This document shows positions 1 through 30,917 of a stretch of DNA of 30,917 nucleotides, piece by piece. The notes beneath the pieces are model-generated. The model saw only the letters and a list, made by a program, of their open reading frames with translations, did not search any database and was not told where the DNA came from. Numbering within the stretch: the stretch's first letter is position 1; each line of letters opens with the position of its first letter. Made by a program: the position numbers and the translations under genes. The DNA is from a virus: positions 1 through 30,917 of the IMG/VR virus record IMGVR_UViG_3300032294_000883. One strand, written 5' to 3'.

Positions 1-123
1 CATCAGGGACGGGGGCGGTGTCGTGACCGGGCAGGGGACAGGCTTGTGAGCGCAGCCGCCCAGCAAGGTCACGACCACGCCGGTCAGCAGCACCGAGTTT
101 CGCTTGTAGGTCACGCTCTACCC
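1..123. repeat. Left copy of 123-bp terminal direct overlap
   Basis: These 123 bases are identical to the last 123 bases of the window (30795-30917). The repeat lies inside the overlapping Rz/Rz1 spanin genes. Joining the ends restores one uninterrupted Rz frame, so the simplest reading is an assembly overlap of a circular or circularly permuted molecule. A true packaged direct terminal repeat cannot be excluded from sequence alone. Confidence 0.97.
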
Positions 124-328
124 CCTCGCGCCTTGCGATATCAGCCTTGTATGCCTCATGATCCGCAGCCAGAGCCTCTCTCGCGGCCTTCTCAGACTTG
201 GCGATATCAGCGGACCAGTCTGCCCTGACAGCCGCAGAGCCAGCGTCACGGCCCGTCCGGTACGCATACTGGAACCCGAACCACCCGGCAGCGAGTAGGG
301 CGACGGCAACCGCCGCCCAGACCTTCAC
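1..328 (-). CDS. Rz-like inner-membrane spanin, 5' part (gene continues across the joined ends)
   Basis: The GTG start at 328 overlaps the holin stop as GTGA. The frame stays open to base 1 and continues at 30794 down to 30679, giving about 147 residues on the closed circle. An N-terminal hydrophobic segment (about residues 3-19, rich in Ala, Val, Leu) is followed by a charged, Ala/Glu/Arg-rich helical stretch. This is the plan of an i-spanin: one membrane anchor and a periplasmic coiled coil. The lipoprotein partner Rz1 lies wholly inside it in another frame, the classical nested arrangement. Together they would fuse inner and outer membranes in the last step of lysis of a Gram-negative host. 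Sequence identity to a named family is not claimed; the call rests on architecture and context. Confidence 0.85.
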   Translation of the reverse strand, partial: MKVWAAVAVALLAAGWFGFQYAYRTGRDAGSAAVRADWSADIAKSEKAAREALAADHEAYKADIARREGVERDLQAKLGAADRRGRDLAGRLRSQACPLPGHDTAPVPD

Positions 329-504
329 GCCTGCGGCTCGCCCTTGCGCTTGGCCAGCACCGACCAGACAGCAGCAGCGATCGTGGCAGCAGCGCCACCC
401 ACCGCAGCGATGGTCTCGGCATCCGCGATGCCCTTGCCCACCAGATAGCCACCGATGGCGGCAACGACAGCACGGACAATGCCCGCAACTTGTTCAGCAG
501 TCAT
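325..504 (-). CDS. Holin, Pam3 gp28-like
   Basis: A 59-residue protein: short polar N-terminus (MTAEQVAGIVRAVV), glycine/alanine-rich hydrophobic core with GGYLVGKGIAD in the middle, a second hydrophobic stretch ending in WSVLAKRK, and a basic tail. This resembles the Pam3-gp28 family of small phage holins that permeabilise the inner membrane. It follows the endolysin and precedes Rz/Rz1, completing the lysis cassette. A strong Shine-Dalgarno sequence (GAGGTGA) lies 5-6 bases before the ATG at 504. The stop overlaps the Rz GTG start. Confidence 0.82.
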   Translation of the reverse strand: MTAEQVAGIVRAVVAAIGGYLVGKGIADAETIAAVGGAAATIAAAVWSVLAKRKGEPQA

Positions 505-528
505 GATTCACCTCGCTCTGTAATACGA

Positions 529-951
529 TCAGTTGACGGATAACCGGACAGATTTCGCTCTAGGATGCTGGAAATGCGGGAACTCGCGGAACCGTTTCCA
601 CCGTCCCGCCCACTCAAGCCCAGCCGCCTCGCCAAGTTTCCCGACCTTCTGCCAGACCGGAGCGGTCGCAGACCAGATCGGCTTACCATTCACCAGCGGC
701 ACGATGTCTACGGCCAGACTTGCAGGCTTGCCGTTGAAGCGGAAATTGTGCATCGACTGGCCGGGCTTCGCATTCGTCACCTTGAGACCGGGCTTCGTGC
801 GCCCCTGCGCGTACAGTCGCGCCTGCTCCTCGTCACTCCGGTAGGTGCAGGTCACAAGGATGTCGATGTCGTCATGCTTGCACGCCGAGAGAAACGCATT
901 TACGAGCGGACGCATCAGCGGGTGCAGGTCCTCAAGTCGGCGACTGGTCAT
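529..951 (-). CDS. Endolysin, M15-family (VanY/L-alanyl-D-glutamate type) peptidase
   Basis: A 140-residue single-domain enzyme that would cut the peptide cross-links of peptidoglycan. The zinc-site pattern of M15 peptidases is visible: His68 in SMHNF, Asp82 in AVDIV, Glu113 in GLEW and His126 in FPHF. An earlier TYRSDEEQARLYAQG segment is typical of this family. No signal peptide is seen, so it needs the holin for access. The ATG at 951 follows the previous stop by one base (TGA-C-ATG). The frame stays open far upstream across the portal gene, but that extension is antisense-frame noise. Confidence 0.93.
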   Translation of the reverse strand: MTSRRLEDLHPLMRPLVNAFLSACKHDDIDILVTCTYRSDEEQARLYAQGRTKPGLKVTNAKPGQSMHNFRFNGKPASLAVDIVPLVNGKPIWSATAPVWQKVGKLGEAAGLEWAGRWKRFREFPHFQHPRAKSVRLSVN

Positions 952-952
952 G

Positions 953-1264
953 TCAGCCGATCCCGACAGCCCGCAGCAACGCCATGCCACCGACCGTGAT
1001 AGCCGCCACAATGGCGCGGTCGACCCACTTGGCCGAGTGCGAACTCTCCCACCCGGAACGTTCCAGCTTCTCAACCCGGCGCTCGATGCGCTCAATTGCC
1101 GTGAACGCACGCTCCATCGCTTCTGCCGTCTGCAACTGGTTCTGCTCCACAAGCGCAAGTTTCGTGATGGCATCGGACAACTTGCCGAGCGCCGTCTTGA
1201 TCTCGCCCACGTCTTCGTGCAACAGGTTAAGTCTAACCGCAAGGATGTCGGAATCGTTCGCCAT
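953..1264 (-). CDS. Small coiled-coil/membrane protein, XhlA-like
   Basis: 103 residues. An N-terminal amphipathic heptad-like region (about residues 8-70, many Glu, Lys, Leu and Ile) is followed by WVDRAIVAAITVGGMALLRAVG, a single C-terminal transmembrane helix. This layout matches XhlA-type haemolysin-like or accessory lysis proteins of phages. It sits between the portal and the endolysin, so a lysis accessory role is plausible but inferred from position and topology. Three bases separate it from the portal stop. Confidence 0.6.
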   Translation of the reverse strand: MANDSDILAVRLNLLHEDVGEIKTALGKLSDAITKLALVEQNQLQTAEAMERAFTAIERIERRVEKLERSGWESSHSAKWVDRAIVAAITVGGMALLRAVGIG

Positions 1265-1267
1265 CGA

Positions 1268-2935
1268 TTAAATCCCGAGCACTTCACGCCGAGGCGCAGA
1301 AGCCGCAATCTGCTCGGCTCTGGCAAACCGCTCCGCAGCCTGACCAGCAAGCGGAGCCGCCGCGAGAAGCTGCTGCATCTGCGCGGCCTGCTGATCTGCC
1401 ATGTCCATGGCCTCGAGCTCCTCGTCCGTCCGCAGCGCCTTGGCCGGGACATTGTTCGCCTCGGCAATGACCTTGAGTGCCTGGTCAGCGTTGATGCGCC
1501 GCAGCACCTTGATGTCCCCCGACGCCTGCGCCACCGGCAAGATCGCCTCGATGGTGCGCAGGATGCCCGCAGCCTCTTCGGCACGCATCAGCCGAGCGAG
1601 CGGGCCGGTGTACTTCGGCAGAATCTCACCACCCGCCATCACATAGTCCATGAGCTGCGGGGGCGGCTCGGGCAACGCGCCCGACGCCGAAAGCAGGTCC
1701 AGCTCGCGCTCGATGATGGGGCCGATGAACTCCGACTGCTGCCGACCCATCGTAGGCCCGAGCAGCGCACCCTTCTCCTGGGCTCGTTGCATGACCTCGG
1801 TCGCCGTCATCACGCGGGGACTCTCGACCAGAATCTGGAACAGCGTGACAAGGAACGAATCGTTTACCGCCCTGCGCTTCTGGTCGGCCATCTCCATCCC
1901 GATCGGCAGGTTCCCGCCAGTCATCAGGGGTTGAACCAACGGCGTCCCATCTTCTCGGAGGTAGCCGTAGTTCAGTGCATTGGGACGCACCGAGAAGGCA
2001 TTCAAGGCCCCCTCCTCGGACAGGATGAGCGGCGGGTCGACCATGCGGTGCGCCATCCGAAGCATGGTCTTTTCCATTTCCTGCAGGGACTTGATGTCGG
2101 CCAGAGCCTCCATCGCAGGTGACCGCCCATAAATCTCACGCGGGCCGGTGACATACCGACCCACCGCATATGGCATCGAGCGATAGCCCGACTCTGCCAG
2201 CAGCGCATCACCCTGACGGGCGACATAGCGCGACATGAACTGCATTCCGTCCGCACCGGCCTTGCCCGACTTATACCCGTCGTTCGGCTTGACGCAGTGG
2301 ATGAACTCAAACATGTCGTTCGCTTTCGCATCTCCCGCAGCCTTGATGCCTCGCGGGAGCTTGTCAGCCCAGCCCGGTACCTGCATCGCCTGCCGCGCCG
2401 TCAACTGGAAGCAGCGATACACCGTGTCCACCCGACCCGTATGGTCGAGGTCGATGACGATCTCGGAAAGCGGGATTGCGCGGTACCGCAAGGTCACGCC
2501 TGGAATCTCGTCGATGAACAGCGCCGAGGTGCCGAACGCACCGAGACTCATGTAGCACTCGAACACCTGCGAGGCGAAGTTGGCGGTCGGCGCATACCGC
2601 TGCCGAAACAGGACATCGCGCAGGGAATCGCACCACCGCTGCACCGCCACGTTCTCATCGAGCTCGGGGATGCCGGTATGCAATCCGTGCCACATCTGCG
2701 TTGCTGGTGTCAGCATCGAGTCCATCGCGGCAGAGAATCGGGGCAACGCTCGCTGCGCCGTCGAGTCGAATATCTTCTCCGACCGCTTCTCGCCCGGTGT
2801 GCGCTGGCCGGTCATCTCGGCCATCGACGGCCAGACGCGCTCGGCAACTTCCTGCCAATGGTTCTCCCAAGTGCCACGAGCGCCCTTCAGCCGGTCGTAG
2901 CCTTGCAGCACATCCATTGCGCGTGAGTCAGCCAT
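1268..2935 (-). CDS. Portal (head-to-tail connector) protein, T7 gp8-like
   Basis: A 555-residue protein of the podoviral head-to-tail connecting family. The N-terminus (WENHWQEVAERVWPS, then KIFDSTAQRALPRFSAAMDSMLTP) is the recognisable opening of these portals. The C-terminal 80 residues are helical and Ala/Glu/Gln-rich, as expected of the barrel. It forms the dodecameric ring through which DNA is packaged and ejected and which carries the tail. Length fits the family. It lies downstream of the terminase genes and a set of small structural genes. Confidence 0.93.
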   Translation of the reverse strand: MADSRAMDVLQGYDRLKGARGTWENHWQEVAERVWPSMAEMTGQRTPGEKRSEKIFDSTAQRALPRFSAAMDSMLTPATQMWHGLHTGIPELDENVAVQRWCDSLRDVLFRQRYAPTANFASQVFECYMSLGAFGTSALFIDEIPGVTLRYRAIPLSEIVIDLDHTGRVDTVYRCFQLTARQAMQVPGWADKLPRGIKAAGDAKANDMFEFIHCVKPNDGYKSGKAGADGMQFMSRYVARQGDALLAESGYRSMPYAVGRYVTGPREIYGRSPAMEALADIKSLQEMEKTMLRMAHRMVDPPLILSEEGALNAFSVRPNALNYGYLREDGTPLVQPLMTGGNLPIGMEMADQKRRAVNDSFLVTLFQILVESPRVMTATEVMQRAQEKGALLGPTMGRQQSEFIGPIIERELDLLSASGALPEPPPQLMDYVMAGGEILPKYTGPLARLMRAEEAAGILRTIEAILPVAQASGDIKVLRRINADQALKVIAEANNVPAKALRTDEELEAMDMADQQAAQMQQLLAAAPLAGQAAERFARAEQIAASAPRREVLGI

Positions 2936-2938
2936 TGG

Positions 2939-3088
2939 TTATTCCCACAGCAAGAAGTAGCCGTTCTCGAGCGTCAGGTTGTCACCGTTCTCGGCCACGA
3001 GATTACCAACCGGCTGATCGTCGCCGGTACCATCACGCCGCAGCGTCCGGTCGGCGGTACGCTCCTGACTTCGCGGCCATGTGCGCAT
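2939..3088 (-). CDS. Small protein with NGDNLTLENG motif, 49 aa
   Basis: A short gene between two structural genes. The start ATG at 3088 overlaps the preceding stop (ATGA) and the TAA at 2939 leaves three bases before the portal ATG. The product is basic at its N-terminus and ends with LVAENGDNLTLENGYFLLWE. This repeated 'ENGD-L-LENG' motif is one I have seen in small phage proteins encoded near structural genes. No function is assigned. Tight coupling on both sides argues that it is translated. Confidence 0.7.
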   Translation of the reverse strand: MRTWPRSQERTADRTLRRDGTGDDQPVGNLVAENGDNLTLENGYFLLWE

Positions 3089-3375
3089 CAGAAGTTCGGG
3101 CTCGGGATGCGCAACGCCATGGCATAGACAGCGGTCGCGGTCGCAATGTTGCAGCGAATCTCACCCGCACCCAGCTCGAAGATGCCACCGCCAGCAGCCG
3201 TCAGGGTCGTGTCCGCTCCGACATCCTGTGCGGTGCCGTTTGGCCCCTTGCACTCGAGCTTGACCGTGCCGCCACCGAAGGTTGCCTCAACACGGAACTC
3301 GCCACGACCACCCGGCCATGCGATCCACGCGCCGGTCGCGCTTGCGTTCGATACGAGAACAATGCCTGTAGCCAT
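3088..3375 (-). CDS. Small putative virion protein, 95 aa
   Basis: The product is Gly/Ala/Thr-rich with alternating polar and hydrophobic residues, suggesting a small beta-sandwich protein without membrane segments. A Shine-Dalgarno sequence (CGGAGA) lies before the ATG at 3375. It lies between a fibre-like protein and the portal, so a minor head or decoration component is plausible. I do not recognise a family. Confidence 0.65.
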   Translation of the reverse strand: MATGIVLVSNASATGAWIAWPGGRGEFRVEATFGGGTVKLECKGPNGTAQDVGADTTLTAAGGGIFELGAGEIRCNIATATAVYAMALRIPSPNF

Positions 3376-3387
3376 GATTTTCTCCGA

Positions 3388-4080
3388 TTAGGCCGCTACG
3401 GCCTTAATGACTGCGAACGTGATGACAGGCGTATCGGTTCCGGCAGTAGGGATCGTGCCGTTGTCGATGTTGCCGACTGAGATGGTGCATTGACCGGCGC
3501 TGACCGCGACCACCTGGGTGTTGTAGTACCTGGCCGTTCCAGGGTTCAGGCCGGACTTGATGTTCGTCACCACCACGTCACCGGCCTCGATGGCGCTGTT
3601 CGTCAGCACGAACAGGTCAGCCTCGTGACCGGCGATCGACGCAGCAAAGAGCGTGACCTGACCGCAGATGGCATTCAGCGTCACCCCGGTCGTGCGTGAA
3701 GTTGCTTGCGTGACCACTCCACCCGCGCCGGTCGCGTAGCCCACACCGCCAGAGGCCGAGGTGGACTTGACCGAACTCGCCGCCGTCACCGCACCGGCCT
3801 TGGTCACTTGGAACCGAGCAGCACCGCCCACCAACAGGTTGAGCAGCATCGACCCTGCGGCACTGGCCGTGTCTGTGACATCCATCTTGATGGCCGAGAA
3901 GGTCGTTGCGACGTTGTTCCAGACGTTCACCAAGTCGCCCACCGCAGCACCGGCCAGCGCCTTCGCCGTGACCTTCTTGGTCTCGCTTGAGCCGACATCG
4001 ACGATCGGCAGGACATCGACCGGCGAGTCGAGGTCAGTCTGCGCGAGCGAACTGAACTGCGTGATCTTCTTCGTCGCCAT
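3388..4080 (-). CDS. Fibre- or decoration-like structural protein, 230 aa
   Basis: The N-terminal segment (MATKKITQFSSL, then DVLPIVDVGSSETKKVTAKAL) strongly resembles the opening of the second fibre protein at 13890-14591 (MADKKISQL, then VVPVVQSGSTVKVAVSDL). This is an adaptor-like motif of fibre proteins. The rest is Ala/Gly/Thr/Val-rich and beta-prone. The location between terminase and portal suggests a head-associated fibre or decoration rather than the main tail fibre. Its ATG overlaps the previous stop as TAATG. No receptor-binding or enzymatic motif is seen. Confidence 0.72.
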   Translation of the reverse strand: MATKKITQFSSLAQTDLDSPVDVLPIVDVGSSETKKVTAKALAGAAVGDLVNVWNNVATTFSAIKMDVTDTASAAGSMLLNLLVGGAARFQVTKAGAVTAASSVKSTSASGGVGYATGAGGVVTQATSRTTGVTLNAICGQVTLFAASIAGHEADLFVLTNSAIEAGDVVVTNIKSGLNPGTARYYNTQVVAVSAGQCTISVGNIDNGTIPTAGTDTPVITFAVIKAVAA

Positions 4081-4280
4081 TACATGCCGCCGCCCAGCAA
4101 TCGGGTCGTAGCAACGCCACCCATCTGCTGGGTCTTAGGCGTGGACATCATCGTGGCAGCACGCCCGCGCCGCCGACGCAGCCGGGTGGACTCAATCTCG
4201 CGCTGCTTCGCCACATCGATTTCGGGAGCAGGCGGGGGCGGCTCGATCTTCGGCATCTTGGGCTTGAACAGACCGGACAT
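4080..4280 (-). CDS. Proline-rich small phage protein, 66 aa
   Basis: The chosen start gives MSGLFKPKMPKIEPPPPAPE, followed by a charged arginine cluster (RLRRRRGRAAT) and a Gly-rich end. Proteins of this plan (MxxFKxPKMP-P-rich, then RxRRGRxxT) commonly sit near terminase and portal genes in podoviruses. Their function is unknown; virion assembly is inferred from context. The start at 4280 is preferred to an in-frame ATG 12 bases upstream because GAGGTG is correctly spaced before it. Confidence 0.75.
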   Translation of the reverse strand: MSGLFKPKMPKIEPPPPAPEIDVAKQREIESTRLRRRRGRAATMMSTPKTQQMGGVATTRLLGGGM

Positions 4281-4311
4281 GGCGCACCTCACGGCAGACT
4301 TTGGCGCGAGT

Positions 4312-5682
4312 CTATCCGAACACCGAGTAATCTGCTACAGCCACCCCCGGACCAGCCCGCCGCACCGTCCCACGGAACGGCCTGCGACCCTTGGCGAGGT
4401 ACCGCAGAGCATCGGCGTAATGACTCGTCCAGTCGTGCAGCGGCCTGTCCTTGAACCGCTGCAGCCGATCGTCGTACTCGCGCCGGTACTGCCGGATGGC
4501 GTCGATCGCTCGGGTCATGCGAGCCGCTGCGTCCTCGGCAGTCTCACCGGGGAACGGGTCGGGTGCCTTGTTCCACTCGACCACGGGCAGCATCTGGCGC
4601 ACCGCCTGGATGCCATCGTCCACCGAATCAGCCTCGAGCACCCGTGGCTTGAGGCCATACCCTGCCGCTGTCTCGAGCCGGGACTTGCCAGACCCCCACT
4701 CCTTTACCGCCCCATCGTGAGGCCAGATGTGGTCACCGTACACATAGTCCATGGCGAGGAGCTTCTTCGCGTACCACTCTAGGCCAACGCCGGAGCCTTC
4801 CAGCACGTTGATGATGCGGATCTTGTGACCGACGAACTGGTAGAACCAGACCACCGTCGAGTCGCCGATGCCGATGTCCCATGCCGTCCCGACCGGCTGG
4901 CCGACGATGTGCGGGAACTCGCCAGATCTGCTGCCCTGCTCGGCCTTGAGGATGGCATCGCCGTAGTACGCACCGGGAATGTCGGCATCGAAGTCGCAGT
5001 AATACTCCTGCCGGATGATGGCCTCGGCTTCCTTCTCACCGCGCTCGACCCGCAGCTCCTTGCGCTCTCGGTCGATGATGTCCTTCGAGATCGCCTTGGT
5101 GTCCTCGACCGTCAGCACCTGACCGAACCACTCCGGGTCTTTCCGGGCGTAGTCCACCAGACGGGCAAAGTGATTCCGACCTCGAGGTGTCGAGATGAAG
5201 ATGGCCCAACCGCCGTTCTCGGCGAGGATGGGACGCAAGAATGCCCAGGCATTCGGGTCGGCGAGAGCGTACTCGGAGAACACCACCCCCATGGGCGGCG
5301 AACCGATGAGGCTGTTGTAGTTGTCCGAACCCACGACCTGCCAAGTCGAGCCGTTCTTGAACCGGATGAACATGTCCTGCTCTCGGGTCGTCTCGCGCAG
5401 CTCGGGCGGGAACGCAGCGTCGATGCGCCGCCGTCCGGTATGCGGGTCCACCGCGTCCCAGATGGCCTTCCTGGACTGGTTCGCCTGGGGAAGCATGTGC
5501 CAGATGCCGCCCACCCGCTGCATGGCCGACACAGCAGCCCAGTGAAGGCTCAGGTCATCCTTCCCCGATCTTCGGTGCCAAGAAAGGGCCAACCGCTTGC
5601 AGCCGCCCTCGAGCGCGGCCCACGCCGGCATCTGGTATGGGCGCGGTCGCCAGCCATTAGCCGGCAGCGTTACTGTCGGCAT
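4312..5682 (-). CDS. Terminase large subunit (packaging ATPase-nuclease)
   Basis: A 456-residue DNA-packaging motor. ATPase motifs: Walker A-like HRRSGKDD (residues 36-43), Walker B MGVVFSEYA (131-139) and the coupling motif FISTPRG (162-168). The C-terminal RNase H-like nuclease shows AWDIG (Asp269), PHDG (Asp323) and HDWTSHYADALRYLA (416-430). It pumps DNA into the prohead through the portal and cuts it. The start at 5682 lies 26 bases inside the terminase small-subunit gene, indicating coupled translation. All catalytic motifs appear intact. Confidence 0.96.
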   Translation of the reverse strand: MPTVTLPANGWRPRPYQMPAWAALEGGCKRLALSWHRRSGKDDLSLHWAAVSAMQRVGGIWHMLPQANQSRKAIWDAVDPHTGRRRIDAAFPPELRETTREQDMFIRFKNGSTWQVVGSDNYNSLIGSPPMGVVFSEYALADPNAWAFLRPILAENGGWAIFISTPRGRNHFARLVDYARKDPEWFGQVLTVEDTKAISKDIIDRERKELRVERGEKEAEAIIRQEYYCDFDADIPGAYYGDAILKAEQGSRSGEFPHIVGQPVGTAWDIGIGDSTVVWFYQFVGHKIRIINVLEGSGVGLEWYAKKLLAMDYVYGDHIWPHDGAVKEWGSGKSRLETAAGYGLKPRVLEADSVDDGIQAVRQMLPVVEWNKAPDPFPGETAEDAAARMTRAIDAIRQYRREYDDRLQRFKDRPLHDWTSHYADALRYLAKGRRPFRGTVRRAGPGVAVADYSVFG

Positions 5683-6046
5683 CCGTCATCCGCACGACAT
5701 TGACCGTCAGGCCGACGTTACCCGAGTGCTCGACCTCGGCCTTGTCCCCGTACCGCTTGGGCAGGAACTTGGAGGCAAACCACTTGCGGGCGTCGAGCTC
5801 GACCCGCGCTTGCTGGGCATCGATGACCCCGTTCCGCATGTCCTCGATGACCTGCTCGGCCTTCTCGACCTGATCCTGAGCAAGTGCTTCCAATGCGCGC
5901 GCGTAATTGTCACCAGCCGTGACCTTCAACGCCGCTGCTCGGAAGGTTGCCCGATTGATGCCGACCTGTAGACAGGCGGCGTTCTCCGACATGCCGTCCT
6001 CGACGAGCGCGAGGACTGCCTTGACCTGTTCTGCTCTGTCCGGCAT
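5657..6046 (-). CDS. Terminase small subunit, Sf6 gp1-like
   Basis: 129 residues. The N-terminal HTH-like segment (about residues 5-36; LVEDGMSENAACLQVGINRATFRA) would recognise the packaging site. A central helical part with Gln/Glu and the C-terminal DARKWFASKFLPKRYGDKAEVEHSG block are characteristic of Sf6-type small terminases. It recruits the large subunit encoded next. The ATG at 6046 overlaps the previous stop (TGATG); a GTG one codon upstream is possible but less likely. Confidence 0.92.
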   Translation of the reverse strand: MPDRAEQVKAVLALVEDGMSENAACLQVGINRATFRAAALKVTAGDNYARALEALAQDQVEKAEQVIEDMRNGVIDAQQARVELDARKWFASKFLPKRYGDKAEVEHSGNVGLTVNVVRMTDADSNAAG

Positions 6047-6216
6047 CACTTAGCCATCAGCTTGCGTGCTGCCATTCCCTTGCCGGCGCTCTTGGCTGCC
6101 TTGCGAGCCGTGCTCATGGCGATGGCAACGGCCTGCTTCTGCGGGCGACCGGCACGGAGCTCGGCTGAGATGTTGCGCGAGATGGTCTTCTGGCTGTATC
6201 CCTGCTTGAGCGGCAT
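6046..6216 (-). CDS. Small basic phage protein, 56 aa
   Basis: Lys/Arg-rich product beginning MPLKQGYSQKTISRNISAEL and containing GRPQKQAVAIAMSTARKA. The 'PQKQAVAIA--ARK' block recurs in many short phage proteins of unknown function. The ATG at 6216 lies one base after the upstream stop (TGA-C-ATG) and the stop overlaps terminase small subunit. A longer reading upstream of 6216 lies over the neighbouring gene and is rejected. Nucleic-acid binding is conceivable from charge but not shown. Confidence 0.78.
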   Translation of the reverse strand: MPLKQGYSQKTISRNISAELRAGRPQKQAVAIAMSTARKAAKSAGKGMAARKLMAK

Positions 6217-6217
6217 G

Positions 6218-6514
6218 TCACTTTCCCTTGTTGCGGTTGCTGATTGCCTTGGCCTTCGCCCTGGCGTCTTCCTTCGAGCTCGCTCCCCATGCCTTGAGGG
6301 CGAGGGCGAGGCGTGTCGGCTTGCCGTCCTTCCCGACCATTGGGCCGGGAGCATTGCCCATTCTGGCGAGGAAGCTGGCGCGTCTCGGGTTATCCCCTGA
6401 CTTGACCGGAGCCTTGAGGTTCATCCCCTCGGCCTTGGCAGAGCGGCGACCGGCCTCGTTGAGACCGCCCTTCGGGTTCTGCCCTGCCTTTCTCTGCCAT
6501 GCCGGGGTCTTCAT
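6218..6514 (-). CDS. DUF6321-like basic protein, 98 aa
   Basis: The sequence pattern (PAWQRKAGQNPKGGLNEAGR, then SGDNPRRASFLARMGNAPGPM, GKPTRLALALKAWG and KEDARAKAKAIS) matches my memory of the DUF6321 family, found in phages and giant or algal viruses. Function is unknown. It is strongly basic with no cysteines or membrane segments. ATGA overlap with the preceding gene and near contact with the next place it in a coupled string of short basic proteins before the terminase. Confidence 0.8.
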   Translation of the reverse strand: MKTPAWQRKAGQNPKGGLNEAGRRSAKAEGMNLKAPVKSGDNPRRASFLARMGNAPGPMVGKDGKPTRLALALKAWGASSKEDARAKAKAISNRNKGK

Positions 6515-6756
6515 CCACCCACCTCGATCTGATAATCCTGCACCGGCCTCGGCGGGCCACCCGGTACGCCACCGCCACCGCGAACCGGCAACGGACCACC
6601 GAGACCCGCTGCGGCGATCCCGGCGGTAGCCCTCGGCGCAAGTCTTGGCACCCTGCCGACGGCTCCTCCCAGAATTGCACCACCTCTCCGGCGACGAAAG
6701 CCGAACAGATCCTCGCCTTCCTGATCGCCGTTATCTCCGAGCAGCTGCGCCTTCAC
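6511..6756 (-). CDS. Gly/Arg-rich hypothetical protein, 81 aa
   Basis: GTG start at 6756 overlapping the upstream stop (GTGA); the stop overlaps the next gene (ATGA). The product begins MKAQLLGDNGDQEGEDLF and becomes low-complexity, rich in Gly, Arg, Ala and Pro (GGAILGGAVGRVP, GLGGPLPVRGGGGVPGGPP). It probably lacks a compact fold. I do not recognise it. Its reality rests on the exact fit of both junctions and the absence of another gene here. Confidence 0.62.
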   Translation of the reverse strand: MKAQLLGDNGDQEGEDLFGFRRRRGGAILGGAVGRVPRLAPRATAGIAAAGLGGPLPVRGGGGVPGGPPRPVQDYQIEVGG

Positions 6757-6986
6757 CGATATCGCGCCGTCTTGGCCGCAACCTTCTTGGGCTGCGGTAC
6801 AAACTGTTTGCCCTGCGCCTTACCCTCGCGCTTCGCCCGAGTGGTTGCCGCATATTCGGCTGAACTCAGAGCCTTGATTGCCGACTCTGGCAGATACCGC
6901 TCGCCGGTCTCGCTCGAGGGCTTGCCGCTCTTGGTGCGCCACTTCTGCTCGCCCCAAACCTTGAGGCTGAACTGCGGCTTCTTCAC
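6753..6986 (-). CDS. DUF5872-like basic protein, 77 aa
   Basis: The GTG start at 6986 overlaps the preceding stop (GTGA) and gives MKKPQFSLKVWGEQKWRTKSG. The body has ETGERYLPESAIKALSSAEY, AATTRAKREGKAQGKQFVPQ and KKVAAKTARYR. This resembles the DUF5872 family, seen in phages and other viruses; no function is known. It is highly basic. A longer upstream frame exists but would overrun the previous gene. Confidence 0.78.
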   Translation of the reverse strand: MKKPQFSLKVWGEQKWRTKSGKPSSETGERYLPESAIKALSSAEYAATTRAKREGKAQGKQFVPQPKKVAAKTARYR

Positions 6987-7162
6987 TTGTAACCACCGCC
7001 TTTGGCCTTGTACATCTTCGCCAGGAGCTGCGCCTTTCGTGCGCTCCATTGTCCAGCCGCCGTACCGTGCGTCGCCTTCGCCATGATCTGACTGAAAAGC
7101 CCTTTGCGCATCTCAGGCTTCGTGTAGTTGCCAGCCTCGTTGACCTTGCTCTTGCCTTTCAT
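6983..7162 (-). CDS. Small basic phage protein ending in KGGGYK, 59 aa
   Basis: This gene is bounded by a 4-base ATGA overlap at its start (7162) and a GTGA overlap at its stop. The product starts MKGKSKVNEAGNYTKPEMRK and ends with GQWSARKAQLLAKMYKAKGG plus YK. Similar 'GQWSARKAQ-LAK-YK-KGGGY' tails occur in phage proteins encoded beside DUF5872-like genes. It is Lys-rich and soluble, with no known function. Confidence 0.77.
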   Translation of the reverse strand: MKGKSKVNEAGNYTKPEMRKGLFSQIMAKATHGTAAGQWSARKAQLLAKMYKAKGGGYK

Positions 7163-7353
7163 GCGGCCTCCGACGGCCAGTCATTGTCAACTACTACCCT
7201 GCGCTTGACTTTCGCACCACGCACGAACTCGACCTTGGCCGGGGGCGGCGGCGGCTCCGGGTTGCACTCCGGACACCGTACCCACCCGCCCAACCCGTCC
7301 GCGACCCATCCGCTGCCAACGCAGTTAAGACAGGTTGCGACAGAATCAGTCAT
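7159..7353 (-). CDS. Zinc-ribbon-like small protein, 64 aa
   Basis: Two Cys pairs, CLNC and CPEC, about 16 residues apart with Gly-rich surroundings (GSGWVADGLGGWVRCPEC) resemble a DnaJ-type or rubredoxin-like zinc knuckle. A proline run and a short charged tail follow. It could bind zinc and a nucleic acid or protein partner; the target is unknown. The ATG at 7353 begins after a 20-base gap from the nuclease gene and the stop overlaps the next gene as ATGA. Confidence 0.72.
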   Translation of the reverse strand: MTDSVATCLNCVGSGWVADGLGGWVRCPECNPEPPPPPAKVEFVRGAKVKRRVVVDNDWPSEAA

Positions 7354-7373
7354 GCCCCAAGTCTACCCCCCGC

Positions 7374-7697
7374 TTATCGTTCGGGCAACTCGCCGCGAAT
7401 TAGGGGCAGAGCGTCCTCGAGACGCATCACCACGAGCCAGCCCTTGCCGTCGCCCCGGCAGGCGACCACCGGGATGTCGCCGGGACCGGATGCACGGACG
7501 GCCTGCTCGACCCATTCGTGGACGGCGATGCCCTTCCTGCGCTTGACCTCCCAGCGAAACTGGCCGGTCGTGATGTCGTCCCCGCCATCCCGTGCCTGCC
7601 CGATGTTGCGCTTGACCACCCAGCCGAGCTGGTCGCTCAGGATTTTGGCGAGCTCGTTCTCACCGGCTGCGCCCTTACGCCTTTGGCTTGCGCCCAT
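7374..7697 (-). CDS. PDDEXK-type nuclease, putative Holliday-junction resolvase
   Basis: 107 residues with the complete catalytic signature of the PD-(D/E)xK fold: Glu13 in GAAGENEL, Asp40/Asp41 in ARDGGDDI and Glu50-x-Lys52 in WEVKRRKG. A following EWVEQA helix and PVVACRGDGKGWLVVM strand are typical of Hjc/VRR-like phage nucleases. It may resolve branched DNA before packaging, consistent with its place upstream of the terminase and with the phage recombination genes. The start lies 23 bases inside the HTH gene. Substrate is inferred. Confidence 0.85.
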   Translation of the reverse strand: MGASQRRKGAAGENELAKILSDQLGWVVKRNIGQARDGGDDITTGQFRWEVKRRKGIAVHEWVEQAVRASGPGDIPVVACRGDGKGWLVVMRLEDALPLIRGELPER

Positions 7698-7884
7698 CGG
7701 ACCCCCTCTGGTGGTAGACCTTCAGCCCGCGATTAATTATGCCGTGGATGGTGGACACCGGAACCCCGAGCTCTAGAGCCAACTCCTTGTTCGTCGGCAA
7801 CATGGCACGGGCGGCTTTCACATCGAGGACCCGCTGGTACTGCGCCATCGTCACCGAGGGCGGTCGGCCTGCACCGCGAGTCAC
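7675..7884 (-). CDS. Small helix-turn-helix protein, 69 aa
   Basis: The segment PTNKELALELGVPVSTIHGI (about residues 29-48) reads as a helix-turn-helix with recognition helix VPVSTIHGIINRGL. A basic tail (RGSDGRKPKA) follows. The GTG at 7884 is chosen because it overlaps the preceding stop as GTGA; another GTG at 7893 is possible. It is probably a DNA-binding regulator or accessory factor of the terminase region; its target is unknown. Confidence 0.75.
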   Translation of the reverse strand: MTRGAGRPPSVTMAQYQRVLDVKAARAMLPTNKELALELGVPVSTIHGIINRGLKVYHQRGSDGRKPKA

Positions 7885-7991
7885 GCGATCCACGCCAACA
7901 GCACCACGAAGAACAGGAACACGCCGATGGTCACGGTCAGCACCTCGAGCAAGAAGCGAATTAAGCCGCTGAAGTCAGGCGGTCGTTCCAT
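7881..7991 (-). CDS. Micro-membrane peptide, 36 aa
   Basis: A single hydrophobic helix follows a short soluble N-terminus (MERPPDFSGLIRF, then a long run of Leu, Val, Phe and Ile ending LLAWIA). The stop overlaps the GTG of the HTH gene as GTGA. The start lies 17 bases inside the preceding gene. It is too far from the lysis genes to call it a holin. Its role is unknown. Confidence 0.65.
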   Translation of the reverse strand: MERPPDFSGLIRFLLEVLTVTIGVFLFFVVLLAWIA

Positions 7992-8208
7992 TGCTCCCCC
8001 TCGCACGGATGGCGTCAATCAGCGTCACCGCGTCCGAAGTTCGCAGCAGGTTGTCCGCAAGTTTGCAAATCGCCTCCCGCTCGGCTGCTGCGACATATTC
8101 CGCATACCGATAACGCGCAAGACCATCACCCGCTTTGATTGACTCATTTACAGATTTATCCCACAGCGTGTCTAGTTCCTCGGCGCGGGGCAGGGTGATG
8201 TTGCTCAC
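7975..8208 (-). CDS. Hypothetical soluble protein, 77 aa
   Basis: GTG start at 8208 overlapping the upstream stop (GTGA). The product (SNITLPRAEELDTLWDKSVN, then ARYRYAEYVAAAEREAICKL and RTSDAVTLIDAIRARG) is acidic and predicted mostly helical. No motif, membrane segment or known family is recognised. A longer upstream reading overlaps the neighbouring gene and is rejected. Confidence 0.7.
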   Translation of the reverse strand: MSNITLPRAEELDTLWDKSVNESIKAGDGLARYRYAEYVAAAEREAICKLADNLLRTSDAVTLIDAIRARGSNGTTA

Positions 8209-8447
8209 GGCTTCACCTCCTTCGGCCCCGCACACTCGCCCGCCCACATTCGGGCGCAGCGGCCATCCACAATGCAGTCGGGGTAGCCGCAGCCAGCCGT
8301 GCGGACCTTCACGAGCTCGGCCTCGAGCCAATCGATGCGGGCCGAGTACATCGCGCAGCGCTCCAGGGCGCTCTTGATCTCGTGGCGGTACTCAGCCTCG
8401 GTGTGCGGGCGTGAAAGCCACTCCTTGTCCCAGTCGTCGAGTTCCAT
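8205..8447 (-). CDS. Cysteine-containing hypothetical protein, 80 aa
   Basis: The first gene behind the promoter at 8477-8505, with a Shine-Dalgarno sequence (AGGAGA) before the ATG at 8447. An acidic helical N-terminal half (MELDDWDKEWLSRPHTEAEY and following) is followed by a Cys cluster (CGYPDCIVDGRC, then GEC) that may bind metal. I do not recognise a family. The stop overlaps the next GTG. Confidence 0.72.
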   Translation of the reverse strand: MELDDWDKEWLSRPHTEAEYRHEIKSALERCAMYSARIDWLEAELVKVRTAGCGYPDCIVDGRCARMWAGECAGPKEVKP

Positions 8448-8476
8448 GTCCGTCTCCTGTGTGTGTGTACGGAATA

Positions 8477-8505
8477 AGACTAATCTCGATTCAAAATCAT
8501 GTCAA
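8477..8505 (-). promoter_or_regulatory. Putative sigma70-type promoter for the packaging/late leftward unit
   Basis: On the minus strand a perfect -35 TTGACA (8505-8500) is followed after 17 bases by TAGTCT (8482-8477), a weak -10. It lies in a 60-base gap between two genes. The -35 context TGTTGACATG is identical to that of the rightward early promoter at 10521-10530, and both leaders contain ACACACACAGG before the start codon. This supports a shared functional cassette. Expected transcripts begin about 8470 and enter the gene starting at 8447. Confidence 0.6.
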
Positions 8506-8507
8506 CA

Positions 8508-8621
8508 CTATTTTCGCCTTGCCTCCTCGATGCAAATCCAGACGATGCGGATGAGCGCACCGGCCAGCATCGCAAGCCAGACCGCTATCCCAACTTGGAA
8601 CACCATCTCGAGCTCACGCAT
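8508..8621 (-). CDS. Micro-membrane peptide, 37 aa
   Basis: The product has a short charged start (MRELEMVFQ), a hydrophobic helix (GIAVWLAMLAGALIRIVWIC) and a basic end (EEARRK). Its ATG lies just inside the preceding gene (8-base overlap). It is a single-pass peptide of unknown role, possibly a superinfection or membrane factor. It is the last gene before the promoter at 8477-8505. Confidence 0.62.
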   Translation of the reverse strand: MRELEMVFQVGIAVWLAMLAGALIRIVWICIEEARRK

Positions 8622-9174
8622 TACTGTCGTCCTCCGCGCTGTGCCAGTCTGTCTGTCGTCTCAGGAAATTCGGCCACTCGAGCGCCAACGTGAACGAGCG
8701 ATCTTCAAGCAGCACATGATTCGTCGGCTGCGCGGTGATGCGTCCATTGTCCAGTCCGCAGAAGTAAAACTCCTTCGACTGCTCCGGCACCGCTGAAAAC
8801 GCATCGGCGACCGGCGACACCGTGAACCAATACTCGCCCGCCATCTCGCGCCGATCCTGCAGCCGCACCTTCGCGTTCATCGAGGAGAGGTACGGGTATT
8901 CGAGAACAGCAAACTGCCACCCGTAGGCATCCCATGTCTGCGCGTCCGACGCTCGCCAGAGCTCGTCGGTCTTGCGGTGCGCAAGCTGGTGGAGCGGGAC
9001 ATTCCGGTACACCGCCCCGCCCTCGAGCAAGACGTGACACCCCCACGCCCGTCCCGGCCACGAGGTCAGACCGAACCACACCCCGCGCAACCAGTCGTGT
9101 TGGCCGATGGCGTTAGGCTCAATCCAGATGTACCTGTGGGCGGGCAGCGCACCCGAGTGCGTGTAAAGCGTCAT
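8614..9174 (-). CDS. Conserved-looking hypothetical protein, 186 aa
   Basis: Aromatic-rich soluble protein (MTLYTHSGALPAHRYIWIEP, then GVWFGLTSWPGRAWGCHVLL and DAYGWQFAVLEYPYLSSMNA). It looks like a compact alpha/beta or beta-barrel domain and lacks membrane segments. I have no secure family. It follows a YdaU-like replication protein and a 107-residue unknown, with ATGA coupling to the latter. Confidence 0.78.
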   Translation of the reverse strand: MTLYTHSGALPAHRYIWIEPNAIGQHDWLRGVWFGLTSWPGRAWGCHVLLEGGAVYRNVPLHQLAHRKTDELWRASDAQTWDAYGWQFAVLEYPYLSSMNAKVRLQDRREMAGEYWFTVSPVADAFSAVPEQSKEFYFCGLDNGRITAQPTNHVLLEDRSFTLALEWPNFLRRQTDWHSAEDDSNA

Positions 9175-9494
9175 CGCACCTTCTCCCGTAGCCGTGTCAC
9201 CCCACGCTCACCAAACAGCGCCCGCACCATCCCAACGACATGCGGATCACCCAGCACGAGCTGCGGGTCTACTGACCTGATTGCCTCGCCGACCTCGGCC
9301 TTGAATGCGTCAAGGTTTGACGGGCCTCGAGCAAACCGAGCCTCCATCCATCGGAGCCTACCAACCGGGTCTGCAATCGCCTCGCGCCAATGCTCGGCAG
9401 ACGACTGACTTGCCCACTGCATCCGGTCGTTTTGCGGTGCGGGCTCGGCCTTCGGCTTCGCGTTCCATTTCTGTTCCCCCCATTCATCGCCCAT
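9171..9494 (-). CDS. Hypothetical helical protein, 107 aa
   Basis: Starts MGDEWGEQKW and is mostly predicted alpha-helical, charged and soluble (EHWREAIADPVGRLRWMEAR, then LDAFKAEVGEAIRSVDPQLV). Its start overlaps the end of the YdaU-like gene by 11 bases and its stop overlaps the next ATG. Position directly after the replication protein suggests a replication accessory role, such as a helicase-loader fragment, but no motif supports this. Confidence 0.7.
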   Translation of the reverse strand: MGDEWGEQKWNAKPKAEPAPQNDRMQWASQSSAEHWREAIADPVGRLRWMEARFARGPSNLDAFKAEVGEAIRSVDPQLVLGDPHVVGMVRALFGERGVTRLREKVR

Positions 9495-9972
9495 ATTTCT
9501 TCCCCTTTTTCAAAAGTTCTTGGACTGCAACCGGCCCCTTTCTACCAACCCCAGACGATTGAAATGAGGTTTGGAAAGACTCCGTTTGGTTATTGGTTAT
9601 TGGAGAGCATTGCCTTCGCACTGCGTCCGCACTGCGTTCGGTATGCGTTCGCATAGCGTTCGCATCCCACCGAGACTGTGCAGATTGCTGTGCCTTGACA
9701 CGCTTCTCAGCCATCCGCTCAATCTCCTGGTCGACCCTCTTGTTGCGCCAACCGTCGTCGGTCAGCGTAAAGAATTCAGCCAGAACAGCATCAACCGCAG
9801 CCCTCTCAGCACGGCTTGCCGCCCGAACGATTCGGTACGGCTCACCTGCAGGGATCGGGCGTTCAGTTGCATACAGCCGGTCGAGCAGCAGGGTGTAGAC
9901 CCCATGCTCGATAAGAGTCAGGTGACCGGCGTCCCTCGCGTAATCCCCAACATGACGTGGATAGAAGTTCAT
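9484..9972 (-). CDS. YdaU-like (DUF1376) replication protein
   Basis: 162 residues. The N-terminal half (MNFYPRHVGDYARDAGHLTL, then EHGVYTLLLDRLYATERPIP and FFTLTDDGWRNKRVDQEIER) is the recognisable DUF1376/YdaU domain, a winged-helix-like DNA-binding module of phage replication initiators. The C-terminal part is charged and low-complexity, with no ATPase motif. It is the only candidate replication initiator in the genome. The ATG at 9972 is preferred to upstream in-frame starts because AGGGGA lies before it and the homology begins there. Confidence 0.85.
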   Translation of the reverse strand: MNFYPRHVGDYARDAGHLTLIEHGVYTLLLDRLYATERPIPAGEPYRIVRAASRAERAAVDAVLAEFFTLTDDGWRNKRVDQEIERMAEKRVKAQQSAQSRWDANAMRTHTERSADAVRRQCSPITNNQTESFQTSFQSSGVGRKGPVAVQELLKKGKKYGR

Positions 9973-10080
9973 GGTTCCCCTTGTGTACCGGCACACAGGC
10001 CGGTAATCTGTTGTGACGTTGCGCGTACCCCTGCGCAACTAGGTCGATTCCCCCGACCGCGCAGGCCCCGTCAGGGGCCT
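9973..10080 (-). other. Structured non-coding element with four inverted repeats upstream of the replication gene
   Basis: Four dyads follow one another. They are AGGCCCC/GGGGCCT (10063-10069 with 10074-10080, 4-base loop), GGTCG/CGACC (10042-10046 with 10054-10058, 7-base loop), GTTGCGC/GCGCAAC (10018-10024 with 10033-10039, 8-base loop) and TACCGG/CCGGTA (9986-9991 with 10000-10005, 8-base loop). The first covers the stop codon of the 52-residue gene. No run of T follows any of them, so they are not ordinary terminators. Candidates are a replication origin or iteron-like initiator site, or a structured 5' leader controlling the replication gene. Confidence 0.65.
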
Positions 10081-10229
10081 TGTCGTCTCCTGGCCTCCTC
10101 CACGGCCTCGCAGATGACCTCCACCACACCGCGCACCCACCGAGTCCGCCGCTTGGTCAACCTCGATGCCTCGCGGCGAGACTCCAGGTGCGCCCGGTAG
10201 TACGCACGGTGATACGCAGTGCGGCTCAT
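10071..10229 (-). CDS. Small Arg-rich hypothetical protein, 52 aa
   Basis: The ATG at 10229 overlaps the stop of the HTH regulator (ATGA). The product begins MSRTAYHRAYYRAHLESRRE and continues with arginine-rich helical sequence (LTKRRTRWVRGVVEVICEAV) to RRRQGP. The high positive charge suggests nucleic-acid binding. No family is recognised. Its stop lies in the loop of the first hairpin of the structured region. Confidence 0.68.
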   Translation of the reverse strand: MSRTAYHRAYYRAHLESRREASRLTKRRTRWVRGVVEVICEAVEEARRRQGP

Positions 10230-10465
10230 GGGCTATCAGGCGTAGGCCGCAACCCAGCCTCGATCTTGCGAATCAACCTCCGAGTGCTGCGCGACTGGTC
10301 CTCCTCCTTGAGCTCGGCCACAACCTCACCGGCAAGCTCACGCAACGCATACCGCTCCGGCACGCCAACACGCGCCCACTTCGATACCGCTGCCCGCGTG
10401 ACACCGAACCGCCGCGCAATGGCGCTTTGGTTGCCGTACTTCTTGACAAGTTCATCGACAGTCAT
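10226..10465 (-). CDS. Cro/YdaS-like helix-turn-helix regulator
   Basis: 79 residues. MTVDELVKKYGNQSAIARRF, then GVTRAAVSKWARVGVPERYA, is a textbook Cro/YdaS-type HTH: helix, 'GNQSAIARRFGVTRAAVSKW' and then an anchoring helix. It is the first leftward gene, divergent from the early rightward operon, the usual site of a phage Cro- or C-type repressor. It probably binds operators in 10466-10586. The ATG at 10465 has GGAGG five to seven bases upstream; upstream in-frame codons lack a ribosome site. Confidence 0.88.
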   Translation of the reverse strand: MTVDELVKKYGNQSAIARRFGVTRAAVSKWARVGVPERYALRELAGEVVAELKEEDQSRSTRRLIRKIEAGLRPTPDSP

Positions 10466-10490
10466 AAGACCTCCGTTGTTAACGACCGGA

Positions 10491-10519
10491 AGCATACGGC
10501 AAAAAAAAGATGGATACAA
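10491..10519 (-). promoter_or_regulatory. Weak putative promoter of the leftward HTH operon
   Basis: On the minus strand TTGTAT (10519-10514) and TATGCT (10496-10491) are separated by 17 bases, including a run of eight T. Both hexamers are imperfect. Between this site and the start codon lies a small dyad, CGTT-GTT-AACG (10474-10484), which could serve as an operator or stabilise the leader. Confidence 0.4.
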
Positions 10520-10522
10520 GTG

Positions 10523-10552
10523 TTGACATGGCTACCGGAGCCGGTTTAGGAT
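10523..10552 (+). promoter_or_regulatory. Early rightward promoter with operator in the spacer
   Basis: A perfect -35 TTGACA (10523-10528) and a -10-like TAGGAT (10547-10552) are spaced by 18 bases. Within the spacer is a perfect dyad ACCGG-AG-CCGGT (10534-10545), ideally placed for a repressor to block RNA polymerase. The leader continues with ACACACACAGGGGA, a good ribosome site, to the ATG at 10587. The neighbouring Cro-like protein is the natural candidate to bind. Confidence 0.68.
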
Positions 10553-10586
10553 TCACCCGTCGATCACACACACAGGGGAATTGACC

Positions 10587-10787
10587 ATGAGATACCGACC
10601 CATCCCGTCCCACCTGCCTCCCGCCATCCGCTGGGGAATCACCGCAGGTCAGCTCCGCGCCGGACGAGATCAGGCGATGGAGTACGCCCGCCAGAACCCG
10701 AAGATGACGGCCTACATCACGATGGCTCGTAACCAGAACCGCATGATGCTCCAAGCCCTGCGCTTCGCCCGCGAGGTGCAGTCATGA
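10587..10787 (+). CDS. Hypothetical protein, first gene of the early rightward operon, 66 aa
   Basis: Basic helical protein (MRYRPIPSHLPPAIRWGITA, then MEYARQNPKMTAYITMARNQ). The ATG at 10587 with AGGGGA upstream is preferred to a TTG two codons earlier. No family is recognised. As first gene of an early operon it may act on host functions. The stop overlaps the next start. Confidence 0.72.
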   Translation: MRYRPIPSHLPPAIRWGITAGQLRAGRDQAMEYARQNPKMTAYITMARNQNRMMLQALRFAREVQS

Positions 10788-11047
10788 ACGACGCAATCGC
10801 ACTCAAGTGGCAGGCTGCTTTCTGGGCCAGAATCCAGAATCATCAGCCGACTGCAGACAAGCACTTTTTCGGCGATGAGTGGCGAGCATTGACCGAGACC
10901 CGCACGATGGAGGCCGCTAAGGTCGCAGCCTATCAGGTGCATCTCGCTCGACTTGGCGTGGACGATGATGAGGCTGACGCTCTGGACGAGATGCAGATGC
11001 AAGCCTCCTCCGTCATGCACGACCTGCAGCGCAAGGTGGCCGCATGA
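10784..11047 (+). CDS. Hypothetical helical protein, 87 aa
   Basis: Mainly alpha-helical, with an acidic second half (LGVDDDEADALDEMQMQASS, then MHDLQRKVAA). No membrane segments or known motifs. Its start overlaps the preceding stop (ATGA) and its stop overlaps the next ATG, so it is translated as part of a coupled string. Unknown function. Confidence 0.7.
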   Translation: MNDAIALKWQAAFWARIQNHQPTADKHFFGDEWRALTETRTMEAAKVAAYQVHLARLGVDDDEADALDEMQMQASSVMHDLQRKVAA

Positions 11048-11235
11048 CCGTCTTGCAACACATCTACTGCGCCCTCGTCGCTCTGGCCTCTGGCGTCGGT
11101 TTCATCGCTCTCGGGTACTACATGCTCACCCGCCCCTTCCCGCACCACAAACGGGATCGGCGGGAGCGTCTGCCGAACCCCGCCTGGAGAGCCCGCGTCT
11201 ACCAGCCCCATCACCTCAGCCGATGGTGGGTGTGA
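11044..11235 (+). CDS. Small membrane protein, 63 aa
   Basis: One hydrophobic helix at about residues 8-28 (YCALVALASGVGFIALGYYM) is followed by a strongly basic tail rich in Arg, Pro and His. The positive-inside rule suggests an N-out, C-in single-pass protein. No family is known. Possibilities include host takeover at the membrane or superinfection exclusion; neither is supported by motifs. Confidence 0.68.
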   Translation: MTVLQHIYCALVALASGVGFIALGYYMLTRPFPHHKRDRRERLPNPAWRARVYQPHHLSRWWV

Positions 11236-11366
11236 TGGAAGACTGCGACCAGTGGTGGTACCACCAAGACCAACTCATGCAGGAGCTCGAGGAGCAAGAA
11301 CGAATCGACGCCTGCAACCAAGCCCTCTCGAAGTACACACAGGAAACACACGATGAACCAGTCTGA
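11235..11366 (+). CDS. Small acidic protein, 43 aa
   Basis: The ATG overlaps the previous stop (TGATG). The product (MEDCDQWWYHQDQLMQELEE, then QERIDACNQALSKYTQETHD) is acidic and helical and has two cysteines. Its end overlaps the start of the ERF gene by 14 bases. No function is assigned. Confidence 0.62.
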   Translation: MEDCDQWWYHQDQLMQELEEQERIDACNQALSKYTQETHDEPV

Positions 11367-11898
11367 ATCTATCGCGGCCCTCGCCGCTGCTCTGTCCAAG
11401 GCACAGGCCGACATCACCGGAGCCTTGAAGGACAGCGCGAACCCGTTCTTCAAGTCCAAGTACGCCGACCTCGCGTCCTGCTGGGACGCTTGCCGTGCGC
11501 AGCTCACCGCCAACAACCTCGCCGTCATCCAGACGACCGAGATCGGCGAGACCGGGGCGGTGCTCGTCACCACCCTCGCGCACTCGTCGGGCGAGTGGAT
11601 TCGCGGGTACCTGCCCATCCTGTCCAAGGACGCAGGACCGCAGGGGCAGGGATCGGGCATCACCTACGCCCGCAGGTATGCGCTTGCCGCTATCGTCGGC
11701 CTCGCCCAGATCGACGACGACGCCGAGGCAGCGCAGGCCCGTGGCAAGCCCGAGGTCAAGCCCGACCCCGACCTTGCCAAGAAGGTAGCCGAGTGCCAGA
11801 CCCTCGCCGACCTGACCGCCTTGTTCAAAGGTCTCACCGAGGCGCAGCGTCAGGCATCCTCCGGCATCTTCGCCGCCCGCAAGAAGGAACTCGGCTGA
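11353..11898 (+). CDS. ERF-family single-strand annealing protein
   Basis: 181 residues. SIAALAAALSKAQADITGAL, NPFFKSKYADLASCWDACRA and GPQGQGSGITYARRYALAAI are diagnostic of the ERF superfamily of phage recombinases; GITYARRYAL is the most conserved part. It anneals complementary single strands and works with the exonuclease encoded next. The C-terminal tail is a Lys/Asp-rich linker with a short helical domain. The ribosome site is AGGAAA with an ACACAC leader before ATG 11353. Confidence 0.93.
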   Translation: MNQSESIAALAAALSKAQADITGALKDSANPFFKSKYADLASCWDACRAQLTANNLAVIQTTEIGETGAVLVTTLAHSSGEWIRGYLPILSKDAGPQGQGSGITYARRYALAAIVGLAQIDDDAEAAQARGKPEVKPDPDLAKKVAECQTLADLTALFKGLTEAQRQASSGIFAARKKELG

Positions 11899-12506
11899 TG
11901 GAGCAGCGTACCCCCGAATGGTTCGCCAAGCGGCTCGGGCTCGTGACCGCCAGCCGGATTGCCGATGTCATGGCGAAGGTCAAGACCGGCACAGCCGCCT
12001 CACGCAGCGGGTACATGACGCAACTCGTGACGGAACGCCTCACAAGACAGCCTACGGAGGGCTACCAGAGCGCCGCGATGGAGTGGGGTATCGAGCAGGA
12101 GGGTGCCGCCCGCGCCGCCTACGAAGCCCGTACAGGCGTCCTCGTGGATGAGGTGGACTTCGTGCGCCACCCCACCCTTGAGGCCGGTGCCTCTCCCGAC
12201 GGGCTGGTCGGGGAGGACGGATGCATCGAGATTAAGTGTCCGAACACGGCCACGATGCTCGAGTACATCGAGGACCGTTCTGTCCCCCGCAAGTACCTCC
12301 TGCAGATTCAGTGGCAACTTGCATGCACAGGTCGCAACTGGTGCGACTTCGTGGCCTACGACCCCCGCCTGCCGGAGCACCTGCAACTGCTGGTCATCCG
12401 GGTGCCGCGTGATGAGGATGTCATCGAGCAGATCGCCGCCGAGGTAGGCCGGTTCGTGACCGAGCTGCGGGATCGGGTCGAGCACCTGCGGGAGCTGCGC
12501 CTGTGA
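11898..12506 (+). CDS. YqaJ/lambda-type alkaline exonuclease
   Basis: 202 residues with the full YqaJ recombinase pattern: RTPEWFAKRLGLVTASRIAD at the N-terminus, ASPDGLV with Asp101, EIKCP with Glu111-x-Lys113, and QIQWQLACTGRNWCDFVAYD for the Gln-x-Gln motif. It degrades one strand of duplex ends to give single-strand tails for the ERF protein. The ATG overlaps the previous stop (TGATG). This pairing is a SynExo-type recombination system. Confidence 0.94.
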   Translation: MEQRTPEWFAKRLGLVTASRIADVMAKVKTGTAASRSGYMTQLVTERLTRQPTEGYQSAAMEWGIEQEGAARAAYEARTGVLVDEVDFVRHPTLEAGASPDGLVGEDGCIEIKCPNTATMLEYIEDRSVPRKYLLQIQWQLACTGRNWCDFVAYDPRLPEHLQLLVIRVPRDEDVIEQIAAEVGRFVTELRDRVEHLRELRL

Positions 12507-12721
12507 TATCCAACCTCGTCACCGGGTACTTCATCCAATGGGAGATGCCGACCGGCTGGGAGGATGTCCCCGCCGGGGTCATCCGTACCACCGGGTTCGA
12601 CTTCCCGCCCTACTTCGACATCAACAAGGCACAGGCCGTGCTCGACACAATCGTGGCCTTCGCCGCTGACGATGACGCATTCCGTCTCGTCGGTCGTCCA
12701 GTTCCCATCAACCAGGAGTAA
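12503..12721 (+). CDS. Hypothetical small protein, 72 aa
   Basis: GTG start at 12503 overlapping the exonuclease stop (GTGA). The product (MISNLVTGYFIQWEMPTGWE, then FDFPPYFDINKAQAVLDTIV) is acidic and aromatic, probably alpha/beta, without membrane segments. It lies between the exonuclease and the SSB-like gene, so a recombination accessory role is plausible. No family is recognised. Confidence 0.65.
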   Translation: MISNLVTGYFIQWEMPTGWEDVPAGVIRTTGFDFPPYFDINKAQAVLDTIVAFAADDDAFRLVGRPVPINQE

Positions 12722-12724
12722 TCC

Positions 12725-12988
12725 ATGCCATTTGACCGTACCAACACCGGAACCCTTCGTCGCAACGAGCGCAAGGAAAAGGAAACGCACCCCGACTTTA
12801 CCGGGGACATCAACATCAACGGCACCGAGTTCTGGCTTTCGGGCTGGATCAAGACGGCAGGGGAGAACAGCAAGAACCCCGGCCAGAAGTTCTTCAGCCT
12901 CGCCGTCAAGCCGAAGGAAGGGCAGCGCCCGAAGACCCTCGCGGAGCAGAAGCCCGAGGAGTTCATCGACGACGACATCCCCTTCTGA
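12725..12988 (+). CDS. SSB-like protein with acidic DDDIPF tail
   Basis: 87 residues. A beta-rich body (GDININGTEFWLSGWIKTAG, then PGQKFFSLAVKPKEG) fits a small OB-like fold. The C-terminus EFIDDDIPF carries the acidic tip used by bacterial SSBs to recruit partner proteins. Together with its place between the exonuclease and NinB, it is very likely the phage single-strand DNA-binding protein, though a clear family is not assigned. Confidence 0.8.
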   Translation: MPFDRTNTGTLRRNERKEKETHPDFTGDININGTEFWLSGWIKTAGENSKNPGQKFFSLAVKPKEGQRPKTLAEQKPEEFIDDDIPF

Positions 12989-13401
12989 TGAACCGCATCT
13001 TCCCCAGAGGCACCACCCCTGACCAGATCGCTACGGCGATCTCGGTCATGGTGCGGTGGCTGGACCCCGGCAAGTCCTGGAAGGTCACGCTCGAGGAGTT
13101 CAAGCCGCGCCGGTCGGACTCGCAGAACGCCTTCCTCTGGGCGGTTGTCTACCCGTCCATCCTTGAGGGCGGTGGAGAAGCCCTTGCAGGCTGGCAGAAG
13201 GACGACCTGCACGAGTTCATGCTCGGCGAGCACTTCGGCTGGGAGACGCTCTCCCTCGGCGGCAAGACCGTACACAAGCCGATCCGCCGCTCGTCCCGCC
13301 TCAACAAGCAGGATTTCAGCGACTACCTCGAGTTCCTCTCCCGCCGCGCCGCGGAACTCGGCATCGTGATACCCGAACCCACATACGGAGAACACACATG
13401 A
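12988..13401 (+). CDS. NinB/Orf-like recombination mediator
   Basis: 137 residues. The segment RRSDSQNAFLWAVVYPSILE and the later DLHEFMLGEHFGWETLSLGG resemble NinB (lambda Orf) proteins, which bind single-strand DNA and SSB and help load annealing proteins. Its start overlaps the SSB-like stop (TGATG). Neighbours ERF, exonuclease and SSB make a complete recombination module. Confidence 0.85.
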   Translation: MNRIFPRGTTPDQIATAISVMVRWLDPGKSWKVTLEEFKPRRSDSQNAFLWAVVYPSILEGGGEALAGWQKDDLHEFMLGEHFGWETLSLGGKTVHKPIRRSSRLNKQDFSDYLEFLSRRAAELGIVIPEPTYGEHT

Positions 13402-13607
13402 CGCAAACCGAACAGATCCGCGCCCACCTAGTATCGGGCCGCGATATCACACCCCTTGAAGCACTCGACCGCTACGGCTGTTTCCGGCTCGCCGCTCGGG
13501 TCGCTGACCTTCGTGCCACCGGCCTCGATGTCCAGACCGTGACCGAGGAGCATAACGGGAAGCGGTATGCCCGGTACCGGCTCGTCGGGCAGCTCGAGCT
13601 CGTATGA
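13398..13607 (+). CDS. HTH_39-like winged-helix protein
   Basis: 69 residues. TQTEQIRAHLVSGRDITPLE, then ALDRYGCFRLAARVADLRAT, is the recognisable short helix-turn-helix of the HTH_39 type, which often accompanies phage recombination genes. It probably binds DNA, possibly as a regulator. ATGA overlaps at both ends show that it is part of the operon. Confidence 0.8.
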   Translation: MTQTEQIRAHLVSGRDITPLEALDRYGCFRLAARVADLRATGLDVQTVTEEHNGKRYARYRLVGQLELV

Positions 13608-13888
13608 ACCTACGCAAGCAGGCACGAGGCCGGGGCTGCACCGTCAGGCTCTCCGGAGTGTGCAACCACAACTCCGAGACGGTCGTCCTGGCGCATATCC
13701 GCATGGCCGGGATCTCCGGCATGGGGCTCAAGGCCGACGACCTGCTCGGGGCATGGGCGTGTTCAGCTTGCCACGACGCCATCGATCGCCGCTCCCACCC
13801 CGACCTCGAGCGCGACTATGTGCGCCTCGCCCACTTCGAGGGCATGGTGCGCACCATCGCTCAACTGAGGTCGGAGGGGATCGTCTGA
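13604..13888 (+). CDS. YbcO-like (DUF1364) putative nuclease
   Basis: 94 residues. The pattern RGRGCTVRLSGVCNHNSETV, then VLAHIRMAG and WACSACHDAIDRR, is typical of YbcO/DUF1364, an HNH-like fold with Cys and His residues for metal. In lambdoid phages these proteins occur with NinB in recombination regions. It may be a structure-specific endonuclease; substrate is unknown. It is the last rightward gene, converging on the tail fibre gene with one base between stops. Confidence 0.88.
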   Translation: MNLRKQARGRGCTVRLSGVCNHNSETVVLAHIRMAGISGMGLKADDLLGAWACSACHDAIDRRSHPDLERDYVRLAHFEGMVRTIAQLRSEGIV

Positions 13889-13889
13889 C

Positions 13890-14591
13890 TTACGGCCCAG
13901 CATCGCGCCAAGCGCCGCCGCTGTAGAAGTAAAGTTTGTTGTTCGTGGTGTTCACGACGATGGGTGCCATGCCCGTGATAGCGGTCGGCGTTCCGGTCGG
14001 CGTACCAGCGCAGGTCGGGACATACAAAAAGCCGTTGGTCGCGGTCGTGGCGAGGGCAACGGAGCCGCCTGCAACGACATTGCCGTCGGAGGTGAGGCTC
14101 ATGCGCTCGGTGCCGGACACCTGCCACACATAATTGCCAGCACCGGGCAGGTCGAATGTCATCTGCGGAGCAGCAGCCCCGAAGCCTCCGGTAATGGTGC
14201 CGTAATTGGTAGCCGCAGCGGTGAACTTGAGCTGCGCTTGCGTGTTTGCGCCACCGCCCGAATTGCTCAACCGCAGGACTTCGACAACGGCTCCGCCAGA
14301 TGCGGCAGAGATGTGCGTCGTGACCGCAGGCGAAGCCGTCCCGATGCCGAGTTTGGTGCCATCGAACACTAGCGCCGATCCGCTCGTCGCCGCCTTGGAC
14401 GCATTCAGATACAGGACGCCGTTGACGGTGCCGCCAGTGAGCGTGGCTGAGAGCATGGAGGCAGCGCGACCTGCGGTGAGATCGGAAACTGCAACCTTTA
14501 CGGTGCTTCCAGACTGCACAACCGGCACAACTTCCGTCCCAGCAAGCGGGGTGGTCGCGGCGGTCAGCTGGGAGATTTTCTTGTCGGCCAT
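13890..14591 (-). CDS. Tail fibre-like protein, 233 aa
   Basis: The N-terminal adaptor-like motif (MADKKISQLTAATTPLAGTE, then VVPVVQSGSTVKVAVSDL) is shared with the 230-residue protein at 3388-4080. The rest is beta-rich, Ala/Gly/Thr/Ser-rich, with repeats of the type seen in bacteriophage fibres (GTKLGIGTASPAVTTHISA, then ERMSLTSDGNVVAGGSVALA). No chaperone or peptidase motif is seen. It is the last leftward gene and follows the tailspike; receptor binding is likely but unproven. Confidence 0.78.
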   Translation of the reverse strand: MADKKISQLTAATTPLAGTEVVPVVQSGSTVKVAVSDLTAGRAASMLSATLTGGTVNGVLYLNASKAATSGSALVFDGTKLGIGTASPAVTTHISAASGGAVVEVLRLSNSGGGANTQAQLKFTAAATNYGTITGGFGAAAPQMTFDLPGAGNYVWQVSGTERMSLTSDGNVVAGGSVALATTATNGFLYVPTCAGTPTGTPTAITGMAPIVVNTTNNKLYFYSGGAWRDAGP

Positions 14592-14627
14592 ACAGTCCTC
14601 GCTATTTGTCTGAAGTCAAATGATTGG

Positions 14628-16706
14628 TTAATACGTCGAGCGGCAAAGCTCATACGCATAAACATCCGCGCCTATGATCTTCGTGTAGAACACAATGTGT
14701 CCGATGCTTGAAAAATTGACGCCGCCGTTTAGCAGCATGTATGCCCCGGCAGAAAAGGTCATGTTGGTGTTCTGCAGATTGAAGATCAAAAGCCTTCCAG
14801 CCGTTGAACCTGTAGACAACTTGTTGACCGTAACAGCTGAAGAAGCGTTGCAGTAAAACAAACTGCCGCCAGGAACGCTCAGAACGTTGCTCGAAACATC
14901 CAGTTGAGACAATCCGGAGTCTGCTCCTTCAAGGGCGATTGCGCCGCGAGACAGCATCGGAATCTCCAATTCCCCGGACTTGCTGATAGCGGTGGTCATG
15001 CCGAACACGCCACCAGACGACAGGTCGCTGATCTTGGTAGTACCTGCACCGCCAATCCACGGCCCTCGAGGCAAGAAACTGTTGGACAGCAGATTTAAGC
15101 GCGGCGAGGTGCCATTGATGCGTACACCAATCACGCCAGCAATAGACCCGCCAGAACCTCCGAACGAGAGATGGTTGTCTGAGCAGGTTTTTCCGGGTCC
15201 GCCGAAAGTGCCTGTGCTCGTGATGTCGATTAGGGTTTGATTGGCAATGCTCCCAGCCGCAAAGGTGTTTCCGACGTAGTAATTCCCGTATGTGAAATCG
15301 GTGCTTTTCAGATGCGTTCCGTAACCTGCAAATGTAAAGCAGCCCAGCACCTTGTTGTAGTCGCCCTGATCCCAGATGCCAACCCCGCCCTCGCCGCCTT
15401 CCAGGTAACAGTTGCTGACCAGCGTCGCTCTGGCATTGTCGGTGAGATGGATTCCGTTGTAAGTAATCGATGCCTCGCAGTCCTCGATAGATGCGTTGTA
15501 GGTGTATGCCGTGCCGCCGCCGACGCCGACCTTGTAACCCGTCAAGAATCCCCGACTCGTCACTTTCCGCAGCGTCTGCAACCCGCTGTCATATTGATGG
15601 TTCAAGAACACGCCGATTCCGGTTCGAGAAGCGCCGAGCCCACTAACGGCCCAATCCTTGTTCAGGACGTAGGTGTGGGAGATTTCGCTGGTCGTCATCC
15701 AGTCGGACTCGATGCCGTTTCCCGTGCCGCGCTGGAAAACCGCGCAGCGGTCTATTTTCCCGACCCCATAGAAAGCCTCAAGATCAACCACTGGCGTAGT
15801 CGAGTTGCCATCAAAAGCCACGCCCTGCACGTCAAACGTTCCAGCCGTTGTCGTAACGATTGGAACGCTGATCTTGAACACGGGCGCATTGGTGGTGCTT
15901 TTGATCACAGTGCCGGACGGGAAATTCCAAGTTGCGAACGGATTCCCAAACCCATCACCGACGATCTTGAGGATTTTGTTTTGCAGCCCGCCGCCAGTCA
16001 CCGTCAAGCCCGTTACCGAATAGGTTCCAGACGGAATGTACAGCGTGATTGAATTGCTGAAACAGTAATCGATAGCGGCCTGCATCGCTGCCGTGTCGTT
16101 CGTCGCGCCGTCGCCCACCGCGCCGAAGTCTTTTGCGCTCACCGTGTCGCGCAGTTTGCTGTTCACCGAGCGCGGCACCGCGCCGGTCCCGGACTGCGTG
16201 AAGATGTCGAGCGAGGCATCGACCCCGACCGTCGCCACCGGCAGACCGTTCGCATCGAAGGAGAGGAACTTGCTCGCTCGGGCGCTGGCCGCAGGAACCT
16301 GCGCAGACATCACCGCATCAGATGCAGGGTACTTAAGCGATCGCGCAGACTCCTCGCCGAGCTGCTGCGTGAGCATGGTCACCTTGTCGAGCGCGGTCTC
16401 GAGCGACTCAGCCGGGAGCCGGTCGTTCGGCAGCAGGTCGGTCTCCTGCGTCGCCGCGATGTTGCGCCGGATGGTGACAGTCACCGCCGCAGCAGGGGCC
16501 GTGAGCATCGTCACCGTGCCGCCAGCCTCGTTCCCGGCACCGCTCACCGTGTAGTTGGTGGTCAGCACCTGGACGGTCTCGGTCGTGCCAGAGCGCAGGA
16601 TGACCTGTAGGTCGGCGGCTGCGAGGAAGTAGAACGGCACCGCAAAGGCGGTGGTCGACCCGTTGCCGGTATAACTGACCTTGCTGGTTGTGGATGAGAC
16701 GGTCAT
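14628..16706 (-). CDS. Tailspike with right-handed beta-helix (pectate-lyase-3-like) domain
   Basis: 692 residues. A particle-binding N-terminus (VSYTGNGSTTAFAVPFYFLA, then NDRLPAESLETALDKVTMLT) resembles podoviral tail fibre heads. DFGAVGDGATNDTAAMQAAI (residues 193-212) opens a right-handed beta-helix of the Pectate_lyase_3 type, found in depolymerising tailspikes. The C-terminal part is beta-rich. It would recognise and perhaps digest a host surface polysaccharide. The beta-helix part is visibly less GC-rich than its neighbours, consistent with domain exchange. Confidence 0.9.
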   Translation of the reverse strand: MTVSSTTSKVSYTGNGSTTAFAVPFYFLAAADLQVILRSGTTETVQVLTTNYTVSGAGNEAGGTVTMLTAPAAAVTVTIRRNIAATQETDLLPNDRLPAESLETALDKVTMLTQQLGEESARSLKYPASDAVMSAQVPAASARASKFLSFDANGLPVATVGVDASLDIFTQSGTGAVPRSVNSKLRDTVSAKDFGAVGDGATNDTAAMQAAIDYCFSNSITLYIPSGTYSVTGLTVTGGGLQNKILKIVGDGFGNPFATWNFPSGTVIKSTTNAPVFKISVPIVTTTAGTFDVQGVAFDGNSTTPVVDLEAFYGVGKIDRCAVFQRGTGNGIESDWMTTSEISHTYVLNKDWAVSGLGASRTGIGVFLNHQYDSGLQTLRKVTSRGFLTGYKVGVGGGTAYTYNASIEDCEASITYNGIHLTDNARATLVSNCYLEGGEGGVGIWDQGDYNKVLGCFTFAGYGTHLKSTDFTYGNYYVGNTFAAGSIANQTLIDITSTGTFGGPGKTCSDNHLSFGGSGGSIAGVIGVRINGTSPRLNLLSNSFLPRGPWIGGAGTTKISDLSSGGVFGMTTAISKSGELEIPMLSRGAIALEGADSGLSQLDVSSNVLSVPGGSLFYCNASSAVTVNKLSTGSTAGRLLIFNLQNTNMTFSAGAYMLLNGGVNFSSIGHIVFYTKIIGADVYAYELCRSTY

Positions 16707-16709
16707 TAG

Positions 16710-19700
16710 TTACCTCGCAGCGCCGGACATCATATCCTGCTGCGTCTGCATAAAATAGTCAATTTCGCCCTGAATGTCAGGGAACTCCTGCAGTACCTGC
16801 TCGCGGGCAAGCTTTCGGTATTCGCCCACGATGGAGTCGATGATTTCAGCCTTCGTGCCATCGATGCCGTCGGTGCCTTGGTTGTAGATCTCCGACAGGA
16901 AGTGCTCGCCTTTGATCATGGCGTTGAGCAGGTCCTTCGCGCCCATGTCGTAGTTCGGGTGCTTCAGCTCGTTGCCCGCAAGTTCGACGTACCGGCTGTA
17001 CGCGCCGGGGTAGTTGTTCAAGTCGATGTTCACGCCTTGGAAGGTCGCCTTCTTGCTCGGCATCGAGACGGCCTTGCCAAGACGCAGCATCTCCTCGTCG
17101 ATCGGCTCGTTCTTAGCGGGCTTGGTGTAGATGGGGCTGAACACGTCATACGCCCAGCCGAGGCCGGACTGGTGTGACACCGGGCGACCCCACAGGTCAC
17201 GCCGCAGAGGCAGGTCATCCGAGAGTCCGGGGACGCGCCGCTTGATGGCATCGAGCATGTTGAACACTTCGCGCCCATAGGGGTCAGCCGCTCGCGCAGC
17301 CTCGCCGACGATGGCCGGGACGGTCGAGCCGACAAGCCGCTGCACGAAGCTCTCCGTGTACCGCTTCGGGTCGGAGATGGCCTCGAACAGGTCGGCAAGG
17401 CCGGAGAGGTAGGTCTTGCTCATCACCGTCGCCGAGATGGACGCGACCGCAGCCACCGCCGCCTCGCCGACGCTCTCCTCGGTGTCCTCGTCCTCGGAGT
17501 TGTTCAGAATCTCGACCATTTCTGCAGCAAGGCCAAGGAGCGATCCGGCAGGGTCGAGCCGGTTGTAGGCATACCAACGGTCGCCGACCTTGATGCTGTT
17601 GCGCTGCCAGCCGGTGCGCTCGAGCGCCTGCCGCTCGCGAGTGTCCTTCGGACCGCTCCCGCTCACCACGCCGGACATCGCCATGTCAGCCGCGACCATC
17701 ATCAGTGCCGTGCCGGTCGAGAGTCGGGCAAGGGCCAGCTCCTGTCGCGCCCCGCCCGCCGAGAGGTCAGCGCGGACGCTTGCCATCAGCGGCGCAAGGG
17801 GGGTGCGCTCGAACGTAAACTTGAGGATGTTGGCCGGGGTGCGGACGAACGGAAGGATGACCGTCAGCGCCGGGAACTGCGCCTTGAGGCTTTGCAGCGA
17901 CTGCGCGAGTTTGCCGGGGCTGTTGGTGAAAGTCTGGTACAGCGCCTGATCAACCGCCGACATCCGCAGGTTCTCGGGCGGGTTCTCAAGGAGTTCAGCC
18001 ACGCGCCCCTTGAGGCCGTCAGCCGGGATGAGCCCAGAGTGAACCTCGCCCGCCGCCTGCCGCAGCGCCTGCGCGTTGAGCTCCATCCGGTACCCGATGG
18101 TCTTGAAGAACTCATCCTGCGCCGCGAGCGCACGGCCCGGTATGCGGATGATGTTTCCAAGGCCGTCCACGGCACGGCCCGCCCACGTCTGGCTGCTCAG
18201 GTTGAAGGCGTCCGAGGTGATGGATGCCGTCTGCGGCAGCTCGATCTTGTTCATGCCGAAGCCGGTCTCGCCGGTCTTCGCGGCCTTGGCGGCGTATCGG
18301 AGTCCGTCCTTGAAGGACTGCGTAAGCCCGAACCACTGCGTCATCGCCTCGCCAGCCTGCACCCCGCCGTTGTTGCCGAGGATGCTCGAGATGGTCGCAG
18401 CGGCCTTGCGCTCGTACATCTGCATAAACACGACGGCAGCGTTGGACATCGTGTTGACGATGTGCGTCTTCGGGCCAGAGAGCAGGCCCATAATCCACGC
18501 TTCCTGCATGGCATCCGTAGTCCGCGCCAAGACCCCGCGCTGGACGAAGGTGTCGAGCTCTTGGTACATCCCGGCGTTGGCGAGTTTCGCCACACGGTCG
18601 GCCATGTCGCGGGTGACCGCCGCGCCACCGTTGGCCTCGATGGCCTGACTGATGTCACGAAACCGCTCGGCAGATCCACCGGCAGGGATGCGCCACGAGG
18701 CCAGCGCACGGGCTGTCTCCGTCCGCGCTGCGATGACCTCGTTCTGGATGGCGTAGTGCGTCGCCAGCATCTTGCGGAAAGCGAACAGGTTCGCCTCGCT
18801 CGGGTTGGACGCGGCCTCCTTCGCCACCTCGGAGAGCTTCGACCCCGACGCCGCCCACAGTTGCCGCGCCGCGACAGACTGCTCGGCGTTCAGCGGGTCG
18901 CCCTTGCGCCGTGCCATGAGCACGTCCCAGGCGTTGACCTGCTGCGCATCGAGCTCGATCTCGGCGAACGAGCGCACCCCGCGCTGGGCCGTCTCGACCT
19001 GCGGGGCGAACTTGTCGGCCATGTCCTTGATGACGGTCTGCACGTCCTCCGGCGCGTTGATGCGGGCGAAGTTGATGTAAACCTGCCCCGGCTCGGTTCC
19101 ACGCGGAACCCCGGTGCCACCCTCGCCGACCACCTGAGCAGGGGTCACGCCCTCGGTCACTGCGGCGGCTCTGGCGGCTTTCAACTGCTCGGGCTGCGCC
19201 ATGCCCTTACCCGGCGCTGTCGTGACCGCAGGGACCGTCTCCGGGGCTTTGGCCTCGACCTTCGCCACCCCGACAAGGGGAGCGTCCGGGGCATCATCCC
19301 CAAGAGCGCGGAAGGCCGTCTCGTTCACCGTCGGGCGCTGGGCTTGGACCCCTGCGACCTGTTGAGCCTTGGCGATCTCCTCCTGCCGCAGCCGAGCGAT
19401 GCGGGCCTGACGCAAGGTCTTTAGCCCGAGCATGAGACCGTCCACGGCCACACCCACGCCCAGCCCCTCGACAGCGTTCTTGAACCGCCCCTCGGCGTTG
19501 CTGTCCTTCGGGTCAGATGCGAGGAAGTCCGTGACCGGATTCTTGAGGACCGGCACTTCCTGCAAGAGATTCGACAGGCGCTCCTCCTGCGGGTCGAATA
19601 CGGTGAAGTCCACCACCGCGCCGGTTCCCGCAGCCTTCGCCACGCGGCCCGCACGGGTCGCAGGCTTCAGCGCCTTGACCGCCTTGCTCGCGCCGACGAA

Positions 19701-20192
19701 CCCGGCGACGAACTGCGAAATGCCCTTCACCGCCTTGCCGGTCGTGGACTGCGGGTCTTCCACCCCGCCCGTGATGCGCTTGAGCGTCACCTGTGAGGAC
19801 ACGTCCCGACCCTGCGCACGCAGCGTCCGAAGCTCCTCGTAGGAGATCGGCTTGATGCCCTCGCGGGAGATCTCGAAGCCGCCCGTCTGGACTTGGTTCT
19901 CGACCCAATCGCCGATGTCGCCGAACAGGTTCAGCGTCTCCTGAGCCGCATCGCGGACGCCCGTGAACAGCGCACGCGGCAACTCGACCACGCCACGCGC
20001 CACATCGCCCACCACCGAGCGACCGGGAGCAGCCGGGGCCTGCGCGGGAGCGGGCTGTGCGGGAGCAGGAGTCTCGTCGGCGAACATCGCCTCGAGCTCA
20101 GCCGCCGCGCTCTGGTTGCTCGCTTCGTCGCGATAGGCCATGAAGGCGTTCGCGCCTTGGGCATCGTCGTTTCGCAGGTCAGGGGTTGCCAT
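16710..20192 (-). CDS. Large internal virion (ejection) protein, gp16-like position, LPD38-like C-terminus
   Basis: 1160 residues. An Ala/Pro-rich N-terminus and a central helical part (WIMGLLSGPKTHIVNTMSNA) lead to a C-terminal stretch DPYGREVFNMLDAIKRRVPG, then RRDLWGRPVSHQSGLGWAYD, that recalls large polyvalent-protein domain LPD38. Several hydrophobic segments (for example near residues 160-200 and 790-830) could insert into the membrane. It lies after the two smaller internal proteins, as T7 gp16 does, and probably forms the ejection core. No transglycosylase motif was seen. Confidence 0.82.
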   Translation of the reverse strand: MATPDLRNDDAQGANAFMAYRDEASNQSAAAELEAMFADETPAPAQPAPAQAPAAPGRSVVGDVARGVVELPRALFTGVRDAAQETLNLFGDIGDWVENQVQTGGFEISREGIKPISYEELRTLRAQGRDVSSQVTLKRITGGVEDPQSTTGKAVKGISQFVAGFVGASKAVKALKPATRAGRVAKAAGTGAVVDFTVFDPQEERLSNLLQEVPVLKNPVTDFLASDPKDSNAEGRFKNAVEGLGVGVAVDGLMLGLKTLRQARIARLRQEEIAKAQQVAGVQAQRPTVNETAFRALGDDAPDAPLVGVAKVEAKAPETVPAVTTAPGKGMAQPEQLKAARAAAVTEGVTPAQVVGEGGTGVPRGTEPGQVYINFARINAPEDVQTVIKDMADKFAPQVETAQRGVRSFAEIELDAQQVNAWDVLMARRKGDPLNAEQSVAARQLWAASGSKLSEVAKEAASNPSEANLFAFRKMLATHYAIQNEVIAARTETARALASWRIPAGGSAERFRDISQAIEANGGAAVTRDMADRVAKLANAGMYQELDTFVQRGVLARTTDAMQEAWIMGLLSGPKTHIVNTMSNAAVVFMQMYERKAAATISSILGNNGGVQAGEAMTQWFGLTQSFKDGLRYAAKAAKTGETGFGMNKIELPQTASITSDAFNLSSQTWAGRAVDGLGNIIRIPGRALAAQDEFFKTIGYRMELNAQALRQAAGEVHSGLIPADGLKGRVAELLENPPENLRMSAVDQALYQTFTNSPGKLAQSLQSLKAQFPALTVILPFVRTPANILKFTFERTPLAPLMASVRADLSAGGARQELALARLSTGTALMMVAADMAMSGVVSGSGPKDTRERQALERTGWQRNSIKVGDRWYAYNRLDPAGSLLGLAAEMVEILNNSEDEDTEESVGEAAVAAVASISATVMSKTYLSGLADLFEAISDPKRYTESFVQRLVGSTVPAIVGEAARAADPYGREVFNMLDAIKRRVPGLSDDLPLRRDLWGRPVSHQSGLGWAYDVFSPIYTKPAKNEPIDEEMLRLGKAVSMPSKKATFQGVNIDLNNYPGAYSRYVELAGNELKHPNYDMGAKDLLNAMIKGEHFLSEIYNQGTDGIDGTKAEIIDSIVGEYRKLAREQVLQEFPDIQGEIDYFMQTQQDMMSGAAR

Positions 20193-20204
20193 GCTGTGCC
20201 TCTG

Positions 20205-21731
20205 TTATTTCGCGGGCTGCGGACGCGGCGCGGGGGGCTTGTAGACCTGCATCCACTGCCGGATGAGCGCGGCCTGCTTCTCGTACTCGGCCTTGGGAAT
20301 CTGCCCCTTGTCGAAGGCCTGCTTCGTCCTGGCGAACGTCTGGCGCAGGTCGAACGAACTCGGGCCGGTCGATACGAGGAAGGTCGGGCGGCGCAGGGTC
20401 GCGACGCTCTGCGTCTGTGCCGTGTTGCTGTACTCGGAGACGATGCGCTTGGCCTCGGTATCGGCCTGCGCGTCGGTCGCGCTCGGGTTCTCACGCACCC
20501 ATGTGTTCCAGTCGCGCAGGGCGTTGGCTGATCGGATGGTCGCCGTGTTGCCGACCTTCTTCTCAAACTCGCTCGGCTTGAGGTTGTCCGCGATGTGCGA
20601 GTACCCACGCTTGCGCCACCCCGTCTCGCGGGAGGCGTTGACGATGACCCGGTAGTCGTTGTCGTTGAGCAGACCCTGCATGACCGCCTGACGCGCCTCG
20701 GACTCGACATTCTCACCACCTGCAGCACGCTCCGAGAGCGTGGCGTAGGTCGTGAAGTCCGTCACGATGTCTTGACGGCGCACGGCCTTTAGAGCGCGGG
20801 TGCGGTCGGATGCACTCATCAGCCGCCCGTTGGTGGACAGGAACCCCTGCAGCCCATCGAGGTCGCCAGATCCGATGAACTGGTCGATCTGAAAGCCGAG
20901 GTTGCGCTCCATGTCGTCCCGCGCTTTCCGCGCCTGACGGTCAACCCGCTCCTCGGCAGCGTTCTGTCGGGTGATGGCCTGCGTTGCCTCATCCGTCGCA
21001 CGGTTCAAGAGCTTCGTTCGGGTCGGCTCATCGAGGCCGGGATAGGCATTGTTGATAAGCCGCTGCCGGGTGGCGATCGGGTTGTTGAACATGTCCCGGT
21101 TCACCCGGTTGGTGACGGCAGAACTGCTGAACCTCTGCGACTTGTCCACCGCTTCCTGCGGCGAGATGATGCCCGCATCCAAAGCGTCTTGGATGGCGAG
21201 CGTCCCTCGAGCCATGATGTCGGCATCCTTCTCCGGGTCATCCGATCCGGTGAGCCCAGCGTAGGTGCCGAGCGACTGGTCGAGGCTCGCACGGGCAACC
21301 CCGATGCGACCCTTGACCGCAGCGCGGCGCACGGTGAACCGCTTGTCGATGGCCGTCTTGGCAAAGTCTGACCGCCACGCCTGGAACAGCGCGTTATCAC
21401 CCTCGGCAACCTGCGCTACATCGTCTTGGATTTTCTGGAGCTGCTTGTCGTACCGCTCTTCGTAGGTGCCGTAATCGGTGTCAGTCTCAAGCCCGAGCTC
21501 AAACTCGTTCAGCGACTGCGTAGCAGCAGCATTCAACTGCGTCAGCTTCTGCGCCCGCTCGGCCTGAACCACACGCTCGGAGAGCTGCTGCATCTGCGCG
21601 AAGGCTTGCGCACCACGCGCCACGGCCTCGGCAGTCTCCGCAGCCTGAGTCCCCACAGCAGCGAGCCCACGCGCACTCGGCGTAGCGATGCGCGGGACAA
21701 CCTGCTGACGGTAGAACTCGAGCTTTGCCAT
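20205..21731 (-). CDS. Internal virion (ejection) protein, gp15-like, 508 aa
   Basis: Mostly alpha-helical, Ala/Gln/Arg/Glu-rich protein (MAKLEFYRQQVVPRIATPSA, then EDVARGAQAFAQMQQLSERV-type helices) without enzymatic motifs. Size, composition and place between a gp14-like protein and a 1160-residue protein match T7 gp15, part of the channel that carries DNA across the cell envelope. The ATG at 21731 overlaps the previous stop (TAATG). A longer upstream reading is over the previous gene and is rejected. Confidence 0.8.
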   Translation of the reverse strand: MAKLEFYRQQVVPRIATPSARGLAAVGTQAAETAEAVARGAQAFAQMQQLSERVVQAERAQKLTQLNAAATQSLNEFELGLETDTDYGTYEERYDKQLQKIQDDVAQVAEGDNALFQAWRSDFAKTAIDKRFTVRRAAVKGRIGVARASLDQSLGTYAGLTGSDDPEKDADIMARGTLAIQDALDAGIISPQEAVDKSQRFSSSAVTNRVNRDMFNNPIATRQRLINNAYPGLDEPTRTKLLNRATDEATQAITRQNAAEERVDRQARKARDDMERNLGFQIDQFIGSGDLDGLQGFLSTNGRLMSASDRTRALKAVRRQDIVTDFTTYATLSERAAGGENVESEARQAVMQGLLNDNDYRVIVNASRETGWRKRGYSHIADNLKPSEFEKKVGNTATIRSANALRDWNTWVRENPSATDAQADTEAKRIVSEYSNTAQTQSVATLRRPTFLVSTGPSSFDLRQTFARTKQAFDKGQIPKAEYEKQAALIRQWMQVYKPPAPRPQPAK

Positions 21732-22276
21732 TATCTCGGCCCCGAGTATCGACCGCTTGTGGTGGTCATCGTGGTCGGAACTCGCCGACCCGTCACGGTC
21801 ACGCCGGTCAACTGCGACGACCTCGGGGATCGGGAGGGCAGCGTACCGCCCGCACCGGCATACCCACCAAGCGCAGCAGAACCAGACTGCAAGATGCCCT
21901 GCGTCCACGACGGGCGAGAGGCACGGGTGATGCGAGCCTCGGTCAGAAGGCCAGCAGCCTGCGTCTCACCCTGATACGCCAAGGACAGAGCATCCAATTC
22001 CGCAGCCGTTGCCGCTTGCTTGTACACATCCCCGAAGGTCACCGAGTCAGCCAGACCCGCCTGCGCACCCGCCGCCCGCAGCTCGCCGAACTGCCGCCGC
22101 GTCTCGCGCCCGAGCGCCTCAGTCTCAAGGCCAGCCTGCCGCCGAGCGACACCGGCCTCGACCTCGAGCGCACGAGCCTGCGCAGCGCCGACCGCCCGCT
22201 GCTGGCCGGTTGCCATCAGAGACGACCCCGCCGATGCTGCAGCAGCAATTGCGGCTATGGTAATCGGGTCTGCCAT
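21731..22276 (-). CDS. Internal virion protein, gp14-like, 181 aa
   Basis: The N-terminus (MADPITIAAIAAAASAGSSL) is hydrophobic and small-residue-rich, followed by long Ala/Glu/Arg/Gln helices (AQARALEVEAGVARRQAGLE) and a Gly/Ser/Thr-rich tail. This is the usual plan of T7 gp14-type ejection proteins, which enter the outer membrane at infection. It is followed directly by the gp15-like gene, and its ATG overlaps the stop of the gp13-like gene. Confidence 0.78.
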   Translation of the reverse strand: MADPITIAAIAAAASAGSSLMATGQQRAVGAAQARALEVEAGVARRQAGLETEALGRETRRQFGELRAAGAQAGLADSVTFGDVYKQAATAAELDALSLAYQGETQAAGLLTEARITRASRPSWTQGILQSGSAALGGYAGAGGTLPSRSPRSSQLTGVTVTGRRVPTTMTTTSGRYSGPR

Positions 22277-22704
22277 CAGAGTACCCTCGCGTACATGTCC
22301 ATGTCCTGACCTCGCTGGAAGGCTCGCATCCGGCCTTCACGCTCGAACCCGAGCATTCTCGCCCATCGGTGACCGGGCATAAAGTCCGGCACCACATACG
22401 CCTCGACGCGCTCGATCCCGCAGCCGTCGAAGAACTCGGCAACCGCACGGTGGATGCTTATCATGCACCGCCCGGAGTCCGCAGAGAGCAGCGCCCACGC
22501 CGACGCCCGCCCCTCCCAGAGATTCACCAGTCCAGCACAGCACACAATCCGACCGCCCTCCCGCGCCGTATAGCAGGGACCCGCATCGGCCAGCTCCTGC
22601 CCATACCCCGGTCGCCCCACGAACGGCGACAGGAACTCCTGCGACGGCTGCAGGCTCAACTCCTCAATATCAGCCGGGACAAAAGGGTGCACCTCGAAGG
22701 TCAT
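22276..22704 (-). CDS. GNAT-like virion-associated protein (T7 gp13-like, DUF2833 type)
   Basis: 142 residues. The order ARVGG-type strand (GGRIVCCAGLVNLWEGRASA), helix, then MISIHRAVAEFFDGCGIERV and PGHRWARMLGFEREGRM resembles a GNAT acetyltransferase fold. T7 gp13-family proteins, which sit between the tail tube and gp14 genes, have this look. A catalytic function is not evident. It is coupled to both neighbours by ATGA. Confidence 0.78.
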   Translation of the reverse strand: MTFEVHPFVPADIEELSLQPSQEFLSPFVGRPGYGQELADAGPCYTAREGGRIVCCAGLVNLWEGRASAWALLSADSGRCMISIHRAVAEFFDGCGIERVEAYVVPDFMPGHRWARMLGFEREGRMRAFQRGQDMDMYARVL

Positions 22705-25562
22705 CCCTGCGTCTCCATCTCGGGGTAGAGCGCGATGACGGTCATCGGCAGGGGCTGGTCAGCCACCACCCAGATGCGCCCGTCCGTCTCATACCCGCCC
22801 GGAAAGGCGAACACATCAGTATCGCCCGTCAGCAGGGGCGGCTCCTCGTCCATAAAGTCGTTGTTGGTGCGGTACTGGATGAGGTCGAGGTTATTCGGCC
22901 CCGGTCCCACCTTGCCGCCCAAGCTCGCATATAGCCGCAACCCGCACTTGTGGATGCGCTTGATCTTGGCCTGCGCCGTGCCGATCGCCGCACCCGCCTC
23001 GATGCGCTGCGTCGCAAGCGTCGAGGTGTACGGATACCCCACAGTCGCCCGAGAGGTCGGGAACGGCATCGTCACCGCACCGTCCGTCACCACAAGGCCG
23101 GTGACCTCCTCGCCGTCCGCAAGCGCAGAGACCGTCTCGCCCTCAAGGTGCCACAGGCCGCGCAAGGTCGTCGCCGTCAGCCGCCACTCGTTGAACGGGA
23201 CATCATCGTTCGGGAACACCGAGACGATGGTCACAAGCGCAGACTCCTGGTCGATGACCGTGGTGATTTCCGCACGCGCCGAGCGCCAGAGCTGGTTGTC
23301 CTCGTCATAGTACCGATGCACGATCTCGCGCCCGACATCCCCAGCAACGAATACAGGGTCGTTGATGGTGATGAACTCGCCGCTTTCAGACACGATGAAC
23401 TCGTCCGCTTCACTCGCAATCTCAAGGCTCGATGTCACCGTCGCCAGTACGTTGGTCGAACCGGCAGTCTGGTACCCGTCCGCAAGGAACAGATCGGCAG
23501 GCACCACCGCGTTGAACTCGAGCGAGGCGTCCAGGTACCCAGCCCCTTGGATGTCCTCGCCTTCCTCAATCGACTGCCCGATGTACTCGATGAACCGCTG
23601 CGTCCGGTTCACATCGTCTTCGGTTGTCAACTGGTCAGAACCCTCGGTCAACAAACCGCCACCGGCCTCAAGCGCCAACTCATACGGGAAGTCGCCCTCG
23701 ATGGTGCGCGAGACCACCAGCCACACATCGTCCAAGTCCCCGTTCGGACTCGGGATGATCTGCACCGCCTCAACCTTCGCGTCGTTCCCCGCGATGGGAT
23801 GCTGGTGCCAGCCGTAGATGTTCTGTTCCCGATCGTAAGTCAGCCCGATGAGCCGCCCGTTGCCCAAGACGCACCAGATGATGTCATCCGGCTCCTTCTG
23901 ATACTCCATGTCCACGATGCCCGAGCGCGTAACCTCGGGGTACAGAACATTCATGTCCCTCGGCACGAACGCATCTACTTGTAGGTCAAACCGCAGCTCC
24001 ATGATGCGCCGCCCACCCACCCGGGCGAAGATGACCGCATCCTCGACCAGAGTCGGCTCGAGCTCCATCGATCCCTCGGCACTCTGCAGGTCGAACTTCA
24101 CGTTCTCCGGGCCGAGCGGCGCAGTCGTCACGTTTTCGCGAATAGCGATTTCAGCCCCAGCAGTCCCGACGATGAGCGCGTTACCTGGGCGCAGCCACCG
24201 CACCTTGTCCACATTGCCGACCGCGAGCGTCAGGTTGAGCGCGTTGTCGGCAAGAATCTCGCCCATCGTATCGACAGCATGGGAGGAGTAGTCCCCAGCG
24301 ACCGAGGCATACACATCCTGCCCACCGCCCCACCACAGCCGGTCGCGCCAGAACGCCGTCTTGTAGGGGTAGGCCGCACCCATGCCCAGACCCCACGCGC
24401 CCACACGGTACGAACAGGAGGCCGTCGAGAGCAGCTCAGTCGGAGCCACGCCGGGACCCACCACATCAGCCACCACCTGCGTCGTGCTCGTGACCGAGGT
24501 GATCTTGAGGATGACATAGCCCGGATGCAGGAACTTCCACAGCACCCCGGTGTTGCCGTCGTAGTCCTGCCCCTCCTCGTGGATAGGCCGGATCGCGCCG
24601 GTCGTGGCGCTGTTCATCGCCTCATAGAACTTGCCCGAGGACTTGCGGATGTTCCCTGCCGTGATGGACTTCGCCGGTTCCCACTGCGTCGTCGTGATGT
24701 TCACCGGCTGCAACCGCAGGAGCATCCCCACGGAGTCGTTATCGAAGATGGCAAGGGCAGAGGTCACCGTGACACTGCCGGTCGTTGCGGTCAGCGAGAA
24801 GTTCACCTTCGCATCCGGCTCACGCTGGAACGGGCCATCGGTCGGCGCGTAGTCCGCAAAGGCCCAACTCGTGTTCCCGCTGCGCGTCAGGGTCTGCGGC
24901 GCATATCCCTCGCACCCGACATACAGCACATCGCCAGACTGCGCGATGGACAGCGCCGAAGTGTTCTCAGCCGTAAACAGGTCCTCAATCGCATACGGAC
25001 TCGGGATCGTGTAGACCCGCGCCACATCGCCGTTGCCGTTGTAGGCCGTGTACCCGGTCGTGTCGATCACACCGCCGTCGATGTCGTAGAGCTCGAAGGT
25101 CTTGGCTCCGGCATTGACATTCGTCACCTTCACATACCGGCCATTCACCTGTGACATGCCGGCGACCTGCGAGATGTACATCCAGTCGCCGTTCGACGGG
25201 TCTGCACCTACATAGGTCAGCACACCCGGACTCGCCTGCGTGATGTTCGAGATGTCGAGCGGGTTCTCAAGCACCACCCCACGGTCGGTGAAGAGCCTGC
25301 AGTAGTAATCGCCGAACTCGATGACATACGCCTGGTCGAAGGCGAACTCAAACCGCTGCAGCCACACCCGCTTGTCAGGGTACAGCGTCTGCAGGACATA
25401 CTTCGTGCCGGGACACCGCTTCGCTGGACCCTGCGCGGTCGGGATGAACCGCCGCATACGGAAGGTCGAGGATGCGTACTTGTCGAAGTCGGTGCGACCG
25501 CTCATCAGCGACCCGACCTCGCCACCGTTGAAGTTGACGATCGCTGGGTTGACGTTTGGCAT
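22701..25562 (-). CDS. Tail tubular protein B, T7 gp12-like
   Basis: 953 residues. The opening MPNVNPAIVNFNGGEVGSLM, then SGRTDFDKYASSTFRMRRFI, and PTAQGPAKRCPGTKYV are characteristic of podoviral nozzle proteins. Long beta-rich stretches follow (GQDVYASVAGDYSSHAVD and others), ending near TVIALYPEMETQG. It forms the tail nozzle below gp11. The start at 25562 overlaps the gp11-like stop (ATGA) and fits the family beginning; an upstream in-frame codon is rejected. Confidence 0.92.
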   Translation of the reverse strand: MPNVNPAIVNFNGGEVGSLMSGRTDFDKYASSTFRMRRFIPTAQGPAKRCPGTKYVLQTLYPDKRVWLQRFEFAFDQAYVIEFGDYYCRLFTDRGVVLENPLDISNITQASPGVLTYVGADPSNGDWMYISQVAGMSQVNGRYVKVTNVNAGAKTFELYDIDGGVIDTTGYTAYNGNGDVARVYTIPSPYAIEDLFTAENTSALSIAQSGDVLYVGCEGYAPQTLTRSGNTSWAFADYAPTDGPFQREPDAKVNFSLTATTGSVTVTSALAIFDNDSVGMLLRLQPVNITTTQWEPAKSITAGNIRKSSGKFYEAMNSATTGAIRPIHEEGQDYDGNTGVLWKFLHPGYVILKITSVTSTTQVVADVVGPGVAPTELLSTASCSYRVGAWGLGMGAAYPYKTAFWRDRLWWGGGQDVYASVAGDYSSHAVDTMGEILADNALNLTLAVGNVDKVRWLRPGNALIVGTAGAEIAIRENVTTAPLGPENVKFDLQSAEGSMELEPTLVEDAVIFARVGGRRIMELRFDLQVDAFVPRDMNVLYPEVTRSGIVDMEYQKEPDDIIWCVLGNGRLIGLTYDREQNIYGWHQHPIAGNDAKVEAVQIIPSPNGDLDDVWLVVSRTIEGDFPYELALEAGGGLLTEGSDQLTTEDDVNRTQRFIEYIGQSIEEGEDIQGAGYLDASLEFNAVVPADLFLADGYQTAGSTNVLATVTSSLEIASEADEFIVSESGEFITINDPVFVAGDVGREIVHRYYDEDNQLWRSARAEITTVIDQESALVTIVSVFPNDDVPFNEWRLTATTLRGLWHLEGETVSALADGEEVTGLVVTDGAVTMPFPTSRATVGYPYTSTLATQRIEAGAAIGTAQAKIKRIHKCGLRLYASLGGKVGPGPNNLDLIQYRTNNDFMDEEPPLLTGDTDVFAFPGGYETDGRIWVVADQPLPMTVIALYPEMETQG

Positions 25563-26164
25563 CAGAGCCTCACAGACAGCCAAGTCGTGTCGGCAATCGA
25601 CTCCGGTGGGTTTTCAATGGCGTTTGCTCGGACCGCCTCCGTCAGACACAGGCGATAGTCGCGCAGCGCCGCGTTCTTTTTAGCGTCAGATTGTGTCAAA
25701 GCCTCTGCGACGTTGTACGCCAGCAGAGCCGAAAACGCCTCGTCAAACGACGAGTCGAACTGGGTCGGGTCAGTCACCCGCGACAGATACCGCAGGTTCA
25801 TCTGACCAGATGAGTTGGTCAGTATCTTGCCGCCCTCGAGCTGGTACTCCTGCCCGCCACCGCCAATCAGGTCGGACAGATCCGGCGCAGGGAAGTACGC
25901 GCCAACCTGCACGATGCGCAGACAGTCGGTCGGAACGGTGTACTGGTAGGAGTAGCCAAAGGTCGGCACCGCGACATCTGCCGCGATGTTCGCCCGCTTC
26001 ACGCAGAACCGCCAGTTGTAGGTGCGCTGCAGTTTGTCCCGCAGCATCCCATAGATGGCGTTCAGCTCACGCGCAGGCTTGGTGTTATCCGTAAGCGAAG
26101 TGATCCGCAGGTCACCAATCTTGGTGAGCGCGAGGTTCGCAATTGCAACGTCACTCGTAGCCAC
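25562..26164 (-). CDS. Tail tubular protein A, T7 gp11-like
   Basis: 200 residues. MATSDVAIANLALTKIGDLR, ARELNAIYGMLRDKLQRTYN and WRFCVKRANIA are the hallmark of podoviral adaptor or gatekeeper proteins attaching the nozzle to the portal. Its gene lies directly before gp12, as in T7. Length fits the family. Confidence 0.92.
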   Translation of the reverse strand: MATSDVAIANLALTKIGDLRITSLTDNTKPARELNAIYGMLRDKLQRTYNWRFCVKRANIAADVAVPTFGYSYQYTVPTDCLRIVQVGAYFPAPDLSDLIGGGGQEYQLEGGKILTNSSGQMNLRYLSRVTDPTQFDSSFDEAFSALLAYNVAEALTQSDAKKNAALRDYRLCLTEAVRANAIENPPESIADTTWLSVRL

Positions 26165-26182
26165 GGGCTCCTCCCGCAGCTA

Positions 26183-26371
26183 TTAGGCTGGCGGCCAAGT
26201 ATCCTGGGTGATCGCTTCCTTGAGCGTGTCGATCAGCAAGAGCACCTCGAGCTTGCTCATACCGATGAGATCCACCCGCACCTCGACATCGAGGCTGGTC
26301 GTGGACGCACTCTCGGTCACGCTGCGGACACCGGCAGCGCCACGGTCGATTCCATAGAAACGGTCAGCCAT
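26183..26371 (-). CDS. Small virion-region protein, 62 aa
   Basis: Soluble protein (MADRFYGIDRGAAGVRSVTE, then DVEVRVDLIGMSKLEVLLLI) with an internal beta-then-helix pattern. It lies between an intrinsic terminator and the gp11-like gene. Similar short proteins accompany capsid genes in podoviruses, but I cannot name it. It would be transcribed by read-through past the terminator or from an unseen promoter. Confidence 0.72.
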   Translation of the reverse strand: MADRFYGIDRGAAGVRSVTESASTTSLDVEVRVDLIGMSKLEVLLLIDTLKEAITQDTWPPA

Positions 26372-26382
26372 GTCTGTCTCCC

Positions 26383-26419
26383 AGAAAGAAGGGGCGAGCC
26401 GGTTGCCCGACCCGCCCCT
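26383..26419 (-). terminator. Intrinsic terminator after the decoration-like gene
   Basis: Read on the minus strand, a 13-pair stem (two wobble pairs) with a GCAA tetraloop occupies 26419-26390. It begins AGGGGCGGGTCGG and its descending arm ends CTCGCCCCT. TTCTTTCT (26390-26383) follows immediately. This is a standard Rho-independent terminator pointing leftward. It lies between the decoration-like gene and the 62-residue gene and could reduce expression of tail genes relative to capsid genes. Confidence 0.82.
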
Positions 26420-26424
26420 ATGTC

Positions 26425-26928
26425 TTACGCCGCGTAACGACCGATGAGCTTCACGGTGCCGGTCGCGTCAGCGTCGGCGGTGAGCGTGAAAGCCACATCG
26501 TAGAACACGGAAGGGTCGCTCGTGAGACCGAGGGCGTCCCAGATCTCCTTGCCGCTGTTCGCAATCGAGAACACCGCCGACTCATGCAGGACATCCGTGC
26601 CGTTCAGCGCACCGTCCTTGAGGGACAGGGCCGAGGCAAAGAAGTCCGCATCGACCACAGCGCCGCCGTCCTTGGCCGTGCGATACAGGCCAATGTCGGA
26701 GATCGTGGTCGTGCCGATGTCGGGCGAGTACACACGGAGATCGGTCATCACCGCGTTCGAGGGAACGCGGAACATCCGATACGTCGAGCCCGTGTTGTCG
26801 CCGCTGGTGATCGCCGCGGTGGCAACCTCAATGCGCTCAAAGCCGCCGTCTACACGGGGGTTGTTGAGCACGACCGGGGTCGCGTCTGCGTTGGTGATAA
26901 GGGTTGATTTAACTGCAACAACTGCCAT
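26425..26928 (-). CDS. Capsid decoration/head-fibre-like protein, 167 aa
   Basis: Beta-rich, Ala/Thr/Val/Asp-rich sequence (MAVVAVKSTLITNADATPVV, then GSTYRMFRVPSNAVMTDLRV and DALGLTSDPSVFYDVAFTLT). It follows the major capsid gene by 14 bases and precedes a terminator, the position of head decoration or stabilising proteins. No domain is named with confidence. Confidence 0.78.
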   Translation of the reverse strand: MAVVAVKSTLITNADATPVVLNNPRVDGGFERIEVATAAITSGDNTGSTYRMFRVPSNAVMTDLRVYSPDIGTTTISDIGLYRTAKDGGAVVDADFFASALSLKDGALNGTDVLHESAVFSIANSGKEIWDALGLTSDPSVFYDVAFTLTADADATGTVKLIGRYAA

Positions 26929-26942
26929 GACTATTTACTCCC

Positions 26943-27836
26943 TTATTCCGCGCACAGGATGTCGACGACCTTCTTCTCTTCCGTGCGCGTGGCACCGAAG
27001 GTACCCATCAGGTAGACCTGATACGGGTGCGAAGACAGGTCACGACGCTGCGTGACGTTGGACATGATGTCGTTCCAAACGCCCAGGTGAACACCCGACG
27101 GCACCCACACGGGGCAGCGGCGGTGAGTCGTACCAGAGGAGACAGGAAGACGCTCGGTGTGGATGAAGTTGATCCCGAGGAAGCGGGTCACCTTGCCGTC
27201 CTGCAGCACCGGAGCATCGGTGTTGAAGTCGGCGTTCGTGACCTGCAACTGACCGAGAAGGTCATCGTGCTGCTCGGCGCTGATGGCGCAGTAGGCGGGC
27301 TCGGCATCGAGGTCCACCTCGTTCTCCATCAGGATGCGACGCGCTTCACGCAGCTTGTCCACCGTGAGGCCCACGTTGCCAGCGGCAGCGTAGTTCACAG
27401 CAACCTGCTGGTTGGTGGTGTCGAAGTTGGTGGTCGTGCCACCGGCCTCGCCCGTCTTGTTCGCGCCGAAGATGCCCGAGATGATGACATCATCGATGGC
27501 GCGGCCCATCGCGTAGAGCCCGTTCTGCGAGTAGGCAGACTGCGGGTCGGCGAGGAGACGGAGCTTGTCGAAGTTGTCGATCAGGTCAGCCCAGTCGAAA
27601 TCCTCTGGGAACACCCAACGGCGGTTGTTCGGAGTGTTGACCGGGACGATCGGCGAGTACCGGGTCGAAACGGCACGGGCGCTGGTGGCACCGTACTGCG
27701 TGACGACTTCAGAAGCCTTGCCCTTGTACGAGCCAGTCTGCACCGCTGGGCGCAGCTTGGAGCCTTTCTGCTGCAGGAGCAGCGAGATGTTCGTGCCGTA
27801 CTGAACGGCATAAACGGATGCGATATTGTCGGCCAT
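26943..27836 (-). CDS. Major capsid protein
   Basis: 297 residues, HK97-fold-like by pattern. MADNIASVYAVQYGTNISLL, RYSPIVPVNTPNNRRWVFPE, DRCPVW-type C-domain strands and YLMGTFGATRTEEKKVVDIL resemble capsid proteins of the Phage_capsid_2 type. It is preceded by scaffold and followed by a decoration-like gene, as expected. GGAGGG lies 5-6 bases before the ATG, one of the strongest ribosome sites in the genome, fitting high expression. Confidence 0.92.
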   Translation of the reverse strand: MADNIASVYAVQYGTNISLLLQQKGSKLRPAVQTGSYKGKASEVVTQYGATSARAVSTRYSPIVPVNTPNNRRWVFPEDFDWADLIDNFDKLRLLADPQSAYSQNGLYAMGRAIDDVIISGIFGANKTGEAGGTTTNFDTTNQQVAVNYAAAGNVGLTVDKLREARRILMENEVDLDAEPAYCAISAEQHDDLLGQLQVTNADFNTDAPVLQDGKVTRFLGINFIHTERLPVSSGTTHRRCPVWVPSGVHLGVWNDIMSNVTQRRDLSSHPYQVYLMGTFGATRTEEKKVVDILCAE

Positions 27837-28065
27837 GATAGCCCTCCAGAAAACATTAAATGACGATGTTCTCGGATGGCTTGTCCGTTACCGGGGCCGG
27901 AATCCTTGCCCGTTCCGCTCAGGCCAAGCGACCGTCTTTCCGGTTGTCAGCGGGGCCTCGCGGCTTGCCCGACCTCTGGTAAAGAGCCGGGAGGTTTAAC
28001 CCTCCCGGCAACACACAGAGGAGAACACACGGGCAGATAGTACGACGACCATCTGCCGGATGCAA
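27837..28065 (-). other. 229-bp non-coding leader between scaffold and major capsid genes, with hairpins
   Basis: The largest gap between genes in the virion module. It contains a perfect 9-pair stem GCCGGGAGG/CCTCCCGGC around a 6-base loop (27986-28009), followed on the minus strand by TCTTTA, and a second weaker dyad GCAGAT/ATCTGC (28033-28038 with 28051-28056). The first could be a weak terminator or RNA-processing hairpin; the rest is a long 5' leader for the capsid gene. No clear promoter or tRNA was found. Confidence 0.65.
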
Positions 28066-28923
28066 CTACTCCTCGGTGACACCCGGATTCGCCATCCGGT
28101 TGAGCGCCATCATCTCCTCGATGGCACTCTGCCGGACGCGCTGGTCCTGGTGCATGTACCGACCCATGAACTCCTGATCGGCGAACAGCGAGGCCACCTT
28201 GTTCTTGGCCTGCGCCGGTGTCAACGCACCACTCGACGGGGTATCACTACCCACGAAGTCAGCCTCGCCAAACTTGGCACCGATGGCGTGGAACAGCTTC
28301 ATCACCTTTGCGGTGCCGATTGCCCGTTCGAGCGAGTCGAAGGTCGCCTCGTCGATTCCGGCTTCCTTGCCGAACTTTAGCACCGCCCGCTTGGCGAGCT
28401 CCTCGTTCTGGGCAGCAGCCGCGCCCCACTCGCCCTTGAGCGCAGAATACTCGGCCTCGGACTGCTTGGAGAATGCCTCGTCAGCCGCCTCGATGCGCGA
28501 GCTCGAGGCTTGGTTCCACCACTCCGCAAGCCCCTTGGCCTGTTTCGTGGTAAGCCCGAGCTCGTGCAGCACCGGGGCCGCAGCCTGCGCAAACGAGCCG
28601 TCATCGCCATCCGGCACCGGCAACTCGTACTTGTCGGCGCTCTCCGGGCGACCGAGCCGGTTGTACACCGCGCTCCACCCGTCAGCGTCATCATCGGACT
28701 TGGGGGCGAGAATGGTGCGACCGGCCTTGTCAGCGCCGAACACCTTCTCGAGGTTTTGATAGGACAGAAGTGCGTCAGCCGGTCCCTTCCACCCCTTCGC
28801 CTTGACCAACTCGCCGAGCTGGCCCGTGGTGGTGGGGTCGAGACCTTCCGGCGCGTACCATGCAGGAGCCGCTGCCGGAGCAGTCGGGTTGCCTGCGGGT
28901 GCAGACCCTTGTTCGTCACTCAT
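28066..28923 (-). CDS. Capsid scaffolding protein
   Basis: 285 residues. Pro/Ala-rich N-terminus (MSDEQGSAPAGNPTAPAAAP), then WYAPEGLDPTTTGQLGELVK, DALLSYQNLEKVFGADKAGR and acidic Ala/Glu helices with a charged C-terminal region (ALTPAQAKNKVASLFADQEF). This composition and order are typical of podoviral scaffolds, which guide capsid assembly and then leave. It lies directly upstream of the capsid gene. Confidence 0.9.
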   Translation of the reverse strand: MSDEQGSAPAGNPTAPAAAPAWYAPEGLDPTTTGQLGELVKAKGWKGPADALLSYQNLEKVFGADKAGRTILAPKSDDDADGWSAVYNRLGRPESADKYELPVPDGDDGSFAQAAAPVLHELGLTTKQAKGLAEWWNQASSSRIEAADEAFSKQSEAEYSALKGEWGAAAAQNEELAKRAVLKFGKEAGIDEATFDSLERAIGTAKVMKLFHAIGAKFGEADFVGSDTPSSGALTPAQAKNKVASLFADQEFMGRYMHQDQRVRQSAIEEMMALNRMANPGVTEE

Positions 28924-29209
28924 CTCTGAAGTCCTCTTGCAGATTGGTCAAGGTTCTCTCATCCAGGTGCAGCGCCTCGACAATCATCTGCACCGTCTCC
29001 TGTCGGCCAACCATCCGGCCAACTTGGAACATGTCCACCTGCGCACCGGGGGATGCCGGAGGCTTTCCGAGCCTCGCAAACCGCTTCAGATGCGCGACCA
29101 CTATCCGGCCATCGTCGGAGAGTTCGTTGCTCTGGGGGTTGAAGAACAGCCGCTTGTATGCGCGACTGCGCCACAGCACCTGCCGGATACGCGCCATCAT
29201 CAGATTCAT
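28916..29209 (-). CDS. Bbp19-like small virion-region protein, 97 aa
   Basis: The start at 29209 gives MNLMMARIRQVLWRSRAYKR, with ATGA overlap to the preceding stop; an ATG 12 bases upstream is an alternative. The body (LSDDGRIVVAHLKRFARLGK, then QVGRMVGRQETVQMIVEALH) resembles the Bbp19 type of small proteins encoded before scaffold genes of Bordetella phage-like podoviruses. Function is unknown. The stop overlaps the scaffold start by 8 bases. Confidence 0.75.
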   Translation of the reverse strand: MNLMMARIRQVLWRSRAYKRLFFNPQSNELSDDGRIVVAHLKRFARLGKPPASPGAQVDMFQVGRMVGRQETVQMIVEALHLDERTLTNLQEDFRDE

Positions 29210-29370
29210 GCCTTGCCCCATTGTTTGAAGTGTACGCCACCGCAGCGCACTACGCCGCCGAGCAGATCACGGACGGTCGGATGCCCGCAGCCATACCCCT
29301 GACCGTTCCAAGGGCAGAGCCAGACGCATCCCCGACACGCTTGCGGAACCTGCCACTTTGCGTCACTCAC
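29206..29370 (-). CDS. Cysteine-rich small protein, 54 aa
   Basis: GTG start at 29370 overlapping the upstream stop (GTGA). The sequence contains ACRGCVWLCPWNGQGYGCG, then HPTVRDLLGGVVRCGGV, with five cysteines plus a histidine able to form a zinc site. No known family is recognised. Its junctions and cysteine pattern argue for a real small metal-binding protein; its role is unknown. Confidence 0.7.
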   Translation of the reverse strand: MSDAKWQVPQACRGCVWLCPWNGQGYGCGHPTVRDLLGGVVRCGGVHFKQWGKA

Positions 29371-30368
29371 ACCGCCTCGCCCCGGAACCACGCCTTGCCG
29401 CCCTCGACCACCACGATCTCAGGCGGTAGCAGCCGCCCCTCGCGGAAGGTCAGGACAGCGAACCCGCTCGCCCAGTTGACCGGCCCCGCCTCGACATAGG
29501 TGAACTGCGGACCGGTGATGTCGGCCATCGTGCCGGTGTCCACGCCGTACCTGCGGCCTCGGTAGTCGCCCCACGGGGTCACCTTGAGCTGGTGGAGGTG
29601 GCCGTGGACATACGACACGCCGGACTTGAGGGCGCTGTTGTACGCCGCGTGGATGCCGCCATTGACCGGGCGATGCCGGACGCAGACCCATCCATCCGTC
29701 TTGGCGTTCAAGTGCAGCGCCCACCCCGCTCGCCATGCCGGCAGGAAGTCGAGCAGCGTCGTGCCGGGCATCCCCTCGACCTCGGAGACGCGGCCAGACA
29801 GGTAGTTCTCGAACCGCGCATCGTGGTTGCCGATGGTGCGCACCAGTCTCGCCCGGCCTGCGGCTCGCTCAATCTCGGCGCAGCGGTCTTGGACGGTGTG
29901 GATCTCGTCCTTCAACTGCGGTTGCTGCTCCCACATGATGCGCGGGTGTCGGCTGATGCGAGCGCCGTCCAGGATGTCGCCGTTGAGGATGACCATAACA
30001 GGCTTGAGCGCCTTGGCGAGACGGCAGAAAGCTTCATGCGCGACCGTCACCACGCCCGGCCAGTAGTGGCAATCACTCGCCACCAGCACCACGCCATCCT
30101 TGATGGTGTCGTGCATCTCGCCCTCGTACTTGACCGCCCGCTCGGCGGCGAGCTTGTGAGCGCGGAAGGCTGCGCCCGACGGGCCTCGCGTGTTTTCGTT
30201 GCAAACTCTGGTGTTTTCAGATTCGAGCACGATGCCGTGCTTCGTCTCCATCGACCGTCGGCGGTTGAACACCTGCCGGAGTGATAAGTCCAGCGCCTTC
30301 GCCACATCTGCGGGACGCTTGAGACGCTGCCACGCCGCGATGAAGTCCTGATCCGATACGGTCATCAT
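29367..30368 (-). CDS. Metallophosphoesterase with N-terminal HTH-like segment
   Basis: 333 residues. A helix-turn-helix-like opening (FIAAWQRLKRPADVAKALDL, then SLRQVFNRRRSM) precedes a calcineurin-like phosphoesterase: Asp99/His101 (SDCHYW), GDILDG (130-135), GNHD (180-183), His232 and GHLH (256-259). All metal-binding motifs are present. Phage enzymes of this type may act on DNA ends or other phosphodiesters; substrate is unknown. It lies between a metallopeptidase and a Cys-rich gene, away from the other nucleic-acid enzymes. ATGA overlap at its start. Confidence 0.9.
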   Translation of the reverse strand: MMTVSDQDFIAAWQRLKRPADVAKALDLSLRQVFNRRRSMETKHGIVLESENTRVCNENTRGPSGAAFRAHKLAAERAVKYEGEMHDTIKDGVVLVASDCHYWPGVVTVAHEAFCRLAKALKPVMVILNGDILDGARISRHPRIMWEQQPQLKDEIHTVQDRCAEIERAAGRARLVRTIGNHDARFENYLSGRVSEVEGMPGTTLLDFLPAWRAGWALHLNAKTDGWVCVRHRPVNGGIHAAYNSALKSGVSYVHGHLHQLKVTPWGDYRGRRYGVDTGTMADITGPQFTYVEAGPVNWASGFAVLTFREGRLLPPEIVVVEGGKAWFRGEAV

Positions 30369-30682
30369 GACTTGGCGTCCCAGTCAAACGTGGTCAGGGA
30401 TTGGTGAAGCAGGCTCGCCAAGTTGTCCACGAATACCTCGTCGTGCGATAGGGGATGGTTCATCTCATCGAGCAGGGCATGCGCCCACTCGTGGCAGAAG
30501 GTCTGCTGGAGTTCGGTGTCGCCTTGGTCGCCGCGCAGGTCGATGCGGTGACAGTTCGGGTCGTACATCCCCACCGTGTCCATCGGGTGCGGCCAGCGGG
30601 TGCGGGGGATGATGCGCACGGTGAGTCGATGCCCGTGCAGTTGGAACCGCTTCGGGATCTGCAGCCGTGCGTGTCGGCTCAT
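30365..30682 (-). CDS. HExxH zinc metallopeptidase-like protein, 105 aa
   Basis: A CHEWAHALLDE motif (His64, Glu65, His68) with a further acidic helix (HDEVFVDNLASLLHQSLTTF) is the zinc-binding core of gluzincin or SprT/ImmA-like peptidases. The protein is short and lacks a signal peptide. It could process a phage or host protein, or be a degenerate structural relative. It starts in overlap with the Rz stop (ATGA). Confidence 0.8.
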   Translation of the reverse strand: MSRHARLQIPKRFQLHGHRLTVRIIPRTRWPHPMDTVGMYDPNCHRIDLRGDQGDTELQQTFCHEWAHALLDEMNHPLSHDEVFVDNLASLLHQSLTTFDWDAKS

Positions 30683-30917
30683 CTTATCCAGTCCTGGAGT
30701 TCGGCGAACCGGGTCGCGTCTCGTTCACACGCGGCGAGGTGGGAGGCAAGAGCCGCTCCAACCTCTCCCGCGTCGCTGGACTCTCCGGCGGCACCATCAG
30801 GGACGGGGGCGGTGTCGTGACCGGGCAGGGGACAGGCTTGTGAGCGCAGCCGCCCAGCAAGGTCACGACCACGCCGGTCAGCAGCACCGAGTTTCGCTTG
30901 TAGGTCACGCTCTACCC
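30679..30917 (-). CDS. Rz-like inner-membrane spanin, 3' part
   Basis: Continuation of the gene starting at 328, entered through the duplicated end. It stops with TGA at 30679-30681, which overlaps the ATG of the next gene (metallopeptidase, 30682) as ATGA. The encoded C-terminal half is polar and contains Cys residues and an Ala-rich stretch typical of the periplasmic part of i-spanins. The piece in this window is incomplete at its 5' side only because of the arbitrary linear break. The Rz1 frame runs in parallel over almost its whole length. Confidence 0.83.
   Translation of the reverse strand, partial: VERDLQAKLGAADRRGRDLAGRLRSQACPLPGHDTAPVPDGAAGESSDAGEVGAALASHLAACERDATRFAELQDWIR
30684..30908 (-). 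CDS. Rz1-like outer-membrane lipoprotein spanin, nested in Rz
   Basis: A 74-residue product with a GTG start. Lys/Arg at residues 4-5 precede a hydrophobic stretch and a lipobox LGGC with Cys21 as the expected lipidated residue. The remainder is proline-rich (PVPCPVTTPPP and following). Short length, signal peptidase II signal and proline content are the hallmarks of Rz1-type o-spanins. The whole gene lies inside Rz in a shifted frame and ends two codons before the Rz stop. Because of the terminal duplication, the first 114 bases of the window repeat the 5' part of this gene. Confidence 0.9.
   Translation of the reverse strand: MTYKRNSVLLTGVVVTLLGGCAHKPVPCPVTTPPPSLMVPPESPATRERLERLLPPTSPRVNETRPGSPNSRTG
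30795..30917. repeat. Right copy of 123-bp terminal direct overlap
   Basis: Exact duplicate of bases 1-123. Collapsing the two copies gives about 30,794 unique bases. The repeat carries the middle of Rz and the start of Rz1 and has no independent gene content. Confidence 0.97.

Follow-up and report, generated by a model that had tools for sequence, protein, structure and literature searches.

With modest confidence, we read positions 11353 to 13888 of the analysed stretch, a 30,917-base virus record from IMG/VR (the window), as the recombination part of the early operon of a tailed phage, joined by a lineage-specific and exchangeable accessory gene, u72, whose product is most likely host-facing. 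The record is a tailed-phage contig of an uncultured phage and is probably incomplete; among its genes, Pfam recognised a head-tail connector (2.7e-114), a small terminase (2.9e-13), a capsid protein (2.9e-81) and DUF1376. Gene order, protein-type selection on u72, reassortment of its alleles and its lineage restriction were all observed.

Seven genes follow one another on the plus strand, in the order and at the positions that the first-pass annotation had given. They encode an ERF single-strand annealing protein (181 aa, 11353..11898; Pfam ERF 2.7e-21, PHROG 2324 5.2e-37), a YqaJ exonuclease (202 aa, 11898..12506; Pfam YqaJ 1.5e-27, PHROG 149 5.4e-43), u72 (72 aa, 12503..12721, with a GTG start overlapping the exonuclease stop and without a family match), an SSB-like protein (87 aa, 12725..12988; PHROG 7364 3.4e-15), a NinB/Orf-like recombination mediator (137 aa, 12988..13401; PHROG 72 1.1e-13), a winged helix-turn-helix protein, HTH_39 (69 aa, 13398..13607; Pfam 3.9e-15) and a YbcO-like HNH nuclease (94 aa, 13604..13888; Pfam YbcO 1.5e-36, PHROG 131 5e-39). 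ERF, YqaJ, HTH_39 and YbcO lie above the Pfam cut-offs. The coupled order claimed for these genes also holds, with overlaps of 1 or 4 nt at five of the six junctions and a 3-nt gap, the sole non-overlap, between u72 and the SSB-like gene. The annealing-protein gene adjoins the exonuclease gene with an overlap of one base, the arrangement of the SynExo type, and from this pairing a SynExo-type cooperation of Erf and YqaJ is predicted.

Two of the products carry more guarded names. The SSB-like protein ends in DDDIPF, so the acidic C-terminal tip first ascribed to it is indeed present, and E. coli SSB has the same tip (PMC5928155). Its putative identity as an SSB is based on this tip and PHROG 7364; neither Pfam nor NCBIfam recognised it, its four-stranded model (mean pLDDT 68.8) had no significant match in the PDB, and the four matches by sequence, with a best E of 0.48, were not significant, which speaks neither for nor against an OB fold. 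The mediator fell below the cut-offs of both Pfam NinB (0.094, 13 bits against 23.8) and NCBIfam PRK09741 (9.2e-7, 29 against a curated score of 164), and PHROG 72 has no curated cut-off; we therefore call it only NinB-like. Its link to the lambda Orf and YbcN mediators is the PHROG 72 match together with a weak one to PRK09741, a domain that has been said to include YbcN (PMC4118853), but it differs from these mediators in staying under the curated Pfam and NCBIfam thresholds.

The operon had been called complete. All seven genes are there, but the start probably lies earlier, near 10581, because a promoter-like site and four small plus-strand ORFs precede ERF. The site (TTGACA, 18 nt, TAGGAT; 10523..10552, plus strand) matches 10 of 12 consensus bases, and its standing as the likely operon start is suggestive only, with one such site found against 0.6 expected by shuffling. 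The ORFs (10581-10787, 10784-11047, 11044-11235 and 11235-11366) gave no named family in the family search and probably belong to the same operon as ERF. To compare loci, we scanned IMG/VR with the YqaJ protein, which returned 247 relatives, and used the best 80 of these as the locus set. In this best 80 of 247, the four upstream ORFs were present in 24, 27, 26 and 30 exonuclease loci, counts that miss some occurrences on contigs ending early, and every occurrence fell within a locus bearing u72, none outside.

The recombination operon proposed at first reading was thus rightly recognised, and positions 11353 to 13888 are an ordinary recombination gene set, a further case of the known ERF/YqaJ/SSB/NinB neighbourhoods. 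The Erf/SSAP-YqaJ modules of phiLM21, PBR31, VSN-002, ct7QV12 and Pam1 have YqaJ proteins 52-56% identical to that of the window (46-56% for described-phage exonucleases among the matches listed). As in the window, an annealing protein is annotated beside the exonuclease in phiLM21, VSN-002 and ct7QV12, NinB in phiLM21, VSN-002 and Pam1, and SSB in PBR31 and ct7QV12. What sets these modules apart is u72, for tblastn of the described-phage collection with alleles A, B and D gave nothing better than E 0.08. In a survey of Firmicutes phages, almost 80% of the erf loci studied had ssb as a neighbour; that survey differs from our case in host phylum and in its accessory genes, Gam of Mu, DUF2483 and DUF1351 (PMC8093625). 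Small genes of partly unassigned role working with an Erf annealase also have a counterpart in the Erf region of P22 (Arf, Abc1 and Abc2), where Abc2 acts on RecBCD, and Arf and Abc1 are described as uncharacterised (PMC9836394). The Pfam, PHROGs and NCBIfam scans revealed no sequence relation between u72 and these P22 genes.

Within the best 80 of 247 loci, u72 stood directly 3' of the exonuclease gene in 32: in all 32 whose exonuclease was at least 75% identical to that of the window, and in none of the 48 with 60% identity or less. One of the 32 (L030, record G001) has u72 divided between its two contig ends, and some intervening residues are missing. In 31 of the 31 readable loci, the u72 start lies at -3 of the exonuclease stop. 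An alignment of 11 copies contained 17 invariant columns, and five or more diverged alleles (A to E) could be distinguished. The dN/dS values were 0.13-0.39 in seven of seven close pairs, each of which differed by 3 to 16 synonymous changes, and 0.30-0.63 in six of six between-allele pairs, where dS was high. Conserved homologues and low dN/dS rule out a chance ORF; judged by its substitutions, u72 is a real gene under protein-type selection. All 29 loci found by a u72 profile scan, the patterns of which favour close copies, lay on contigs of the exonuclease list. Within the searches made, the gene occurs only in 32 IMG/VR contigs and the window. The next-closest operons (L037-L042) lack it, and there the SSB gene overlaps the exonuclease stop instead.

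Searches for relatives gave nothing significant: the best values were 0.14 in Pfam (below the cut-off), 0.2 in PHROGs, 0.051 in NCBIfam (well under the cut-off) and, by sequence, E 0.84 in the PDB, and none of four alleles matched a PADLOC defence model at E up to 10. When the u72 profile was run against bacterial and archaeal genomes, it yielded 103 pattern matches and no relative. Membership of a known family was rejected for lack of a significant match across Pfam, PHROGs, NCBIfam, PADLOC, the PDB and the described phages, and by the searches made, u72 is a small, lineage-specific family with no described relative found. In the predicted structure (pLDDT 85.6), two strands are followed by two helices, one short and one long, and by a final strand. 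No Foldseek hit reached E <= 0.001, the top neighbours being unnamed or uncharacterised small phage proteins, and VIA-align placed no solved chain at Z 5 or more. The top PDB rows, at Z 3-5, included PII-like proteins and Cas2, among others; this resemblance of the model may reflect a mere common arrangement, and we neither claim nor exclude a family on its basis. A literature search turned up no description of a small gene between YqaJ and SSB, which is not proof of absence. The protein is small, conserved and undescribed, and easy to test.

The alleles of u72 move independently of the enzyme upstream. Exonucleases 97-99% identical carry either allele A or allele B, which are about 60% alike. 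Between the window and L007, dS is 0.09 in the exonuclease and 0.56 in u72, and identity drops sharply from position 12498 and recovers in the SSB tail; this contrast indicates that whole u72-SSB blocks were exchanged under an unchanged exonuclease. Across 33 records (the window and the 32 contigs), allele B occurred 11 times with SSB core B and 11 times with core A, allele A three times with each core, allele C once with core B, and alleles D/E twice with core C, and two records had no readable SSB; since several contigs are near-copies of each other, these are counts of records, not of independent events. Linkage of a u72 allele to a particular exonuclease or SSB was not seen in this set, both main alleles meeting both main SSB cores.

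The SSB-like gene is itself a mosaic. Among its relatives, of which the best 80 of 308 were considered, core A (the window) and core B (L007, L021) are 27% identical and their tails 72-84% identical; the reverse holds for L007 and L032, with cores 88% and tails 37% identical. A third core, C, 60% like A, keeps the same tail type, T1, in L035 and L036. From unlike cores with like tails and like cores with unlike tails, we infer that the tail has been exchanged apart from the core. Tail T1 occurred in 29 of the 30 records with a classifiable SSB tail. It stands beside NinB types I and II, and T2 stands beside type II (L032) and beside a copy 82% like type I (G001); no link between tail type and NinB type was seen, T2 occurring only twice. 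The shared tail may be a selected docking strip or just the usual crossover place. Stimulation of the annealing protein Sak4 in phage HK620 depends on the final six residues of SSB (PMC5928155), and binding of YbcN to SSB requires the SSB tail (PMC4118853). Our literature search turned up no description of SSB core/tail shuffling, again not proof of absence. This shuffling is the more informative by-product, and the natural variants allow a direct question: is the tail all that Erf and the Orf-like mediator recognise?

By analogy with their families, the enzymes would work as follows. YqaJ would resect double-strand ends in the 5' to 3' direction, exposing a strand that the SSB-like protein would coat; the acidic tip of this protein would recruit the NinB/Orf mediator and Erf, and Erf would anneal the strand to a homologous one, with YbcO and HTH_39 in accessory roles. 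This would yield concatemers that can be packaged, as well as mosaic genomes. The action of u72 we infer throughout. The gene would have been gained between the exonuclease and SSB genes and then replaced as an allele block by recombination, and its product would be a small host-facing protein, with host end-processing or some other host factor as an example of a target. It would share the timing of the operon rather than be a structural partner of the exonuclease or SSB. The probabilities that we give to the rival readings below overlap in part with that of this host-facing reading. Counting against the host-facing reading, no copy of u72 turned up apart from the exonuclease and none of the 32 close loci had lost it, which is also what a true partner would show, and nothing points to a particular host target.

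A plausible alternative, to which we give about one chance in three, is that u72 has no tie to recombination and belongs to a large group of small early genes, having landed in the operon by chance. The four other small unnamed ORFs upstream show an equal lineage-restricted synteny, cargo has been inserted at other junctions of the operon, and the structural neighbours, none at E <= 0.001, are unnamed or uncharacterised small phage proteins, all of which fits such a reading. It has to contend with the purifying selection and lack of loss, which show that the gene has some use, though not which.

The first-pass annotation had taken u72 for a candidate partner of the SynExo system, an idea drawn solely from its position. 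As a dedicated Erf-YqaJ-SSB partner, u72 might be a clamp or loader touching the exonuclease or the SSB tail via the motifs GW-DVP and R-GRP, and its constant place with the start over the exonuclease stop, its retention in every close locus, the invariant columns and the near-universal T1 tail all agree with such a role. However, near-identical exonucleases carry u72 alleles that differ widely, and both of these meet both main cores; the upstream ORFs are just as syntenic within this clade, and in this respect u72 is nothing special; and the closest outgroup operons do without it. Support is therefore mixed and mostly negative, and we regard a dedicated partner as unlikely; the idea is unproven, not refuted, as contacts might be confined to conserved positions or to the SSB tail that the records have in common. 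The most specific version, that u72 founds a new recombination-accessory family binding the T1 SSB tail (or the exonuclease) via its invariant GW-DVP and R-GRP motifs, appears quite improbable. If true, it would mean that the lineage holds a single SSB tail constant for docking and exchanges the unrelated cores that it is attached to; nature would thereby have separated ssDNA binding from the recruitment of partners, as an experiment would.

It is likewise doubtful that u72 inhibits or hijacks host end resection (RecBCD, AddAB or AdnAB) in place of Gam, gp5.9 or Abc2/Arf. In one study, no phage of a lambdoid set that had a RecBCD inhibitor lacked a recombinase (PMC3784561), and several such proteins are described as small and acidic (PMC9836394), a description that would suit allele A, the most acidic of the 42 window proteins examined. 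Yet the acidity is not conserved: the pI is 4.13 in both A copies, 5.70 and 5.63 in B, 5.82 in C, 4.62 in D and 4.94 in E. In addition, u72 is predicted to be strand-rich, unlike gp5.9 and Gam, for which helical structures are described (PMC9836394). With a pI ranging from 4.1 to 5.8 across alleles, a DNA-mimic RecBCD inhibitor of the Gam or gp5.9 type was rejected.

The inserted cargo was of two kinds. Between the SSB and NinB genes, L026-L029 and L043 carry a 139-aa HNH (homing-nuclease-like) ORF (PHROG 1492, 4.8e-24), and homing nucleases have been reported near the erf-ssb modules of Firmicutes phages (PMC8093625). Between the HTH and YbcO genes, L027-L029 carry a PAPS-reductase-like gene (PHROG 424, 1.8e-43), translated in L027 only and read from equal spacing in L028 and L029. 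Since the simple gene caller took wrong frames in several GC-rich loci, we relied on it for L026-L029, L043 and L037-L042 only, where its output agrees with our other readings of the loci. The module as a whole is a possible source of recombineering enzymes.

In some of the related IMG/VR loci, two junctions of the recombination operon carry an inserted gene. Between the SSB and NinB genes, loci L026 (4079-4498) and L043 (4081-4500) hold an HNH endonuclease gene, identified in the L026 copy by PHROG 1492 (4.8e-24), and the start of this inserted gene overlaps the SSB stop; L027 to L029 have an ORF of equal length. Between HTH_39 and YbcO, L027 encodes a PAPS-reductase-like protein (5120-5932; PHROG 424, 1.8e-43), and the HTH_39-YbcO spacing is the same in L028 and L029.

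Upstream of ERF, four small ORFs of unknown function (window 10581-11366, + strand) are retained in the clade of loci bearing the 72-aa protein u72 among the best 80 of 247 IMG/VR exonuclease relatives, and one of them encodes a 63-aa protein with a hydrophobic stretch at its start. A Cro/YdaS-like regulator gene (window 10226-10519, - strand) faces the operon, with the divergent start region at window 10519-10581; its Pfam matches fall slightly under the cut-offs, that to P22_Cro (7.7e-07) scoring 29.2 bits against 30.2.

Because both ends of the 37,075-base contig L030 (record G001) fall within u72, with some residues absent between the ends, this contig seems to represent a nearly complete genome, circular or circularly permuted.

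Among the SSB-like proteins of the window (12725-12988) and of L007, L009, L021, L032, L035, L036 and L211, a shared C-terminal tail is found on unrelated cores, and unlike tails on like cores.

Follow-up and report, generated by a model that had tools for sequence, protein, structure and literature searches.

Probable recombinational exchange of a receptor cassette behind a conserved tailspike head in an uncultured phage group

The tailspike gene of an uncultured virus raises the question of whether its receptor-facing part was acquired separately from the head that would fix it to the virion. The window analysed here is the whole 30,917-nucleotide stretch of IMG/VR record IMGVR_UViG_3300032294_000883; its positions carry the prefix w in the text. 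The first-pass annotation had proposed that the gene is richer in A and T from about residue 210 to its end, both than its own N-terminal part and than the neighbouring genes, that a beta-helix receptor domain starts there, and that this domain was newly acquired behind a conserved head; windowed composition and separate trees for the two parts had been named as checks. We confirmed that composition is not uniform: GC was 0.663 for codons 1-210 vs 0.541 for codons 211-692, GC3 was 0.848 vs 0.651, and the maximum-likelihood change point fell at codon 210 for both measures. The log-likelihood gain of the GC3 change point was 14.8 (highest of 2,000 shuffles, 10.2), with a support range, within 2 log units, of codons 190-223. 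The AT-rich stretch is thus real, although it measures w14628-16076 and not w14628-16100 as first annotated. The comparison with the neighbouring genes also held, as the other stretches of ~1.45 kb outside the tailspike gene had a mean GC of 0.634 (sd 0.019) and none fell below 0.591. From its own residues and the codon usage of the phage, the C-terminal part of the spike (C-part) would be expected to have a GC of 0.596, and its composition departs further than residue content explains (z -9.1 for GC and -8.3 for GC3); overall, residue composition and codon choice each account for about half of the drop. Elsewhere in the window, a DUF1376 gene (w9484-9978; GC3 0.56, z -8.1) was as deviant as the spike C-part, and composition was also low in its neighbours (w9171-9494 and w10226-10519).

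Table 1 Features of the tailspike locus and of the recombination genes in the window.
Feature	Position in window	Strand	Remarks
Tailspike ORF	14628-16706	-	692 aa; DFGAVGDGATNDT = residues 193-205
Conserved tailspike head, residues 1-190	16137-16706	-	putative virion attachment
Junction, residues 191-210, KDFGAVGDGATNDT...	16077-16136	-	from nucleotide identity profile
Exchanged AT-richer C-part, residues 211-692 and stop	14628-16076	-	putative beta-helix receptor domain
Internal virion protein gene, left-hand conserved flank	16710-20192	-	94-97% aa identity despite unrelated spikes
Downstream fibre-like gene, fixed ends and variable middle	13890-14591	-	233 aa; 5' part exchanged together with the spike cassette
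N-terminal peptide of the downstream protein, residues 1-42, MADKKISQL...	14466-14591	-	71-100% aa, 66-100% nt identity among sisters
Variable middle of the downstream protein, residues 43-158	14118-14465	-	26-65% aa identity among sisters except L004
C-terminal tip of the downstream protein, residues 159-233, ...FLYVPTCAGTPTGTPTAITGMAPIVVNTTNNKLYFYSGGAWRDAGP	13893-14117	-	exact C-terminus; dN/dS 0.024
YbcO-type nuclease gene, start of right-hand conserved flank	13604-13888	+	PF07102, 124.7 bits
ERF-family single-strand annealing protein	11353-11898	+	PF04404, 76.6 bits (cutoff 25)
YqaJ-like viral exonuclease/recombinase	11913-12506	+	PF09588, 97.2 bits (cutoff 22)

Among the 22 spikes compared, GC was below that of the head in the C-part of all 22 and GC3 in 16. 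However, two of them (L020 and L022) showed almost no GC drop though both were clearly swapped, which makes GC alone a weak marker of a swap, and we rejected it as sufficient evidence for one. It is the relatives, and not GC, that support an exchange behind the conserved head. Across the sister contigs this shared head is followed by about ten unrelated C-terminal parts, while the core genes of these contigs stay close (terminase 87-98%; capsid 94-96% where the contig covers the capsid gene). Head residues 1-190 were 72-99% identical in the sister phages, and over 80 viral contigs carried a relative of residues 1-200; the C-part had only two relatives, both 98% identical and both in the head clade of the window. 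The C-parts of the sisters fell into separate BLAST clusters, and forcing them into alignment gave 22-30% amino acid identity, i.e. background. In most sisters, DNA homology to the window covered the upstream genes as well as the head and ended at w16059-16136 (codons 191-216), and protein identity dropped from ~90% to background within codons 196-215. The GC step marks the point at which shared sequence ends, and the first-pass interpretation of the C-part as a receptor-side domain acquired by exchange is supported. Within the junction, mean nucleotide identity over 13 relatives was 0.85 on the DFGA codons, 0.57 over codons 209-212 and 0.28 over codons 213-216. The homology of L022-L025 ended earlier, at w16316 (codon 130). 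On the other side of the spike, a short DNA match returned where the next gene begins (w14591-14607) in most sisters and was then lost inside that gene; full homology was back at w14051-14126, and only at w13863-13893 in L022-L025 and L098. Three sister contigs (L095, L096 and L098) additionally carry insertions of ~0.4-0.5 kb in the internal virion protein gene, relative to window positions ~19120-19251.

One cassette was found in two head lineages. Compared to L016, contig L018 was 92-100% identical up to +480 of the spike, unrelated up to ~+2820 and ~97% identical from +2880 onwards, whereas compared to L008 it was ~75% identical up to +420, mostly 88-100% identical from +480 to ~+2520, and ~80% identical thereafter. 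Accordingly, L008 and L018 shared 78% of nucleotides in the head, 96% in the spike C-part and 93-95% in the next gene, and the pair L016 and L018 showed the reverse, with 93% nucleotide identity in the head and 27% amino acid identity in the C-part. The crossovers of L018 lie near spike codon 150-160, upstream of the GC step, and inside the next gene. The histories of head and C-part were incongruent for this cassette of the family, as a head tree built from the first 150 codons rejected a clade of L007, L012 and L018 (delta lnL 188, p-AU 4e-69). This incongruence holds for the family, and the cassette of the window itself has only the two carriers within its own head clade. L018 is a single contig, and a mis-assembly is less likely because its cassette differs from that of L008 by 4%.

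These mosaics are very probably best explained by exchange of the receptor domain through homology-driven recombination. The head would fix the spike to the virion and stay in place, and everything from about codon 150-210 on would form an exchangeable cassette, consisting of the receptor-facing part of the spike together with all but the 3' end of the short fibre-like gene behind it. The crossovers lie in conserved DNA on either side of the cassette, on one side in the head, on the other at the 3' end of this fibre-like gene or in the recombination genes that follow. Annealing-type recombination between these conserved flanks in two co-infecting phages, followed by selection for a new receptor range, is the likeliest mechanism, and a swap would be expected to change host range. 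Close to the cassette, in the right-hand conserved flank, the phage encodes a YbcO nuclease and, in adjacent genes, an annealing protein and a partner exonuclease, both above their profile cutoffs (ERF and YqaJ; Table 1); this ERF/YqaJ pair may drive the exchange. Rad52-like phage recombinases, including Erf, do not depend on RecA, accept diverged DNA as substrate and generate mosaics from it, and most phage mosaics arise by homology-driven events of this kind (PMC3945230). Exchange between virulent and temperate phages was not seen in that study (PMC3945230), which we counted against our explanation. Terminators and promoters at the cassette edges were no more frequent than in shuffled sequences. 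The cassette of the window would have come from a lower-GC source, and composition would step down where the shared head ends. We infer its transfer from the family, because searches of viral contigs, GTDB genomes, isolate phages and plasmids yielded no donor.

Another explanation is that the parts were joined illegitimately, or by a site-specific event, at the DFGAVGDG codons, without homologous recombination between flanking sequences. In its favour, the small conserved DFGA island coincides with both the GC step and the end of homology, but the only resolvable crossover, that of L018, lies 30-60 codons upstream in conserved head DNA, L022-L025 break at codon 130, and constraint on the protein where the beta-helix begins could account for the island itself; we regard this explanation as unlikely. 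It is very unlikely that there was no exchange at all and that the C-part evolved fast in place under host pressure, its low GC reflecting the residue composition of a beta-helix. The contribution of residues to about half of the GC drop and the lower C-part GC in every spike compared are consistent with this, but GC3 falls too, identity collapses to background within ~20 codons, and the opposite affinities of head and C-part in L008, L016 and L018 argue against it. Finally, all contigs are metagenomic and repeated fibre genes are prone to mis-assembly, but that the sister contigs are assembly chimeras and their mosaics artefactual is scarcely credible, as the junctions recur in contigs of different samples (the L007-L012 cassette in six contigs, that of L022-L025 in four, and that of the window also in L004 and L005), and reading frames stay open across the junctions.

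The head alone matched the Phage_T7_tail profile (PF03906) over residues 6-84 with 25.5 bits, just above the cutoff of 25.2, and the whole protein with 22.6 bits; the match spans ~70 of 157 profile positions. Head residues 1-140 also matched a solved structure, the Cobetia phage Carin1 tailspike Dpo31 (PDB 28lx; E 5e-17). Unlike this homologous head, the window spike as a whole had no full-length match, none of the phage records matching the spike covering 80% of it. Neither 50,697 isolate phages nor 72,556 plasmids held a relative of the C-part, and its search against GTDB genomes returned a single match of 35 residues at 40% identity in Halalkalibacter. The assignment of a beta-helix to this position, as first annotated, draws partly on the conserved junction: Pect-lyase_RHGA_epim (PF12708, cutoff 27) matched the whole spike over residues 189-422 with 45.2 bits, but the match was lost once residues 1-210 were removed, and residues 211-692 alone reached 19.8 bits against Beta_helix, below the cutoff of 25.9. 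An AlphaFold prediction of the C-part from three sequences was unusable (pLDDT 29.5), so the fold rests on profile matches, from which the C-part is likely a beta-helix that would bind, and perhaps cleave, a surface polysaccharide.

The gene behind the spike belongs, for the most part, to the same unit. A homologue was found behind the spike in 15 of the 15 sister loci examined, with the conserved end in most, and the downstream protein travels with the spike C-part in L008 and L018. The exchange unit therefore comprises the spike C-part and most of the downstream gene, and is larger than first annotated. This linkage is not absolute, because L006 and L008 keep similar copies (88% amino acid identity in the middle) behind spike C-parts that are 45% identical. 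The homologue in L016 ends in a Peptidase_S74 chaperone domain, residues 169-233 of the downstream protein matched the spike of L037 (8e-23), and the L098 homologue matched the spikes of L087 (3e-35) and L098 (5e-22). Because of this Peptidase_S74 end and of end modules that occur on the spikes of other lineages, the downstream protein looks like a short fibre, and it may serve as a second receptor-binding protein; its AlphaFold model was unusable (pLDDT 52.6). Its N-terminal peptide was present in 49 isolate phages, mostly Flavobacterium siphophages (~52% identity), in proteins annotated as structural or minor tail protein. These siphophages are a very different phage type, and in Flavobacterium phage snork6-1 (L105, 4001-4138) and related siphophages the MADKKISQL-type start lies inside an annotated minor tail protein.

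A swap of this kind is known in itself, and is described here in an uncultured phage group whose closest terminase relative among isolates is that of Acetobacter phage phiAX1 (53%). Receptor-domain exchange behind conserved anchors is well documented (PMC6872550, PMC10408124). Similar to the T7 and K1F tail fibres, in which a conserved N-terminal anchor of ~140 residues precedes an exchanged C-terminal part (PMC6872550), the spikes combine a short conserved virion anchor, here with a weak PF03906 match, with unrelated receptor-side domains; unlike in T7 and K1F, the phage group is a distinct one and the next gene is exchanged too. In Kayfuna-, Kaguna- and Kutter-type tailspikes, conserved DNA motifs flank the receptor domain (PMC10408124), whereas in the phages analysed here the resolvable crossovers lie beyond the conserved islands. 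The Litunavirus tail fibre gene recombines with its adjacent downstream gene (PMC9786124), and here, too, recombination affects the spike gene jointly with the gene next to it, although this second gene differs in having fixed ends and a variable middle. In the branched receptor-binding systems of KP32 and G7C, a second protein is joined via a conserved N-terminal peptide (PMC6872550). The second fibre-like protein described here likewise has a short conserved N-terminal peptide, and the two proteins may, by analogy, work as such a system. However, Pfam and PHROG scans, which could miss a remote domain, detected no T4gp10-like docking domain in the spike, and in this the head differs from those of KP32 and G7C. 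The working exchange unit is two genes and not one domain, and close genomes with about ten receptor cassettes offer a natural experiment in which metagenomes could link host range to sequence.

The C-terminal tip of the downstream protein (~70 residues) was near-invariant and recurred on fibre-like proteins well outside this phage group. At least 424 viral contigs were related to the whole protein, and the tip alone as a query found 236. The match ended exactly at the stop codon in 78 extracted ORFs and 24 read singly; the 78 were extracted with a stop-ending pattern, and an unbiased listing gave the same ending. Tip carriers comprised nine N-terminal types (BLAST, first 60 residues), and in 54 of 77 carrier loci none of the 14 further window proteins tested had a relative. 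Among 13 longer carrier contigs outside the sister set, some of them fragments, none had a capsid relative and 12 were without a relative of the window terminase, the remaining one (L177) having one at 33%. Over the last 46 codons of 21 carriers of different types, median dN was 0.040, dS 1.28 and dN/dS 0.024, with the caveat that carriers were chosen by likeness to the window tip and the high protein identity partly reflects that choice; more diverged versions exist, e.g. in L252 (FLYIPGCAGTPTGTPTAFTGRVPLV). Synonymous sites were near saturation (53% differences at 4-fold sites, median dS 1.3), by which a recent spread by copying was ruled out, and the tip is by these rates old and strongly constrained.

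Within the searchable libraries and open-access literature, we could not match the tip to anything described. It was absent from 50,697 isolate phages (best match 19 residues, E 5), gave chance-level matches only to solved structures, had no match in Pfam or NCBIfam and marginal ones in PHROGs, and a search of open-access papers for the letters of the tip and N-terminal peptides returned no paper on either. Tentatively, the downstream gene may reveal an inverted layout of fibre-like proteins, with fixed ends around a variable middle and with a tip that is portable, old and ends at the stop codon. Because a fibre usually varies most at its end, an invariant tip suggests one universal partner or role, which could be a surface component common to hosts, a chaperone of the phage, or a folding or trimer cap. 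This raises the question of what is contacted through the same end by so many different phages, and the tip provides a ready marker for phage fibre genes missed by existing family libraries.

Further fibre-like genes were observed in this group. L015 carries three in tandem, 12 to ~3200 bases behind the spike, two with the MADKKISQL start and one of 540 aa in between. In the window itself, w3388-4080 encodes a second short protein of the KKI type (MATKKITQF...), possibly a third fibre-like protein, in which residues 81-229 match the L052 spike at its end (808-945).
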